Shown here: piece by piece, positions 1 through 64,000 of the stretch
Numbering within the stretch: position 1 is the stretch's first letter
Layout: every line of letters starts with the position of its first letter
The notes under the pieces: generated by a model
The model's input: the letters and a program-made list of their open reading frames with translations, nothing else
What the model was told of the DNA's origin: nothing
Database searches by the model: none
Position numbers and translations under genes: made by a program
NCBI RefSeq assembly: GCF_025998535.1
Contig: NZ_AP024233.1
Location: 2,550,001 to 2,614,000 of the forward strand
Direction of reading: 5' to 3'
DNA length: 64,000 nt
Source of the DNA: Desulfolithobacter dissulfuricans
Lineage (GTDB): Bacteria > Desulfobacterota > Desulfobulbia > Desulfobulbales > Desulfobulbaceae

Positions 1-242
1 CGGTACATGGCCCGGTCATCTCCCATGATACCGCCAGGGTATACCTTGAACCCCACCTCACCGTTACTCTTCTCCTCGACCTCTGCAGCGAAATCGTGAA
101 ACCGCTTGGTCCAGATACTGCCTTCCGGAGCAATGGTCGCCACCTTGAACAGATATTTGGTTCTGGCCTGCGCCTGGCTGCAGATAAGCAGAGCACAGAA
201 CAGAAAGGCCAGCAGTTGGAAATTTCGCTTACAGCAATACAC
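1..242 (-). CDS. TRAP transporter solute-binding protein (DctP/TatP family), N-terminal part
   Basis: This is the N-terminal 80 residues of a periplasmic TRAP-type solute receptor; the rest lies beyond the left window edge. The start is a GTG at 242-240, preceded by a good AGGAGG at about 247-252. A hydrophobic signal peptide (about residues 8-24, ending SQAQA) is followed by the family's opening FKVATIAPEGSIW, then an SNG segment and YPGGIMGD, which together are typical of DctP receptors. The TatT-like gene lies 9 nt upstream, so this is probably the TatP receptor of a TatT-associated TRAP system. That subfamily is thought to bind hydrophobic or organic acid ligands. The membrane subunits are not in the window. 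Confidence 0.85.
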   Translation of the reverse strand, partial: MYCCKRNFQLLAFLFCALLICSQAQARTKYLFKVATIAPEGSIWTKRFHDFAAEVEEKSNGEVGFKVYPGGIMGDDRAMY

Positions 243-251
243 GGTTCCCTC

Positions 252-1109
252 CTAAAAAAACTGGTCTGTCTGGTCGAGCAGCCTGGCTGCATTCCGTTTG
301 GCCACCTGATTGGCAAGGGCAATATCCGGCTGGCTTTCCAGGGGAAAGTCAAGTACCTCCTGCAGCAAATCGACAAAAAGCTCACGGTCAAAGGCCATCC
401 GGGCGTAGGTTTGGGCATAGAGAACAAGGGCCGGAAGAAACTGCCTGTTGCTGATGGCAAGGGCCTGTTCAAAATGGCGGCGGCTTGCCTCGGGTTTTCC
501 CCCGAGAAGCGGCGGTTTGGAACCATAATATGCGCCAAGAAAGAGATGGGCAGCGCCGTAGTAGCAGGTCTCGTCCAGTTCAAGAACCCGCAGCATGATC
601 TGCTCCACCCGGACCAGCTGCGCCAGGGATTCCGGTGACCCTTCCTGATGGCGAATCCATGTCGCCCAGCCGTTACCGGCCCAGAACAGCAGGTCTACGT
701 CACCCCTGTCCAGATCGGTCAGGGTCTGCTGCAGGTCGGATAAGGGCAGAGTGCAGACTCTCTGAAGATCATCACTGTTCCACAGCAGAGACAGGCCGTA
801 CAACCTGGCCTTGATGCTTACCGTGGCTGCCCGGTCCGGTTTGCTGCAGGCATCAAGGGCGGCGGCATAACCGGTAAAGGCCTGGGTGGCTGTTATCAGC
901 AGTTTTTTGTCATTGGGGGCGGATGCGACCATGCTGTCAATCATCAGCAGGAAGGCGGGCGTTCCCTCACAGACAAGGTCAATATCCGTCTGGCGCTGCA
1001 GGTTGGCCACTGTCGGACGCATGAGCGAACCGATCACCATCCTGGCGCAGCCGCTCAGGATGGGAAAAAGAGCGAGAAGAACGATTATCCGTAAATATCG
1101 AATTATCAT
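252..1109 (-). CDS. TRAP transporter T-component (TatT-like) lipoprotein
   Basis: About 285 residues. The N-terminus has a lipoprotein signal with an LSGC lipobox, so the mature protein is probably anchored in a membrane facing the periplasm. The body is Ala/Leu-rich and helical with TPR-like repeats, as in the TatT family (treponemal Tp0956 type); the segment from NLQRQTDIDLVCEG to PAFLLMID is characteristic. TatT trimers are known to dock on the TatP receptor, which fits the receptor gene 9 nt downstream. I chose the ATG at 1109 because it puts the hydrophobic segment at the N-terminus; a TTG 16 codons upstream is possible but would precede the signal with a charged stretch. Confidence 0.8.
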   Translation of the reverse strand: MIIRYLRIIVLLALFPILSGCARMVIGSLMRPTVANLQRQTDIDLVCEGTPAFLLMIDSMVASAPNDKKLLITATQAFTGYAAALDACSKPDRAATVSIKARLYGLSLLWNSDDLQRVCTLPLSDLQQTLTDLDRGDVDLLFWAGNGWATWIRHQEGSPESLAQLVRVEQIMLRVLELDETCYYGAAHLFLGAYYGSKPPLLGGKPEASRRHFEQALAISNRQFLPALVLYAQTYARMAFDRELFVDLLQEVLDFPLESQPDIALANQVAKRNAARLLDQTDQFF

Positions 1110-1383
1110 ATAAAATTTTATCAGCCGCAGAGCATGCTTGTCAAGATAAGTCAGCAAAAGGCCGTGAAAATGGCAACGTTATCATTAAATCATGCCCATG
1201 GAGAAACGGAACTTTCATTTATTCGGCAGTCGCAGAGTAAGGAGTTCGACAGGCAGGGAATTACTCCCTTTGATCTCAAGACCCGCTACCCAAATTCGGG
1301 AAAACCGGGAGACAACAAATCAGGAATATTAACCTTTATTCATGAGTCAGGTTAGTCTCCCCAGAACTACCTCCGATGCAGCA

Positions 1384-1500
1384 TCACATTTTCACGGCCT
1401 TTTTCATTTCCCAAGTGGCTGGTTCGCCAGTTTCCCCCTCCACTGCCAACCATACCAGCGCCATGGCGATGCTCAAGAACAAGGCGGATATCCGGGGCAT
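1384..1500 (-). CDS. possible 38-residue small membrane protein
   Basis: A short open frame, ATG at 1500 to TGA at 1384, begins 36 nt after the stop of the M28 peptidase on the same strand. The N-terminal 20 residues are hydrophobic (ISALFLSIAMALVWLAV) and the tail is polar and charged, the usual look of a small single-span protein. The ribosome site is weak (AGGT about 10 nt upstream). I recognise no family, and the frame may be chance. The rest of 1110-1536 shows no gene or clear signal. Confidence 0.25.
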   Translation of the reverse strand: MPRISALFLSIAMALVWLAVEGETGEPATWEMKKAVKM

Positions 1501-1536
1501 GAAGAAGCTACCTGGTCACACAGTAAAAGTTGGTAT

Positions 1537-2571
1537 TCACTCCTGTCCAGCGAGATCCTCAATGGTGCGGGCAAGACCGGTCACCACCCGGGCCAGCCGT
1601 TCATAGTCGAGTTTTTCTGGAGTGTCCGCAGGGGTATGATAGGGGGCATAGCGATAAAAAGCGGTATCGGTGACCATGATGGCAGGATAGCCTTCCTTCC
1701 AGAAGGACGAATGATCGGACCAACCGACCCCGGTGATAAAACTGATAAAACTCGGCACCGCTATACCCTGGGATGGGAAAGAGGCATGACGACGAAATGA
1801 GCCGATGGCCCGGCGGACAAGGTGGTGTGAGCGGAGATTGCCGACAAAACCTATGAAATTTGCAGTGTCAGGATAAAAGAGGGAAAGAGGAAATGGGTAC
1901 TGCTGGCTGCCGGGCTCGTCACGATAATAGCCCATGGTCTCCAGGGAAAGCATGGCCACGATCTTTTCCTGCCGCTTACGGGTCCTGGCCGCATAGTGGC
2001 GGCTGCCCATATCCTTGCTGAAGAAAAAAGGAGGTTCCTCGTTGGCAAAGGCCACCAGACGGACGGTGCGAAGTGGCCGGACGTCGGCAAGCAGCCGGGC
2101 CAGTTCCAGCAAGGCAGCAACGCCTGAACCGTTGTCATTGGCGCCGGGACAACCGGAGACCGTGTCGTAATGGGCCCCGATCACCACTATTTCCTCCGGC
2201 TGGAGGCTGCCGGCGATCTCGACCTCCAGGTTGACCGCAGTGACATTGTACGCGGTAAATTCCTGCTGCCGGACCGTATATCCCAGGTCGGCCAGCACCT
2301 CCTCCAGGTAACCGGCCGTGGCGGCCATGGAGGAGGCCCGCCAGATATTGCGGGGACCGATATCCCGGGCCAGGGTGGAGACATGGCGTCTGAGCAGTTC
2401 GGATGTTTGCCGCTCCTGCGGGGTCAGCGGCGGCAACGGGCCGCTGAAGGAGGAACCGGGCATGTGGCTGAAGAAAAAAATACCGCTGCCAGGCACCAGG
2501 GCAAGAATGACCAACCGGGCCAGGGCCGCCAGCCATTGTCGGGCACCATGCGGATACAGTGAGAATTTCAT
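1537..2571 (-). CDS. M28 family zinc aminopeptidase-like protein, membrane-anchored
   Basis: 344 residues. An N-terminal hydrophobic segment (about residues 15-35) suggests a membrane anchor or uncleaved signal, with the catalytic domain outside the cytoplasm. The M28 metal ligands are visible in order: GAHYDT (His, Asp), NDNGSG (bridging Asp), ANEEPPF (catalytic Glu and metal Glu), LSLETMGYY in place of the usual Asp-containing strand, and GWSDHSSFW (His). The likely role is removal of N-terminal residues or hydrolysis of a related peptide-like bond. The start ATG overlaps the stop of the hydrolase gene by 4 nt (ATGA), so the two are translationally coupled. The substrate cannot be read from sequence. 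Confidence 0.85.
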   Translation of the reverse strand: MKFSLYPHGARQWLAALARLVILALVPGSGIFFFSHMPGSSFSGPLPPLTPQERQTSELLRRHVSTLARDIGPRNIWRASSMAATAGYLEEVLADLGYTVRQQEFTAYNVTAVNLEVEIAGSLQPEEIVVIGAHYDTVSGCPGANDNGSGVAALLELARLLADVRPLRTVRLVAFANEEPPFFFSKDMGSRHYAARTRKRQEKIVAMLSLETMGYYRDEPGSQQYPFPLSLFYPDTANFIGFVGNLRSHHLVRRAIGSFRRHASFPSQGIAVPSFISFITGVGWSDHSSFWKEGYPAIMVTDTAFYRYAPYHTPADTPEKLDYERLARVVTGLARTIEDLAGQE

Positions 2572-3410
2572 TTGACCCACGCTGACAAAAATCCATCCAG
2601 CTCCTGCGTATAGGTCCGGCCGGCCAGGAGAAAACCATCGTTATGGCCGCCGCGGAGTTCCAAAAACTGCTTCGGTTCATTGGCTGCTGCGTACAGTGCC
2701 TGGCCATGACTGAAAGGGATAATCTCGTCGTCCCGGCTGTGCACCACCAGTACCGGGCACGACACCCTCTGCAACTGCTGCTGAACATTGTAGTCAAGCC
2801 GACTCAACCATCTGGCTGGCAGGAAAGGATACAGTTCTGCCGCTATGTCGGGCACGGAGGTAAAACATGATTCAACGATCAGTGCTCCGGGGGTGTGCAC
2901 AGTGGCCTGATGGGCCGCCACAGCAGCGCCGAGCGAACGGCCGAACAGAATGATGCGCGACGGTGCTATGGAGCGCTCCCGGGTCAGATAGAGCCAGGCA
3001 GCCTCCGCATCCAGGTAGGTGCCTGCCTCGGAAGGCCGGCCCTGGCTGCGGCCGTAGCCCCGGTAGTCAAAGATCAGGGTGCTGAACCCCAGCCTGTGGA
3101 ACAGCAGCAGTGAATCAAGGCGGTGGGAGATGTTGCCGGCATTGCCGTGGCAGAACAGGATAACACCCCGTTTTTCAGGCGCGGGAATGAACCAGCCGTC
3201 CAGGTGGATGTTGTCGCTGGTCACCAGGTCGACCGGCTCATAGGCCAGTCCCACCGCAGACGGTGATCTCTCCACGGCGCGGGAGGGGAGGTTTGGCAGA
3301 AACAGCAGCCGGCTCTGGTAGAAATACAAAAAAACCAGGAAAAGACCGTAGCCGAGCACGGCCATCAGCAGGATGTCGGCCAAACCGTTCATTGCCATGC
3401 GTCCACGCAT
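2568..3410 (-). CDS. membrane-anchored alpha/beta hydrolase (BEM46/ABHD13-like)
   Basis: 280 residues. A transmembrane helix near residues 10-30 is followed by an alpha/beta hydrolase fold. The oxyanion segment FCHGNAGN, the nucleophile elbow GRSLG, the acid in HSRDDEIIPF and the catalytic His in RGGHNDG are all present and in order. This pattern matches the BEM46/ABHD12/ABHD13 group of serine hydrolases, often lipases or thioesterases of unknown substrate. The gene leads a two-gene unit with the M28 peptidase (4-nt overlap). An alternative ATG lies at codon 5. Confidence 0.85.
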   Translation of the reverse strand: MRGRMAMNGLADILLMAVLGYGLFLVFLYFYQSRLLFLPNLPSRAVERSPSAVGLAYEPVDLVTSDNIHLDGWFIPAPEKRGVILFCHGNAGNISHRLDSLLLFHRLGFSTLIFDYRGYGRSQGRPSEAGTYLDAEAAWLYLTRERSIAPSRIILFGRSLGAAVAAHQATVHTPGALIVESCFTSVPDIAAELYPFLPARWLSRLDYNVQQQLQRVSCPVLVVHSRDDEIIPFSHGQALYAAANEPKQFLELRGGHNDGFLLAGRTYTQELDGFLSAWVK

Positions 3411-3721
3411 TTACCCTGTCCGGACCATAATGATTCCCTGACTGCAGAACGAAATTATTTTTTTGGTCTATCACCTTGATACTGCCCGGAGAACAGTTCA
3501 GAACTGTCCACCCGCTCCTGGGAGACAGAAGACCACCTTGAGAATTTTATCTTTCAAAGTACCCGTCAAAACATGAACATCGCTGCCATACTGGTAGTTT
3601 CACCTGCTGCGTATCCATATGTCAAGGTATTAACGATGTTTTCCCTGTCCCTATCGTCCGAAGGCAACTATACTATAGGTATAACCTTACCGGTTCGGTT
3701 GCCAATTAAGGAGGTGGACGC
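3411..3721. other. intergenic region between divergent units
   Basis: About 310 bases with no credible coding frame. It separates the minus-strand hydrolase unit from the plus-strand CBS gene and should hold both promoters. A TATACT at 3669-3674 resembles a plus-strand -10 box, but no good -35 lies at the right distance. A clear AAGGAGG sits just before the CBS start. Confidence 0.4.
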
Positions 3722-4171
3722 ATGACTGTCAGGGAATTCTGTACAAGAGATGTCGTTATCACGAACAAGGGAAGCAGTATCACCGAGGTGGCGCAGCTGA
3801 TGCGCAAATACCATGTGGGCGATGTGGTGGTGGTTGAGCGAAGGGATGAACAGAACATTCCGGTGGGCATCATCACGGATCGTGATATCGTTGTGCAACT
3901 CATTGCCCGGGGGATGGCTCCTGATGCGGTTACCGCCGGCGAGGTAATGAGCTCTGAGTTGATTGTTGCCAGGGAAAACGAGGGCATCTGGTACACGATG
4001 CAGCAAATGCGCGGCAAGGGGGTTCGCCGGATTCCCGTGGTGAATGACGATGGAGGTCTTGAAGGAATCCTGGCGGTTGACGACCTGGTTGAACTGCTTG
4101 GTCAGGAACTCACCCTGCTTGCCAGAGTAGCGGCTCAGGGCCGGGCCATGGAGAGACTGCAGCAGGAATAA
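3722..4171 (+). CDS. tandem CBS-domain protein
   Basis: 149 residues forming two CBS repeats (about residues 1-60 and 72-132). Signature elements are visible in each: an MRKYHVGDVVVV strand followed by GIITDRDI in the first, and GVRRIPVVNDDGGLEGILAVDDL in the second. Tandem CBS (Bateman) modules bind adenine nucleotides and act as energy sensors. This is a stand-alone copy with no fused enzyme, so its partner is unknown. The start has a strong AAGGAGG site. The neighbour 93 nt downstream on the same strand is a DksA/TraR-type protein, so a stress or regulatory role is a guess only. Confidence 0.9.
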   Translation: MTVREFCTRDVVITNKGSSITEVAQLMRKYHVGDVVVVERRDEQNIPVGIITDRDIVVQLIARGMAPDAVTAGEVMSSELIVARENEGIWYTMQQMRGKGVRRIPVVNDDGGLEGILAVDDLVELLGQELTLLARVAAQGRAMERLQQE

Positions 4172-4264
4172 TTTTTCACGAGGACTGGGCAGACAAGCGA
4201 AATTTGTAGTCGAACTGGGGCGCCCTTATGCTGTCAACAAATAAACAATCAGCGAGGAGGGGGT

Positions 4265-4612
4265 ATGACTGAAGTCGATTTGCAACGATTAAAAGAAAAG
4301 CTTTTAAGGCAAAGACAGGAAATCTTCACAAGCCTGCGGGACCTGGAAGCCGAATGGGAGGTTCTGGGCGAGCGTGATATTGAACCAGAGGATGCGGCAC
4401 AGAAAGCTGCCTTGACTTCTCTATTTGACCAGATGGATACGCGTGAAAAAGACAGGATCGAGGAAATCGATCTCGCCTTAACAAAAATGGAATCAGCATC
4501 TTACGGGACATGTGAAGAATGCCATAAACCGATCTCCCTGCAGCGGCTGGAATCACTGCCGGCAACCCGCTTTTGTATAAAGTGCGCAGGTAAACAGGAA
4601 GAAATACATTAA
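4265..4612 (+). CDS. DksA/TraR-family C4 zinc-finger protein
   Basis: 115 residues: an N-terminal coiled-coil of two helices (about residues 3-75) and a C-terminal zinc finger with CEEC and CIKC pairs near residues 85 and 106. This is the fold of DksA-type proteins that insert a coiled coil into the RNA polymerase secondary channel. The coiled-coil tip carries acidic residues (ERDIEPEDAA), but I cannot place the exact DksA tip motif DxxDxA with certainty, so it may be a DksA paralogue rather than DksA itself. Its ribosome site is a strong GAGGAGGGGG. It lies 93 nt after the CBS gene. Confidence 0.88.
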   Translation: MTEVDLQRLKEKLLRQRQEIFTSLRDLEAEWEVLGERDIEPEDAAQKAALTSLFDQMDTREKDRIEEIDLALTKMESASYGTCEECHKPISLQRLESLPATRFCIKCAGKQEEIH

Positions 4613-4633
4613 AAAACTCTGTAAATCAGTCCG

Positions 4634-5221
4634 TTACTGGCCGGAATTAAAAAGCAGAATAATCATCAGCGTCAGCAGGGCAACTGCCAGTGAACGCAGG
4701 CCGGACCAGAGCCAGAACGTCCGGCTCACCTGGCCGAGAAAAACCCCAAGCAGAAAGATAACTGCCAGCGCGATAATAATGGCAGTGACAAGAGGGGGAA
4801 AGTATATGGGAAAGCCCTGCTGTGCAAACCACAGGGGAGAGATGATCACCAGGGAAATCAGCAGCGGCGACAGACCGTTAACCAGGGCCACCATCACCGG
4901 AACATAGCGGGTGGCCCGGCCGTAATCGCTATCCTCCAGGTCCGTTAATACAGCTTGCTCCAGCTCCTTCAGCTCTTTTTTCCGTTCCGCCGATTCGCTG
5001 AGATAGGCACTGGAAACGCCGCTCACGAACAGGGCAATGGCAGCCCCCAGACAACCGCTTATGGCTACAGAGACAGGCACCGTACCACTGCTGTAAAATC
5101 CGGTCAGCAGCCCCAGCATGGTCAGTGCGCCATCAAATCCATTGGTGATGAAATAGCGCCTGGCAATGCCCCGGGCGCGATAGAGATGGAGCAGCAGGTG
5201 ACGGAAGCCTGTCCTGTTCAT
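4634..5221 (-). CDS. VIT1/CCC1-family membrane transporter
   Basis: 195 residues with about five hydrophobic helices. The first, ITNGFDGALTMLGLLTGFY, matches the N-terminal signature of the VIT1/CCC1 family of Fe/Mn transporters. A charged cytoplasmic segment rich in Glu and Lys (about residues 75-95, SESAERKKELKELEQA) sits where the family's metal-binding loop lies, but is shorter than in plant and yeast proteins. The likely role is efflux or sequestration of divalent iron or manganese. The DUF211 gene ends 14 nt upstream on the same strand, so the two are probably cotranscribed. Confidence 0.78.
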   Translation of the reverse strand: MNRTGFRHLLLHLYRARGIARRYFITNGFDGALTMLGLLTGFYSSGTVPVSVAISGCLGAAIALFVSGVSSAYLSESAERKKELKELEQAVLTDLEDSDYGRATRYVPVMVALVNGLSPLLISLVIISPLWFAQQGFPIYFPPLVTAIIIALAVIFLLGVFLGQVSRTFWLWSGLRSLAVALLTLMIILLFNSGQ

Positions 5222-5235
5222 GCCAGCCCTGACTC

Positions 5236-5508
5236 CTACTCGGGAGCAGGACCGGTGGCGCAGACCTCCACTTCATCGATACTGTGGACCGAAGCGCCCA
5301 TCTGTTTGATGGCTGCCAGAATGGCCTCGAACTCTATGTTCTGTCCCGTGATGACCAGCACCGTGCTCTCGGTCTTTTCATCCATCTCCGTGACCGTGAG
5401 CCGAACCCGGTAATCCGCTCCCTGTTCCGCCAGGGTGACCGCGAAATCCAGGGCATTGGGTTGGTGGGGCTTTAACACATCGAGAACCAGCCTGCGTATG
5501 ACCGCCAT
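5236..5508 (-). CDS. DUF211 family protein
   Basis: 90 residues matching the DUF211 family, best known from archaea: opening RRLVLDVLKPHQPN, a central VTEMDEKTEST strand and the closing GASVHSIDEVEV. The family forms ferredoxin-like alpha/beta oligomers of unknown function. It directly precedes a VIT1/CCC1-type transporter with a 14-nt gap, so a regulatory or accessory role in metal transport is a reasonable inference but is not shown by the sequence. Confidence 0.82.
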   Translation of the reverse strand: MAVIRRLVLDVLKPHQPNALDFAVTLAEQGADYRVRLTVTEMDEKTESTVLVITGQNIEFEAILAAIKQMGASVHSIDEVEVCATGPAPE

Positions 5509-5721
5509 GCGCTCTCCTGAAGTTGAAAAATGTCACAACGCGCCCGCACCACCAGAACAGCCCCTGCACCCATCCCCGACAACCTCGTCCTGTTATTAGA
5601 TGATCTCCCGGGGCGACACCATCGGTGGTCGGTGCGGAGAACCCGAACTGCGGTTCACAGGGGACTGAGAACAAATGTGGACGACTACTTTTTGGGGAGC
5701 GCCTCGTAACTCGTTGATAAA

Positions 5722-5797
5722 TGGTGCCCCGGCAGGATTCGAACCTGCGGCACCAGGATTAGGAATCCTGTGCTCTATCCTACTGAGCTACGGGGCG
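5722..5797 (-). tRNA. tRNA-Arg (anticodon CCT)
   Basis: A full cloverleaf can be drawn on the minus strand: D arm GCTC/GAGC, anticodon arm CAGGA/TCCTG with loop TTCCTAA giving anticodon CCT, a 5-nt variable loop, and T arm GCAGG/CCTGC around TTCGAAT. The 3' CCA is encoded. The acceptor stem is odd: only six pairs (GCCCCG/CGGGGC) form before A73-CCA, and the expected seventh pair would be C1 opposite the discriminator A. Confidence 0.92.
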
Positions 5798-5875
5798 CAA
5801 GAGATGTGAAAGAAAATGAAAAAGATCTGTTTTCCGGGCAGAGATATTACCCAAATCGCAGTGGAAAGCAAGTGG

Positions 5876-7165
5876 TTATTTTTTCCCTGCCCCATCACCC
5901 AGAGTCTCTCCGTCGGCCAGCCGCGAGATCCCCTGCCACTGCTGCTCACCGGAGTCGGGACTGATGATGCAGTTGCGCCCCACCCGGACGTTTTCCGGGA
6001 CCAGGGCCTTCTTGCCCACGAGGGTGATCCCGGTATAGAGATGGGTGGGGTAGTCAACATTGGGACATCCCTTGTTGTCCCCATCGCCCACCCGGGCCCC
6101 GGCCCCGATACGAACCCTTTTGTCGCAGATGCACAGGTCCACCACCGCGTTTCGTTCGATGACCGAATCCTGGAAGATTACCGAGTCGCGGATCACCGCC
6201 CCCTTTTCCACCCGGACACCGGGCGAGAGTATGGAGTTAATCACCGTGCCCTCGATAACACTGCCGGCGCAGACCATGGAGGACTCCACCCGGCAGCCGC
6301 TCAGGAAACGGGCCGGAGCCCGGTCCATGGGCAGCCCGTCGGCCTCGACGTTGGAGCGGATCCCCCACGCCTCGGGTGTTATGTCGGAATCGGGCCGGAT
6401 CACGTCCATGTTGGCCTCCCAGTAGGCCTGGATGGTTCCCACATCGCGCCAGTAGCCATAAAAGGGATAGGCAAACACCCGGTCTTGCTCGATGGCCCTG
6501 GGGATGATGTGCATGCCGAAATCTATCTCCTTCCGGTCGCGCTCCAGCGTCCGGAGCAGATACTCGGTATCAAAGACATAGATACCCATGGAGGCAAGGT
6601 TGGTCCTGGGCTCCCTGGGTTTTTCCTCCCAGTCGATGATCCGGTTCTCCCGGTCGACGATACCGGCTCCGAACTGATGGATCTCGCTCTTGGGCACCAC
6701 CATCATGCCGATGGTCACATCGGCCTTCTTGACCTGGTGATAGACCTGCATGGCGGCGAAATCCATCTGGTATATATGATCTCCGGACAGGATCAGGACC
6801 TGTTCCGAGGGATTGGCGCGTATGAAATCGATATTCTGGCGGATGGCATCGGCCGTGCCCTTGTACCAGTCGGAATCGCGCTCGCCGGTGCGCGGCGGGA
6901 GGATTTTGACCCCGCGGGTCCGGCCGATGAAATCCCAGGCCTCACCGGTGCCGATATGCCGCATCAGGGAAAGGGGCTTGTACTGGGTCAGCACCCCCAC
7001 CCGGGTCAGGCCGGAATTCATCACATTGGAAAGGCTGAAATCAATGATCCGGTACAGGCCGCCAAAGGGCACCGCCGGCTTGGCCCGGTGACCGACCAGG
7101 ATATTGAGCCGACTGCCGATTCCACCGGCAAGCAGGAGTACCAGGGCGTCGGGAACATCTCTCAC
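5876..7165 (-). CDS. glgC: glucose-1-phosphate adenylyltransferase
   Basis: 429 residues. It makes ADP-glucose for glycogen synthesis from glucose 1-phosphate and ATP. The nucleotide-binding GGIGSRL loop, RAKPAVPFGG, the metal-binding Asp in LSGDHIYQMD and the EEKP sugar-binding segment are intact. The C-terminal third is a left-handed beta helix with hexapeptide-like repeats. The start is a GTG overlapping the stop of the upstream paralogue (GTGA), so the two are translated as a pair and may form a mixed oligomer. Confidence 0.9.
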   Translation of the reverse strand: MRDVPDALVLLLAGGIGSRLNILVGHRAKPAVPFGGLYRIIDFSLSNVMNSGLTRVGVLTQYKPLSLMRHIGTGEAWDFIGRTRGVKILPPRTGERDSDWYKGTADAIRQNIDFIRANPSEQVLILSGDHIYQMDFAAMQVYHQVKKADVTIGMMVVPKSEIHQFGAGIVDRENRIIDWEEKPREPRTNLASMGIYVFDTEYLLRTLERDRKEIDFGMHIIPRAIEQDRVFAYPFYGYWRDVGTIQAYWEANMDVIRPDSDITPEAWGIRSNVEADGLPMDRAPARFLSGCRVESSMVCAGSVIEGTVINSILSPGVRVEKGAVIRDSVIFQDSVIERNAVVDLCICDKRVRIGAGARVGDGDNKGCPNVDYPTHLYTGITLVGKKALVPENVRVGRNCIISPDSGEQQWQGISRLADGETLGDGAGKK

Positions 7166-8421
7166 TGCAGCACCTCCTTATCCTCCACCCGCCGGTTTGA
7201 TGGCCATTTTTCCGGGTCCAGCCGGGGATAAACCGTGCAGCCCCGGCCAATGACTGTGGTATCGGGCACCTGATTGTTCCAGCCAATCACGGTGATCGCC
7301 CCGTTACCGGCATGTTCATCCAGGCTGCCCACCCGGACGTCGCGGCCAAACACGGTGTTCACATCGCTGACCACCCGGCCGAGCCTGGCGCCCGAGCGTA
7401 CCGTGTTGTTGAAAAAGAGTACACTGTCACGCACCTCGGCCCCCTCCTCCACCCGGACCCCTGGAAAGAGGATGGAGTTGACCACCCGTCCCTCGATGAT
7501 GCAGCCGTTATAAACCATGGAGTTGTCCAGTACTCCCCGGGCCCCCACCTTGAGCGGCTGGCAATCGCGGATACCGCGGTGTTCAAGATTGGTCCGCAAT
7601 CCCCATTTCTCCATGTCGATCTTCGGCTCCGGCCCCAGCAGGTCCATGGAGGTCTGCCAGTACTCATCAATGGTCCGGGTATAGCCCCAGTAGCCGCGGA
7701 ACTTGTAGCCGTACACCTTGTACTTTTCCCGCATCATCATGGGGATGATATCGCGGCCGAACTCATAGGAGGTTCCTTTCTGGTTTTCCTCAAGCACCTC
7801 GTACATCACTTCTGGCCGGAAACAGAGTACGGTGAGAGAGGCCCAGCCGCTTCTTGGTCTGGCCGGTTTTTCCTCGTAGGAGAGCAGCCGGCCGCCCTCT
7901 TCGTCCCGGCCTTCGATCTCCGCCACCCCGAACCGGTGGGCCGACTCGACGGGGACCTCGATGAAGGCCGCAGTCAGATCGGCGCCCTTGCTGTAATGGT
8001 AACGGATCATGTTTCGGTAATCCATCTGATAGATGTGATCACCGGAGAGAACGAGAATCTCAGCGGGATTATGATAGCGGACAAAGTCCAGGTTCTGGTA
8101 GACCGCATCGGCGGAGCCCCGGTACCAGTGCGGGTTTTCATAATCCTTGAACGGAGGCAGGATGTTAATCCCACGATATCGGCCGATCATGTCCCAGGCC
8201 GCGCCGGTACCGATATGATTGATCAGGGAATAGGATCGATACTGGCTGAGGATGGCCACCATCTCGATCCCGGAGCACATCAGGTTGGAAAGCGGGAAAT
8301 CGATCACCCGGGCAAAACCGCCAAAGGGAACCGCTGACTTGGGTCGATAATGGGTAAGCACACCCAGTTCATCAACCCGACCGCCCGCAAGAATCATTGC
8401 CAGAGTGGAGGGTTTATACAT
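7162..8421 (-). CDS. GlgC-type nucleotidyltransferase paralogue with altered nucleotide loop
   Basis: 419 residues, homologous along its length to the downstream GlgC. It keeps RPKSAVPFGG, LSGDHIYQMDY, SYEEKP and a C-terminal beta helix. The normal GGxGxRL nucleotide loop is replaced by GGRVDEL, losing the second Gly and the conserved Arg. Such pairs recall GlgC/GlgD of Bacillus-type bacteria, where GlgD modulates the catalytic partner. Whether this copy is catalytic, regulatory, or uses another nucleotide cannot be decided from sequence. It is first in the two-gene unit, overlapping glgC by 4 nt. Confidence 0.85.
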   Translation of the reverse strand: MYKPSTLAMILAGGRVDELGVLTHYRPKSAVPFGGFARVIDFPLSNLMCSGIEMVAILSQYRSYSLINHIGTGAAWDMIGRYRGINILPPFKDYENPHWYRGSADAVYQNLDFVRYHNPAEILVLSGDHIYQMDYRNMIRYHYSKGADLTAAFIEVPVESAHRFGVAEIEGRDEEGGRLLSYEEKPARPRSGWASLTVLCFRPEVMYEVLEENQKGTSYEFGRDIIPMMMREKYKVYGYKFRGYWGYTRTIDEYWQTSMDLLGPEPKIDMEKWGLRTNLEHRGIRDCQPLKVGARGVLDNSMVYNGCIIEGRVVNSILFPGVRVEEGAEVRDSVLFFNNTVRSGARLGRVVSDVNTVFGRDVRVGSLDEHAGNGAITVIGWNNQVPDTTVIGRGCTVYPRLDPEKWPSNRRVEDKEVLQ

Positions 8422-8676
8422 GCGCGCACCTTTCTGTGCTGAAGAAACAGGATTGGTACCTGTTATTCTATTGTATAACCACCTGACGCTGCAACATATT
8501 TAACCGAAAAACTCCGGCGCCAACACGAAGATAAAGCCCCTGTTGTCCCTGGGCGCTCATCACTACACCAGTGTATCTCTGGAAAAAAAGAGGCGGGCAG
8601 ATTCTGATGGAAGGTCCGCTACCCGGCCCCGGGCTGGGCCGGCAGGCTGCGGCAGCCAAAAAAGGCCGCCGGGTGA

Positions 8677-9741
8677 TCAGCGCATATGGCGGGTGGCCAG
8701 TCGCATGAGGGTATGGGTGGAAAACTCGTGATTCTCGCGCAGGGGCAGATTCTTGAGCGGCACCTCGGCCCGGGCCGCCTCCTTGTGGCCGCCGGCCGAG
8801 CCGAACTCGCCAAAGGTCTTCTGGGCGAGCTTACCGGCATTCTTGCGGTACCCGTCGCAGCGGAAGATGACGATCAGTTTCTCGCCATGGATACCCGAGA
8901 CCAGAACCCAGTCGATCTTGTCGACCCGGTTGAAAAAGTCGGCGATGATCACCTGAATATCCGGGGTCCCCACCCGGCCGAGATGGATATAGGCCCTCCC
9001 TTTGGAGACCTTGAGCTCGTTCAGGGCGATTTTGAAATACTTGAGCTCCGAGCGGCGCAGTTCGGTGAGCTCGAACTTACGAACCAGGTTGCGGTTGGCA
9101 AACTTGAATACGTAACGAAAGGCAATACCGTCGGCCAGGAGCGAACTCTTTTCAAAATTCTGGGTGTCGACCTTGATCCCGTAAAACAGGGCCGTGGCCA
9201 GGGCCACCGAGGGCTTGATTCCAGCCGCGCGCAGGTACTCCACCATCATGGTGGAAACCGCGCCGTATTCGGGCCGGATATCGATGAACTTCGCGTCCCA
9301 GCCTTCGGTTACCGGATGATGGTCGATGACCGCATCAAACTCCAGTTTTTCAAAACAGGGCTGATGGGTGGGCTGGGAATCGATCAGGATGCGCTTGGAA
9401 TAGTCCTTGACCGGCAGGGTATGGAGCCGCTCGATGGGAATCTTGAGCCGCTCCACCATGGTCAGGTTGTTCAGCCGCCGGATTTCATTGGGATAGCCGA
9501 TGGTCACCGAGCCGACCCGGTAGCTCAGCAGCCGTTTCATGGCCATGGCACTGGCCAGGGCATCGGGATCGGCGCTGATGACAATCAGCACCTCGTCGTC
9601 CCGGTCAAAAAGTTCCCACAGGCCGTTGAGACGATCCCGGGCCGAGTTACGGCTGGCGCTGCGGGTAATGGTATCGGCTATCTTTTCAAGTCGTTTCTGC
9701 TGCAAATGTGTACCTGCAAAAAAAAACCACTGCAACCGCAC
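8677..9741 (-). CDS. DHH-family phosphoesterase (NrnA-like)
   Basis: Up to 354 residues. The DHH domain shows SADPDALASAMA (motif I), IDSQ (motif II) and IDHHP (motif III); the DHHA1 domain has SAGGHKEAARAEV near the C-terminus. This arrangement fits exopolyphosphatase/nanoRNase-type enzymes that degrade short oligonucleotides, pAp or cyclic dinucleotide products, with two metal ions in the cytoplasm. The start is uncertain: the GTG at 9741 lacks a clear ribosome site, and a TTG 12 codons later could be the real start. Confidence 0.85.
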   Translation of the reverse strand: MRLQWFFFAGTHLQQKRLEKIADTITRSASRNSARDRLNGLWELFDRDDEVLIVISADPDALASAMAMKRLLSYRVGSVTIGYPNEIRRLNNLTMVERLKIPIERLHTLPVKDYSKRILIDSQPTHQPCFEKLEFDAVIDHHPVTEGWDAKFIDIRPEYGAVSTMMVEYLRAAGIKPSVALATALFYGIKVDTQNFEKSSLLADGIAFRYVFKFANRNLVRKFELTELRRSELKYFKIALNELKVSKGRAYIHLGRVGTPDIQVIIADFFNRVDKIDWVLVSGIHGEKLIVIFRCDGYRKNAGKLAQKTFGEFGSAGGHKEAARAEVPLKNLPLRENHEFSTHTLMRLATRHMR

Positions 9742-9875
9742 ATGCGGTCTGCAATGGCTACTTGGTGTCTATCAGCCGAGGGTAACAGCGGTGCCGGCCG
9801 GGATTACCCCCCGTACTTTGTTGTGGCTACCGGCATCAAGAGCGGATGAATTCTTCATGGCTGACATTTTATCCA

Positions 9876-9912
9876 GTTGCCTGGGAGATCGGATCGGACA
9901 CAGGCAGGCAAC
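9876..9912. repeat. 8-bp inverted repeat between two genes
   Basis: GTTGCCTG at 9876-9883 is the exact reverse complement of CAGGCAAC at 9905-9912, with a 21-nt loop. It lies downstream of the minus-strand DUF4445 gene and upstream of the DHH gene. No T-tract follows, so it may be an operator or a weak terminator. The rest of 9742-9971 shows nothing clear. Confidence 0.4.
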
Positions 9913-9971
9913 AATTTAGGCGACTATACCATACCCCTTCCAGAAAAAGCAAGCCGGGACGCACCAGCCTC

Positions 9972-11573
9972 TCAGTCGCCGCTAAATACGGGAACTGACG
10001 GAAAAAGTGATGGATCTGTATGGGGAATAAACCGGGAACCGGAAAAACATATCATGAAATCCTGGTTCACATTGAGCTCGATATAGGTGATCTTCTGGCC
10101 TATCTCCAGGCTCCGCTGCCGCGCGCTCTCCTGGAGCAGAACCAGCTCGGCCCCCTTGAGTGAACTGTTGCCGATCCCCTGGTAGGTCTCCAGTGGAAGA
10201 TCGGGCAGCATCCCCAGCACTATGGCCTGACGGGGGTTGATATGCTTGCCAAAGGCTCCTGCCACGTAAATCCGCTCCAGGTCCTCGAACCGTACCCCCA
10301 CCTGGCCTGTCAGTGTGGTCAGAATGGCATACATGGCCGCTTTGGAGCGCATCATCGCATCCAGGTCCACCTGGCTCAGGACCACCAGCTCACCGGTACC
10401 CGACTCGGCCGCCGGGGCGATGACAAAACAGGTCTCCCCGTCCATGGTCGTCAGGTGTTTTTCGACAAAACGGTGAAAGCCGGGAGGATCCGACGGGCCG
10501 CCCCGACGGAACTTGCCGCGCAGGTCAATGACCCGGGCCAGGTAGAGCTCGGCCACCAGGTCGATCATGCCGGAACCGCAGATGCCCACCGGCGGCGCAT
10601 TGTCAATGGTCCGATAGCCGAGTTCCCAGGTATCGGTATCGATATGGACATGCTCCACCGCTCCCGGACCGGCCCGCATGCCCATTTTCGCCACCCCACC
10701 CTCCAGGGCCGGACCCGCAGCCCCGGCACAGGCGATGAGCCACTCCCGGTTACCAAGCACCACCTCGGCATTGGTGCCCACATCGATGAGCATGCTGACC
10801 CTGTCCGCCTGATCCAGGCCGGAGGCCAGGATACCGGAGATCAGGTCACCACCGAAATAGGAACCGATGCTGGGCAGGATCACGACCGGGGCCCGGGGGG
10901 CCAGCCCGAGGCCCAGCTCTTCGGCAAAGAGTGGGTCCGGAGCGTTGATAAGCGGTATATAGGGTTCGCGGCAGATATGATAGGGGCTGAGCCTCAGCAG
11001 CAGATGAACCATGGTGGTATTGCCGGATACCGACAGGGCCCGGATGTCACCGGTCTTGAGTCCGGCCTCCCGGGCCAGGTCCGCGGCCAGGGAGGTGATG
11101 GAACGGATCACGGCCTCCTGCAGTTCCCCAAGCCCGTTCCTGCCGTCGGGCCCGGACGAGGTGGCATAATGAATCCGGCTGAGGATGTCGGCCCCGTACC
11201 GGATCTGCTGGTTTTCCGCATGGCCATGACCAAGCCGCTCACCGGTCAGCAGGTCGATGAGGGTGGCCTCCAGGTGGGTGGTCCCCAGATCCAGGGCCAT
11301 ACCGGGCAGAACCTGCGGCCGTGACGGGAGAAAATCCACCAGCTCCACCCCGTGGGGCAGGACATTGACCACCGCGGTACCCCTGAACCCGCTGTCCCTG
11401 AACCCGGCCGCCACCTCGGCGCAACGACCATAGGGCACGAGCAGCGGCCTCTCCCGGCAGGAGGGTGGCAGCACCAGGGCCCGGCGCAGCCGGTCGATAT
11501 CGGCGGTATTATCCTGCAGGCTCGGCACCTCGGCCGTCACATCCACATATGTAACCAGGGGCTGATCATCCAT
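9972..11573 (-). CDS. DUF4445 ASKHA-fold ATPase, RACo-like, lacking the ferredoxin domain
   Basis: 533 residues. It matches the C-terminal part of RACo/RamA-type reductive activators of corrinoid proteins: a linker/middle region (about residues 1-90), then an ASKHA ATPase core with ALDLGTTHLEA (phosphate loop 1), SGNTTMVH, LIDVGTNAEVVLG (phosphate loop 2) and YVAGAFGKHINP near the C-terminus. In RACo these domains use ATP to drive low-potential reduction of Co(II) to Co(I). The N-terminal [2Fe-2S] domain of RACo is missing here, and an in-frame stop lies shortly upstream of the ATG, so an external electron donor would be needed. The gene is divergent from the lptG unit, which contains a second ASKHA activase. 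Confidence 0.83.
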   Translation of the reverse strand: MDDQPLVTYVDVTAEVPSLQDNTADIDRLRRALVLPPSCRERPLLVPYGRCAEVAAGFRDSGFRGTAVVNVLPHGVELVDFLPSRPQVLPGMALDLGTTHLEATLIDLLTGERLGHGHAENQQIRYGADILSRIHYATSSGPDGRNGLGELQEAVIRSITSLAADLAREAGLKTGDIRALSVSGNTTMVHLLLRLSPYHICREPYIPLINAPDPLFAEELGLGLAPRAPVVILPSIGSYFGGDLISGILASGLDQADRVSMLIDVGTNAEVVLGNREWLIACAGAAGPALEGGVAKMGMRAGPGAVEHVHIDTDTWELGYRTIDNAPPVGICGSGMIDLVAELYLARVIDLRGKFRRGGPSDPPGFHRFVEKHLTTMDGETCFVIAPAAESGTGELVVLSQVDLDAMMRSKAAMYAILTTLTGQVGVRFEDLERIYVAGAFGKHINPRQAIVLGMLPDLPLETYQGIGNSSLKGAELVLLQESARQRSLEIGQKITYIELNVNQDFMICFSGSRFIPHTDPSLFPSVPVFSGD

Positions 11574-11625
11574 GACTTGAGCGTGATTCCTGTTATTCTT
11601 AAGCCCTCTTGCGGGCCGGTTCTAC

Positions 11626-11654
11626 TTGACGCGGACCGTTTGAATTGATACTAC
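11626..11654 (+). promoter_or_regulatory. candidate promoter for the lptG unit
   Basis: TTGACG at 11626-11631 is followed after 17 nt by TACTAC at 11649-11654, a fair match to a sigma-70 promoter. It lies about 75 nt before the lptG start, inside the divergent spacer 11574-11727. Confidence 0.35.
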
Positions 11655-11727
11655 ATGCGCACAAACCAGACAACAAAAACCACCCAGCTCTCCAGCCCGG
11701 AGCAGTTCCCCTGCAAACACAAATTCA

Positions 11728-12810
11728 GTGAAACTCCTTGACCGGTACATACTGGCCCAGTTCACCAGAAACCTGGTAACCATCACGGCCAGCTTTATCG
11801 CCATCTATGTCCTGATCGATTTTTTCGAAAAGATCGACAACTTCATGGAAAAGGGCAAACCCATGCTCCTGGCGATCCGGTTCTTTCTCCTCAACATTCC
11901 CTTTATCATCGAACAGCTCGGGCCGGTCTGCATTCTCCTGGCCGGGGTGGTGACCCTTGGCATCCTCAATCACTCCAATGAGCTGATAGCCCTCAAGGCC
12001 TGCGGCATTCCGCTGAAAAAGATCGCCGCCCCCATTATCGCCGGCGGCCTGGCCTGTACCCTGCTCTTTCTGGCCATGTCGCAGTTCATCCTGCCGATCA
12101 CCGTCGCCACCACCAACACCATCTGGAACAAGGAGGTCCGCGGGCGGGTGGCCACCGGCATCTACCGTAACGGCCGCTACTATTACCGGGGCCGGGAGGG
12201 CTTCTACTCCTTTGGCCGGCCCGACCTGAAGGCAAACGAGTTCCTGGACTTCTCCTACTCTTCCTGGAACGACCGCTACCAGCTGACCAGGCTGATCGCC
12301 GCCGAGCGGGCCCTGTGGCGGGACCAGACCTGGACCCTCTTTAACGGCCAGATCCAGACCCTGGAAGATGACGGCAGCTACCAGAGCCGCCTTTTCACCA
12401 GCCAGCGCTTCGAGTTCCCCGAGAAACCGGCGGATTTCTTTGTCCCGGAGTACCGCAGCCTGGAACTCTCCCTCACCGGGCTGTACCGGGAAGCGAAACA
12501 GAAGGTATCGCCCGAGGAAAAAGCCCGGGCCTGGGCCGAATTTTATGGCCGCATTTCCTACACCCTGCTCGGGTTGCCCCTTCTCCTCCTGGGGTTGCCG
12601 CTGCTGCTCATGGTCTACCGGAAATGGGGTCGGGACCTGTCCCTGGCCATTCCGGTATCCTGCGGCCTGGCCTTTGCCTGCTGGGGCATCTGGGGCATCC
12701 TCCAGTCCCTGGCCAGAGCCGCTTACGTGAGTCCGGTGCTGGCGGCCACGGCAATCCATGTTGTGGTGGGTACCACGGGTGTTGTTCTGCTTTTGCGGGA
12801 GGATGTATGA
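11728..12810 (+). CDS. lptG: LPS export ABC transporter permease LptG (LptF/LptG family)
   Basis: 360 residues with the LptF/G layout: three N-terminal membrane helices (about residues 15-110), a large periplasmic beta domain (about 115-270) and three C-terminal helices (about 278-358). The opening MKLLDRYILAQFTRNL and NELIALKACGIPLKKI are typical of LptG-like members. Together with LptF and the LptB ATPase it extracts lipopolysaccharide from the inner membrane. The start is a GTG at 11728. No lptF is adjacent, and the next gene overlaps its stop (ATGA). LptG heading a unit of activase-like genes is unexpected. Confidence 0.82.
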   Translation: MKLLDRYILAQFTRNLVTITASFIAIYVLIDFFEKIDNFMEKGKPMLLAIRFFLLNIPFIIEQLGPVCILLAGVVTLGILNHSNELIALKACGIPLKKIAAPIIAGGLACTLLFLAMSQFILPITVATTNTIWNKEVRGRVATGIYRNGRYYYRGREGFYSFGRPDLKANEFLDFSYSSWNDRYQLTRLIAAERALWRDQTWTLFNGQIQTLEDDGSYQSRLFTSQRFEFPEKPADFFVPEYRSLELSLTGLYREAKQKVSPEEKARAWAEFYGRISYTLLGLPLLLLGLPLLLMVYRKWGRDLSLAIPVSCGLAFACWGIWGILQSLARAAYVSPVLAATAIHVVVGTTGVVLLLREDV

Positions 12811-13561
12811 TGAAGGAGAAACGGGCCGGAATCGTCGGGGTACCGCCGCTGTCTGTCATTCGCACTCTTCACGAAGAGCGCTTTAACATTTTTGACCTGG
12901 ACGAGCCCCAGGTGCGGGTCTCCCTGGACCTGACATCGCGCTACCTGCCCCGCGTTTACTGCGCCATCCTGCGCACCGTGGTGCTCAATGCCATGCACCT
13001 GAAACTCGATGTGGTCTACATCGACGTGGGCCCGGGTAAATGTGACTGCGCCCTGCACGTGGCCACCATTCTCGAGGATATCCTCGACTGCCCGGTGATC
13101 CAGACCCGCAACACCGACACCACCGGCTTTGGCACTCCTGTCTGCCGGGCCCGGATGAAACTGGTGGACAAGTTCCTGGCCATCACCCGCAGTGTCCAGT
13201 CGCCCCTGCCCCATGATGATATCCCGGCCTGCACTCCCACGGCCGGTTTCTGGGGGTACCGCCACGGGATTTCTCCATCCTCGAGCTCTTTCCCGACACC
13301 ACCCATGTCTATGGCTGGACCCGCTGCATGGAAAACAAGACCCCGGCCGACCTGAGGCTGGAACATCACATCAACCCCGAGGTACCCACCGTGTTCTTTG
13401 CCCAGTCGTTCTGTGCCAAAAACGCCTTGGCCCATCACCTGGTGGAGCACCATCCCCGGGCCCTGTACCTGGACTGCGACGTAACGGCCTCCAGTTCGGT
13501 GCGGGCCAAAATCGAGGCCTTTCTGGAACTTTCCGGGGTCAAACCGGCAGGGAGCAGGTGA
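12807..13561 (+). CDS. unrecognised Cys-rich conserved-looking protein, split by a -1 frameshift
   Basis: Two frames read as one protein of about 250 residues. The first runs from the ATG at 12807 (RBS GGGAGG) and stays sensible up to AGFWG near 13256; it would then end in unrelated sequence at 13355. The second continues from VPPRDFSILELFPDTTHVYG through the ATG at 13328 to the stop at 13561. The junction is the G-run 13252-13256: one more G would join the frames. Cysteines are frequent (GKCDC, DC, AC, RC, FC, DC), suggesting a metal or Fe-S site. I do not recognise the family. FWGVPP and the spaced Cys residues faintly recall 2-hydroxyacyl-CoA dehydratase components, the known partners of the activase type encoded next, but this is weak. 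It overlaps lptG by 4 nt and the activase gene follows almost directly. Confidence 0.6.
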
Positions 13562-13566
13562 ACGAC

Positions 13567-14232
13567 ATGCTGCTGGCTGATTTTGGCACCTCATACTGCA
13601 AGATTCTCGATACCGAGTCCGGAAAACCGCCGACCATCCTGGCAACCCGGGACCTGGACCGGAATTTTCTCGCCGACCTGGCCACCGGCCATAATGCCCG
13701 CCGCCGGAGCCGGCGCCATGTCAACGAGCTGACCGCCCTGGCCCGGGGCGGAGAAACCCTGATCAGGGAGAAGGACTATGTCCTCCTGGACTGCGGCAGC
13801 CGTGACATCAAGTTTGTCCGCTACGAGGACGGCAAGGTGACCGACATGGGCTGGAACGCCGAATGTGGCGCCTCCATGGGCTTTACCATCGAGCTGCTGG
13901 CCAGCTATTATGATATCGACTATGCCACCGTCCCGGTGCCGGAGAAGGGTTTCTCCATCACCTGCGGGGTGCTGGGCATGAGCCATATCTTCGATGCCGT
14001 GGTCTCAGGTTCGTCCGAGACCGAGGCCGTGGCCCGCTTTGTCCGCGGTATCGCCCTGAACGGCTACCGCTTTGCCGGCTCCCCCGATCATCTCTACCTC
14101 TCCGGCGGGCTCTGTGACAACCCCCTGTTTGTCGCCAGTTTTCCCTGCTCGGTCACCCCGCTGGGTCGATTCGTTCTTCTGGACGGCCTCAGGGCCATTG
14201 CCTCGGCAGAACATGGAACGGAAAAAAACTGA
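13567..14232 (+). CDS. BadF/BadG/BcrA/HgdC-type ASKHA ATPase (2-hydroxyacyl-CoA dehydratase activase-like)
   Basis: 221 residues. Phosphate loop 1 appears as ADFGTSYCKI, loop 2 as LDCGSRDIKFV, and the adenosine loop as YLSGGLCDNP. The two cysteines that bind the dimer-bridging [4Fe-4S] cluster in HgdC map to AECGASMGF and FSITCGVLG. Family members hydrolyse ATP to deliver one low-potential electron to a partner enzyme. The partner here is unknown. The ATG at 13567 has an AGGTGA at good spacing; a GTG at 13558 overlapping the previous stop is an alternative. It is shorter than HgdC, mostly through trimmed loops. Confidence 0.75.
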   Translation: MLLADFGTSYCKILDTESGKPPTILATRDLDRNFLADLATGHNARRRSRRHVNELTALARGGETLIREKDYVLLDCGSRDIKFVRYEDGKVTDMGWNAECGASMGFTIELLASYYDIDYATVPVPEKGFSITCGVLGMSHIFDAVVSGSSETEAVARFVRGIALNGYRFAGSPDHLYLSGGLCDNPLFVASFPCSVTPLGRFVLLDGLRAIASAEHGTEKN

Positions 14233-15070
14233 GAGAGGCCGGGTCTGGACCACCGGGTTTTCCAGCTGGGGCAAGAGCCTGCCCCCACTCCTTGAGCAGG
14301 CGAACCTGGCCGGACACCTGGCCGCAACCGATCCTCCCTGTATCCTGATCAAGCCCAACCTGGTCGAAGCCATACCTCCACCGGTCACCACCCCGGTTGG
14401 TCTGGTAGCCGCCCTGATCGATTTCCTGCGCCAGGTAACAGACAGGGATATCATCATCGCTGAAGGGACCGGCTCGCTCCACTACGATACCTTCCACTGT
14501 TTCAGTGAACTTGGCTACACCCGGCTGGCCAGGGAGAAAAACATCCCCCTGCTCGACCTCAACAGGGAAGAGCCGGTCCGTCTCGCCAATCCCCGCTGCC
14601 GCCGCTGGCCGGAGATGTACCTGCCGGCCATTGCCCTTGAAAGTTACCTGATCTCGGTTCCGGTACTCAAGGCCCATAGCCTGGCCGGTGTCACCCTGAC
14701 CATGAAGAACATGATGGGCCTGGCTCCGCCCGACCGCTACTGCCAAGGCGGTTCCTGGAAGAAATCCGCCTTCCATGAGGGTATCCAGGAGGCTATTGCC
14801 GACCTGAACCGATACCGGACCCCGGATTTCACCATCCTCGACGCCACCGTCGGCATGTGCGAGGCCCATCTCTGGGGCCGGCACTGCGAACCACCACCCA
14901 ACCTGCTGGCCGGTGGATATGATCCGGTGGCCCTGGACAGTTTCGGTGCCGGCCTGCTTGAGCGCCACTGGCAGGACATAGGTCATATCCGGGCAGTGGA
15001 CCGCGAACTCGGTCTGGCCGCCCCCCTGGAGTGTGTGGAGGTGGTGCCCAGGCAGCAGGAGACGGGCTGA
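14213..15070 (+). CDS. DUF362 family protein
   Basis: 285 residues. The DUF362 hallmarks are present: LIKPNLVEA near the N-terminus, the acidic IIAEGTGSLHYDT segment, and SVPVLKAH followed by LTMKNMMGLAP. The C-terminal ferredoxin CxxC motifs found in some DUF362 proteins are absent. The function of the family is unknown; members often sit with Fe-S or cobalamin proteins. The ATG at 14213 lies inside the activase gene (20-nt overlap), implying coupled translation. It is the last gene of the unit and is followed at once by a terminator. Confidence 0.82.
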   Translation: MERKKTERGRVWTTGFSSWGKSLPPLLEQANLAGHLAATDPPCILIKPNLVEAIPPPVTTPVGLVAALIDFLRQVTDRDIIIAEGTGSLHYDTFHCFSELGYTRLAREKNIPLLDLNREEPVRLANPRCRRWPEMYLPAIALESYLISVPVLKAHSLAGVTLTMKNMMGLAPPDRYCQGGSWKKSAFHEGIQEAIADLNRYRTPDFTILDATVGMCEAHLWGRHCEPPPNLLAGGYDPVALDSFGAGLLERHWQDIGHIRAVDRELGLAAPLECVEVVPRQQETG

Positions 15071-15080
15071 CACCAAAAAA

Positions 15081-15110
15081 AAAAGGCGCTCCCCGAAGGG
15101 AACGCCTTTT
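15081..15110. terminator. bidirectional rho-independent terminator
   Basis: AAAAGGCG-TCCC and GGGA-CGCCTTTT form a stem around CGAA, with an A-run on the left (15075-15084) and a T-run on the right. It ends the plus-strand DUF362 unit and the minus-strand FKBP/small-protein unit that converge here. Confidence 0.85.
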
Positions 15111-15155
15111 CTCATCCACTTTCCCGGCCGTCATACCGGCCCGGCGGAAAGCTGA

Positions 15156-15311
15156 TTATTTTTTCTTCTTTTTCTTCGTATCCTTGTTTTTCTTTTTCTT
15201 GTTCTTCTTTTTCTTCTTTTTCAGAAAAACAGGGCAGTGCTTGCAGTGCTTACCTTTCTTGATAAACTTGCCGCAGCATTTCTTTTTGCTCTTTTTGCCT
15301 TTGGTACCCAC
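15156..15311 (-). CDS. 51-residue lysine-rich protein with a Cys/His knuckle
   Basis: A small gene starting at a GTG (15311) with AAGGA seven nt upstream, 17 nt after the FKBP stop. The product has 28 lysines in 51 residues. A metal-binding-like core (CC at 12-13, then KHCKHCP with Cys 23 and 26 and His 22 and 25) is followed by a tail almost entirely Lys with a few Asn (31-51). Codons for Lys alternate AAA and AAG, so the tract is not a plain homopolymer slip. No family is recognised. A role in binding nucleic acid, polyphosphate or metal is speculation from composition. It is cotranscribed with an FKBP isomerase and followed by the terminator at 15081-15110. Confidence 0.65.
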   Translation of the reverse strand: MGTKGKKSKKKCCGKFIKKGKHCKHCPVFLKKKKKKNKKKKNKDTKKKKKK

Positions 15312-15328
15312 GCTACAGTCCTTAGCCG

Positions 15329-16042
15329 TTATTTGTTGTCGGGAGCCGGATTTTCGATGCCCAGGAGCTCAACCTGGAAGATCAGCAGCGAACCAGGCTC
15401 AATCACCGGAGGCGCGCCCTGGTCACCATAGGCCAGGTCAGGCGGCAGATAGACCTCATAGGTGGATCCCACATTCATCAGCCCCAGGGCTTCCTGCCAG
15501 CCGGGGATAACCTGGTTGAGCTGAAAGACCATGGGCTCGTTGCGCTTGTAGGAACTGTCGAACTCGGAGCCGTTGAGCAGACTGCCACGGTAATGGACCT
15601 TGACGGTATCGGTGGATTTGGGCCGAGGACCGGTACCTTTTTTGATCACCTTGTACTGCAGGCCGGAGCTGGTGGTTTGAATGCCTTCTTTCTTTTTGTT
15701 TTCCGCCAGAAATTTTTCCGCTGCCGCCCGATTTTTCTTAGCCATTTCCATAACAAGCTTCACCTGCTTTTCCCGCTGCCTGGCCGCAAACTGATCCTGA
15801 ATGGCGGCGATTTCCTCGGCGGTGAGCAGGGGTTTGTTGCCATTGAAGGCATCCTCAAGTCCCTTTTTCACAAACTCCAGCCGCAGGTCCTCACCCAGGC
15901 TCTTGAAATAGGAGCCCAACTCCAGCCCCATGGAATAACTCAACTTCTCACTGTCGCTCTTGAGTTCAACCTTTTTCTCTCCAGCCACAGCCACTCCGGC
16001 TGTCAGCAGGAGGGCAACAAGGCCATACACTATGTATTTCAT
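15329..16042 (-). CDS. FKBP-type peptidyl-prolyl isomerase, exported (Mip/FkpA-like)
   Basis: 237 residues. A cleavable signal peptide (about residues 1-20, ending AVA) directs it to the periplasm. Residues 28-120 are the helical FKBP N-terminal dimerisation domain; residues 125-230 are the FKBP catalytic domain with VKVHYRGSLLNGSEFDSS, IPGWQEAL and LPPDLAYGDQGAPP. It assists folding of exported proteins by proline isomerisation. The Lys/Cys small protein follows 17 nt downstream. The terminator of the smr unit lies just upstream of its start. Confidence 0.92.
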   Translation of the reverse strand: MKYIVYGLVALLLTAGVAVAGEKKVELKSDSEKLSYSMGLELGSYFKSLGEDLRLEFVKKGLEDAFNGNKPLLTAEEIAAIQDQFAARQREKQVKLVMEMAKKNRAAAEKFLAENKKKEGIQTTSSGLQYKVIKKGTGPRPKSTDTVKVHYRGSLLNGSEFDSSYKRNEPMVFQLNQVIPGWQEALGLMNVGSTYEVYLPPDLAYGDQGAPPVIEPGSLLIFQVELLGIENPAPDNK

Positions 16043-16064
16043 CTGTACTGCTCCTCTGGCAATG

Positions 16065-16104
16065 CAAAAATAAAAAAAATGACCCCTGTTGTTCCATCGG
16101 GGCC
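16065..16104 (-). terminator. rho-independent terminator after smr
   Basis: On the minus strand GGCCCC (16104-16099) pairs with GGGGTC (16086-16081) around a 12-nt loop and is followed by an A/T tract with eight T. It ends the long rpsB-to-smr series just before the FKBP gene. Confidence 0.7.
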
Positions 16105-16185
16105 ATCACCTGTGAGCCAATACTGTATCCTATTTTCAAAAAAAGAAAAGCGGAAAGCGGCCCGGGCACATTGTTGGACCGGGAA

Positions 16186-16638
16186 TCAGAGAACCACCAG
16201 GGTAATCCCGGGATTGGACCGCCCGAGATCACGGTGGCGAGCGAGGGAGGGAAACCGGCGAAGGAGCTGGCTGCCCGGCCCGGTCCGCCGGCTGAACTCC
16301 TCCCCTTCCAGAAGATCGTTGATGGCTCCCCGGATCTTGAGATACCGCAGCCGCTGACGGACCTCCTCGCGGATGACACCTCCCTGACCGCTGGAACCAT
16401 ATCCATGGATCAGGGTCAGAACCCGGATCCCCTGCAACCTTGCTGCCTCGAGTTCCCGCTCCATCCGCAACAGGGCCTCTCTGGCGGGCGGCCTGCCCCG
16501 TTCCAGATTGACGATGCGGTGAACCGGAGCCTGCGCGCCGGGGGGAAGCGAGATGCAGGCCGCTCCACAGTAGGGACAGCGCGACCCGTAACCATCATGC
16601 TCATTGCCGCATACTTCGCAGACCAGGGAAGGCTCCAT
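16186..16638 (-). CDS. Smr-domain protein with N-terminal zinc ribbon
   Basis: 150 residues. The N-terminus has two Cys pairs (CEVC and CPYC) forming a probable zinc ribbon within residues 7-25. The remainder is a small Smr domain: IVNLERGRPP, a helix, then VLTLIHGYGSSGQGG, the HGxG motif of the family, and a closing NPGITLVVL strand. Smr domains bind or cut nucleic acids and in some proteins act on stalled ribosomes or mRNA. It lies 87 nt after rel on the same strand. The zinc ribbon fusion is less common than stand-alone Smr. Confidence 0.78.
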   Translation of the reverse strand: MEPSLVCEVCGNEHDGYGSRCPYCGAACISLPPGAQAPVHRIVNLERGRPPAREALLRMERELEAARLQGIRVLTLIHGYGSSGQGGVIREEVRQRLRYLKIRGAINDLLEGEEFSRRTGPGSQLLRRFPSLARHRDLGRSNPGITLVVL

Positions 16639-16725
16639 GAATCAGAATCCTGCCAGAAGTAGTCAGTTACTGGCCCTCAAAAAGAATTGTGCTGAGCTGG
16701 AACCGGAGCCCCGGACCATCCCACT

Positions 16726-18887
16726 CTACCGGCGCCGGACCTCGATAACCACCGGCATCTGCTGCAGATGCTGTTGCAGGGTCTGGAGATGGTTCAGGTC
16801 GCTAACCTGGACCACTACCTCCATTTCCACCAGGTTCTCCGAGGTGATCCGCGAGTTGAGCTCGACGATTTCGGCATCATCGGCATTGATGGTGGAGGAA
16901 ATTTCGACCAGGAGGTTTTTCTGGTTTTCGGCCCGGATCAGGAGGGCGGACCGATGGGTGGCTTTCGGGCTTCCCGACCACCGCACCGCGATCCAGCGCC
17001 GGGGATCGGTGGTCCTCAGATTGGGACAATCCGCCTTGTGGACAGAGATACCCCGACCGGTGGTGATGAAACCGACAATCTCGTCCCCGGGAACCGGCTT
17101 GCAGCACTGACTCACCCGGACAAGCATGTCATCGAGGCCGTCGATGTCGACAATCTCACTGTCGGCGGCCGTCCCCTTGCCGGATTCCGCCTTTTTATTC
17201 TTTTCCAGCAGTTCCTGTCGGGCACGCTGTTCTTTTTCCTCCCTGGTTTCAGGCGGTTCCAGGACCTCGGTCAGGTGAGCCACGGTAATGGCCCCGGAGC
17301 CCACCTTGACAAGCATGTCATCGAGCGAGTTGCAGCGCAGCTTTTTCAAAAGCATCTTGATATGGCCGCTCTTGATCAGCTTTTTCAAGGCCACATCATG
17401 TTTGCGCAGTTCCCGCTCGCAGATCTCCCGGCCCAGGCGCAGAGCCTTTTCCTTTTCCTCGCGCCGCAGGTACTGGCGGATGCAGGTCCGGGCCCGGCTG
17501 GTCTTGACATACTGGAGCCAGGCCCGCCGGGGATGCTGGTTCTTGGAGGTGATGATCTCGACGATATCGCCGTTCTGCAGCTCATGCCTGAGTGGTACGA
17601 TCTGGCCGTTGACCCGGGCTCCGCTGCACTTATCACCCACCGCACTGTGGATGGAATAGGCAAAATCGATCGGCGTCGAGCCGCGGGGCAGTTCCCGGAC
17701 CTCGCCGGTGGGGGTCAGGACATAGATATCCGGATCATAGAGCTCGCCCCGGACCGACTCGAGAAATTCACTGGGATCCTCGACCTCCTGCAGAGTCTGG
17801 ACCAGTTTCTTGAGCTCCTTGAACAGCCGGGCATCGGACTGGCTGATGTTCTGGCCTTCCTTGTAAGCCCAGTGGGCGGCGATACCCTCCTGGGCGATCC
17901 GGTCCATCTCTTCGGTACGGATCTGAATCTCGATGAAATGCCCCGGGGACCAATGACCGTGGTGTGCAGGGACTGATAGTTATTGGACTTGGGAGCGGAA
18001 ATAAAATCCTTGATCCTCCCCGGCACCGGCGGCCAGTCGCCGTGTACCGTGCCCAGAGCCTCGTAACATTCCTTGACCGACGAGACGATGATCCGGAAGG
18101 CCACCTTGTCGTAGACCCGCTCCAGGGGGATATTCTGGGCCACCAGCTTCTTGTAGATGGAATAGAGATGCTTGGGGCGACCGATGATCCGAATGGGCCG
18201 GATATTGTTTTTATGCAGTTTCTTGTACAGGGTGTGGATAACCTCTTCCACATACTCCTGCCGCTGGGCCAGGGTACTCTCCAGCCGCCGGGTCAGATCG
18301 GCGAACTCGGTGGGGAAGAGATACTGAAACGAAAGATCCTCCAGCTCCCGCTTCATCCAGTCGATACCCAGCCGGCTGGCCAGGGGCGCATAGAGATCCA
18401 TGGTTTCCCGGGCCACCCGTCGGCGGCGCTCAGGATCGGCTGAACCCAGGGTGATCATATCCTGGAGCCGATCGGCCAGCTTGACCAGCAGAACCCGGAT
18501 ATCGGCCCCCATGGCCAGGAAGAGCTTGCGGATATTTTCGGCCTGGTGGGCAAGCCGTGAACTGTAGTGAACGTTGGTTATCCGGGTGGTGCCGTCAACG
18601 ATGTTGGCCACGTCACGACCAAAGCGTTTTTCCAGTTCCTTGAAGGTGGCCACCTCTTCCTTGAGCACCCCGTGCAGCAGACCGGCGACAATGGTATCCA
18701 GGTCCAGTTTCATCGTGGCCAGGGTTGTGGCCACCTCCAGCAGATGCTGAATGTACGGCTCACCGGAGATGTGGGTGTGATCACTGTGCCGCTCACAGAC
18801 AAATTCGTATGCCCGGGTGAGCGGTTCCAGATCCACATCGTGCAGGTAGCTCGATGCTATGGCGATAAGACCCTGAATATCAGACAT
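16726..18887 (-). CDS. rel: RelA/SpoT-type (p)ppGpp synthetase with degenerate hydrolase domain, frameshifted
   Basis: Two frames make one RSH protein of about 720 residues: HD domain, synthetase, TGS, helical linker, RIS/ZBD (VSQCCKPVPGDEIVGF) and ACT. The N-terminal frame (start ATG 18887) runs through YQSLHTTVIGPRG and then leaves frame at 17941-17948; the C-terminal frame resumes with HFIEIQIRTEEMDRI and ends at 16726. One extra G in the GGGG run would restore it. The synthetase motifs (GRPKHLYSIYKK, YDKVAFRI, EIQIRT) are intact across the junction. The hydrolase domain has AGLLHGVLKEE where LLHDVVED is expected and ADRLQDM for ADRLHNM, so it is probably inactive. It lies between proS (93 nt upstream) and smr. 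Confidence 0.85.
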
Positions 18888-18980
18888 GGTCAGCGTATTG
18901 TGGTGTTCAGTTGAAGATAACGGCAAACCCCCGGGTGTTCCGCATATCCCTTCGCCACGGCCCGGGCAACAGCCCGCCGG

Positions 18981-20702
18981 TTACCGGAGGCGGCTCAGTT
19001 CGTCCTCGATGAGGGAGGCAACATGGTCGGCGGCCCCGTCATAGTCGATGGTAGTGGTTTCCCCGTCCCGGCGGCGCCTCAGTTCCACCCGGCCCTCCTT
19101 CTCATAGGTCTTGCCCACGGTGATCCGGTAGGGGATGCCGATCAGATCCGCATCCTTGAACTTGGAGCCTGGGCGCTCGTCCCGATCATCGTAGAGGACC
19201 TCGATACCCCGGGCCTGGAGATCCTCATAAAGGCCCTCCGCAGCCCGGGTGGTCTCCTCGTTGTTCAACCCCAGGTTGAGGAGGATCACCTGGAACGGGG
19301 CCAGGGGCAGGGGAAAGATAATCCCGTTTTTGTCATGGTTCTGCTCGATGGCCGCCGCCACCACCCGGCTGACGCCGATGCCATAGCAGCCCATGACAAA
19401 AGGCTTTTCACCACCCTCCCGATCCTGGAAGGTGGCGTTCATGGCCTGGGAATAGCTGGTGCCGAGCTTGAAGATATGGCCCACCTCGATTCCGCGGGTG
19501 AGCTCCAGCTGGCCACCGCAGGAAGGACAGGGATCCTCGGTAGTAATCTGGCGCAGATCGCCCACCAGGTCGGGGGTGAAATCCCGGCCCGGATTGACCC
19601 CGGTGAGGTGATACCCCTTTTCATTGGCGCCGGTGACCGCGTTGACCATGCGCATCACCTCCTGGTCGGCAACGGTCCTGATCGGGATCTCCCGGGGACC
19701 GATATAGCCCACCGGCAGCCTGGTCAGCTTCCAGACCGTATCGTCATCGGCCAGCTCCACCTCGGTGGCGCCGAGGATGTTCCCCAGTTTCACATCCTGG
19801 ACTTCACGGTCGCCACGCACCAGAACAGCCACCGGCTCGCCGTCGGCCAGGTAGACCATGGTCTTGATGATATCGGCCGGGCTTACCCCGAGAAACTCTG
19901 CCACCCGGTCCACCTTTTTCATCCCCGGCGTCTCCACCCGGGTCAGCTCGGCCGGCTCCTTCTGCACCGGGGTCTTCTCCGGAAGCACCACGGCCGCCTT
20001 TTCCACGTTGGCCGCATAGGAGCACGCCTTGCATATCACCAGGGTGTCCTCACCGGTATCGGCCAGGACCATGAACTCGTGAGAAAAGCTGCCGCCGATG
20101 GAGCCGGTGTCCGCCTCCACGGCCCGAAATTCCAGGCCACAGCGGGCGAATATCCGCTGATAGGCGTCATACATCTTCTGGTACGACTCGCTGGCAGCCT
20201 CGTCGCTGACATCAAAGGAATAGGCATCTTTCATGATGAATTCCCGCCCACGCATGAGGCCGAACCGGGGGCGGATCTCGTCCCGGAACTTGGTCTGGAT
20301 CTGGTACAGGTTTACCGGCAGCTGCCGATAGGACTGCAGTTCCCGCCGGGCAAGGTCGGTGATGACCTCCTCATGGGTGGGTCCCAGGCAGTAATCGCGG
20401 TCGTGGCGGTCCTTGAAGCGGAGCAGCTCGGCCCCGTATTTCTGCCAGCGGCCGGTTTCCCGCCACAGATCCCCGGGCTGGACCATGGGCATGAGCAGTT
20501 CCTGGGCCCCGGCCCGGTTCATCTCCTCCCGGACGATCTGGGAGACCTTCTGCAGGGCCATGAATCCCAGGGGCAGGTAAGTGTAGAGGCCCGAGGTCAG
20601 CTTGCGGATAAAACCGGCCCGCAGCAGCAGTTGATGGCTTATTACTTCGGCCTCGGCCGGAGTTTCCTTTGTGGTCGGCAATAATAGTTTTGAATAGCGC
20701 AT
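18981..20702 (-). CDS. proS: prolyl-tRNA synthetase, bacterial type with editing domain
   Basis: 573 residues. It charges tRNA-Pro. Class II motif 2 is seen as RPRFGLMRGREFIMKD and motif 3 as GCYGIGVSRVVAAA. Between them sits the INS editing domain (about residues 225-405, including VAEFLGVSPADIIKT and AVLVRGDREV), which clears Ala-tRNA-Pro. The C-terminal anticodon-binding domain contains LYDDRDERPGSKFKDADLIG. The start ATG at 20702 matches the family N-terminus MRYSKLLLPT; in-frame sequence upstream is not conserved. ispG ends 67 nt upstream. Confidence 0.95.
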   Translation of the reverse strand: MRYSKLLLPTTKETPAEAEVISHQLLLRAGFIRKLTSGLYTYLPLGFMALQKVSQIVREEMNRAGAQELLMPMVQPGDLWRETGRWQKYGAELLRFKDRHDRDYCLGPTHEEVITDLARRELQSYRQLPVNLYQIQTKFRDEIRPRFGLMRGREFIMKDAYSFDVSDEAASESYQKMYDAYQRIFARCGLEFRAVEADTGSIGGSFSHEFMVLADTGEDTLVICKACSYAANVEKAAVVLPEKTPVQKEPAELTRVETPGMKKVDRVAEFLGVSPADIIKTMVYLADGEPVAVLVRGDREVQDVKLGNILGATEVELADDDTVWKLTRLPVGYIGPREIPIRTVADQEVMRMVNAVTGANEKGYHLTGVNPGRDFTPDLVGDLRQITTEDPCPSCGGQLELTRGIEVGHIFKLGTSYSQAMNATFQDREGGEKPFVMGCYGIGVSRVVAAAIEQNHDKNGIIFPLPLAPFQVILLNLGLNNEETTRAAEGLYEDLQARGIEVLYDDRDERPGSKFKDADLIGIPYRITVGKTYEKEGRVELRRRRDGETTTIDYDGAADHVASLIEDELSRLR

Positions 20703-20769
20703 GGATATCTGTAAAAAAAATAAATGGTAGAGGTGAATAACGGAAAAAGACCGGCGGCGGGATGGATGA

Positions 20770-21858
20770 TCAGTCCCTGTTCTCCCGCCGCTCCCGCTCC
20801 ATCTTGTTGAGCTCGTCGAGAAAGACCGGCAGTAGTTCCTCCTCGGGCAGTTTTTTAAAGATCTCGCCCTTTTTGAAGATGATCCCCACCCCGTGGCCCC
20901 CGGCAATACCGATATCGGCCTCCCGGGCCTCGCCCGGACCATTGACCACACAGCCCATGACCGCCACCTTGAGGTTGGTCTCCATGGTCTGCAGATGTTT
21001 TTCCACGGCCTCGGCCAGGGGAAAGAGATCGATCCGGGTCCGGCCGCAGGTGGGACAGGATATCATCTCCGGCCCCCGCTGGCGGATACGCAGCGAACGC
21101 AGGAGCTCAAACCCCACCCGAATCTCCTCTTCCGGGTCGCGGGTGAGCGAAATACGGAAGGTATCGCCGATGCCCTCGAACAAAAGAATCCCCAAAGCCA
21201 CACTGGACTTCACAGTGCCGGCGATCAGGCCGCCGGCTTCGGTCACCCCGATATGGAGGGGGTAGTCTGTCTTTTCGGACAGCTCCCGATAGCCGGAGAT
21301 GGTGGTGAGGGTATCCGAGGACTTGATGGAAATTTTTATCTCGTAAAACGAGAGTTTCTCCAGCAGGGCCACGTTGCGCAGCGCGCTTTCGATGAGCGCG
21401 GTGGGCCTGTCCGGGGTCGGATAACCATATTTTTTCAAGAGATCTTTCTCAATGGATCCGGAGTTGACCCCAACGCGGATGGGAACCCGATGCTGCCGGG
21501 CCGCATCCACCACCCTGGCCAGCTTATCCTCACCACCCAGGTTGCCCGGGTTGATGCGGATGGCCTGGGCACCGTGTTCCATGGCCGCCACGGCCAGACG
21601 GGAGTCGAAATGGATATCAGCGATCAGGGGAATGGTGATCCGCTCACGGATACCACGAATGGCCACCGCAGCCTCCATGTCCGGAACCGCCACCCGGATC
21701 AGTTCACAGCCCGCCTTTTCCAGCCGCCGGATCTGGGCCACAGTGGCCTCTATATCCCGGGTATCGGTATTGGTCATGGACTGGACCGAAATCGGGGCTC
21801 CGCCGCCAATGGCCACCGGGCCTATATGGATCTGTCGTGTCTTTCTGCGCTTGATCAT
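20770..21858 (-). CDS. ispG: 4-hydroxy-3-methylbut-2-enyl diphosphate synthase (flavodoxin/ferredoxin)
   Basis: 362 residues. It carries out the penultimate step of the MEP isoprenoid pathway, converting MEcPP to HMBPP with a [4Fe-4S] cluster. The TIM-barrel half opens with VQSMTNTDTRD; the cluster ligands are in CPTCGR and in CVVNGPGEA, the latter a family signature. dxr of the same pathway lies three genes upstream (about 2 kb), so both enzymes are in one transcriptional series. Confidence 0.96.
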   Translation of the reverse strand: MIKRRKTRQIHIGPVAIGGGAPISVQSMTNTDTRDIEATVAQIRRLEKAGCELIRVAVPDMEAAVAIRGIRERITIPLIADIHFDSRLAVAAMEHGAQAIRINPGNLGGEDKLARVVDAARQHRVPIRVGVNSGSIEKDLLKKYGYPTPDRPTALIESALRNVALLEKLSFYEIKISIKSSDTLTTISGYRELSEKTDYPLHIGVTEAGGLIAGTVKSSVALGILLFEGIGDTFRISLTRDPEEEIRVGFELLRSLRIRQRGPEMISCPTCGRTRIDLFPLAEAVEKHLQTMETNLKVAVMGCVVNGPGEAREADIGIAGGHGVGIIFKKGEIFKKLPEEELLPVFLDELNKMERERRENRD

Positions 21859-21923
21859 TGTCCCATGGAGTGACTAACTGTCCCGGCACCGAAGTTGACG
21901 GTGGGGGAAGAAACAGATGTTTA

Positions 21924-22676
21924 TTACCGGCCCGACCGGGGCTCGGTGTTACCGGCCGATGGTTGCCGCCTGGCCTTGAAATTCAGTTCCGCATCAGAAG
22001 CCCGGATATAGAGAGGGGCTGCCGCAGCCGGCTCAAGCACGTCCCCCAGGGCCAGCATCCGGCCACCCAGCAGACCGACAAAGGCCGCCCTGGGCTGACA
22101 GAGGGGAGGAGGCAGAATCTCGATCAGCCTGGACCCGGCAAATATCTCATGAAAGGCGGCGACTCCGGGTCCGGCGAACACCGTGGGCCCGGTAAGCTTT
22201 GCCACCAGTTGTTCCGGACCGATAACCACGGGGTCCTGACTCCGAACCGGCAACCCATCGTCTCCTGACCGGTAGAGGGCCGCATACACCTCGTTTTTCC
22301 GGGCATCGAGCAGGCAGCACAGCTCTTTTTCTCTGGCCACCCCCAGGGCCGTGCAGGCCAGGGCATCCAGGGTTGGCACACCCAGCAGCGGTACCCCGGC
22401 CGCCATGGCAAGTCCCTTGGCCGCCGCCATGCCGATGCGCAACCCGGTGAAGGACCCGGGCCCCAGACTGACCGCGATTCCGTCCAGCTGCTCCCAACTC
22501 ACCCCGCCGGCCCCAAGGACCCACTCCACGCTGCCGAGCAGTCGCCGGGCGTGGGTCACCCTGGGCTGGGCCGTGGCCTCGGCCAGGAGAGCGCCGGAAA
22601 GCGGATCGCCGCTGGTCAGGGCCACGCTGCCGCAGCCGGTGGCGGTTTCAATGGCAAGAATCAGGGGCTGGTCCAC
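21924..22676 (-). CDS. tsaB: tRNA N6-threonylcarbamoyladenosine synthesis protein TsaB
   Basis: 250 residues with the ASKHA fold. The N-terminal ILAIETATGCGSVAL and the signature SLGPGSFTGLRIGM are typical. TsaB pairs with TsaD (not in the window) in adding threonylcarbamoyl to A37 of ANN-decoding tRNAs. The start is a GTG at 22676 that overlaps the end of rseP by 16 nt. The C-terminal 30 residues are polar and poorly conserved. Confidence 0.92.
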   Translation of the reverse strand: MDQPLILAIETATGCGSVALTSGDPLSGALLAEATAQPRVTHARRLLGSVEWVLGAGGVSWEQLDGIAVSLGPGSFTGLRIGMAAAKGLAMAAGVPLLGVPTLDALACTALGVAREKELCCLLDARKNEVYAALYRSGDDGLPVRSQDPVVIGPEQLVAKLTGPTVFAGPGVAAFHEIFAGSRLIEILPPPLCQPRAAFVGLLGGRMLALGDVLEPAAAAPLYIRASDAELNFKARRQPSAGNTEPRSGR

Positions 22677-23746
22677 CGCTGGATAATCCTGAGTATATCA
22701 TTATAGAAGACAAAAAGCATGAGGGTGCCGAGCAGCATGATACCGATCTTCTGGCTCCACTCCATGGCCTGCTCGCTGAGCGGCCGGCGGCGGATCCCTT
22801 CCAGGGTGAGAAAGACCAGATGGCCGCCGTCCAGCACCGGCACCGGCAGCAGGTTGAGGACACCCAGATTCACACTGAGAAGCCCCATGAAGTAGAGCAG
22901 GTTCATCCAGCCCGCCTCCAGCTGCTGACCGGCGATCTCGGCGATACGGATGGGCCCGCCGAGCTCGGTGGCCGGCACCACCCGCTGAAAGATCTTGATG
23001 ATGCCCAGAACTGTTAGATAGATGAGATTCCAGGTCTGAATAAAGGCCGCCTTGATCGATTCGGCCAGGCCGGACTTCTTGTAGACCAGCTGGTCATCCC
23101 GGGTGATACCGAGCATATAGCGCTCCCCCACCTCTTCGCCGAACAGGTTTTTCACCTTTTCCATGGCCGGAGTGGCGGTGATGGTCAGCTCCTCGCTGCC
23201 CCGCTTGATCCGCAGCACCACCTTTCTGCCGCCACTTTCACGGATGAGCCGGGAAACATCCTGCCAGGAGGTGGTCTGCTGACCATTGATGGCAAGGACC
23301 TCGTCACCGGGCTGAATCCCTGCCCGCTCGGCAGCCGAGCCGGGCGCCACCTGACCGATCCTGGTGGTATCCACCGGTTCGGGCAGACCCACGGCCAGAA
23401 ACATGGCGGCAAAGAGCAGGACGGCAAAGAGCAGATTGAAAAGCGGGCCGCCAAAGACTATGCCGAAGCGCTGCCACACAGGCTTGTGGGAAAAAGAGCG
23501 GGCGCGGTCCTCCGGTGGAATCTCTTCCCCGGGCTGTTCACCATACATCTTGACATAGCCGCCCAGGGGAAAGGCGGAGATCAGGTATTCGGTCTCGCCC
23601 CATTTTTTCCCTATGACCTTGTTACCGAAACCAAGGGAAAACTTGAGAACCCGCACCCCGAAGAGTTTGGCAAAGAGAAAATGACCCAGTTCATGGACAA
23701 AGATAAGGACACCAAGAACCAGTATAAAGGAAATCAGGGAATTCAT
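22661..23746 (-). CDS. rseP: RIP metalloprotease RseP (site-2 protease family)
   Basis: 361 residues. An inner-membrane zinc protease that cuts anti-sigma factors and signal-peptide remnants within the membrane. HELGH in the first helix gives the zinc-binding catalytic motif; VLDGGHL in the third supplies the Asp ligand. A single PDZ domain lies at about residues 120-200 (APGSAAERAGIQPGDEV), whereas E. coli RseP has two. It sits between dxr and tsaB in the usual lipid/isoprenoid neighbourhood. Confidence 0.93.
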   Translation of the reverse strand: MNSLISFILVLGVLIFVHELGHFLFAKLFGVRVLKFSLGFGNKVIGKKWGETEYLISAFPLGGYVKMYGEQPGEEIPPEDRARSFSHKPVWQRFGIVFGGPLFNLLFAVLLFAAMFLAVGLPEPVDTTRIGQVAPGSAAERAGIQPGDEVLAINGQQTTSWQDVSRLIRESGGRKVVLRIKRGSEELTITATPAMEKVKNLFGEEVGERYMLGITRDDQLVYKKSGLAESIKAAFIQTWNLIYLTVLGIIKIFQRVVPATELGGPIRIAEIAGQQLEAGWMNLLYFMGLLSVNLGVLNLLPVPVLDGGHLVFLTLEGIRRRPLSEQAMEWSQKIGIMLLGTLMLFVFYNDILRIIQRWTSP

Positions 23747-23827
23747 AGGTATTGGACGTAACGGTTAACGGTTGACAGGAACCTCCATGGCCCCGTAGCA
23801 GAATATCCCTTCCGGGCCGGCGATGGC

Positions 23828-25000
23828 TTATGCCGAACCGGCGCCGGTCAGGCACACCTCTTCTTCGGCCACAATCCGGGCCTGTCGGTCCGCTTCCAGT
23901 ATGGCGTCCAGATCACGGTCATCGCCATGTTCCACCTTGCGGGTTGTCCGGGCCACCACGCGGGAAATATCGGTAAAACCGATACGCCCGTCCAGGAAGG
24001 CATCGACGGCTATCTCATTGGCAGCATTAAGAACCGCCGGCCATGTCCCCCCCTGTTCGAGACAGTCAAAGGCCAGGCGCAGGGCCGGAAAACGATCATA
24101 ATCGGGTTTTTCAAAATCCAGCCGGCCGCACTCGGAAAGGCTCAGGCGGGACAGGCCAAGCCCGAGCCTTTCGGGATAGGAAAGCGCGTAGGCAATGGGA
24201 ATACGCATGTCTGGAATACCGAGCTGAGCCACCACCGAGCCATCGACATATTCCACCAGGGAATGGACCACGGACTGGGGATGGACCACCACCCCGATCT
24301 GCTCGCTGGAGACATCAAAAAGCCAGCGTGCCTCGATTACTTCCAGTCCCTTGTTCATCAGCGTGGCGGAATCAATGGATATCTTGCGGCCCATGTCCCA
24401 GTTGGGATGGGCCAGGGCCTGGGCCGGGGTGACCCGAACCAGCTCTTCGGGCGCCATGGCCCGGAAGGGCCCGCCAGAGGCGGTGAGGATGATCCGTCCC
24501 ACGTCCTGGCGCCGACCGGCCTCCAGGGCCTGAAAGATGGCCGAATGTTCTGAATCGATGGGCAGCAGCCGTACCCGGTGTTCCCGTACCGCTTCCATGA
24601 TCAGCCGACCGGCCATGACCAGGGTTTCCTTGTTGGCCAGGCCGATATCCTTGCCGGCCATGATGGCGTCCAGGGTGGGTAATAAACCCACGGCGCCAAC
24701 CACGGCCGAAACAACCATCTGGGCCTGGACCATGGTGGCGATACGGCGATTGCCCTCGGTGCCGCAGAAAATGCGGCGGTGATAGCTGTCCGGCAGCAGA
24801 GCGGCCAGTTCATCGACCAGCTCGGGCCGGCCGATGGAGACCAGTTGTGGCTCAAATTCAAGCACCTGCCTTGCCAGCTCCCGGACATTGGACCCTGCTG
24901 ACAGGCCGACGATGCGGAACCGGTCGCTGAACTGGCGCACCACGGCCAGGACATTCTGGCCGATGGAGCCGGTGGAGCCAAGCAGACTGATGCACTTCAT
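23828..25000 (-). CDS. dxr: 1-deoxy-D-xylulose-5-phosphate reductoisomerase
   Basis: 390 residues. It converts DXP to MEP with NADPH, the committed step of the non-mevalonate pathway. The Rossmann motif LGSTGSIG, the loop ANKETLV, the substrate- and metal-binding [11 protein letters not shown] and [17 protein letters not shown] are all present. The ATG overlaps the cdsA stop by 4 nt (ATGA). ispG, three genes further on, acts later in the same pathway. Confidence 0.96.
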
Positions 25001-25794
25001 GCCAGCACACCGCAGGTGAGAAGGAGGTAAAAGACCGGCGCGGTCAACAGCAGGCTGTCGATCCGATCCAGCAGGCCGCCGTGTCCGGCCAGGATGGTAC
25101 CGGAATCCTTGACCCCCGAGCTTCGTTTGATCACCGACTCGATCAGGTCTCCCATGATACCCACCACCACCAGGAGAGGCCCGAAAAGAGCCATCCGGAC
25201 CAGGGATCCTTCGGGGAGAATCACGCTCCCCACCAGTACCGCGGCCAGGGATCCGGCCAGGATACCTCCCAGGGCCCCGACAACGGTCTTACCGGGACTG
25301 ATGGAGGGACAGAGTTTCCGGCGACCGAAGGCCCGACCGGCATAATAGGCCCCGGTATCGGAACCGGCGGTGATAGCGACCAGGAGCAGCAGCCAGCCGG
25401 CTCCGTTATCCAGAAATCGGATCAGGACCAGGTGGGCACCGCAAAATGAAATATAGGCAAGACCCAGGACGGACAGGCTGAAAAAAGCCAGTACGTCGTC
25501 GAGGCGGGAATAACGGCGCAGCACCAGGAGAACCGTCCCGAGGAGACCACCGGCCAGGCCGCCAAGGAGGGCGGCCGGGGTGGCGATGATCGTGGTCAGG
25601 ACCGGCAGACCGGCCACTGCCAGGGAACCCAGAAGCTCGCCCCTGGTCTGGCCGGGCAGGACCATGCGAAAGTATTCATACAGGCCGGTGAAAACCAGGG
25701 CCACCATCACAAGATAGAAGAGGGGCCCGGGCACGCCAAAAAGCAGCAGAACCCAGACAACCAGCATACCGAGGCCGGGAAGGACTCGCCCCAT
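24997..25794 (-). CDS. cdsA: phosphatidate cytidylyltransferase
   Basis: 265 residues, a multi-span inner-membrane enzyme making CDP-diacylglycerol from phosphatidate and CTP. The family signature lies near the C-terminus: [16 protein letters not shown] and [11 protein letters not shown]. The ATG at 25794 was chosen because GGAGTAA lies just before it, overlapping the end of uppS, and the longer frame adds a non-conserved polar stretch inside uppS. dxr overlaps its stop. Confidence 0.93.
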
Positions 25795-25798
25795 GGCC

Positions 25799-26545
25799 TT
25801 ACTCCTGTCGCAGCTGGGCCCCGGTACGGCCGAAACGGCGCTGGCGGGTCCCATAGGTGGCAATGGCTTCAAGAAACTGTTCTTTGCGGAAGTCGGGCCA
25901 TTTGATTTCGGTGAAGTAGAGTTCAGAGTAGGACAGCTGCCAGAGAAGAAAATTGGACAACCGCTGCTCGCCGCCGGTACGGATCAACAGATCGGGATCC
26001 GGCTGACCGGCGGTGTAGAGGACATTGCTCATCTGCTCCTCATCCAGATCCCGCCAGTCAAAGCCCTCTTCCACACAGCGCCTGGCCAGCTCCCGTACGC
26101 CCTGCATTATTTCACTGCGGCTGCCATAGGAAAGGGCCAGGTTGAGGTACATGGTCTCGCAGCGGGCGGTTTCCTCCATCACCTCGGCCAGGACATCCTG
26201 GACATCCTGGGGAAGCCGATGCTGCTGACCGAAGCAGGAGAGCCGAATATCGTTTTCCAGCATGCTGGACAACTCGGCCCGGAGATAGTTTTTAAGGAGC
26301 CCCATCAGCCCCTTGACCTCAAAGGAGGGGCGACGCCAGTTTTCCGTGGAAAAGGCGTACAGGGTCAGGTGGCGGACCCCGATCTCCCGGGCAGCCCGGA
26401 CCACAATCCGGACCGAGTCAACCCCGGCCTTGTGACCGAAGAGGCGTGGCCGATGCTGATTTTCGGCCCACCGGCCATTTCCATCCATGATAATGGCCAC
26501 ATGGCGGGGAACCTGCAGAATTTCGGATGATTGCGAAGAAGGCAT
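25799..26545 (-). CDS. uppS: undecaprenyl diphosphate synthase (cis-prenyltransferase)
   Basis: 248 residues. It builds the C55 lipid carrier for peptidoglycan and O-antigen from FPP and IPP. HVAIIMDGNGRWA carries the catalytic Asp; LYAFSTENWRRP, DLLIRTGGEQRLSNF and YSELYFTEIKWPDF are the other conserved blocks. It is 14 nt after frr and 4 nt before cdsA, an arrangement found in many bacteria. Confidence 0.96.
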   Translation of the reverse strand: MPSSQSSEILQVPRHVAIIMDGNGRWAENQHRPRLFGHKAGVDSVRIVVRAAREIGVRHLTLYAFSTENWRRPSFEVKGLMGLLKNYLRAELSSMLENDIRLSCFGQQHRLPQDVQDVLAEVMEETARCETMYLNLALSYGSRSEIMQGVRELARRCVEEGFDWRDLDEEQMSNVLYTAGQPDPDLLIRTGGEQRLSNFLLWQLSYSELYFTEIKWPDFRKEQFLEAIATYGTRQRRFGRTGAQLRQE

Positions 26546-26559
26546 GGCATCGGAGGCGA

Positions 26560-27111
26560 TCAGACCTCCATGACCTCTTTTTCTTTACCGGCAGCGATCT
26601 CGTCGATCTGCTTGATGAAGGCATCGGTGGCCTTCTGCGCTTCTTCCTGGAGGCGGAACATCTCGTCCTCGGAGATCTCCTTGTCCTTTTTCATCTTTTT
26701 GAAAGTGTCGTTGGCCTCACGACGGACATTGCGGATGGCCACCCGGAACTCCTCGGCCACTTTCTTGACCTGCTTGACAAGCTCCCGGCGCCGCTCCTCG
26801 GTGAGCTGCGGGATATTGAGGCGGATAACCTTGCCGTCATTGACCGGGGTCAGTCCCAGGTCCGAGGCCATGATCGCCTTTTCGATATGGGGCAGCATCT
26901 GCGGATCCCATGGCTGGATCACGATCTGCCGGCTCTCAGGAATGGTGATGGTCCCCACCTGGTTGAGCGGCAGGGTGGAACCGTAGGCATCCACCTTGAC
27001 ATCATCCAGCAGAGACAGGGAGGCGCGTCCGGTGCGAATTTTTGTCAGTTCCCGCTTAAAGGCCTCAACACTGGATTCCATCTTTGCATTGAGTTGCTCG
27101 ATAACCTCCAT
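26560..27111 (-). CDS. frr: ribosome recycling factor
   Basis: 183 residues, close to the usual 185. With EF-G it splits the post-termination ribosome. Conserved features include KIRTGRASLSLLDDVKVDAYG, the domain II strand region around PLNQVGTI, and the closing helix with KDKEISEDEMFRLQEE. The domain I coiled helices make up both ends. It lies 121 nt after pyrH. Confidence 0.96.
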   Translation of the reverse strand: MEVIEQLNAKMESSVEAFKRELTKIRTGRASLSLLDDVKVDAYGSTLPLNQVGTITIPESRQIVIQPWDPQMLPHIEKAIMASDLGLTPVNDGKVIRLNIPQLTEERRRELVKQVKKVAEEFRVAIRNVRREANDTFKKMKKDKEISEDEMFRLQEEAQKATDAFIKQIDEIAAGKEKEVMEV

Positions 27112-27232
27112 CTCTCCCTCCTGACCGCCGGTGGCGGAATCTTTTTTTTGAAACCAAATAACTTCAGTGCATCTCCAACCAGAAAAAAATCCCTGCGGGA
27201 CCGACAGTCTTGGCTGCAGACGTGACGGCCGG

Positions 27233-27943
27233 TTATTGCCGGGTAATCAGGGTGCCGATATTCTCTCCGGCGGCCGCGCGAACAATGTTGCCCTGTTTTT
27301 TCATGTTGAAGACAAAAACAGGCAGGTTGCTGTCGCGGGCCAGGGATATGCCGGCCGCATCCATGACCCTGAGGTTCTCCTGCAGTACCCTGGTATAACT
27401 CAGGGTGTCGAAGCGCACGGCCTGGGGATCCTTTTCCGGATCCCGGTCATAGACACCATCCACCCTGGTTGCCTTCATGATCACGTCGGCATTGATTTCA
27501 AGTGCCCGCAGGACCGCAGCGGTATCGGTGGTAAAATAGGGATTGCCGGTTCCGGCGGCAAAGATCACCACCCGGCCCTTTTCAAGATGCCTCAGGGCCC
27601 GGCGGCGGATATAGGGTTCACAGACCGTCTGCATGGGAATGGCCGACATGACCCGGGCCGGCACCAGCTGCTGCTCCAGACCATCCTGCATGGCCAGGGC
27701 ATTCATCACCGTGGCCAGCATGCCCATGTTATCGGCATTGGCCCGGTCCATGCCCGAGGCCGCACCGGCCATACCGCGGAAAATGTTGCCGGCGCCAATA
27801 ACCAGGCCAAGCTGAACTCCCTGGGAGTGAACCTGCTTGATTTCCGAAGCCACGAACTGAATCATTTCCGGTGAAATGCCGAAGCAGTCTTCACCCATGA
27901 GAGCCTCGCCGCTGATCTTCAACAGGATACGGTTGTATTTCAT
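27233..27943 (-). CDS. pyrH: UMP kinase
   Basis: 236 residues, an amino-acid-kinase-fold enzyme phosphorylating UMP to UDP. Motifs seen: [32 protein letters not shown] and [13 protein letters not shown]. The ATG at 27943 gives the standard N-terminus MKYNRILLK; the upstream extension in frame runs into tsf and is not conserved. The order rpsB-tsf-pyrH-frr is conserved in most bacteria. Confidence 0.96.
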
Positions 27944-28025
27944 CCTGAATGCCTCCGAAATGTACAGGAACCCCGTGGGAATAGTCCCGGACTGTCCGGG
28001 AGACAGTCCGGGCAGAGAAAAAAAA

Positions 28026-28619
28026 TCAGGCGCCGATCTGGAACCGGGCAAAGCGCTTGATGGAGATGTTCTCCCCAAGCTTGGCAATAACTTCGTTGAG
28101 CAGATCCTGGATGGAAAGATCCGGGTTCTTGACGAACTTCTGATCCATCAGGCAGATCTCGGAGATGTACTTCTCGATCTTGCCGGAGACAATCTTCTCG
28201 ACGATGTTCTCGGGCTTGCCGGACTCCAGGGCCTGCTTGGTGTAGATTTCTTTCTCGCGCTCGATGAGCTCGGCGGGAATCTCCTCCCGGCGCACTGCCA
28301 CGGGATTGACCGCCGCGATGTGCATGGCGATATCCTTGGCAAAGTCTTTGAAATCATCGGTCTTGGCCACGAAATCGGTTTCGCAGCCCACCTCGACCAT
28401 GACGCCGAGTTTACCGCCACCATGGATGTAGCATTCAATAACCCCTTCGGAGGTGGCCCTGTCAGCCCGTTTGGCAGCCACGGCCAGGCCTTTTTGACGC
28501 AGCAGGTCAACGGCCTTGTCCATGTCACCCTCTGTTTCGGCGAGGGCCCGCTTGCAGTCCATCATGCCGGCATTGGTCTTGTCACGCAGTTCCTTGACCA
28601 TCTGGCTTGTAATCTTCAC
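28026..28619 (-). CDS. tsf: elongation factor Ts, short form
   Basis: 197 residues. It releases GDP from EF-Tu. The N-terminal UBA-like region ([19 protein letters not shown]) and the core motif ETDFVAKT that contacts EF-Tu are present. The length is that of the short bacterial type with one core subdomain rather than the roughly 280-residue E. coli form. It follows rpsB by 131 nt. Confidence 0.95.
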
Positions 28620-28750
28620 GGCTTGTTCTCCTCTATATCAAAACTTTTCCAGACCCTGTATCAGGTCCGGGTGTTCAAGATGTCTGGTCATCCATCATGG
28701 AAGAAGGGGACAACAGGTCCCCTTCATGCCAATGAATAAAAGTCGATTCG

Positions 28751-29551
28751 TTACTGGGCAGCAGGCGTGGAGTCTGTTGCTGACTCAGCGGCCGGCTCGG
28801 CTGCGGCTTCGGTCATTGCCGCTTCCATGCCTTCGACATTGCCTTCACTGACCTCGGCTTCCTCACCCCGGCGGGCCTTACCTTCGAGTACCGCATCTGC
28901 CATCAGCGAGGTGATCAACCGGATGGCGCGGATGGCGTCATCGTTACCGGGAATGACATAATCGATGGGATCGGGATCACAGTTGGTATCGGTGAGGGCT
29001 ACCACCGGAATCTCCAGTTTCTTGGCCTCGGAAACCGCGATCTCCTCTTTCTTGGGATCAATCACAAAAAGGACATCGGGCAGGGTACGCATATTCTTGA
29101 TGCCGCCAAGGTTCCGGGTCAGCTTGACCCGCTCCTTCTCCATCTTGAGAATCTCTTTCTTGGGGAAGCGGTTGATGGTCCCGTCTTCCTGCATGGCCTC
29201 GATCTTCTTCAGCCGGTCCACCGAACGCTTGATGGTCTGAAAGTTGGTCATCATCCCACCAAGCCAGCGATGATCGACATAGTACATGCCACAGCGCGAG
29301 GCCTCCTCGGCGATGATATCCTGGGCCTGGCGCTTGGTGCCCACGAACATGACCGACCCTCCATCGGCGACTACATCGACCAGATAGGCATACGCCTTGC
29401 GAAACAGCTTCATGGTCGCATCGAGATTGATGATGTAGATGCCGTTACGCGGACCGTAGATGTAGGGTTTCATCTTGGGGTTCCAGCGCCGGGTCTGGTG
29501 GCCGAAGTGGAGCCCTGCTTCCAGCATCTGTCGCATGGTTACCTTAGTCAT
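28751..29551 (-). CDS. rpsB: 30S ribosomal protein S2
   Basis: 266 residues. [30 protein letters not shown] and [13 protein letters not shown] are S2 blocks. A tail of about 35 residues rich in Ala and Glu follows the core, a low-complexity extension. The ATG at 29551 is preceded by GGAGGAATT; the longer frame lacks conserved sequence. A GC-rich hairpin in the leader may serve autoregulation. Confidence 0.96.
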
Positions 29552-29595
29552 AATTCCTCCAGTACATTCAGGTTTAACCTCCATCCCATGTCTCA

Positions 29596-29611
29596 TCCGC
29601 CCGGAGGCGGA
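29596..29611 (-). promoter_or_regulatory. hairpin in the rpsB leader
   Basis: TCCGCC (29596-29601) pairs with GGCGGA (29606-29611) around a CGGA loop, 45 nt before the rpsB start. S2 autoregulates through leader RNA structures in many bacteria; whether this is such a site is inference. Confidence 0.35.
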
Positions 29612-29967
29612 CACCTGAAGACCTGTGCGGGATGTGTGTGATACTGGACCGGTTCATTCCGGGCCAGCTGCAAACTAAGAACCTCTTTTGTTACCATGAA
29701 CGAACCATATTTTCAAGATTTTATATCCTGAAACGCAGCAGGTCCCTGCTCATGATTTATAACGGTAAAACAGTAGGATTACCTGTGCCTGAATCCGTGA
29801 AGCTGGAATTTCGCCGCATCCGCCAGGTAAGCGAAGACTCCGGGAAGAGGCCCATTGATTAGAGTGACGCTCTATCAATCGTTGATGACGCAGCGGATGT
29901 GGTGAAAGTCCAGCTACCGAAGGGCGACTCCATTACAAAGAGCGAAGTGGAAAACCCAATATCATCT
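29612..29967. other. spacer with no convincing gene
   Basis: This stretch should hold the promoter of the rpsB series, but I cannot fix it. A short plus-strand frame (ATG 29752 to TAG 29872) encodes about 40 residues with no recognised family. The piece GGTGAAAGTCC near 29901 followed by CCGAAGGGCGAC resembles text seen in group II intron 5' regions, but no reverse transcriptase or domain V is visible, so no call is made. Confidence 0.3.
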
Positions 29968-30158
29968 TTTCATTTTCTGATTACCATCAATCTTCAGCAT
30001 TGAAACCGGTGTCGGCCTCACTTGTTTCACGGGTGTCTGTGGCCTGGATGGCCACAGTCAAGCCCCCAGGGACGGGTTTATGGCGTCCCGTGCAACAAGT
30101 GAGGTCGACACCTTCGGGCATCGGTGGCTGAATTTCAGTGGTAATCAGATTTCATTTT
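29968..30158. mobile_element. MITE-like inverted-repeat element with 9-bp flanking repeats
   Basis: Direct repeats TTTCATTTT (29968-29976 and 30150-30158) flank a 172-bp palindromic unit. Its ends are CTGATTACCA (29977-29986) and TGGTAATCAG (30139-30148). Inside lie TTCAGC/GCTGAA (29993-29998, 30127-30132) and a 26-nt arm pair (30008-30033, 30087-30112) with two mismatches. The centre carries two hairpins: CTGTGGCC/GGCCACAG (30037-30057) and GGGACG/CGTCCC (30069-30089). There is no coding capacity. This fits a non-autonomous transposable element or a cruciform-forming structured RNA gene. Confidence 0.6.
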
Positions 30159-30209
30159 GATTGAAATTCAAGACAGATAGCCAAAAACAATAATCTTCCC
30201 GTCACGGAT

Positions 30210-30986
30210 TCAGGTGGGAGTCAATGTATTTCTGCCCCCGAGAACCGCAGGCAGCCACTGAAAACCGAATTTAAGCAGTTCAGCGTCGTCGCGCTCGATG
30301 CGCCGCCGCCGGTCACGATCGATGCGATACCGGTCAAGAAGATGGTGGCGCGACGCATAGTCACGAAAGCCGTCAATGTCGTAGCAGACCATGAACGCCA
30401 GCTGCTGCCGGGGACCGGCGGCCCCCTCCCCTTCCCATGGGTTAGTGGCAAAAAAAGCGTCCAACTCCGCCCACAGATCGTTCATCAAATTGTATTCGAG
30501 AAGTTTCTGATCCCGCTCCCACTGTTTAACCGTATAGGTACCCTCTTCGTCATGCCCCTTGCAGTAGGGATGCCGGACCAGGAAATAATGGGTCTTGAGC
30601 CGCCCACGCCGACCGCACTTCTCCACGCCCCGCTCCAGGGGATAGGTACGGCAGGCCGAGGGACGGTCCGGGTAGACCGAACAGCCCTCCCTGGTCAGAA
30701 AAGGACAGGGATAGTCTTCCTGCTCGGCCATGTTGAGCATGAGCGAGGGGAAATAGGGATGACTGCCTTCACCAATGCGGCAGTGGGTGTGGATGAACTC
30801 TGCCGAATGCATGCCCAGACAGTTTTTGAGCCTGAGCACATCGTAGGGAAAGAGATAGATCTCCACCTTGTGACAGCAGGCCAGATAACAGGAGATGTCT
30901 GGATGACACCGGAAACGGAAGGTATCTCCGCCGTTGAGGGCTATCCGTTGCCCGGTTGCAGGTGATGGAGTTTTGTTTTCTTTCAT
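30210..30986 (-). CDS. YkgJ-family Cys-cluster protein
   Basis: 258 residues. The family's Cys cluster opens with FRCHPDISCYLACC and continues with CPFLTREGCSVYPDRPSACRTYP, the pattern of the YkgJ (CxxCxxCC) group of probable metal-binding proteins. The C-terminal half is charged and less conserved. Function is unknown; some relatives have been suggested to chelate iron or zinc. The ATG at 30986 is used because the GTG three codons earlier gives no benefit. The gene is flanked by the MITE-like element and the rplQ terminator, so it stands alone. Confidence 0.82.
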   Translation of the reverse strand: MKENKTPSPATGQRIALNGGDTFRFRCHPDISCYLACCHKVEIYLFPYDVLRLKNCLGMHSAEFIHTHCRIGEGSHPYFPSLMLNMAEQEDYPCPFLTREGCSVYPDRPSACRTYPLERGVEKCGRRGRLKTHYFLVRHPYCKGHDEEGTYTVKQWERDQKLLEYNLMNDLWAELDAFFATNPWEGEGAAGPRQQLAFMVCYDIDGFRDYASRHHLLDRYRIDRDRRRRIERDDAELLKFGFQWLPAVLGGRNTLTPT

Positions 30987-30995
30987 GGGATACAC

Positions 30996-31030
30996 AAAAA
31001 AAAAGCTGATATGACGAGCATATCAGCTTT
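30996..31030 (-). terminator. rho-independent terminator after rplQ
   Basis: AAAGCTGATATG (31002-31013) and CATATCAGCTTT (31019-31030) form a perfect 12-bp stem with a 5-nt loop; on the minus strand it is followed by a run of T. It ends the ribosomal protein cluster. Confidence 0.93.
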
Positions 31031-31063
31031 AACGAATCTCTTAGCCCGTGGCCACCTGCCGAT

Positions 31064-31465
31064 TTATTCTTCCTCGGCAGCCTCAACCTCGGCTTCTTCG
31101 TAGGATTCTTCGAAATCAACCAGTTCAAGAATGGCCATGGGTGCGGCATCGCCGTTCCTGGTCCCGGTGCGGATGATCCGGGTATAGCCGCCCTTGCGAT
31201 CCTGGTACTGGACACTGATCTCCTCAAAGAGCTTGGCAACGATATCCTTGCTGCGGATATAGGCCAGAGCCTGACGCCTGGCATGCAGATCGCCACGCTT
31301 GCCAAGGGTAATCATTTTTTCAGCCATTCTCCGGGCCTCTTTGGCCTTGGGAACAGTTGTAACGATACGCTCATGCTCCAGAAGCGAGGTCACCATATTG
31401 CGCAGCATGGCCTTACGATGAGCGGTTGTGCGGCCAAGTTTTCTGCCAGCTTTTCTATGTCTCAT
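31064..31465 (-). CDS. rplQ: 50S ribosomal protein L17
   Basis: 133 residues. [24 protein letters not shown] is the family opening (first 20 residues as seen), with [15 protein letters not shown] and the C-terminal [15 protein letters not shown]. An acidic tail ([11 protein letters not shown]) extends beyond the E. coli-type core. It is the last gene of the alpha operon, 48 nt after rpoA, and is followed by a strong terminator. Confidence 0.96.
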
Positions 31466-31513
31466 TGTCCTGTCCTTTTATCGTGATCGTGCTGACACCG
31501 TGCCGGCGGGAGC

Positions 31514-32557
31514 TTATTTTTCCTCGCCGCCCTCTTCGCGTTCATCCGGAGGAACCCAACCTTCGAGTTTCATCCCGAGGGTCAGATTGTGTTCGGCAAG
31601 CAGTGTCTTGATTTCATTGAGGGACTTGCGTCCAAAGTTCTTGGTCTTGAGCATCTCGGCGTCTGTGCGCTGCACCAGCTGGCCGATATACTGTATCTTG
31701 GCATTTTTAAGACAGTTGGCCGACCGTACCGAAAGCTCCAGGTCCTCAACGTTCTTGTCGAGGAACGGGTGAAACTCCGTTACGTCGCTATCCCCTTCAG
31801 GAGCCTCAGGCGCCTTGGCGGCCTCTTCATCGAAATTGACGAAGATGGTCATCTGTTCCTTGAGAATCTTGGCTGCATAGGCCAAGGCATCCTCGGGACG
31901 AACCGAACCGTCTGTTTCGATCTCAATGGTCAGCTTGTCATAATCCGTCTGCTGGCCGACCCGGGCCTGGCTGACCACAAACTGACTCCGCCGAATCGGA
32001 GAGAAAGCGGCGTCAATGGGAATGACCCCGATTGGCTGATCATCTCTCTTGTTCCGTTCAGCCGGAACGTAGCCCTTACCCCAGCACACCTCGAGTTCCG
32101 CCCTGAAGGTTGTATCGCTGGTAATGGTACAGATGGGCGCCTCGGGATTCATCACATCGACATATCCCTGGCCGTTGATATCCCCAGCCGTTACCGTCGC
32201 CGGCCCCTTCTTCTCGATGGTGACCGTGCGCGAGTCAGGACCGTTGAGCTTCAAACGGACCTGCTTGAGATTGAGGATAATATCGGCAACGTCCTCATGA
32301 ATGCCGTCGATGGTAGTGAACTCGTGCTGGGCACCATCGATCCTGACCGAAGTAATGGCAGCACCCCTGATCGACGAGAGCAGGATCCGGCGCAGTGAAT
32401 TACCGATGGTGGTCGCGAAACCACGCTCAAACGGCTGGCATTCGAACTTGCCGTACCGGTCTGTATGGGTCTCTGACCTGACTTCCAGACGATCGGGAGT
32501 AATAAGATCGTGCCAATTTTTGTAAAAGGGATTGTCGTCCCTGATTTCCTGTGCCAT
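31514..32557 (-). CDS. rpoA: DNA-directed RNA polymerase subunit alpha
   Basis: 347 residues. The N-terminal assembly domain has [22 protein letters not shown]-like sequence (here [20 protein letters not shown]); the C-terminal domain (about 270-335) includes [16 protein letters not shown] and [10 protein letters not shown], the DNA/UP-element-binding helices. It dimerises and nucleates core polymerase assembly. It lies 21 nt after rpsD in the alpha operon. Confidence 0.97.
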
Positions 32558-32578
32558 GCAATACCTGACTTCTTAAAT

Positions 32579-33208
32579 TTACTTGGAGTACAGCTCGACG
32601 ATAAGCTGTTCCTGGATCGGCATGGTAATCTCGTCCCGGCTTGGCAGCGCCTTCACCGTACCCTTGAAGTTCGCCTGATCCAACTCAAGCCAGCTTGGGA
32701 TTCCCCGGCGTGCTGCACCCTCGATGTTGTCGGTAATCATCTCGTTCTTGCGGCTCTTCTCACGCAGAGAGATCTCATCACCCACAGAGACCTGGAAAGA
32801 AGGGATGTTGACCTTCTTGCCATTGACGAGGAAATGATTGTGACGGATCAGCTGCCGGGCCTGATCGCGCGAACAGGCAAATCCCAGCCGATAGACGGTA
32901 TTGTCGAGCCTACGCTCAAGCATCACCAGCAGGTTCTCGCCAGTGACGCCCTTGGCCCGGTCTGCCATGTAGAAATACCGGCGAAACTGGCCTTCCAGCA
33001 TGCCGTACATATGCTTGACCTTCTGCTTCTCGCGCAGCTGAATCGCGTAGTTGGACTGCTTACGAAACCTTGCCTGACCATGCTGACCCGGCGCGTAAGA
33101 ACGGCGCTCGAACGAACATTTGTCCGAATAACACCGGTCTCCTTTCAGAAACATTTTCAGGTTCTCACGCCTGCACATCCTGCAGGAAGCTCCTGTATAT
33201 CTGGCCAC
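32579..33208 (-). CDS. rpsD: 30S ribosomal protein S4
   Basis: 209 residues. The GTG at 33208 was chosen: GGAGG lies seven nt upstream and the product then begins with the family's [15 protein letters not shown]. The N-terminus keeps Cys pairs (CRMC, plus C at about 26 and 31) forming the zinc-binding version. The S4 RNA-binding domain ([20 protein letters not shown]) is intact. A CCCGGG/CCCGGG hairpin sits in the 92-nt spacer before it (33245-33262). Confidence 0.96.
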
Positions 33209-33300
33209 CTTAAACCTCCATGAAATATACTTACGGCCTGCCACCCCGGGCGCTCACCCGGGAAGACAAACCGTTTACCTCCACGCCTTAGCGGGAAAAA

Positions 33301-33699
33301 TCAGACCCTTCTGCGCTTGGGCGGCTTGCAGCCGTTATGCGGAATGGGTGTTACATCGCTGATCTTGCTGACATCCAGATCTGCGGTTGTCAGAGCACGA
33401 AGGGCAGCCTCACGACCAGGTCCCGGACCTTTCACCCGAACCTCGACCTTACGGATGCCATGTTCCTTGGCCTTCTTTACGGCATCGCTGAGCGCATTCT
33501 GGGCTGCAAAGGGCGTCGACTTACGAGACCCCTTGAAACCGATGACACCGGCACTGGACCAGGAAATGACATTGCCCTGGCGGTCTGAAATAGTTATGAT
33601 CGTATTGTTGAACGTGGAGTAGATAAAGACAATTCCCTCGGGAATGTTCTTTTTCTCGCGGCGCTTGCTCCTGGCAGCACCTTTTTTTGCCTTAGCCAT
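33301..33699 (-). CDS. rpsK: 30S ribosomal protein S11
   Basis: 132 residues. The Lys-rich N-terminus is followed by [38 protein letters not shown] and the C-terminal [16 protein letters not shown], all standard for S11. The ATG at 33699 gives [10 protein letters not shown]; the longer frame is not conserved. It is 49 nt after rpsM. Confidence 0.96.
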
Positions 33700-33748
33700 G
33701 TCTGCTCCGTTTCGTATCATCCGACGCAAGGCCGGATGTCATAAAATC

Positions 33749-34117
33749 TTATTTTTTCCGAACTGCTGCCCCGCGCCGCGGCCCTTTCCGGGTTCTGGCG
33801 TTGGTCTTGGTCCGCTGACCACGACAGGGAAGGCTCATACGATGCCTGCGCCCCCGGTAGCAGCCAATGTCCATTAAGCGCTTGATGTCCATGGACACCT
33901 TCCGCCGGCGATCGCCCTCGACCTCGTAGTCGGCCTCGATGATCTTCCTGATCCGGGTAACGTCATCCCCGGAAAGATCATCGGAATTCATCTGGTATGG
34001 CAGATCCGCCTTGTCCAGAATCTCCCGTGCCGTGCTGAGACCGATCCCATAAATATAGGTCAGCGCCCGATCCATATGTTTGTTTCGTGGTAAGTCTACA
34101 CCTGCTATACGTGCCAA
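33749..34117 (-). CDS. rpsM: 30S ribosomal protein S13
   Basis: 122 residues. [29 protein letters not shown] and the C-terminal [15 protein letters not shown] are conserved blocks. S13 forms bridges from the 30S head to the large subunit and contacts P-site tRNA. First ribosomal gene of the alpha operon, 39 nt after rpmJ. Confidence 0.97.
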
Positions 34118-34156
34118 GATCCTACTCCTCTCGTGATACCTTTAGCGCGGAAGAAC

Positions 34157-34270
34157 TTAGCCCTGCCGCTGCTTATGCTTCTTGTTCTTGCAGGTTACCC
34201 GTACAATTCCATTGCGCTTGATGACCTTACAGTCTGCGCACATCTTTTTAACCGATGCCCGAACCTTCAT
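34157..34270 (-). CDS. rpmJ: 50S ribosomal protein L36
   Basis: 37 residues, ending KHKQRQG. It opens [19 protein letters not shown] and keeps the zinc ligands (Cys 11, 14, 27 and His 32), so it is the C+ zinc-binding form. It lies between infA (27 nt upstream) and rpsM (39 nt downstream), its usual place. Confidence 0.95.
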
Positions 34271-34297
34271 GCTCAGATCTCCTCTATCAGTACCTGG

Positions 34298-34534
34298 CTA
34301 CTTCTTGTTCCTTCCGCCCTTTGAGCGAAAAGTTACCCTGCCCCGGGTCAGATCGTACGGCGAAAGCTCTACGGTTACCCGGTCGCCAGGTAGAATCTTG
34401 ATGTAATGCATCCGCATTTTACCCGAAATGTGGGCAAGTACCTTGTGACCGTTATCCAGTTCCACTCGAAACATGGCGTTGGGCAACGGTTCAATGATGG
34501 TTCCTTCTACTTCAATGGCGTCTTCTTTGGCCAT
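34298..34534 (-). CDS. infA: translation initiation factor IF-1
   Basis: 78 residues, a single OB fold. [34 protein letters not shown] and [14 protein letters not shown] are typical. A short basic tail (SKGGRNKK) extends past the common end. It binds the ribosomal A site during initiation. The 111-nt spacer before it may contain its own promoter, as it is A/T-rich. Confidence 0.96.
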
Positions 34535-34645
34535 ACTACCTTCCTGTGATTAAAATAATCAGCGCAAAAAACTGTATTATATATCGGACTCTCTGTTTTT
34601 TTACAAGATATTTTCACAGGTCTTGCAAAAAGGTCCCAATTAATA

Positions 34646-35434
34646 TTATTTTTTTGCTTTTTCCCGTGCGCTGAGCACCAGGGGACCTTCTTTTGTCGCA
34701 GCTACCGAATGCTCGAAGTGGGCCGAAGGTTTCCGGTCCGCGGTCACCACCGTCCACCGGTCGGCAAGGACCTTGACCTTGTGGGTACCGGCATTGACCA
34801 TGGGCTCTATGGCCACGACCATGCCTTCCAGGATTCGTGGCGACGGCTGTTTCTGCACGTAGTTTGGAACTTCCGGACCTTCATGCAGGCTGGTACCAAT
34901 ACCGTGGCCGACAAAATGGCGAACCACGGAGAATCCATGTTGTTCTGCATGCGTCTGGACTGCCCGGGAGATATCGGCTATCCGGTTGCCGACCTTGACC
35001 TGGGCAATGGCCTTTTCAAGGGATTCCCTGGTCACCTCGAGCAGTCTCCGCTTAAGCGGGCTGATCTCACCTACCGGGATGGTTATGGCTGAATCACCAT
35101 AAAATCCCTGGTACCGGACCCCAAAATCCACAGAGACAATATCTCCCTCCCGGATAACAACCTTCTTGGAAGGTATACCGTGGACAACCTGCTCGTTGAT
35201 GGAGACACAGAGGCTGCCCGGAAAACCGCGATACCCTTTGAAAGCCGGTTCGGATCCGTGATCGCGACAGTACTCTTCGGCCCAGCGGTCAAGCTTGAGC
35301 GTGGTCAGTCCCGGCCGGATACGCTCCTCAAGCAGGCTCAGTACCCCGGCGACAATCTGATTCGCCCGGTACATGATCTCGATCTCTTCGGGCGTCTTGA
35401 CGATAATCGTCTTGCTCTGATCCGACTCACTCAC
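34646..35434 (-). CDS. map: methionine aminopeptidase, type I
   Basis: 262 residues. It removes the initiator Met from nascent proteins. Metal ligands appear in VSVDFGVRYQGFYGDSA (two Asp), RHFVGHGIGTSLHEGP (His), VVAIEPMV (Glu) and FEHSVAAT. The start is a GTG 6 nt after the secY stop. adk, which commonly lies between secY and map, is not present. Confidence 0.95.
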   Translation of the reverse strand: MSESDQSKTIIVKTPEEIEIMYRANQIVAGVLSLLEERIRPGLTTLKLDRWAEEYCRDHGSEPAFKGYRGFPGSLCVSINEQVVHGIPSKKVVIREGDIVSVDFGVRYQGFYGDSAITIPVGEISPLKRRLLEVTRESLEKAIAQVKVGNRIADISRAVQTHAEQHGFSVVRHFVGHGIGTSLHEGPEVPNYVQKQPSPRILEGMVVAIEPMVNAGTHKVKVLADRWTVVTADRKPSAHFEHSVAATKEGPLVLSAREKAKK

Positions 35435-35440
35435 AGCTTG

Positions 35441-36745
35441 TTAACGGCGTCCCTTGATTCGGCCGGCCTTCATGAAGCCTTCATAGTTTCGCATGACCAG
35501 ATGTGACTCGATCTGCGAAATGGTATCAATGGAGACACCGACCACGATGAGCAATGCCGTGCCGCCGAAGAAGAACGGTACATTGAACTTGTTGATCAAC
35601 AGGGTCGGCATGACGCACACCGCGCTGAGGTAAATGGCTCCGATCACGGTCAGTCGTGTCAAGACCTTGTCGATGAACTCAGCCGTCTTCCTGCCGGGCC
35701 GGATACCCGGAATAAAACCGCCGTTCTTCTTGAGATTTTCCGCCACATCGTCGGGATTGAAGGTGACCGCGGTGTAAAAAAAGCAGAAAAAGACAATCAT
35801 GCCAATGTACATGAGATAGTACCAGACAGTTCCAGGAGCCAGAGCTGCCGAAACCTGCTGGACCCAGTCGATCTTGACAAAACTCCCTATGGTGGCTGGG
35901 AACATCATGATCGACGAGGCAAAAATCGGCGGAATGACGCCGGATATATTAATTTTCAGCGGCAGATGAGATGCCTGGCCACCGTACACACGTCGTCCGA
36001 CCACCCGCTTGGCATACTGAATGGGAATTCGACGCTGGGCAGTCTCCACGAAGATGATGAAGGCTACAACCGCCACCATCAGCACGATGAGGAACGGAAT
36101 AAAGATGACCTGCAGCTCTCCTGCCTTGACCAGCTGAATGGTATTTCCGGCTGCAGCAGGCATCCTGGCAACAATACCGGCGAAAATGATCAGCGAAATT
36201 CCGTTGCCGATCCCGCGCTCGGTCATCTGCTCACCAAGCCACATGATAAAGGCGGTTCCCGAGGTCAGGGTCAGGATGGTCATCAGCTTGAAGCCCCAGC
36301 CAGGATCCATGACAATGGCCTCGCCTCCCGGTCCAGCCATGCCTTCAAGGCCGGTGGCGATAAACAGACTCTGGATGAGCGACAGGGCCACGGTACCGTA
36401 ACGGGTGTACTGAGTGATCTTGCGCCGCCCGGCTTCGCCTTCTTTGGAGAGCGCTTCAAGCTGGGGAATGACCACAGTCAGCAGCTGGATAATGATGGAG
36501 GCACTGATGTAGGGCATGATTCCCAGGGCAAAGATGGAAAAATTCTCCAGTGCACCACCGGAAAACATGTTGAACATGCCAAAGAGTGTGGAGGCATTCT
36601 TGGCAAAGAATGCGGCAAGTGCCTCGCCATTGATCCCCGGCGTGGGAATCTGTACGCCCATCCTGTATACCAGGAGCATGAGCAGCGTAAAGACAATCCG
36701 CCGTCTCAACTCCGGTATGTTCGCTGCACTGGCCAGTCCGCTCAT
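35441..36745 (-). CDS. secY: preprotein translocase subunit SecY
   Basis: 434 residues with ten membrane helices. Conserved blocks include [17 protein letters not shown] (helix 2 region, next to the plug), [21 protein letters not shown], and [14 protein letters not shown] in the cytosolic loop; the C-terminal part has [20 protein letters not shown]. It forms the protein-conducting channel with SecE (also encoded here) and SecG. It begins directly after the rplO stop. Confidence 0.97.
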
Positions 36746-37189
36746 CTAGTCAACCTTTACCGTGCCACCGGCAGCTTCGATTTTGGCCCGGGCAGAACCA
36801 CTGATCTTGTCCACTTCCAGGGTGATGGCCCTGGTGATCTCACCATTGGCCAGAACCTTGATCAGTGTGTCCTTTTTCTTGATCACGCCGGCATCCAGCA
36901 GAGCCTGACGGTCGACCACACTGCCGGCATCGAAACGGTCCAGGTCGGACAGCGATACCAGAGTATATTCCTTTTTGAATATGTTGGTGAAGCCACGCTT
37001 GGGCAACCGCCGATGCAGAGGCATCTGGCCACCCTCGAATCCGGGCTTGGCAGTGTATCCTGAACGGGACTTTGCTCCCTTGTGTCCACGACCGGCGGTC
37101 TTACCAAGACCGGAGCCCTGGCCACGACCAACACGCTTTTTGTTTTTCCTGGCTCCCTCACTGGGGGAGAGCGTATTGAGCTTCAGCAT
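36746..37189 (-). CDS. rplO: 50S ribosomal protein L15
   Basis: 147 residues. [36 protein letters not shown] and [17 protein letters not shown] are L15 signatures. It is an early-to-middle assembly protein of the 50S subunit. Separated from rpmD by 3 nt and abutting secY. Confidence 0.97.
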
Positions 37190-37192
37190 CGT

Positions 37193-37372
37193 CTATTCCT
37201 CCACCCGGACCAGATGGCGCACCTTGTTAACCATGCCACGGATCTCTGGTGTGTTCTTTCTGGTTACAGTCTTGTACATCTTTGTCAGTCCCAGACCAAC
37301 CAGGGTGGCCCGGATCTTTCTGGTCGAGCCGATCTCGCTTTTTATCTGGGTAATGGTAATGGTATCACTCAT
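37193..37372 (-). CDS. rpmD: 50S ribosomal protein L30
   Basis: 59 residues. It reads TITITQIKSEIGSTRKIRA, then GLGLTKMYKTVTRKNTPEIR, then GMVNKVRHLVRVEE, the complete short L30 fold. It starts at the ATG 37372 in the correct operon slot between rpsE and rplO. Confidence 0.95.
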   Translation of the reverse strand: MSDTITITQIKSEIGSTRKIRATLVGLGLTKMYKTVTRKNTPEIRGMVNKVRHLVRVEE

Positions 37373-37479
37373 CTCTACAGCCCCTCGTTAACACATTTCT
37401 TTCAAGCAGATCCTGCGTAACGAATAATGAAAGGTTCGCTCCAGCCCGCAGTTGGGCAGCAGCGCTACTCTAAGTAAAA

Positions 37480-37992
37480 TCAGGCGACCATGTCTTCGAC
37501 TTTCAGGCCCCGCAGTCTGGCGATCTGCTCGGCACTGCGGAGTCTGACCAGCCCGTCAATGGTAGCCTTGACCAGGTTGTGCGGATTGTTGGACCCCAGA
37601 CACTTGGTCAGGATATTCTGTACCCCGGCTGCTTCCAGAACCGCGCGTACCGCGCCACCGGCAATAACACCGGTACCGTCGGAGGCAGGCTTGAGCATGA
37701 CCGAGCCGGATTTGAACTTGCCGTAAATCTCATGCGGGATCGACACGTCGGTCAGAGCAACGGTCCGCATGTCCTTGCGCGCCCGCTCAATACCCTTGCG
37801 GATTGCTTCCGGTACCTGGTTGGCCTTACCCAGACCGTATCCGACCTTGCCTTTTCCGTCGCCGACAACGACAATGGCGGAAAAGCTGAAGCGCCGGCCA
37901 CCCTTGACAACCTTGGCAACCCTGTTGATATAGACGATCTTTTCTATGAGCTCTTCCTGGTTGCCGTCTTTAGCCCGTTTATAATCAGCCAA
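37480..37992 (-). CDS. rpsE: 30S ribosomal protein S5
   Basis: 170 residues. The double-stranded RNA-binding domain has [19 protein letters not shown] and [19 protein letters not shown]; the C-terminal domain has [20 protein letters not shown] and [15 protein letters not shown]5 affects decoding accuracy and helps unwind mRNA at the entry channel. It follows rplR by 54 nt. Confidence 0.97.
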
Positions 37993-38046
37993 GAAACACC
38001 CCCGTAGCTAAATGTATTTCCACGTTACCTGTTGTGGTACGTATCA

Positions 38047-38412
38047 TTAGAATTCCAAACCGCCCTCGCGGGCACCTTCAGACAAAGCCTTGACCCGGCC
38101 ATGGTACAGATTGCCGCCCCGGTCAAAAACGACCTTGGTAATCCCGGCGTTTCTGGCCCGCTCGGCAACCAGTTCACCGACCCTTTTTGCCTGGGCGCAT
38201 TTGCCCTTGAGGTCCTCGGCATTAAATTCCTTGTCCTTGGTGGACATGGCGACAATGGTCGCATGCCTGGTGTCATCAATAATCTGCACATAAATGTGTT
38301 TGTTACTGCGGTACACCCGCATCCGCGGCTTTTCGGCTGTGCCGAATACCCGTTTCCTGATACGGCGGATCCGTTTCTTACGTGCAGTAAGTTTCTGACT
38401 TGTCTTTGCCAT
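38047..38412 (-). CDS. rplR: 50S ribosomal protein L18
   Basis: 121 residues. A basic N-terminus (ARKKRIRRIRKRVFG) binds 5S rRNA; RVYRSNKHIYVQIIDD and FDRGGNLYHGRVKALSEGAREGGL are conserved. 17 nt after rplF. Confidence 0.96.
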   Translation of the reverse strand: MAKTSQKLTARKKRIRRIRKRVFGTAEKPRMRVYRSNKHIYVQIIDDTRHATIVAMSTKDKEFNAEDLKGKCAQAKRVGELVAERARNAGITKVVFDRGGNLYHGRVKALSEGAREGGLEF

Positions 38413-38429
38413 AATGCTACCCGTTTGTA

Positions 38430-38972
38430 TTAGCTCACACCGCCGGCCTTACCGACCTTGCGAACAATATGCTCGTCGAAATAACGTATTCCCTTACCCT
38501 TGTACGGCTCCGGCTTGCGCACCGCCCTGATCCTGGCAGCGGTCAGGCCGACCAGTTCCTTGTCAATACCTTCCAGGGTAATGGAATTATCCTTGCCGAC
38601 CTCTGCCTTGACCCCTTCGGGCAGCTGGAACTCAACCGGATTGGAGTATCCGACGTTGAGGGTCAGTACGGAACCGCTCACACTGGCCCGGTACCCGACA
38701 CCTTCGACAATCAATTTCTTCTGGAATCCCTTGTCCACTCCGACAACCATGTTGTTGACCAGTGAGCGGAACAGACCCCAGAATGCCAGGACCCTTTTGG
38801 ACCGGCCTTTGGGAGTAACGATGATATGATCACCGTCCATCTTCAGCTCGATCTCCGGACGGATATCCCTCTCCAGCGTACCCCTGGGACCACTCACCAT
38901 GACGTGGGTTCCCTTTATCTCAACCTTTACCCCGCTTGGCACAGGAATCGGTTCTTTGCCAATTCTGGACAT
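38430..38972 (-). CDS. rplF: 50S ribosomal protein L6
   Basis: 180 residues. MSRIGKEPIPVPSGVKVEIK, SLVNNMVVGVDKGFQKKLIVEG-type sequence (shortened here) and the C-terminal signature PEPYKGKGIRYFDE are present. L6 sits near the factor-binding site of the 50S subunit. 30 nt after rpsH. Confidence 0.97.
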   Translation of the reverse strand: MSRIGKEPIPVPSGVKVEIKGTHVMVSGPRGTLERDIRPEIELKMDGDHIIVTPKGRSKRVLAFWGLFRSLVNNMVVGVDKGFQKKLIVEGVGYRASVSGSVLTLNVGYSNPVEFQLPEGVKAEVGKDNSITLEGIDKELVGLTAARIRAVRKPEPYKGKGIRYFDEHIVRKVGKAGGVS

Positions 38973-39002
38973 ACTTACCTCCTCTCCTCAGACCGATACC
39001 GG

Positions 39003-39401
39003 TTACCAGACTTCACACAGAAGCTCGCCACCGATGTTCCGCCTGCGGGCCTCACGATCGGTAATGATTCCCTGGGACGTAGTAAGAATACCAACACCCA
39101 GACCACTCATGACCTTGGGAATACGGTCCGCTTTTTTGTACTGCCGCAATCCAGGTTTGGAAACTCGGCGCAGTCCGGTGATAATTTTCTCATTGTTTGG
39201 CCCGTACTTCAGGTCGATCCTCAGGGTGCCCTGCACATCAGCTTCAATGATGTGATAGTCCCTGATGTATCCTTCTTCCTTCAGTACCCTGGCAACACCG
39301 ACCTTGAGTTTTGACAGCGGCATATCGACTGAATCGAAACCGGCCATGTTGCCGTTTCTGATTCTGGTCAGCATATCCGCCAGCGGATCACTCATAGACA
39401 T
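39003..39401 (-). CDS. rpsH: 30S ribosomal protein S8
   Basis: 132 residues. DPLADMLTRIRNGNMAGFD opens the fold and GVGILTTSQGIITDREARRR closes it. S8 binds central-domain 16S rRNA and in E. coli represses the spc operon. The ATG at 39401 has a GAGGA at good spacing; a second ATG two codons later is also possible. The 157-nt spacer upstream holds two hairpins. Confidence 0.95.
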   Translation of the reverse strand: MSMSDPLADMLTRIRNGNMAGFDSVDMPLSKLKVGVARVLKEEGYIRDYHIIEADVQGTLRIDLKYGPNNEKIITGLRRVSKPGLRQYKKADRIPKVMSGLGVGILTTSQGIITDREARRRNIGGELLCEVW

Positions 39402-39484
39402 CGAATTCTTCCTCTTTGTAATAGACAAAGTGACGGGTCGCGTCTGGCGCAGGCCCTTCATCTTTTATTTGGTGACCGCGGTAT

Positions 39485-39544
39485 CCCCTCCAGGGGACGC
39501 ACCATCTCCAGAGTAGTTCAGCCGGAGTATACCGTACTGAACTA
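39485..39544 (-). promoter_or_regulatory. two hairpins in the rpsN-rpsH spacer
   Basis: CCCC/GGGG around TCCA (39485-39496) and an 8-bp stem TAGTTCAG/CTGAACTA (39514-39544) with an inner CGG/CCG pair. They lie between rpsN and rpsH in the longest spacer of the spc operon, so translational control by a ribosomal protein, or RNA processing, is plausible. Confidence 0.35.
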
Positions 39545-39558
39545 ATGTACAGCACTTT

Positions 39559-39744
39559 CTACCAGCTCGACTTGGTTACACCGGTAATCTCACCCTGAGA
39601 GGCAAGTTTCCGAAAGCAGAGCCTGCAACAGCCAAATTTCCTGAAAAAGGCTCTGGGCCGTCCGCAGAGCGGACAGCGGTTGTAGGCACGAACCTTGAAC
39701 TTAGGTTTCCGTTTTGCTTTGGCAATGAGTGATTTTTTTGCCAC
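39559..39744 (-). CDS. rpsN: 30S ribosomal protein S14, zinc-binding type Z
   Basis: 61 residues, the short S14 with two Cys pairs: CPLC (about 24-27) and CRLC (about 40-43). [20 protein letters not shown] and the ending [11 protein letters not shown] are typical of type Z. It sits between rplE and rpsH. No zinc-free long S14 is seen in the window. Confidence 0.96.
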
Positions 39745-39797
39745 TGCGTCCTCCTGATAATCAGTTCGAAATACTTGACCACTGATGTGGCAAGAAA

Positions 39798-40340
39798 TTA
39801 TTTCTTTTTAAACGGCATGCCCAGGTTCTTGAGCAGTGCCCGACCTTCGTCATCACTTTCAGCAGTGGTGACGATGGTAATATTAAGTCCCCGGATCTTG
39901 TCGATCTTGTCGTAATCGATCTCAGGGAAGATAATGTGTTCCCTGATCCCCAGCGAGTAGTTACCACGGCCATCAAATCCCTTGGGCGATACACCCCGGA
40001 AGTCACGCACCCGCGGGAGAGCCACATTGATCAGCTTGGAAAGAAAATCGTACATCTTATCCTTGCGCAGGGTGACCCTGGCGCCAATGGGCATTCCTTC
40101 ACGGAGCTTGAATCCGGCAATGGACTTCTTGGCCCTGGTGACCACAGCCTTCTGGCCGGCGATCAGGGTAAGCTCCTGCGCCGCCTTCTCGATGATCTTC
40201 GGATTCTGCACAGCTTCCCCGAGGCCCATGTTCAGGACGACCTTCTCAATGCGGGGAATCTCCATCACATTCTTATAATCGAACTCTTTCTGGAGCTGCG
40301 GCCTGCACTCGCGCTCATATAGTTCTTTCAGCGTTCCCAT
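39798..40340 (-). CDS. rplE: 50S ribosomal protein L5
   Basis: 180 residues. [20 protein letters not shown], the loop [19 protein letters not shown]-like segment, and [19 protein letters not shown] are L5 blocks. It binds 5S rRNA and contacts P-site tRNA. 26 nt after rplX. Confidence 0.97.
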
Positions 40341-40366
40341 TCTGTACTCCTAAAGTCCAGACAGTA

Positions 40367-40705
40367 CTACTTCTTCTGGTTTTCTATGGTGGCACCGCAG
40401 CTCTTGCAGACCCGAACCTTGGTTCCATCTTCAAGAATCTTCTTTCCAATACGCACGGTCTTGGCACATTCCGGGCAAACCAGCATGAGATTGGAAATGT
40501 GAATAGGTGCTTCCCGTTCGATTATCTGACCTGGTTGGGTGGCGTCCACCGGTTTCTGGTGTTTCTTGATCATATTGATCCGTTCCACCACAGCCCGATT
40601 TTTCTTCCTGTCAATTTTAAGGATCTTGCCGACCCGGCCCTTGTCCTTGCCGGCGATTACCTCAACCTGATCGTTTGTCCGCAGACTTGTTGTTCCCTGC
40701 CGCAT
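40367..40705 (-). CDS. rplX: 50S ribosomal protein L24 with zinc-ribbon extension
   Basis: 112 residues. The KOW motif ([20 protein letters not shown]) initiates 50S assembly. The C-terminal part keeps two Cys pairs, CPEC and CKSC, spaced about 20 residues apart, a zinc ribbon found in a subset of bacterial L24 proteins. 55 nt after rplN. Confidence 0.95.
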
Positions 40706-40760
40706 TATTCTGTCCTCGTATCGCTCTTTGGTCTGTAGTCCTCACTGCCGGGGGCAATGG

Positions 40761-41129
40761 CTACAGAACCTCCGGTGCGAGAGATATAATCTTCATGAAA
40801 CCAAGGGAGCGCAACTCCCGGGCCACAGGCCCGAAGATACGCGTACCGATAGGTTCACCGGAGTTGGCCAGGAGCACAGCAGCATTCTCGTCAAACCGCA
40901 CCGTGGTATCCTCGGGGCGCTTGATCTCCTTGGCCGTCCGGACGACAACAGCATCGAGCACGTCGCCCTTCTTCACCTTGGCGTGAGGAATGGCCTCCTT
41001 GACCGTTACAACGATAACATCACCGATGGAAGCGTAACGGCGCCTGGTGCCGCCAAGTACCCTGATACAGAGTACCTTCTTGGCGCCGGAATTATCGGCA
41101 ACATTGAGTATAGTTTCAGTTTGTATCAT
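40761..41129 (-). CDS. rplN: 50S ribosomal protein L14
   Basis: 122 residues. [40 protein letters not shown] and the ending [18 protein letters not shown] are nearly consensus. L14 lies at the subunit interface. 57 nt after rpsQ. Confidence 0.97.
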
Positions 41130-41186
41130 GGTCTCACCTGATATATTTGCCTGTTTTCGACCCGCTGGTCAGCCGCCTGGCAGCTG

Positions 41187-41447
41187 CTAGACAGCCCGCT
41201 CAACAATGGAGCGTACCCGCCAGCGTTTGTTTTTCGACAGCGGCCGACACTCCTCTATGAGCACGGTGTCACCAATGTTGCAGGCATTTTCCGGATCGTG
41301 GGCCATATATTTCACCCGGCGCCGGATATACTTGCCATACAGCTTATGGCGAACTTTCCGCTCCACAAGGACAACAATGCTCTTATCCATCTTATTGGAA
41401 ATAACAGAACCCTGTTGTGTCTTTCTGGTCTTGTTCGTATCACTCAT
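41187..41447 (-). CDS. rpsQ: 30S ribosomal protein S17
   Basis: 86 residues, an OB-fold primary 16S binder. [34 protein letters not shown] and [15 protein letters not shown] are family blocks. The ATG at 41447 gives the usual short N-terminus; six more codons in frame upstream are not conserved. Confidence 0.95.
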
Positions 41448-41487
41448 TCTTACAGTCCAGTGCAATTTGTAATTTCGCCGAGCTCTA

Positions 41488-41679
41488 TCAGCTCCGGGCC
41501 ATCTCGTTCATCACGGTTTTCACTCTCGCAATATCCTTGCGGAGCTGAGCTAACCGGTCCGGATTTTCAAGCCGGCGGATACCGTGCTGGAATTGCAGCT
41601 TGAAGAGATCTTCCCGAAGGTCCTTTTCCTTCTTCCGAAGATCTTCCAGGCTCATATCACGAAGTTCTTTCGCCTTCAT
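41488..41679 (-). CDS. rpmC: 50S ribosomal protein L29
   Basis: 63 residues, two antiparallel helices. [20 protein letters not shown] and [15 protein letters not shown] are typical. It lies by the exit tunnel, near the docking site for trigger factor and SRP. Its ATG overlaps the rplP stop (ATGA). Confidence 0.95.
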
Positions 41680-42092
41680 ATCGTTGTGCTCCTGGTGATC
41701 ACCTTGGTCGGGAACGGTAACTTGTAGCCGGCAAGTTTAAGCGCCTCAACAGCGAGCTCTTCGGGTACTCCGGAAAGCTCATAGAGGACCTTGCCGGGCT
41801 TTATGGTGGCTACCCAGTATTCCGGAGAACCTTTACCCTTACCCATCCTGGTTTCCGCAGGTTTCTTGGTGATGGGCTTGTCAGGGAAGACCCGGATCCA
41901 CATCTTACCACCACGCTTGATCTTACGGTTGATGGTAATACGTGCAGCCTCAATCTGCTGCGCAGTCATACGCCCACAGCCTACAGCCTTGAGCGCATAG
42001 TCACCAAAGCTGATGGACGATCCGCGGTAGGCGGTTCCCTTCATCCGGCCCTTGTGCTGTTTCCTGTGCTTAACCTTGCGTGGACTTAACAT
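41676..42092 (-). CDS. rplP: 50S ribosomal protein L16
   Basis: 138 residues. [39 protein letters not shown] and [19 protein letters not shown] are conserved. L16 helps position A-site tRNA at the peptidyl transferase centre. Overlaps rpmC by 4 nt; 64 nt after rpsC. Confidence 0.97.
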
Positions 42093-42156
42093 TGTACTAA
42101 CTCCTGCTCACGACTGTATATTGAAAGGCCCGTGGGCACATTCAACGTGTTTATCC

Positions 42157-42810
42157 TTACTGAGCGGCAACGGCCATATCGGATTCCTGAAGAACTTCGC
42201 CTTTGAAGATCCAGACTTTGACTCCGATAATACCATAGGTTGTTTTAGCCTCAGCAGTACCATAATCAATATCGGCTCTCAGGGTATGCAGCGGCACACG
42301 TCCTTCCTTGAACCATTCGGTCCGCGACATCTCCGCCCCGCCAAGACGGCCGGCGCAGGAGATCTTGATACCCTTGACGCCAAAACGGAGGGCAGAATTG
42401 ATCGCCTTCTTCATGGCCCGCCGAAAGGCGATCCGGCGCTCAAGCTGCATGGCGATATTTTCTGCTACCAGCTGGGCATCAGCTTCGGGCCGACGCACTT
42501 CCTGAATATCAATCAGACAGGAATGACCGAACTTCTTCTCCAGGTCCTTTTTCAGGACCTCGATCTCGGATCCCTTCTTGCCGATGACAATCCCCGGACG
42601 GGCTGTGTACAGCTTGATCCTGATCTTCGCACCGGTCCGTTCGATAACAATACGGGAAATACCTGCGTGATACAGACGTTTCTTCAGATACTTCCGAATT
42701 TCCTGATCCTCATGCAGGTTGCGGGCATATTCCTTATCCGCATACCAGATTGATTCCCATGTGCGGGTTATACCCAGCCGCAGTCCTATGGGATTAACTT
42801 TCTGCCCCAA
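42157..42810 (-). CDS. rpsC: 30S ribosomal protein S3
   Basis: 217 residues. [20 protein letters not shown], the KH domain GxxG at [17 protein letters not shown], and the C-terminal [20 protein letters not shown] are present. S3 forms part of the mRNA entry site with helicase activity. 57 nt after rplV. Confidence 0.97.
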
Positions 42811-42867
42811 GGTTATCCTCCGTTGCCTCTTGAACTGTTAATTAGGGGATACGACCAGACCTTCAGT

Positions 42868-43200
42868 TCAGGCCTCGTCTACAACCACAGTAATGTGGCT
42901 TGTCCGTTTTAAAATTCTGGTTGCCCGACCCATGGCCCTGGGGCGATATCTTTTCAGCATCGGCCCGCCATTGATCTCAATCGACTTGATGTACAGCGTA
43001 TCCACATCAATGGTGTCGGTCTGCTCGGCATTGGCCACAGCAGACTCTATTACCTTGCGAAGAATGCGCGCTGCCTTCTTGGGCATGAACTTCAGAGTGG
43101 TAATGGCTGTTTCCACATCCTTACCCCTGACCACGTCAGCAACCAGTCGCGCCTTCTGCGGCGAGATACGAATATATTTTGCGACGGCTTTCGTTTCCAT
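42868..43200 (-). CDS. rplV: 50S ribosomal protein L22
   Basis: 110 residues. AVAKYIRISPQKARLVADVV and the extended hairpin end with LKRYRPRAMGRATRILKRTS, which lines the exit tunnel. 116 nt separate it from the upstream rpsS; nothing coding is seen there. Confidence 0.97.
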   Translation of the reverse strand: METKAVAKYIRISPQKARLVADVVRGKDVETAITTLKFMPKKAARILRKVIESAVANAEQTDTIDVDTLYIKSIEINGGPMLKRYRPRAMGRATRILKRTSHITVVVDEA

Positions 43201-43316
43201 CTTTTAACTCCTATCGCGTGTCACCCAGGCGGTATTTTTATAAAAGTCTCGTCCCGCCTCTCAAAGAACGTAACTTCTATGATTCGTTATGCAGAACCAG
43301 CCATCCTGCAATTGTG

Positions 43317-43595
43317 TTAGCGCTTCTTACCTTTTTTGTCAGCGGCGTGACCATAGTAGGTCCGGGTGGGTGAAAACTCACCAAGCTTGTGACCAACCAT
43401 GTTCTCCGTGACATAGACCGGGATAAACTTTTTTCCGTTATGCACGGCAAAGGTCAGACCTACCATTTCAGGAATGATATCGGATCGGCGCGACCAGGTT
43501 TTTATTACCCTGCGATCGCCGGATTCCTGGGCCCTGATCACCTTTTTCATCAGATGATCATCGACAAAAGGACCCTTTTTGACAGAACGAGCCAT
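43317..43595 (-). CDS. rpsS: 30S ribosomal protein S19
   Basis: 92 residues. [38 protein letters not shown] and [18 protein letters not shown] are close to consensus. S19 sits in the 30S head with S13. 99 nt after rplB. Confidence 0.97.
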
Positions 43596-43694
43596 ATCAA
43601 AATACTCCAGATTGTTCTTTGAAAGTCATGCCTCAGTTACACTGAAACCGGCTTTGCATCATTTCCCGGCAGGCCTACATGTCCTGCCCGGATC

Positions 43695-44516
43695 TTACTT
43701 ACGTTTGGTTACGATATCTCGATCAGAGGCTTTCCGCTTCCGGGTCTTGTACCCCTTGGTCGGTACGCCCCAGGGAGTACAGGGATGCCTACCACCGGAG
43801 CTCTTGCCCTCACCACCACCCATGGGATGATCGATGGGGTTCATGGCAACACCGCGAACATGGGGCCTGCGACCTTTCCAGCGGTTCCGTCCTGCCTTGC
43901 CAAGCTTTTCGCTGCCGTGCTCGGTGTTACCAACCTGGCCAATGCAGGCCCGGCAGAGCTTGTTGAATTTACGAACCTCACCGGATGGCAGTTTGACCAG
44001 TACATAGTTCCCTTCCTTGGCCATCAGCTGCGCTGCAGCGCCGGCAGAGCGAACCATCTGCGCACCCTTGCCTATCTTCATCTCCACATTGTGGATGATG
44101 GTACCCAAGGGTATCTTGACCATGGGCAGGCAGTTACCGGGCTTGATATCCACGTCGTCACCAGCCATGACCACATCACCGACCGATATGCCGTTGGGAG
44201 CAAGAATGTAACTCTTCTCGCCATCGGTATAGACAATCAGCGCGATGTTTGCGGAACGGTTGGGATCATATTCAATGGCCACTACCTTTGCTGCCACCCC
44301 GGTTTTGTTCCTTTTCCAATCGATAATACGGTATTTGCGTTTATGTCCACCGCCCCGGTGCCGTGACGTAATTCTACCGTATGCGTTGCGTCCACCGCTC
44401 TTCTTGAGCGGCCGTAGCAAACTCTTTTCGGGGGCTTTATCTGAAAGCTCGGGCTGCAGAACAGATACCTGATGCCGCTTACCCGGTGATGTCGGTTTAT
44501 GGGTCTTTATTGCCAT
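43695..44516 (-). CDS. rplB: 50S ribosomal protein L2
   Basis: 273 residues. [20 protein letters not shown], the core [20 protein letters not shown] and the catalytic-centre segment [19 protein letters not shown] with its conserved His are present. L2 is required for subunit association and peptide bond formation. 73 nt after rplW. Confidence 0.97.
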
Positions 44517-44589
44517 TGCTCTTCCTGCTACTTAAGCCTTAGGATACTTTCTTCCTCTGCCAGTGCCTGTGTCAGATCAATCGCCAAGC

Positions 44590-44880
44590 CTACAGCTCGT
44601 CAAGGAAATTGATCTCACCCTCTGACAAGGTAATATAGGCCTTTTTCCAGTCACTGGTCCGCCCGACGGACTTGATGCCGACCCGCTTCTTCTTGCCGCG
44701 CATCCGCGCTGTTCTGACACTTGATACCTTGACGTCAAACAGCTCCTCGACAGCACGCTTGATCTCGATCTTGTTGGCCTCGGGATGGACCTTGAAGACC
44801 ACCTTACCATGCAGCTCCTGAGCGAGGCTTGCTTTCTCGGTCAGGCAGGGGCTCTTGATTACATCATAGAGAACCTTCAT
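44590..44880 (-). CDS. rplW: 50S ribosomal protein L23
   Basis: 96 residues. DVIKSPCLTEKASLAQE, FKVHPEANKIEIKRAVEELF and the flexible basic loop GKKKRVGIKSVGRTSDWKKA fit L23, the docking platform for trigger factor and SRP at the tunnel exit. Its ATG overlaps the rplD stop. Confidence 0.96.
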   Translation of the reverse strand: MKVLYDVIKSPCLTEKASLAQELHGKVVFKVHPEANKIEIKRAVEELFDVKVSSVRTARMRGKKKRVGIKSVGRTSDWKKAYITLSEGEINFLDEL

Positions 44881-45500
44881 ACCATCAACCTCTCTTCAAG
44901 CTGCGCCAGGGTGGACTGCACCAGCATCAGCTTGGAATATTTCAGTATATCATAGACGTTGAGTCCGGCCACGGGGAGCACCTTGTAGCCGACGGCGTTG
45001 CGGGCCGAAAGCTTGACATTGGTATTCTCCTCCTGGGCGACGATGAGACAATCATCAAACTTGAAGTTGTTCATCACCTTGACAAACTCCCTGGTCTTGG
45101 GCACTTCCATATTGAAGTCATCCACAACGACCAGGTTGCCCTCGCTCAGCCTGGCACTCAGTGCCATACGCAGGGCAAGCCGGCGGACCTTTTTCGGGAG
45201 TTTATAACTGTAATCCCGTGGCTTGGGACCGAACGTGGTTCCACCTCCCCGCCAGATCGGTGACCGCCTTGATCCGGCACGGGCACGGCCTGTGCCCTTC
45301 TGCCGCCAGGGCTTGGCCCCTCCACCGCGCACCTCTCCACGGGTTTTGGTACATGCAGTACCAGCCCGCCTGTTGGCACGCTGCATACAGACGACCTCGT
45401 GCAGGACCCCTGGATTGACCTCGACGCCGAACAGTTTGTCGCTCAGCTCGACTTCTCCGACTTTTTCACCGGAGGTATTGACAACATCACAAACTGCCAT
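44877..45500 (-). CDS. rplD: 50S ribosomal protein L4
   Basis: 207 residues. The tunnel-lining extended loop is seen as KPWRQKGTGRARAGSRRSPI followed by WRGGGTTFGP. L4 can also act as a regulator of the S10 operon in some bacteria. 29 nt after rplC, overlapping rplW by 4 nt. Confidence 0.97.
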   Translation of the reverse strand: MAVCDVVNTSGEKVGEVELSDKLFGVEVNPGVLHEVVCMQRANRRAGTACTKTRGEVRGGGAKPWRQKGTGRARAGSRRSPIWRGGGTTFGPKPRDYSYKLPKKVRRLALRMALSARLSEGNLVVVDDFNMEVPKTREFVKVMNNFKFDDCLIVAQEENTNVKLSARNAVGYKVLPVAGLNVYDILKYSKLMLVQSTLAQLEERLMV

Positions 45501-45529
45501 GAGTTTCTCCTATAAAGCAGCCCAGACGC

Positions 45530-46162
45530 TTACTCTGTAGTAAAGATACTGATCAGACCATTTTTCGCCCCGGGCACAGCGCCCTTGAGCAAAACAACAT
45601 TCTCGTCTTCGCGAATGTCCACGACGGTCAGATTCTTCATCGTAACTTTATTAGTTCCCATATGCCCGGGCAGTTTTTTCCCCTTGATGACACGGCTTGG
45701 CCAGGCACTGCAGCCAATGGACCCTGGTGCACGGTGAAACATGGAACCGTGAGTGGCGCGACCACCTGAAAATCCGTGTCTCTTCATAACACCCTGGAAG
45801 CCGCGTCCCTTGCTTCTTCCTGTAACATGAACAGTGTCGCCAATCTTCAGAATCTCACTCACGGAGATATTCTGTCCGAGCTCAAAGGCCTCGGGATCAG
45901 CAACTCGGAATTCACGGATATGGTAGAATCCCTTGCCGCCGGAACGCTTGAAATGTCCGCTCAGTGGCTTGTTGATCCGTGATTCCTTTTTCTCAAGAAA
46001 CCCGACCTGGATGGCATTGTATCCATCACGGTCCTCGGTTTTCTTCTGCAGTACCGTACAGGGGCCCGCCTCGATGACGGTCACAGGAATGGAACGACCA
46101 TGTTCGTTGTACACCCTGGTCATTCCGATTTTCCGTCCCAGTATTCCCATTGTTTTCGGCAT
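45530..46162 (-). CDS. rplC: 50S ribosomal protein L3
   Basis: 210 residues. GILGRKIGMTRVYNEHGRSI opens the fold; the extension reaching the peptidyl transferase centre includes KGRGFQGVMKRHGFSGG and PGSIGCSAWPSRVIKGKKLP. It is an early assembly protein. 67 nt after rpsJ. Confidence 0.97.
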   Translation of the reverse strand: MPKTMGILGRKIGMTRVYNEHGRSIPVTVIEAGPCTVLQKKTEDRDGYNAIQVGFLEKKESRINKPLSGHFKRSGGKGFYHIREFRVADPEAFELGQNISVSEILKIGDTVHVTGRSKGRGFQGVMKRHGFSGGRATHGSMFHRAPGSIGCSAWPSRVIKGKKLPGHMGTNKVTMKNLTVVDIREDENVVLLKGAVPGAKNGLISIFTTE

Positions 46163-46229
46163 TTCTCTACCTGTCAGGTGTCTTAGTCTAATATATGAAC
46201 CAAACCGTCAGAACTTATCTGATCCGTGC

Positions 46230-46544
46230 CTAGGGAAGCTTGATTTCGACATCCACACCGGCCGAAAGTTCCAGCTTCATCAACGAGTCAATGGTCTGCT
46301 GGGTTGGCTCAAGGATGTCAAGCAACCGACGATGGGTCCGCATTTCAAACTGCTCCCGCGACTTCTTGTCCACATGGGGTGAACGGAGCACCGTATACTT
46401 GTTGATTGAGGTCGGCAGCGGGATCGGGCCCGCAACCGTGGCGCCAGTCCGACGCGCCGTCTCAACTATCTCACGGGTAGACTGATCAAGCAGTTTGTGG
46501 TCGTATCCCTTAAGGCGGATACGAATCTTGTCTGTCGGGATCAT
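46230..46544 (-). CDS. rpsJ: 30S ribosomal protein S10
   Basis: 104 residues. [40 protein letters not shown] and [14 protein letters not shown] are present. S10 is also NusE, the partner of NusB and NusG in transcription-translation coupling. The ATG at 46544 follows AAGAGGAA; tuf ends 10 nt upstream, so the S10 operon is continuous with tuf. Confidence 0.97.
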
Positions 46545-46554
46545 TGTATTCCTC

Positions 46555-47745
46555 TTACTCGATAATTTCGCTGACCACGCCGGCACCTACGGTACGACCA
46601 CCCTCACGGATTGCAAAACGAAGTCCCTCTTCCATTGCAATCGGGGTGATCAGCTCCGCTGTAATGTGCACGTTGTCACCGGGCATAACCATCTCAACTC
46701 CGTCCTCAAGCGTTACCACACCGGTTACATCCGTGGTCCGGAAGTAGAACTGCGGGCGATAGCCGTTGAAGAACGGGGTGTGACGACCACCCTCTTCCTT
46801 GGTCAGAATGTAGGCCTCAGCCTTGAATTTCTTGTGCGGAGTGATCGAGCCCGGGGCGGCAAGTACCTGGCCGCGCTCAACCTCGTCACGCTTCACACCA
46901 CGCAGCAGGGCGCCGATGTTATCACCTGCCTGACCCTCGTCAAGCAGCTTCCGGAACATCTCCACACCGGTTACCGTGGTCTTCTGGGTCGGACGAATTC
47001 CGACAATCTCCACCTCGTCGCCAACATGGATCACTCCACGCTCGACACGACCGGTGGCCACTGTACCACGACCGGAGATGGAGAAAACGTCCTCCACAGG
47101 CATAAGGAAGGGCTTGTCAACGTCACGCTCCGGTTCCGGCACGTAGTTGTCAATGGCCTCCATCAGCTCCCAGATGCACTTGGACTTCTCGGGATCTTCC
47201 GGATTCTCCAGAGCCTGCAGAGCGGATCCATGGATGATCGGAATGTCGTCGCCAGGGAAGTCATACTTGTCCAGCAGCTCGCGCAGCTCCATCTCGACCA
47301 GCTCGATAAGCTCCTCGTCGTCAACCATGTCGCACTTGTTCAGAAAGACGACAATGGCAGGAACACCTACCTGGCGCGCCAGCAGGATGTGCTCACGGGT
47401 CTGGGGCATGGGACCGTCGTCGGCTCCAACCACCAGGATGGCGCCGTCCATCTGCGCCGCACCGGTGATCATATTCTTGATATAGTCGGCATGGCCCGGG
47501 CAGTCCACATGGGCATAATGCCGCTTGTCGGTCTCATACTCGACATGGGCGGTCGCAATGGTGATACCACGCTCTTTCTCTTCGGGCGCCTTGTCGATCT
47601 CACCAAAATCGGTGAACTCTGCCTGACCCTTGGTGGCGAGCACGCGGGTGATTGCAGCGGTCAGGGTTGTCTTGCCGTGATCGATGTGACCGATCGTGCC
47701 CACGTTGACATGCGGCTTTGTCCGCTCAAATTTTTCCTTAGCCAT
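46555..47745 (-). CDS. tuf: elongation factor Tu, copy within the str/S10 cluster
   Basis: 396 residues. GTP-binding motifs [18 protein letters not shown] and NKCD, and the effector region [13 protein letters not shown], are intact. It carries aminoacyl-tRNA to the ribosome. A second copy starts beyond the right edge; the 634 nt visible there differ from this copy at only three positions, all synonymous (46603, 46717, 47176 here). 103 nt after fusA. Confidence 0.98.
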
Positions 47746-47848
47746 CTGCGTACCTCTTACAACTTTTTATAAAAGTCCTTTCAGAAATTTTCTCTGTCCA
47801 TACTTCCAGCGGTCAGTACAGCCGGCCGCCGGCCAATGGGTACGGGCC

Positions 47849-49927
47849 TTAGACGCCTCGTATTTTATGTATAATCGCCTCAGCCTGCCTGGGCGGCACT
47901 TCGGCGAACTCTGCAAACTGCATGGTAAACGTCGCCCGGCCCTGGGTTGCCGACCGCAGGGATGTTGAATACCCGAACATCTCTGCCAGCGGTGCCATGG
48001 CCTTGACAACCTGACGTCCGCGCTCCGCTTCAACCCCGGCTATCTGGGCACGCTTGCGGTTGAGATCGTTTATCACCTCACCAAGATATTCCTCGGGAGT
48101 GATGACCTCGATGGCCATGATAGGTTCCAGCAGTACCGGCTCCCCTTCCTGGGCAGCCTTCCGGCATGCCATGGTTGAGGCAACACCAAAAGCCATTTCA
48201 GTGGAGGTCTCCTCATCGTAGGAACCTCCGACCAGCACCACCTTCACATCCACCAGCGGATAACCGATGAGCGGTCCGGCATCCAGGGAATCCCTCGCCC
48301 CCCTCTCGATGGCCTCAATGAATTCAGCGGGTACCTGCTCCCCGTCAACCCGGCTTTCAAACTGAACCCCTGATCCCCGTTCCCCTGGCACCAGCTCCAG
48401 GACAACATGACCATACTGGTCCCGACCGGTCCCGTGCTGCTCAAAGCGTCCTTCAGCCCTGGCTGTTCTGGTCAGAGCCTCTTTATAGGCAACCTGGGGT
48501 TGCCCCACGTTGGCTGAAACCTTGAACTCCCGGATCAACCGATCGACCACAATCTCCAGATGAAGCTCACCCATACCGGAAATAATGGTCTGGCCGGTAT
48601 CCTCATTGACTGACACCCGAAAACTGGGATCCTCGCGAACTATCCTCTCCAGGCTCTCAGCCAGTTTACCCTCATCCGCCTTTGACCGGGGTTCAATGGC
48701 CACACCGATCACGGGCTCCGGAAAGTCCATGGTCTCAAGGACTATCCAGTCACCCGAGGCGCACAGCGTATCGCCGGTGGTGGTGAACTTCAAACCGACC
48801 ACTGCGCCGATATCTCCGGCACCGATACTACCCACTTCTTCACGCTTGTTTGCATGAAGCTTGAGCAGTTTGGAGATCTTTTCCTTCTTCCGCTTGAGCG
48901 GATTGAAGACCTTGTCTCCAAGCTTCAGTTCACCAGAGTACACCCTGATGAATGCCAGGTTACCAACATAGGCGTCGGTCTGGAGTTTAAACACCAGTCC
49001 GCAGAATTTCTCACTCCTCGAGGCCTTACGGGTGACTATATTTCCACCCTTATCCTCGCCCTCCACCGGTGGAATATCCAGCGGCGAAGGAAGGTACCTG
49101 ATGACCGCATCCAGCAGTGGCTGCACCCCTTTATTCTTAAAGGCGGAACCACAGAGGACCGGGACCAGATCCAGCGACAGAGTCGCCTTACGAAGAGCCC
49201 TGTAGATCTCTTCAGGAGTGACCTCTTGATCTTCTAAATATTTTTCCATGACCCCCTCATCGAAGTCGGCCAACTTCTCGAGGAGCGTCATCCGGGCGGC
49301 CGATGATTTGCTCTGTAAATCGTCGGGGATCGCCTCTTCGGTAATCCTCAGGCCCTGAGTGGCCTCATCGAAACGGAGCATCCGCATGGTGATGAGGTCA
49401 ATGATTCCCGAAAAGGTATCTTCACTGCCCACGGGCAGTGTCACTGCTACCGGCCTGGCACCCAGCCGTTCGGCTATCTCTTCCACGCACTTGTCAAAAT
49501 CAGCACCAATTCGGTCCATCTTGTTGACAAACGCTATGCGCGGAATCTGATACCGATCTGCCTGACGCCAGACGGTCTCGGATTGGGGCTCGACACCTCC
49601 AACCGCACAGAAAACGGCTATTACACCGTCTAACACCCTCAGGCACCGTTCCACCTCGACGGTGAAGTCCACGTGCCCCGGCGTGTCGATTATATTGATC
49701 TGATGATCTTTCCAGAAGCAGGTTGTCGCAGCCGAGGTGATTGTGATCCCCCGCTCCTGCTCCTGCTCCATCCAGTCCATGACCGCGGTGCCGTCATGGA
49801 CCTCGCCGATCTTATGCGACCGGCCTGTATAATAAAGGATACGTTCTGTCGTGGTGGTTTTCCCCGCGTCGATATGGGCCATGATGCCGATATTGCGCAG
49901 GTTGGACAACGATCCCTGACCAGCCAC
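47849..49927 (-). CDS. fusA: elongation factor G
   Basis: 692 residues. G1 is [16 protein letters not shown]2 [13 protein letters not shown]3 DTPGHVDF, G4 NKMD. Domain IV carries [16 protein letters not shown] and the loop near [13 protein letters not shown] that reaches the decoding centre. It drives translocation and, with RRF, recycling. It lies between rpsG (136 nt) and tuf. Confidence 0.97.
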
Positions 49928-50063
49928 TGTACCTTCCCGTATTCCTGTTTGTCACGTTCAATTCCTGCTGCCAAAAGAAAAATGTTGGCTCTCTACAGCA
50001 GTATCAGTTCTTTGTCAATGGTTTTTCCATCGACGGAATTACTCTTTTTTCAATCGCCGAAGC

Positions 50064-50537
50064 CTACCAGCGATAATGGGCAAAAGCCTTGTTGGCCTCG
50101 GCCATCCGATGGGTATCTTCACGCTTCTTCACTGCGGCACCCCGTTTATTGTAGGCATCCAGCAGTTCAGCAGCCAGCTTCTCGGACATGGACTGCCCGG
50201 AACGACTCTTGGCAAAACTGATGATCCAGCGGATCGCCAGGGCATTGCGGCGCTCCGGCCGAACCTCAACCGGCACCTGATAGGTTGCCCCACCCACCCG
50301 GCGGCTCTTGACCTCGACCCGGGGACGAACATTTTCCATCGCCGCCTCGAACACGGCCAGCGGCTCCTCATCACCCACCCTCTTCTCGATAATATCCATG
50401 GCATCATAGAAGAGCCGACGGGCAAGAGACTTCTTGCCGTCCTGCATCAGCCCATTGGTGAATTTGGTCACCAGGACCGAGTTGTAGCGGGGATCGGGCT
50501 CGACGGTCCGTTTTTCCAGTAATTTCTTTCTCGGCAT
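50064..50537 (-). CDS. rpsG: 30S ribosomal protein S7
   Basis: 157 residues. [40 protein letters not shown] and [20 protein letters not shown] are conserved. S7 nucleates the 30S head and in E. coli regulates the str operon. 42 nt after rpsL. Confidence 0.97.
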
Positions 50538-50579
50538 TTTATCTCAACTCCAGTCAGATCAACACGAACCGATAGGTAT

Positions 50580-50951
50580 TTATTTGGGCCGCTTGGCTCC
50601 GTACTTGGAACGCCCCTGCTTCCGGTCATTCACACCAAGGGTATCCAGCGTACCACGAACAATGTGATACCGAACACCGGGCAGATCCTTAACACGACCA
50701 CCACGGATCAGCACAACCGAATGCTCCTGCAGATTATGACCGATACCGGGAATGTAGGACGTGACCTCGATGCCATTGGTCAGCCGAACCCTGGCAACCT
50801 TCCGCAGAGCCGAGTTAGGCTTCTTAGGTGTCGTAGTGTACACACGCACACAGACACCCCGCTTCTGCGGGCAGTTCTGCAGAGCCGGAGTATTGGACCG
50901 CTTGGTCACTTTTTTCCGTCTTTTTCTGACAAGCTGATTGATTGTCGGCAT
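50580..50951 (-). CDS. rpsL: 30S ribosomal protein S12
   Basis: 123 residues. [20 protein letters not shown], the decoding-centre segment [20 protein letters not shown] (streptomycin site Lys retained) and [19 protein letters not shown] are present. First gene of the str operon, 189 nt after rpoC. Confidence 0.97.
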
Positions 50952-51060
50952 TCCAACCACTCCTCTTTAACTTCCATGCAGGCATGCTTCCCGCATATCG
51001 AATACCGAAAGACGCAACCCTTTTAACCAGGGGACATCTTTCACAAATTTATAACGCAGC

Positions 51061-51088
51061 GTGCCCGCCCCCTTCATGGAGCAGGCAC
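51061..51088 (-). promoter_or_regulatory. strong hairpin in the rpoC-rpsL spacer
   Basis: An 11-bp stem (GTGCC-GGCAC at the base, with two G-T pairs) around a short ATGAA-type loop. It is followed on the minus strand by GCTGCGTTATAAATT, not a T-tract. It may be an attenuator or a cleavage site between the rpoBC and str units. Confidence 0.5.
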
Positions 51089-51140
51089 GAGAACAAGGGA
51101 TAATATCGTAACTTCCCGACCGTGTCAAGCAGAAAGTTCG

Positions 51141-55211
<4,071 letters not shown>

Positions 55212-55343
55212 TAATATCACCCTTAAAAGAGTTGCAAGCTGAATACCTTCACCCCTGGTTCCCCGGTGAATGGCTCCAGCCTGACGAAATGCTGACTTGC
55301 TTTCGCCTGTCTCCTACCACCTGTACGACACAGGACCTGCGAC

Positions 55344-58300
55344 CTACTCGAGCAGTTCCACATCCAGACAGAGCCCCTTGAGCTCCTTGACCAGGACGTG
55401 GAACGATTCAGGCAGACCGGTCTCAAGGAAGTTGTTGCCCTTGACAATCTTTTCGTACATGGTTGTCCGGCCCTCGACATCATCGGACTTGACGGTGAGG
55501 AATTCCTTGAGGGTGTAGGCGGCGCCGTAGGCCTCCATGGCCCAGACCTCCATCTCACCGAGACGCTGGCCACCGAACTGTGCCTTACCACCGAGCGGCT
55601 GCTGGGTGACCAGGGAATAGGGTCCGGTGGACCGGGCATGGATCTTGTTATCGACCAGATGATGCAGTTTGAGCATATACATGGTGCCGACCGTAACCTT
55701 GTTGGCAAAAGGCTCACCGGTCAGGCCGTCATAGAGCACGGACTGGCCCACCTCGTCCACTCCGGCCTCTACCAGATAGTTACGAATGGCCTCCTCGGAG
55801 GCACCGTCGAACACCGGGGTGGCCACATGGATCCCGTGACCATATTTCCGGGCCTTGTCCAGGAGCTCCTCGTCGCTCAGTCCGTCGGTGAGCTGACGGT
55901 ATTCCTCTTCCGAGTAGACCTTCCTGAGCCGTTCCTTGACCGCGTCGACCTCAGCCTTCTGCGCCAACTCGGCAATCTGCTCGCCAAGCTTCTTGGCCGC
56001 AAAGCCGAGATGACATTCCAGAACCTGGCCCACATTCATACGGGAGGGTACACCCAGGGGGTTGAGAACGATGTCCACCGTGGTGCCATCGGCGAAAAAC
56101 GGCATGTCCTCCTCTGGCAGCAGCCGGGAGACAACACCCTTGTTACCGTGTCGACCGGCCATCTTGTCGCCCACGGCGAGCTTGCGCTTGGTGGCCACGT
56201 AGATTTTGACCATCTTGACCACACCAGGAGGCAGGTCGTCGCCTTTTTCCATGCGCTCGACTATGCCCTGGTACCGCTCACGGACCAGCTTGGCCTGGGT
56301 GTTGTACCGGCTGAAGACCGCAGCGATCTCATCCTCGTATTTACTGCGCTCGGAAAAGTCCAGAGTGGCAAGCTTGGCGAATTCGATCTGCTCGATCACC
56401 TTGGGGGTCAGTTTCTTGCCAAGCTTGAGGATAACCCGCCCCTTCCTGTCTTTGATGTCGGTCTTGACGGTCCGGCCGGTGAGGATCTCTTCCAGGGCTT
56501 TGCGCACGCCTTTTTTCAGACTCTTGAGCTCATCTTCCATGTCGCGGTTAAGGTTTTCGATCTCGCGCTCCTCGATCATCAGCGTCCGCTCATCCTTGTC
56601 CACTCCCTTGCGGGAAAAAACCTTGGCGTCGATCACTACGCCTTCCACCCCGGGCGGCACCCGGAGGGAGGAGTCCTTGACGTCCCCGGCCTTTTCACCA
56701 AAAATGGCCCGCAGGAGCTTTTCCTCGGGCGAAAGCATGGTCTCACCCTTGGGGGTCACCTTGCCCACCAGCATGTCGCCGGCCTTTACTTCGGCACCGA
56801 TGCGAATGATACCGGAATCATCAAGATTACGCAGGGCCTCCTCGCCGACGTTGGGGATATCGCGGGTGATCTCCTCTTTGCCCAGCTTGGTGTCCCGGGC
56901 CATGGTCTCAAAAATCTCGATATGGACCGAAGTAAAGGTATCTTCCTTGAGAAGCCGCTCGTTGATGAGAATGGAGTCCTCAAAGTTGTAGCCGCGCCAG
57001 GGCATGAAAGCGATGGTCACGTTCTTTCCGAGCGCAAGCTCTCCCTGCTCGGTGGACGGTCCATCCGCAAGCACCGTCCCGCGGGTCACCCGCTGGCCGG
57101 GCATGACCAGGGGCTTCTGGTTGAAACAGGTGTTCTGGTTGGACTTCTTGTACTTGGACAGCCGATACACCGCCACTCCGGTCTCGAAGCCTCCGGTGCC
57201 AGGCTCGTCGTAGCGGACCACGACCCGGGTGGCGTCGACCTCTTCCACCACCCCATCGCCCTCGGCCAGCAGACAGGCTCCGGAATCCTGGGCCACGTGC
57301 CGCTCCATGCCGGTCCCCACCAGGGGGGCGGCCGGTTTCAGCAGAGGCACGGCCTGGCGCTGCATGTTTGAGCCCATGAGCGCCCGGTTGGCGTCATCGT
57401 TTTCGAGAAAGGGGATAAGGGAGGCGGCCACCGAAACCAGCTGGTTCGGAGCCACATCCATCTTGGTCACCTGATCGGCCGAGACCATGACCACCTCACC
57501 TTCCTGACGGGCAATCAGCGAGTCCTCGACCAGAGTATCGTTCTCTATGGTAACCCGGGCCGGGGCGATGACCTCATCCTGTTCCTGCAAAGCCGAGAGA
57601 TATTTGACCTCGTTGGTGACCTTGCGCTCGGTCACGTTCCGGTACGGCGTCTCTATGAACCCGTACGGGTTGACCCGGGCATAGGTTGCCAGGGAAACAA
57701 TCAGGCCGATGTTCGGTCCTTCAGGGGTCTCAACCGGGCAGATACGACCGTAATGGGTCGGATGAACGTCGCGGACCTCGAAACCGGCCCGCTCCCGGGA
57801 GAGACCACCGGGTCCAAGAGCGGACAAACGGCGCTTGTGGGTGACCTCGGAGAGTGGATTGGTCTGATCCATGAACTGGGAGAGCTGGGAGGTGCCGAAG
57901 AACTCCTTGATGGCCGAGGTGACCGGCTTGGGATTCACCAGGTCGTGCGGCATCAGGGTTTCCACCTCCTGGAGAGTCATCCGTTCGCGAATGGCCCGCT
58001 CCATGCGCACCAGGCCCATGCGATACTGGTTCTCCACCAGTTCACCCACGGTCCGGACCCTCCGGTTGCCGAGATGATCGATGTCATCCCCCTCCTTGAG
58101 CTCGTCCTTGATCCGGACCAGGTGCTTGACACTCTTGACAATGTCTTCCCGGGTCAGGGTCCGGGTCTCGATTGGGGTGTCGAGGCCGAGCTTGGAGTTG
58201 ATCTTGTACCGACCCACCTCGGACAGATCATAGGTGGACGGATTGAAAAAGAGGTTTTCAAAAAAGGTGGCCGCTACCTCGGGGGTCGGCGGACTGGAAG

Positions 58301-59417
58301 GCCGCAGTCGACGATAAATCTCAATCTGGGCCTGCTCGGTGTCCTGGACCTTGTCCATGGCCAGGGTCTTGCGGAACGACTCGGTTACCTTGACACCGTC
58401 AATGAACAGAAGTTCGAAACTCTTGATACCGGCCTTCTCGATGGCCTCGAGCATGGACTCGGTCACTTCGTCATTGCAGCGACCGATGAGATCCCCGGTT
58501 TTCGGATCAGCGATGTCGGCAACCAGGTAGCGGCCGAGGAGATCCTCGGGATCGATCTCGATGGTCTCGATGCCCGCCTTGGCAATACGTTTAGCCAGAG
58601 CCTTGGAGATCTTGCGACCTTTCTTGCCCATAACCTCGCCGGTTTCCGGATCGACAAGATCCCGGTTGAGCCGCTGACCGATGAAGGTTTCCGGCTTGAA
58701 GACCAGGGCATATTTTCCCTGTTCGACCAGGACGGTGTCGACATCATAAAACTCACGCAGGAGCTGCTCCGAGGTGTAGCCCAGGGCCTTGAGCAGGGTG
58801 GTGACAGGGAGCTTGCGCCGCCGGTCGATCCGGACGTAAAGGACATCCTTGATGTCAAACTCGAAGTCGAGCCAGGATCCGCGCACCGGGATGATCCGGG
58901 CCGAGTAGAGCCGCTTGCCGGAGCTGTGCGACTTGCCGTTGTCATGGGTATAGAACAGGCCCGGAGACCGCTGGAGCTGGTTGACAACCACACGCTCGGT
59001 ACCGTTGACCACAAACACGCCGTCCTTGGTCATGAGCGGCAGGGAGCCGAGGAAAACCTCCTGCTCCTTGATGTCGCGCACCGACTGGACCCCGGTTTCC
59101 TCATCCACATCAAAGGTGATCAGCCGAACGGTGATCTTAACCGGCACTTCATATGTCATGCCGCGCTCAATACATTCCTCGACCGTATACTTGGCTTCTC
59201 CGAAACTGTACCGGACAAACTCAAGCGAACAGAGCCCGTTGAAATCGGTGATCGGGAAAATGTTCTTGAAAATTGCCTGCAGCCCGAAATCTTCCCGCTC
59301 ATCGGGATGGATATCCCGCTGCAGAAAACGCTCGTACGAGTGTCTCTGCATGGCAATCAGATGCGGGGGCTCCATTATCTGCCGTGTCTTGGCAAAACTT
59401 TTTCGTACTCTGTCCAT
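55344..59417 (-). CDS. rpoB: DNA-directed RNA polymerase subunit beta
   Basis: 1357 residues. The rifampicin region has [20 protein letters not shown] and [43 protein letters not shown] and [15 protein letters not shown] form the active-site neighbourhood, and the C-terminus ends in an Met-Tyr-Glu clamp segment followed by [17 protein letters not shown]. The rplL-rpoB spacer (209 nt) contains two hairpins. rpoC follows after 132 nt. Confidence 0.98.
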
Positions 59418-59535
59418 GGTCTCCCTCGAAACAATCCGCGAAATTCAGAAGATGTCACATACATAAAACACACAAATTCAGCCTGATATATGACACCATC
59501 CAACCTGTTGACTTCTCCCTGCCCACAAACGCAGG

Positions 59536-59606
59536 AACGCTACAAGGGTTTACCCCCGTAGCGTTACCTTGTTTATGTCGTATAGCCAGCCCGGCGAAGC
59601 CGGGCT
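59536..59606 (-). promoter_or_regulatory. paired hairpins in the rplL-rpoB spacer
   Basis: Stem A: AACGCTAC (59536-59543) with GTAGCGTT (59558-59565), plus inner GGG/CCC. Stem B: AGCCCGGC (59588-59595) with GCCGGGCT (59599-59606), loop GAA. Neither is followed by a T-tract. In E. coli this spacer holds an attenuator and an RNase III site, so a similar role in setting the L7/L12 to polymerase ratio is likely. Confidence 0.6.
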
Positions 59607-59626
59607 TACAACGGCATGGAGCTGTG

Positions 59627-60016
59627 CTATTTGATCTCCACGGAACCGCCGACAGCCTCGATCTTTTCCTTGATCTCTTCGGCTTCTTCTTTGGTTACAC
59701 CCTCTTTGATCGGTGCCGGTGCACCCTCAACCAGGGCCTTGGCCTCTTTCAGGCCAAGCGAAGTGATAGCACGGACCTCTTTGATAACCTTGATCTTCTG
59801 ATCGCCGGCAGCGGTCAGAATGGCATCAAACTCGGTCTTTTCCTCTGCGGCTCCTCCGTCTCCACCAGCATCACCAGCAGCGCCTACGGCAGCTACGGCA
59901 ACAGGGGCGGCGGCGGATACGCCGAACTTGTCCTCAAGCTCCTTGATCAGCTCGGAGAGCTCGAGAACGGACATATTGGAAATAAACTCGATTACGTCTT
60001 CTTTGGTTACAGCCAT
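59627..60016 (-). CDS. rplL: 50S ribosomal protein L7/L12
   Basis: 129 residues. N-terminal dimerisation helix, an Ala/Gly-rich hinge (about 35-55) and the C-terminal domain with [20 protein letters not shown] and [20 protein letters not shown]. It recruits translation GTPases to the stalk. 34 nt after rplJ. Confidence 0.97.
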
Positions 60017-60050
60017 TGGTATTCCTCCTGATAGGATTGGACTTCAATTA

Positions 60051-60569
60051 TCAGTTTTCTTTCTGCTCTTTAATTGCCTGCAGGGCATAAACAAGCTTCT
60101 GCGGTACGCCATTGAGTACACGGACAAAGCCGGTGGGCACTGCGGCCATGGTTCCAAGCAGCATGGCGCGGAGTTCGTCCTTGCCTGGCAGTTTGGACAG
60201 GGCCAGTACATCCTCGGCGTTCAGAACGCTGCCTTCGAGGGCAGCGGACCGGATCTTGAGGTTATCGTACTCCTTGGCGAATTCCGTCAGGGCCTTGGCA
60301 GACCCGACCGGATCTTCGAAGGCGACAGCAACTGCCGTGGTACCGGTAAAGAACTCGGTGAGTCCTTCATACTCGGTCCCCTTGACAGCAATCCGCAGCA
60401 GCGTGTTTTTCGACACCCTGATCTGGGCATTCTGCTCCCGCAATGCGCGACGCAGCTTTTCCAGTTCCGTGACTTTAAGTCCGCGGTAATCAGTCACCAC
60501 CGCGAACTTGGCCTTGCTAAAGGTCTCCTGAAGCTCGCTGACCTTTGTGGCCTTTTTATCGCGATTCAA
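60051..60569 (-). CDS. rplJ: 50S ribosomal protein L10
   Basis: 172 residues. The N-terminal rRNA-binding domain has FAVVTDYRGLKVTELEKLRR and VSKNTLLRIAVKG; the C-terminal helix that binds L7/L12 dimers ends QKLVYALQAIKEQKEN. Its long leader is described separately. Confidence 0.96.
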   Translation of the reverse strand: MNRDKKATKVSELQETFSKAKFAVVTDYRGLKVTELEKLRRALREQNAQIRVSKNTLLRIAVKGTEYEGLTEFFTGTTAVAVAFEDPVGSAKALTEFAKEYDNLKIRSAALEGSVLNAEDVLALSKLPGKDELRAMLLGTMAAVPTGFVRVLNGVPQKLVYALQAIKEQKEN

Positions 60570-60574
60570 CTGTT

Positions 60575-60770
60575 ACACCTCCTTGGATTGTCGCGGGACG
60601 ATACAGTAGAGCAGGGTTGAGGAATGAAGACGTATTCCGAAACAAAAAGGTGCGCGTTCCGGTATTCGGTCTCGGCAGGTTATCCGGTGGGCTGGATAAT
60701 TAAACGCTCGTGCCTGCTGTCTCTGACCTTCCCAGGTTAATGAATAATTTGATTAAGCTATGGTAAAATC
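60575..60770 (-). promoter_or_regulatory. rplJ leader, probable L10-binding regulatory RNA
   Basis: The 244-nt spacer between rplA and rplJ has no coding frame and, on the minus strand, includes AACCTGCCGAGACC and AGGTGCGC-type segments typical in position of the L10 leader, where L10(L7/L12)4 binds its own mRNA. Position and size support this; I have not folded it. Confidence 0.5.
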
Positions 60771-60813
60771 CTCAGCAGATACAATGGGACATCGTGATCC
60801 GAACTGGATCGGA

Positions 60814-61524
60814 TCATGCCTTTTTGAGCAGGGACCTGACCTGGAGAGGATCCACCTTGATACCTGGACCCATGGTGGTCGATACGGCAATACTCTTCAG
60901 ATAGATACCCTTGCTGGAGGATGGTTTGAGCTGAATAATCTTGTCGATGAATGCGACAATATTATCTACTAACTTGTCGACCCCGAAAGAGGCCTTGCCC
61001 ATGGGAGCATGTACGACGCCGGCCTTGTCGACCCGGAAGTCAACCTTACCCTTCTTGACCTCCTGGACAACCCGGGCCACATCAAAGGTGACCGTGCCGA
61101 GCTTGGCGTTGGGCATCAGGTTCCGCGGTCCGAGAATCCGGCCTATTTTTCCCACTTCCCCCATCATGTCTGGGGTGGCAATGGTTTTGTCAAATTCGAG
61201 CCAGCCTTCCTTGATCTTGGCAACCAGATCATCGGAGCCGGCGTAATCGGCTCCGGCTTCCCGGGCCTCGATTTCTTTTTCCCCTTTGGCAAACACCAGG
61301 ACACGCACCTCCTTACCAGTACCGTGGGGCAGCATGACACTGGAACGCACCATCTGATCGGCATGCCGGGGATCGACCCCGAGCCGGACAGCAATATCCA
61401 GGGATTCATCAAAATTGGCAAACTTGGTCTTGAGAGCGAGATCCAGGGCCTCGGCCAGCTCATACAGCCTGGTCGAGTCGATCTGCTCTACGGCTTTTCT
61501 ATATTTCTTTCCGTGTTTCGGCAT
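60814..61524 (-). CDS. rplA: 50S ribosomal protein L1
   Basis: 236 residues. [51 protein letters not shown] and the closing [14 protein letters not shown] are conserved. L1 forms the mobile stalk that guides tRNA out of the E site and in many bacteria represses its own operon. 73 nt after rplK. Confidence 0.97.
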
Positions 61525-61597
61525 TTTTTCACCCTTCTCGGTTCTCCCTGGCCGTCCGGGTACAACGGCAGGTGTTAACGAAGTGACCGACGGCCTG

Positions 61598-62023
61598 TCA
61601 GTCGATTACAGTAATTCCGCAGGAACGCGCTGTGCCCTCGATAATGCGCATGGCATGCTCGATGTCATAGGCATTGAGATCCGGCATCTTGGTCTCGGCA
61701 ATCTCGCGAATGGCATCGCGACCAAGCTCGGCCACACGATCCTTTTTCGGATTGGACGAGCCCTTGCTCACGCCAGCCGCCTTGAGCAACAGGACGGAGG
61801 CGGGCGGGGTTTTGGTTATGAAACTGAAGGACCGGTCGTTGTAGACTGTAATAACAACCGGAACGATGGTATCGCCCATGGACTGTGTCTTGGCATTGAA
61901 TGCCTTGCAGAAGTCCATGATATTGACACCATGCTGGCCAAGAGCAGGTCCTACGGGCGGAGACGGATTGGCCTTGCCGGCGGGAATCTGCAGTTTGATA
62001 TAGGATTGAACTTTTTTTGCCAT
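61598..62023 (-). CDS. rplK: 50S ribosomal protein L11
   Basis: 141 residues. [38 protein letters not shown] and the C-terminal RNA-binding domain with [20 protein letters not shown] are present. It forms the GTPase-associated centre and is needed for RelA sensing of uncharged tRNA. 32 nt after nusG. Confidence 0.97.
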
Positions 62024-62055
62024 TGGTTACTCCTCCAAGCAAACAGGGCTGGAGC

Positions 62056-62586
62056 CTAATTTTTGCTGACTTGTATATATTCGAGCTCAACCGGAGTTTC
62101 GCGGCCAAAGATGGAAACCATGACCCTGACCCGTCCCTTGTCCGGATAAACCTCGTCGATAACGCCCTGGAAGTTGGCAAAGGGCCCGTCGGTGACCCGG
62201 ATCACGTCGCCCACCTCGAAAACAACCTTGGGCTTGGGCTTGGTGGCCCCTTCCTTGATGCGTCCGATGATCTTGTTGGCCTCTTCTTCCATCAGAGGCA
62301 TTGGGTTCAGATTGTCGCCAACAAAACCGGAGATGCGCGGTGTATCGTGAACGATGTGCCAGGTCTGGTCATTGAGTTCCATCTGCACCAGGATATAACC
62401 CGGAAAGAACTTTCTTGACGATGTCTTGCGGGCACCCTTGACCATTTCGACCACCTGCTCGGTGGGGACCAGAATCTCGCCGAAATACTCTTCAAGACCG
62501 GCCGAGCGAATACGCTCCTCCAGGGTGGCCTTGACCTTGTCTTCATACCCCGTATGGGTATGAACTATGTACCAGTGTTTTGCCAT
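62056..62586 (-). CDS. nusG: transcription termination/antitermination protein NusG
   Basis: 176 residues. The N-terminal domain (KHWYIVHTHTGYEDKVKATL, FPGYILVQMELND, TPRISGFVGD) binds the RNA polymerase clamp; the C-terminal KOW domain (GDVIRVTDGPFANFQGVIDE) contacts S10/NusE or Rho. 26 nt after secE. Confidence 0.97.
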   Translation of the reverse strand: MAKHWYIVHTHTGYEDKVKATLEERIRSAGLEEYFGEILVPTEQVVEMVKGARKTSSRKFFPGYILVQMELNDQTWHIVHDTPRISGFVGDNLNPMPLMEEEANKIIGRIKEGATKPKPKVVFEVGDVIRVTDGPFANFQGVIDEVYPDKGRVRVMVSIFGRETPVELEYIQVSKN

Positions 62587-62612
62587 TGAATCAGCCTGTG
62601 CGATACGGCAGC

Positions 62613-62882
62613 CTATCGAAGAACCATGGAGACAAGCTTACCAAGAAGAAGGTCCACGGAACCAAGATACATGGATATGACGATAACCAGAACAATGACA
62701 AAGCCGGTCAGACCAGCGGTGACCTTTTTATCAGGCCAGACAACCTTCTTGAACTCGGCCTGCACCTCAAGGAGAAATTCCCTGACAGCCGCCGGCGAGA
62801 AAGAGGTTTTTTTCATTTCAGCAGATTCAGCCTGAACCACCTGTCGGCTTTTATTGCTGCGACCTTTTTTCTTGCTTGCCAT
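62613..62882 (-). CDS. secE: preprotein translocase subunit SecE
   Basis: 89 residues. A Lys-rich cytosolic N-terminus, an amphipathic helix with VQAEFKKVVWPDKK and one membrane helix (about 58-85) give the minimal SecE. It clamps SecY, encoded about 26 kb further along the same strand. The ATG at 62882 was taken; eight further in-frame upstream codons are not conserved. Confidence 0.95.
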   Translation of the reverse strand: MASKKKGRSNKSRQVVQAESAEMKKTSFSPAAVREFLLEVQAEFKKVVWPDKKVTAGLTGFVIVLVIVISMYLGSVDLLLGKLVSMVLR

Positions 62883-62930
62883 AATAATCCGATTTCCTGG
62901 CTGCACCTTCCAGGCAGTTAAAAAAAAAGA

Positions 62931-63007
62931 TGGCAGGCCAGGAGGGACTCGAACCCCCAGCCCTCGGATTTGGAGTCCGATGCTCTACCAATTAGAGCTA
63001 CTGGCCT
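62931..63007 (-). tRNA. tRNA-Trp (anticodon CCA)
   Basis: A normal cloverleaf: acceptor AGGCCAG/CTGGCCT, D arm with GCTC/GAGC, anticodon arm CGGA/TCCG around CTCCAAA, and T arm GGGGG/CCCTC-type with TTCGAGT. The discriminator G and 3' CCA are encoded. Its place between rpmG and secE is conserved in many bacteria. Confidence 0.96.
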
Positions 63008-63048
63008 GCGCAAATATGTATCAAGTATTACGGGCGTCGCATCGCTGC

Positions 63049-63095
63049 CGGCGCTGACAGGGCAGCACACCTTGCGCCCTGCCCTGTCAGCGCCG
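63049..63095 (-). promoter_or_regulatory. 17-bp perfect hairpin between rpmG and tRNA-Trp
   Basis: CGGCGCTGACAGGGCAG (63049-63065) pairs without mismatch to 63079-63095, with a 13-nt loop. No T-tract follows on the minus strand. A double-stranded stem of this length just before a tRNA would suit RNase III-type processing of the rpmG-tRNA-secE transcript. Confidence 0.6.
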
Positions 63096-63116
63096 CCAAA
63101 GGCAGCCCTGAAGAAA

Positions 63117-63266
63117 CTACTTGGTTTCCCTGTGCAGTGTATGCGAACGACAGAACGGACAGTACTTCTTCAACTCCAGCTTATGGGGAATGGTACGCTT
63201 GTTCTTGGTCGTGGAATAGTTGCGCCGCTTGCACTCCGTGCAGGCAAGCGTGATAATATCTCTCAT
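63117..63266 (-). CDS. rpmG: 50S ribosomal protein L33
   Basis: 49 residues: [20 protein letters not shown], then [17 protein letters not shown]. Two Cys pairs (CTEC and CPFC) make it the zinc-binding form. The ATG lies at 63266, 100 nt after tuf, and tRNA-Trp follows. Confidence 0.95.
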
Positions 63267-63285
63267 TGCTCTGGCCCCGATATAT

Positions 63286-63317
63286 AATACTCAGCAGGCC
63301 GGAGCCTGCTGAGTATT
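63286..63317 (-). promoter_or_regulatory. 14-bp perfect hairpin between tuf and rpmG
   Basis: AATACTCAGCAGGC (63286-63299) pairs exactly with GCCTGCTGAGTATT (63304-63317) around a 4-nt loop. The 3' side on the minus strand is ATATATCGG rather than a T-tract, so it may be a partial terminator or a processing site separating highly expressed tuf from rpmG. Confidence 0.6.
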
Positions 63318-63366
63318 CTTTAAAAACCGCTCATACCTGGTGGCGGACAGTTGCCGCTGTCAGGAA

Positions 63367-64000
63367 TTACTCGATAATTTCGCTGACCACGCCGGCACCT
63401 ACGGTACGACCACCTTCACGGATTGCAAAACGAAGTCCCTCTTCCATTGCAATCGGGGTGATCAGCTCCGCTGTAATGTGCACGTTGTCACCGGGCATAA
63501 CCATCTCAACTCCGTCCTCAAGCGTTACAACACCGGTTACATCCGTGGTCCGGAAGTAGAACTGCGGGCGATAGCCGTTGAAGAACGGGGTGTGACGACC
63601 ACCCTCTTCCTTGGTCAGAATGTAGGCCTCAGCCTTGAATTTCTTGTGCGGAGTGATCGAGCCCGGGGCGGCAAGTACCTGGCCGCGCTCAACCTCGTCA
63701 CGCTTCACACCACGCAGCAGGGCGCCGATGTTATCACCTGCCTGACCCTCGTCAAGCAGCTTCCGGAACATCTCCACACCGGTTACCGTGGTCTTCTGGG
63801 TCGGACGAATTCCGACAATCTCCACCTCGTCGCCAACATGGATCACTCCACGCTCGACACGACCGGTGGCCACTGTACCACGACCGGAGATGGAGAAAAC
63901 GTCCTCCACAGGCATAAGGAAGGGCTTGTCAACGTCACGCTCCGGTTCCGGCACGTAGTTGTCAATGGCCTCCATCAGCTCCCAGATACACTTGGACTTC
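63367..64000 (-). CDS. tuf: elongation factor Tu, second copy (C-terminal part)
   Basis: The C-terminal 210 residues of a second EF-Tu gene, cut by the right edge of the window. The 634 nt align to 46555-47188 with only three differences (63415, 63529, 63988), all synonymous, so the two proteins are identical over this stretch. Flanking sequence diverges right at the stop codon. Its position upstream of rpmG-trnW-secE-nusG matches tufB of other bacteria. Confidence 0.97.

Follow-up and report, generated by a model that had tools for sequence, protein, structure and literature searches.

In a stretch of 64,000 nucleotides of the Desulfolithobacter dissulfuricans genome (the window), a gene for a cysteine-rich protein, here called C, is followed by one for a short activase of the BadF/HgdC type. 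The locus raises the question of what this activase reduces and which of the surrounding genes act with it. The original prediction joined four genes in one reductive activation system, and all four were found where it had placed them. The features of the locus are as follows.

9972–11573, minus strand: RACo-like DUF4445 ATPase lacking the N-terminal [2Fe-2S] domain; a neighbour by synteny across much of the order
11728–12810, plus strand: lptG, first gene of the unit (PF03739, LptF_LptG, 3.5e-64; TIGR04408, 7.3e-57)
12807–13561, plus strand: cysteine-rich protein C, predicted compact relative of the HGD-D/benzoyl-CoA reductase/DCCP catalytic subunits
13252–13256, plus strand: G run within C, one base shorter than the frame of relatives requires; probable assembly indel
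13567–14232, plus strand: short BadF/HgdC-type activase, 221 aa, from profile and model
14213–15070, plus strand: DUF362 protein (PF04015, 1.1e-40), a facultative neighbour

Gene arrangement and the frame of C

The plus-strand unit lay as predicted, but it starts with lptG, which had been omitted, and not with C. The RACo-like gene is indeed divergent from this unit, but it faces lptG rather than C. lptG and C overlap by 4 nt, and the activase and DUF362 genes by 20 nt. The RACo-like protein matched the Pfam models RACo_C_ter (2e-92) and Raco_middle (3e-51). lptG is a conserved neighbour that stands outside the mechanism considered below.

In this assembly (genome GF1), C has 251 aa if read across a single frame break at the G run, and 46 open reading frames from named relatives (one or more being antisense) match across positions 13252–13256 in two frames. 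Because C is frame-broken here, the C/activase pair might be dead in this genome; the locus would then be a decaying remnant, with C a pseudogene that has no function in this strain. The broken frame in GF1 is consistent with this, as are a disrupted copy in G005 and a match interrupted by one TGA in G032. However, the part of C downstream of the break is conserved as it is in relatives, with a mean identity of 78.8% as compared with 67.7–81.5% for the other 29 sequences. The C matches in 29 relatives' loci were free of stops in 28, G032 being the remaining one; outside those 29 loci, the G005 copy is accompanied by an unbroken match in G027. A nearby RelA/SpoT gene is also frame-broken at a G-rich stretch, which suggests assembly indels. 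The one-base deletion in C of GF1 is probably an assembly error, and we regard decay of the locus as very unlikely.

Conservation of C, the activase and their neighbours

Of 37 genomes compared, 32 gave a match to C, GF1 being one of the 32. The activase gene adjoins C in these 32, and no activase orthologue was found in the five genomes lacking C. The absence of C from G010 and G021 may be an assembly gap, since a DUF362 fragment and a RACo gene lie near contig ends; its absence from genus g2 (G001, G013 and G022) looks real. In a pattern scan that retained the best 80 of 357 stretches as named loci, and whose patterns are blind to forms such as those seen in family f52, the activase followed C in 79 of the 80; the remaining stretch (L077) ends just after C. 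In 86 of 97 loci, the activase start, chosen by script, lay no more than 21 nt from where C ends. Two other genes split C from the activase in L099, a named locus and the sole such case among the loci read. A tree comprised 38 of the 97 loci having both genes. The pair is conserved across the Desulfobulbales, cable bacteria and sulfur disproportionators included, and was kept in two outlying families (f30 and f52) without the other neighbours. Searches of 72,556 plasmid records and 50,697 phage records for C gave no hit with an E-value of 0.001 or lower.

Full-length DCCP scored above cut-off in 13 of the 37 genomes, 10 of the 32 with C and three of the five without. C is not a replacement for DCCP, since the two coexist. 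The genome carries at least one further activase-type protein (L002), so the short activase is not the sole candidate electron donor for C. A search of the same genome for other partners that this activase might serve found neither HGD-D (threshold 1e-10) nor DCCP (threshold 1e-20).

The neighbours of the pair behaved differently, and the survey upheld the predicted co-occurrence for the two-gene core of C and activase and not for the four-gene set. Among the 72 named loci whose upstream flank reaches 1.3 kb or more, lptG is directly 5′ of C in 67. A RACo-like gene lies upstream in 33 of the 43 named loci in which that flank reaches 6.5 kb or more, and a short RACo orthologue (identity at least 53%) occurs in 29 of the 32 genomes with C and one of the five without. 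Together with the overlap of the DUF362 and activase genes in this genome, these counts are what speaks for the RACo-like ATPase, C, the activase and the DUF362 protein forming one reductive activation system with an unlinked target. The absence of RACo from C-less genomes is, however, mostly that of genus g2, so that synteny and shared loss are indistinguishable. Of the 69 named loci with a downstream flank of 1 kb or more, just 11 have DUF362 after the activase, and it was seen in 16 of all 80; it is elsewhere or absent in most relatives bearing C, its orthologues being present in 18 of 32 genomes with C and three of five without. In six outlying loci, the RACo-like gene, DUF362 and lptG were not found in the stretches around the pair. 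The RACo-like protein itself matches the AcsV model (632 positions) only from position 129, and neither Pfam nor NCBIfam gave it a ferredoxin domain at E-values up to 1; it therefore lacks the N-terminal [2Fe-2S] ferredoxin domain of RACo and AcsV. Orthologous open frames at the 44 named loci listed were 343–596 aa long, some of them cut by contig ends. The RACo-like ATPase and DUF362 are loosely linked neighbours, and we consider a four-gene system with two activases highly improbable.

Predicted fold and cysteines of C and the activase

Read through the frame break, C of GF1 had no family match in Pfam or NCBIfam with an E-value of 1 or lower. The profile search that the original prediction had called for was thus empty for the single sequence; members of its family match HGD-D weakly. 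HGD-D was the commonest Pfam match, in 26 of 80 family members at E up to 1 (best 9.4e-5). The PF06050 (HGD-D) cut-off is 28.4 bits; the first member of the 80-sequence alignment (A3) scored 11.3 bits, and C of GF1 was unmatched. No match to NF040772 (DCCP; cut-off 350 bits) was listed among the 80 members at E up to 1. Matches to NpmA (16, best 0.054), ParA (15, best 0.029) and Methyltrans_Mon_3rd (6, best 0.0066) among the same 80 members were rejected because they, unlike HGD-D, have no structural support.

Comparison of the C family by hhalign with 22 HGD-D proteins (alignment A5, reduced from 30 loci to 22 by removal of wrong-frame, near-duplicate and short sequences) gave E 1e-4 over 54 columns with probability 57, and in global mode 2e-5 over 242 columns with probability 53. 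The match to the DCCP alignment (A8, 16 of 25 proteins found) was weak (probability 5.4, E 0.0072), as was that to two HGD-D cousins of 324–340 aa from Desulfobacterota (L158 and L159; probability 21.8, E 0.001). These cousins are longer than C, lie above the Pfam HGD-D cut-off (117.9 and 112.6 bits) and share with C, by eye, the stretches G-F-V/A-G-V/I-P-P and QSFC. Global hhalign against the DCCP alignment, and against the two-sequence alignment of the cousins, produced unusable alignments. Among PDB matches to the C-family profile, the lowest E-value was 1.4.

An AlphaFold2 model of an intact C orthologue (L033, 249 residues) had a pLDDT of 90. The top ten VIA matches of this model were all HAD, DCCP, BzdNO or MbdON chains (Z 11.8–15.5, covering 228–238 of the 249 residues), and the next chain, an unrelated one, reached just Z 7.0, over about 80 residues. 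The VIA matches listed did not include TudS. Foldseek returned eight chains of the family with probability 1.00 and E 7.9e-6 to 8.0e-4, the best being 9g87_B (7.9e-6); the rmsd values were large (8.2–11.0 Å over gapped alignments), and two unrelated chains also had E below 0.001. The model has two α/β domains with the cluster cleft between them. It lacks most of the helical intermediate domain that helps to form the CoA channel, residues 156–227 in BzdN according to passages of PMC11971306, and has one 11-residue helix (118–128) between strands 96–99 and 145–149. At about 245 residues, as compared with 373–431 in the larger relatives, C is missing most of that domain.

C most resembles three known two-component systems. 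With DCCP:DCCP-R (PDB 6eno, 7yyl and 7yzm) both predicted folds are homologous (Z 15.2 for C to 7yzm_A, 20.4 for the activase to 7yyl_E), and there is a single catalytic gene, presumably giving a homodimer. Unlike DCCP (about 420 aa), C has no N-terminal part, DCCP residues before 66 being unaligned, and lacks most of the intermediate helices; the activase has 221 aa as against 243 in DCCP-R. With HadBC and its activator (PDB 3o3m/3o3n and 4eht), C is alike in fold (Z 15.5 to 3o3n_B) and the activase matches 4eht_A (Z 19.0); patches around the first two cysteines of C and at its C-terminus also match, at levels not significant alone. HAD is a heterodimer that binds CoA thioesters (passages of PMC11971306 and PDB titles), whereas C is a single gene product without most of the CoA-channel domain. 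The class I systems BzdNO/PQ and MbdON/PQ (PDB 8s02, 9g87 and 9gai; Z 14.8 for C to 8s02_B and 14.6 to 9g87_B) would share with the pair the two-component, ATP-driven principle and the proximal cysteine triad. They differ in being heterodimers with an aromatic CoA substrate and an [8Fe-9S] cluster in one subunit; C lacks the full set of six cluster cysteines as well as most of the CoA-channel domain.

The invariant cysteines of C and the activase, the predicted cluster ligands among them, are as follows, all on the plus strand.

12960–12962, plus strand: C Cys52, predicted cluster ligand; aligns with DCCP-family C114; 30/30
13041–13043, plus strand: C Cys79, predicted cluster ligand; aligns with DCCP-family C144; 30/30
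13325–13327, plus strand: C Cys174, after the frame break; aligns with DCCP-family C309; 30/30
13412–13414, plus strand: C Cys203, predicted cluster ligand, after the frame break; aligns with DCCP-family C375; 30/30
13864–13866, plus strand: activase Cys100, predicted ligand of a subunit-bridging [4Fe-4S] cluster; aligns with the cysteine of N-x-x-C-A-A-x-x-G
13963–13965, plus strand: activase Cys133, predicted ligand of the bridging cluster; aligns with the cysteine of C-T-V-F

The four cysteines of C were invariant in A3 (80/80) and in a wider alignment of 19 sequences picked by hand (A4, 19/19), and each pairs with a DCCP-family cysteine conserved in 16 of 16 proteins. The cluster ligands of BzdN are C36, C73, C100, C263, C293 and C327 (passages of PMC11971306). 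Presumed DCCP ligands, placed by order and spacing relative to BzdN, are C76, C114, C144, C309, C342 and C375 (each 16/16), and the spacing of those paired with C fits. C76 and C342 fall opposite gaps in C, which pairs with four of the six and so does not have the complete set of the double-cubane cluster protein (NF040772); a double cubane is not expected. Since the hhalign match to DCCP is weak, this pairing depends on a low-confidence alignment, one in which each of the four cysteines falls on a conserved cysteine. C95 and C129 (16/16) have no cysteine partner in C, and C283 is conserved in 10 of 16. A spacing check ruled out that C keeps the cysteine of the first-strand loop of the C-terminal domain. 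Two tryptophans, W148 and W170 (L033 numbering), are also invariant in C, and the motifs around both are conserved.

In the activase, Cys100 and Cys133 were invariant in 25 of 25 and 78 of 78 aligned sequences, the latter being the window protein and its counterparts from 77 of the 80 named loci (A7); 7yyl_E, 1hux_A and 4eht_A served as reference chains for the motifs. The activase profile found 7yyl_E (DCCP-R, 1.5e-9) and 1hux_A (3.4e-9) by hmmsearch. The model (pLDDT 91.9) has the ASKHA fold, the match to 7yyl_E being its best and covering 214 residues and that to 1hux_A having Z 18.6. Its score against TIGR00241 (30.8 bits) is far below the cut-off of 125.4 bits; that model matched 76 of 78 orthologues at E up to 0.001 (best 1.1e-12).

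From its predicted fold, we place C in the dehydratase/benzoyl-CoA reductase/DCCP fold family, as a much shortened and strongly divergent member. The statement that the window holds no dehydratase subunit is accordingly not supported, C itself being one of this kind if the model is right. The fold, the four aligned cysteines, the strict co-occurrence and the tight gene coupling all support the predicted role of C as the partner of the activase, by which it is very probably reduced.

A candidate ATP-driven reductase and its alternatives

To our knowledge, few enzyme families drive electrons below the normal biological range. We consider it likely that C and the short activase together make up a small two-component reductase, complete in itself and driven by ATP, of the class I benzoyl-CoA reductase/hydroxyacyl-CoA dehydratase/DCCP kind. 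For this pair, predicted fold, co-occurrence, gene coupling, and conservation and alignment of cysteines were computed; we infer the cluster type, electron donor, dimers and their docking, and substrate class as follows. An activase dimer would share one [4Fe-4S] cluster, ligated by Cys100 and Cys133 from both subunits, accept an electron from ferredoxin or flavodoxin, and dock onto a C homodimer. ATP hydrolysis by the activase would drive the electron onto an Fe-S cluster of C, bound by Cys52, Cys79 and Cys203 in the cleft between the two α/β domains. Cys174 would lie near the cluster, where it would either be the fourth ligand or belong to the substrate site. The loss of most of the CoA-channel helices and of two of the six double-cubane cysteines points to a single cubane-type cluster and a substrate other than a CoA thioester. 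The wide occurrence of the pair within the order, and its place in an operon with lptG, suggest that it has a housekeeping role. Putting these together, we tentatively propose, at somewhat less than even odds, that the pair is a minimal ATP-driven super-reductase, built on the two-domain core of the double-cubane/benzoyl-CoA reductase family, stripped of the CoA domain and with one rebuilt cluster site, that carries out a previously undescribed housekeeping reduction across the Desulfobulbales. Its target, with a potential below about -600 mV, would be a small molecule, a cofactor or a group bound to protein.

The same cysteines allow C to be a pure electron carrier or store, in which the activase would super-reduce a fully cysteine-ligated [4Fe-4S] cluster on Cys52, Cys79, Cys174 and Cys203 to feed another enzyme encoded elsewhere in the genome, much as BzdN hands electrons to BzdO. 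Exactly four invariant cysteines (80/80 and 19/19) and the lack of a third gene beside the pair common to all lineages are consistent with this, as is the description of the BzdN [8Fe-9S] cluster as an electron transfer and storage cofactor (passages of PMC11971306). However, the predicted fold puts the cluster into a substrate cleft, and W148, W170 and their surrounding motifs would seem to resemble an active site more than a docking surface; we find a carrier rather unlikely.

TudS is a one-domain [4Fe-5S] member of the same family, and the hosts of the pair are sulfur bacteria, so C might instead be a TudS-like, non-redox sulfur transfer enzyme with a regulatory activase. C has two α/β domains, however, and an activase with both cluster cysteines is hard to explain beside a non-redox enzyme, which makes such a role improbable. 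We return to C and the activase as a two-component reductase.

In the portions of the open-licence literature covered, no description of the pair was found; term look-ups in PMC12998232 and PMC13047784 gave none either, the word 'activase' occurring zero times. C, which no Pfam or NCBIfam model names at cut-off in the scans made, here receives a first annotation. As a target for study the pair is small, and it is available in named strains, for example Desulfobulbus rhabdoformis DSM 8777, D. elongatus DSM 2908 and Desulfoprunum benzoelyticum DSM 28570. DCCP, the archetype of the family, has no known biological function (passages of PMC11971306). A compact two-gene version would reveal which elements suffice for ATP-driven super-reduction and, if the proposed super-reductase is real, would extend the family's ATP-driven reductive chemistry past CoA esters and small test molecules.

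Gene order and reading frame of C

The window (bases 2,550,001-2,614,000) lies in a genome assembled as one contig of 3,596,428 bases, taken to be that of Desulfolithobacter dissulfuricans strain GF1, which an excerpt of PMC9751629 describes as a sulfur-disproportionating, facultatively sulfate-reducing bacterium. The four genes named in the original prediction were all present. The RACo-like gene was indeed divergent from a plus-strand unit, but the gene it faces is lptG, the first of that unit, which had been omitted:

9972-11573, minus strand: RACo-like DUF4445 ATPase, divergent from lptG
11728-12810, plus strand: lptG, first gene of the unit
12807-13561, plus strand: C, the Cys-rich protein, second gene of the unit, frame broken at 13252-13256
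13567-14232, plus strand: activase (short BadF/HgdC type), third gene of the unit
14213-15070, plus strand: DUF362 protein, fourth gene of the unit

Among the named relatives' loci (the best 80 of 357), 72 had enough flank to judge, and in 67 of these lptG was the gene immediately preceding C. Also in the window, at 5876-8421 on the minus strand, are two tandem genes resembling glucose-1-phosphate adenylyltransferase, beside a DHH-type phosphoesterase (names by reading). The corresponding genes are often near the C locus in the order (glgC1 in 43, glgC2 in 46 and dhh in 50 of the same best 80 of 357).

C leaves frame at the G run 13252-13256; continued in the other frame, it gives a 251-residue protein. 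At this break, 46 ORFs of named relatives, including one or more antisense frames, had matches split between two frames of the window. The first 29 relatives extracted each gave a single C frame of 235-261 aa, the match in one of these (G032) having a TGA near its start; a disrupted copy occurred in a genome outside this set (G005). Past the break, mean identity of the GF1 sequence was 78.8%, against 67.7-81.5% for the other 29 sequences. A RelA/SpoT gene (16726-18926, minus strand) is likewise broken in frame near 17940, in a G-rich stretch, with two-frame matches from nine ORFs of named relatives. The intact frames of relatives, the conservation past the break and the similar RelA/SpoT break favour, short of proof, an assembly indel in C rather than a dead gene. 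The resemblance of the two breaks suggests that the GF1 assembly contains small indels.

Relationship of C to the dehydratase and reductase subunits

The original prediction, which did not recognize the family of C, suggested that it could be the activated partner or an electron carrier. Pfam and NCBIfam scans of the GF1 protein and 80 orthologues gave no family name at model cut-off; its identification comes from weaker matches, the predicted fold and the cysteines. HGD-D was the commonest Pfam match: with an E limit of 1, it was found in 26 of the 80 orthologues, the best of them at 9.4e-5. The only match in a PDB profile search, insignificant at E 1.4, was the beta subunit of a 2-hydroxyacyl-CoA dehydratase (HAD), in two colinear patches. 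Aligned with 22 HGD-D proteins by hhalign, C scored E 1e-4 (probability 57), and in global mode E 2e-5 over 242 columns (probability 53).

The predicted structure, made from an intact orthologue, had pLDDT 90 and pTM 0.86. In VIA, its top ten entries were HAD, the double-cubane cluster protein (DCCP) and the class I benzoyl-CoA reductases BzdNO and MbdON, with Z 11.8-15.5 over 228-238 residues; thereafter Z fell to 7.0 over about 80 residues. Foldseek placed the same family in rows 1-7 and 9 with probability 1.00; query-normalized TM was 0.54-0.61 and rmsd large (8.2-11.0 Å), perhaps because of the parts missing from C. Rows 8 and 10 were unrelated chains at E < 0.001.

Exactly four cysteines are invariant in C, in 80/80 members of the main alignment and 19/19 of a wider, hand-picked one (members down to 37% identity with its first row). 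In a profile alignment they fall on C114, C144, C309 and C375 of the DCCP family, each conserved in 16/16. The score of this alignment is itself low (hhalign probability 5.4, E 0.0072), so weight rests on the coincidence of the four cysteines. The remaining two DCCP-family positions whose spacing agrees with that of the [8Fe-9S] ligands in BzdN, C76 and C342, lie opposite gaps in C. The ligands listed in an excerpt of PMC11971306 are Cys36/73/100/263/293/327 in BzdN and Cys95/128/380 in BzdO. Profiles, predicted structure and cysteines together assign C to the fold family of HAD, DCCP and the class I benzoyl-CoA reductases. An HGD-D subfamily of 324-340 aa, for which no name was found, is encoded at two further loci, L158 and L159 (both matched around 1495-2514). 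Some of its stretches closely resemble parts of C, and it may be an intermediate form.

C has about 245 residues, compared with 373-431 in the HAD, DCCP, BzdNO and MbdON chains. Its model has one 11-residue helix between two alpha/beta domains; the corresponding part of BzdN, residues 156-227, is a domain that contributes to the CoA channel (excerpt of PMC11971306). Loss of this domain in the model suggests that the substrate of C would not be a CoA thioester. According to the same excerpt, BzdO has lost the second cubane, and Trp46 and the substrate ring occupy its place. Two tryptophans are invariant in C, W148 and W170 (numbering of the modelled orthologue), the latter three residues before Cys173; a role like that of Trp46 is a guess.

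Linkage of C to its activase

The 221-residue activase matched the DCCP reductase 7yyl_E (1.5e-9), HgdC 1hux (3.4e-9) and 4eht (3.6e-8) in profile searches. Its predicted structure (pLDDT 91.9) was closest in VIA to 7yyl_E (Z 20.4), followed by MbdONPQ chain D, 4eht/4ehu and 1hux (Z 18.6-20.3), then pantothenate kinases (16.1). C100, C133, C76 and C183 were invariant in 78/78 aligned sequences; C100 and C133 align with the cluster-ligand cysteines of the known activases 7yyl_E, 1hux and 4eht. Elsewhere in GF1, a very large protein (L002, G000:C1:3353351 onward, at least 967 aa) has two tandem activase-like domains by eye, and is perhaps another ATP-driven reductase.

Of the four genes whose co-occurrence in relatives the original prediction put up for checking, two were consistently found together. 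C was found in 32 of 37 genomes, GF1 included, and the activase adjoins it in all 32 (one, G031, has the pair twice). No activase orthologue was found in the five genomes without C; one of these (G013) has a general activase, 33% identical. The activase follows C in 79 of the best 80 of 357 loci, the other ending just past C. Both genes were read in 97 loci, and in 86 of these no more than 21 nt separate the activase start from the C terminus of the upstream frame, start codons being picked by script and some genomes counted twice (named and unnamed loci). In only one of the 97 (L099) are the two separated, by two genes and about 3 kb; the intervening genes (about 8038-10914) resemble, by reading, lipid A glycosyltransferase and aminoarabinose transferase enzymes. 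Across the phylum, a sample of 395 genomes gave 28 with C: 15 from the same order, five from family f30 and eight from family f52, whose forms make a very long branch in a tree of 38 of the 97 loci. Six f30/f52 loci keep the pair amid quite different neighbours, with no lptG, RACo or DUF362 match in the 10-19 kb fetched. Gene linkage thus shows C and activase to be partners.

The DUF362 gene is only loosely linked to the pair: among the best 80 of 357 it adjoins the pair in 11 of 69 loci with enough flank, and orthologues occur in 18/32 genomes with C and 3/5 without. The RACo-like gene lies upstream in 33 of 43 such loci, and its short orthologue occurs in 29/32 genomes with C versus 1/5 without. 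Its association with C within the order is real, but is confounded by conserved gene order and by absence in one genus (g2). Kept at this locus across much of the order, the RACo-like protein matched no ferredoxin domain in Pfam or NCBIfam. GF1 has two further, distinct RACo-like proteins in longer open frames (689 and 699 aa; G000:C1:2519085 and 3469478).

Proposed mechanism and role

The most likely mechanism follows from homology to DCCP:DCCP-R and to the benzoyl-CoA reductases. The activase, as a dimer, would take up an electron, bind ATP and dock on a C dimer. The electron would then be driven onto the cluster of C, its return blocked by ATP hydrolysis. In the main alternative, C would act only as an electron relay or store, its cluster being bound entirely by cysteines.

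Each protein lies within a known superfamily. None of the families, structures and open-licence literature searched contained a two-domain member that lacks the CoA-channel domain and is paired with a shortened activase of its own. C was absent from the plasmid and phage collections searched. Record titles among the best 80 of 357 loci include Desulfobulbus, Desulfocapsa, Desulfoprunum, Desulfurivibrio and the cable bacteria Electronema and Electrothrix. Physiology is diverse among these hosts, which argues that C and activase have a general role and are not tied to one particular sulfur pathway. We infer that C is a dimer with a single cluster and a housekeeping role.
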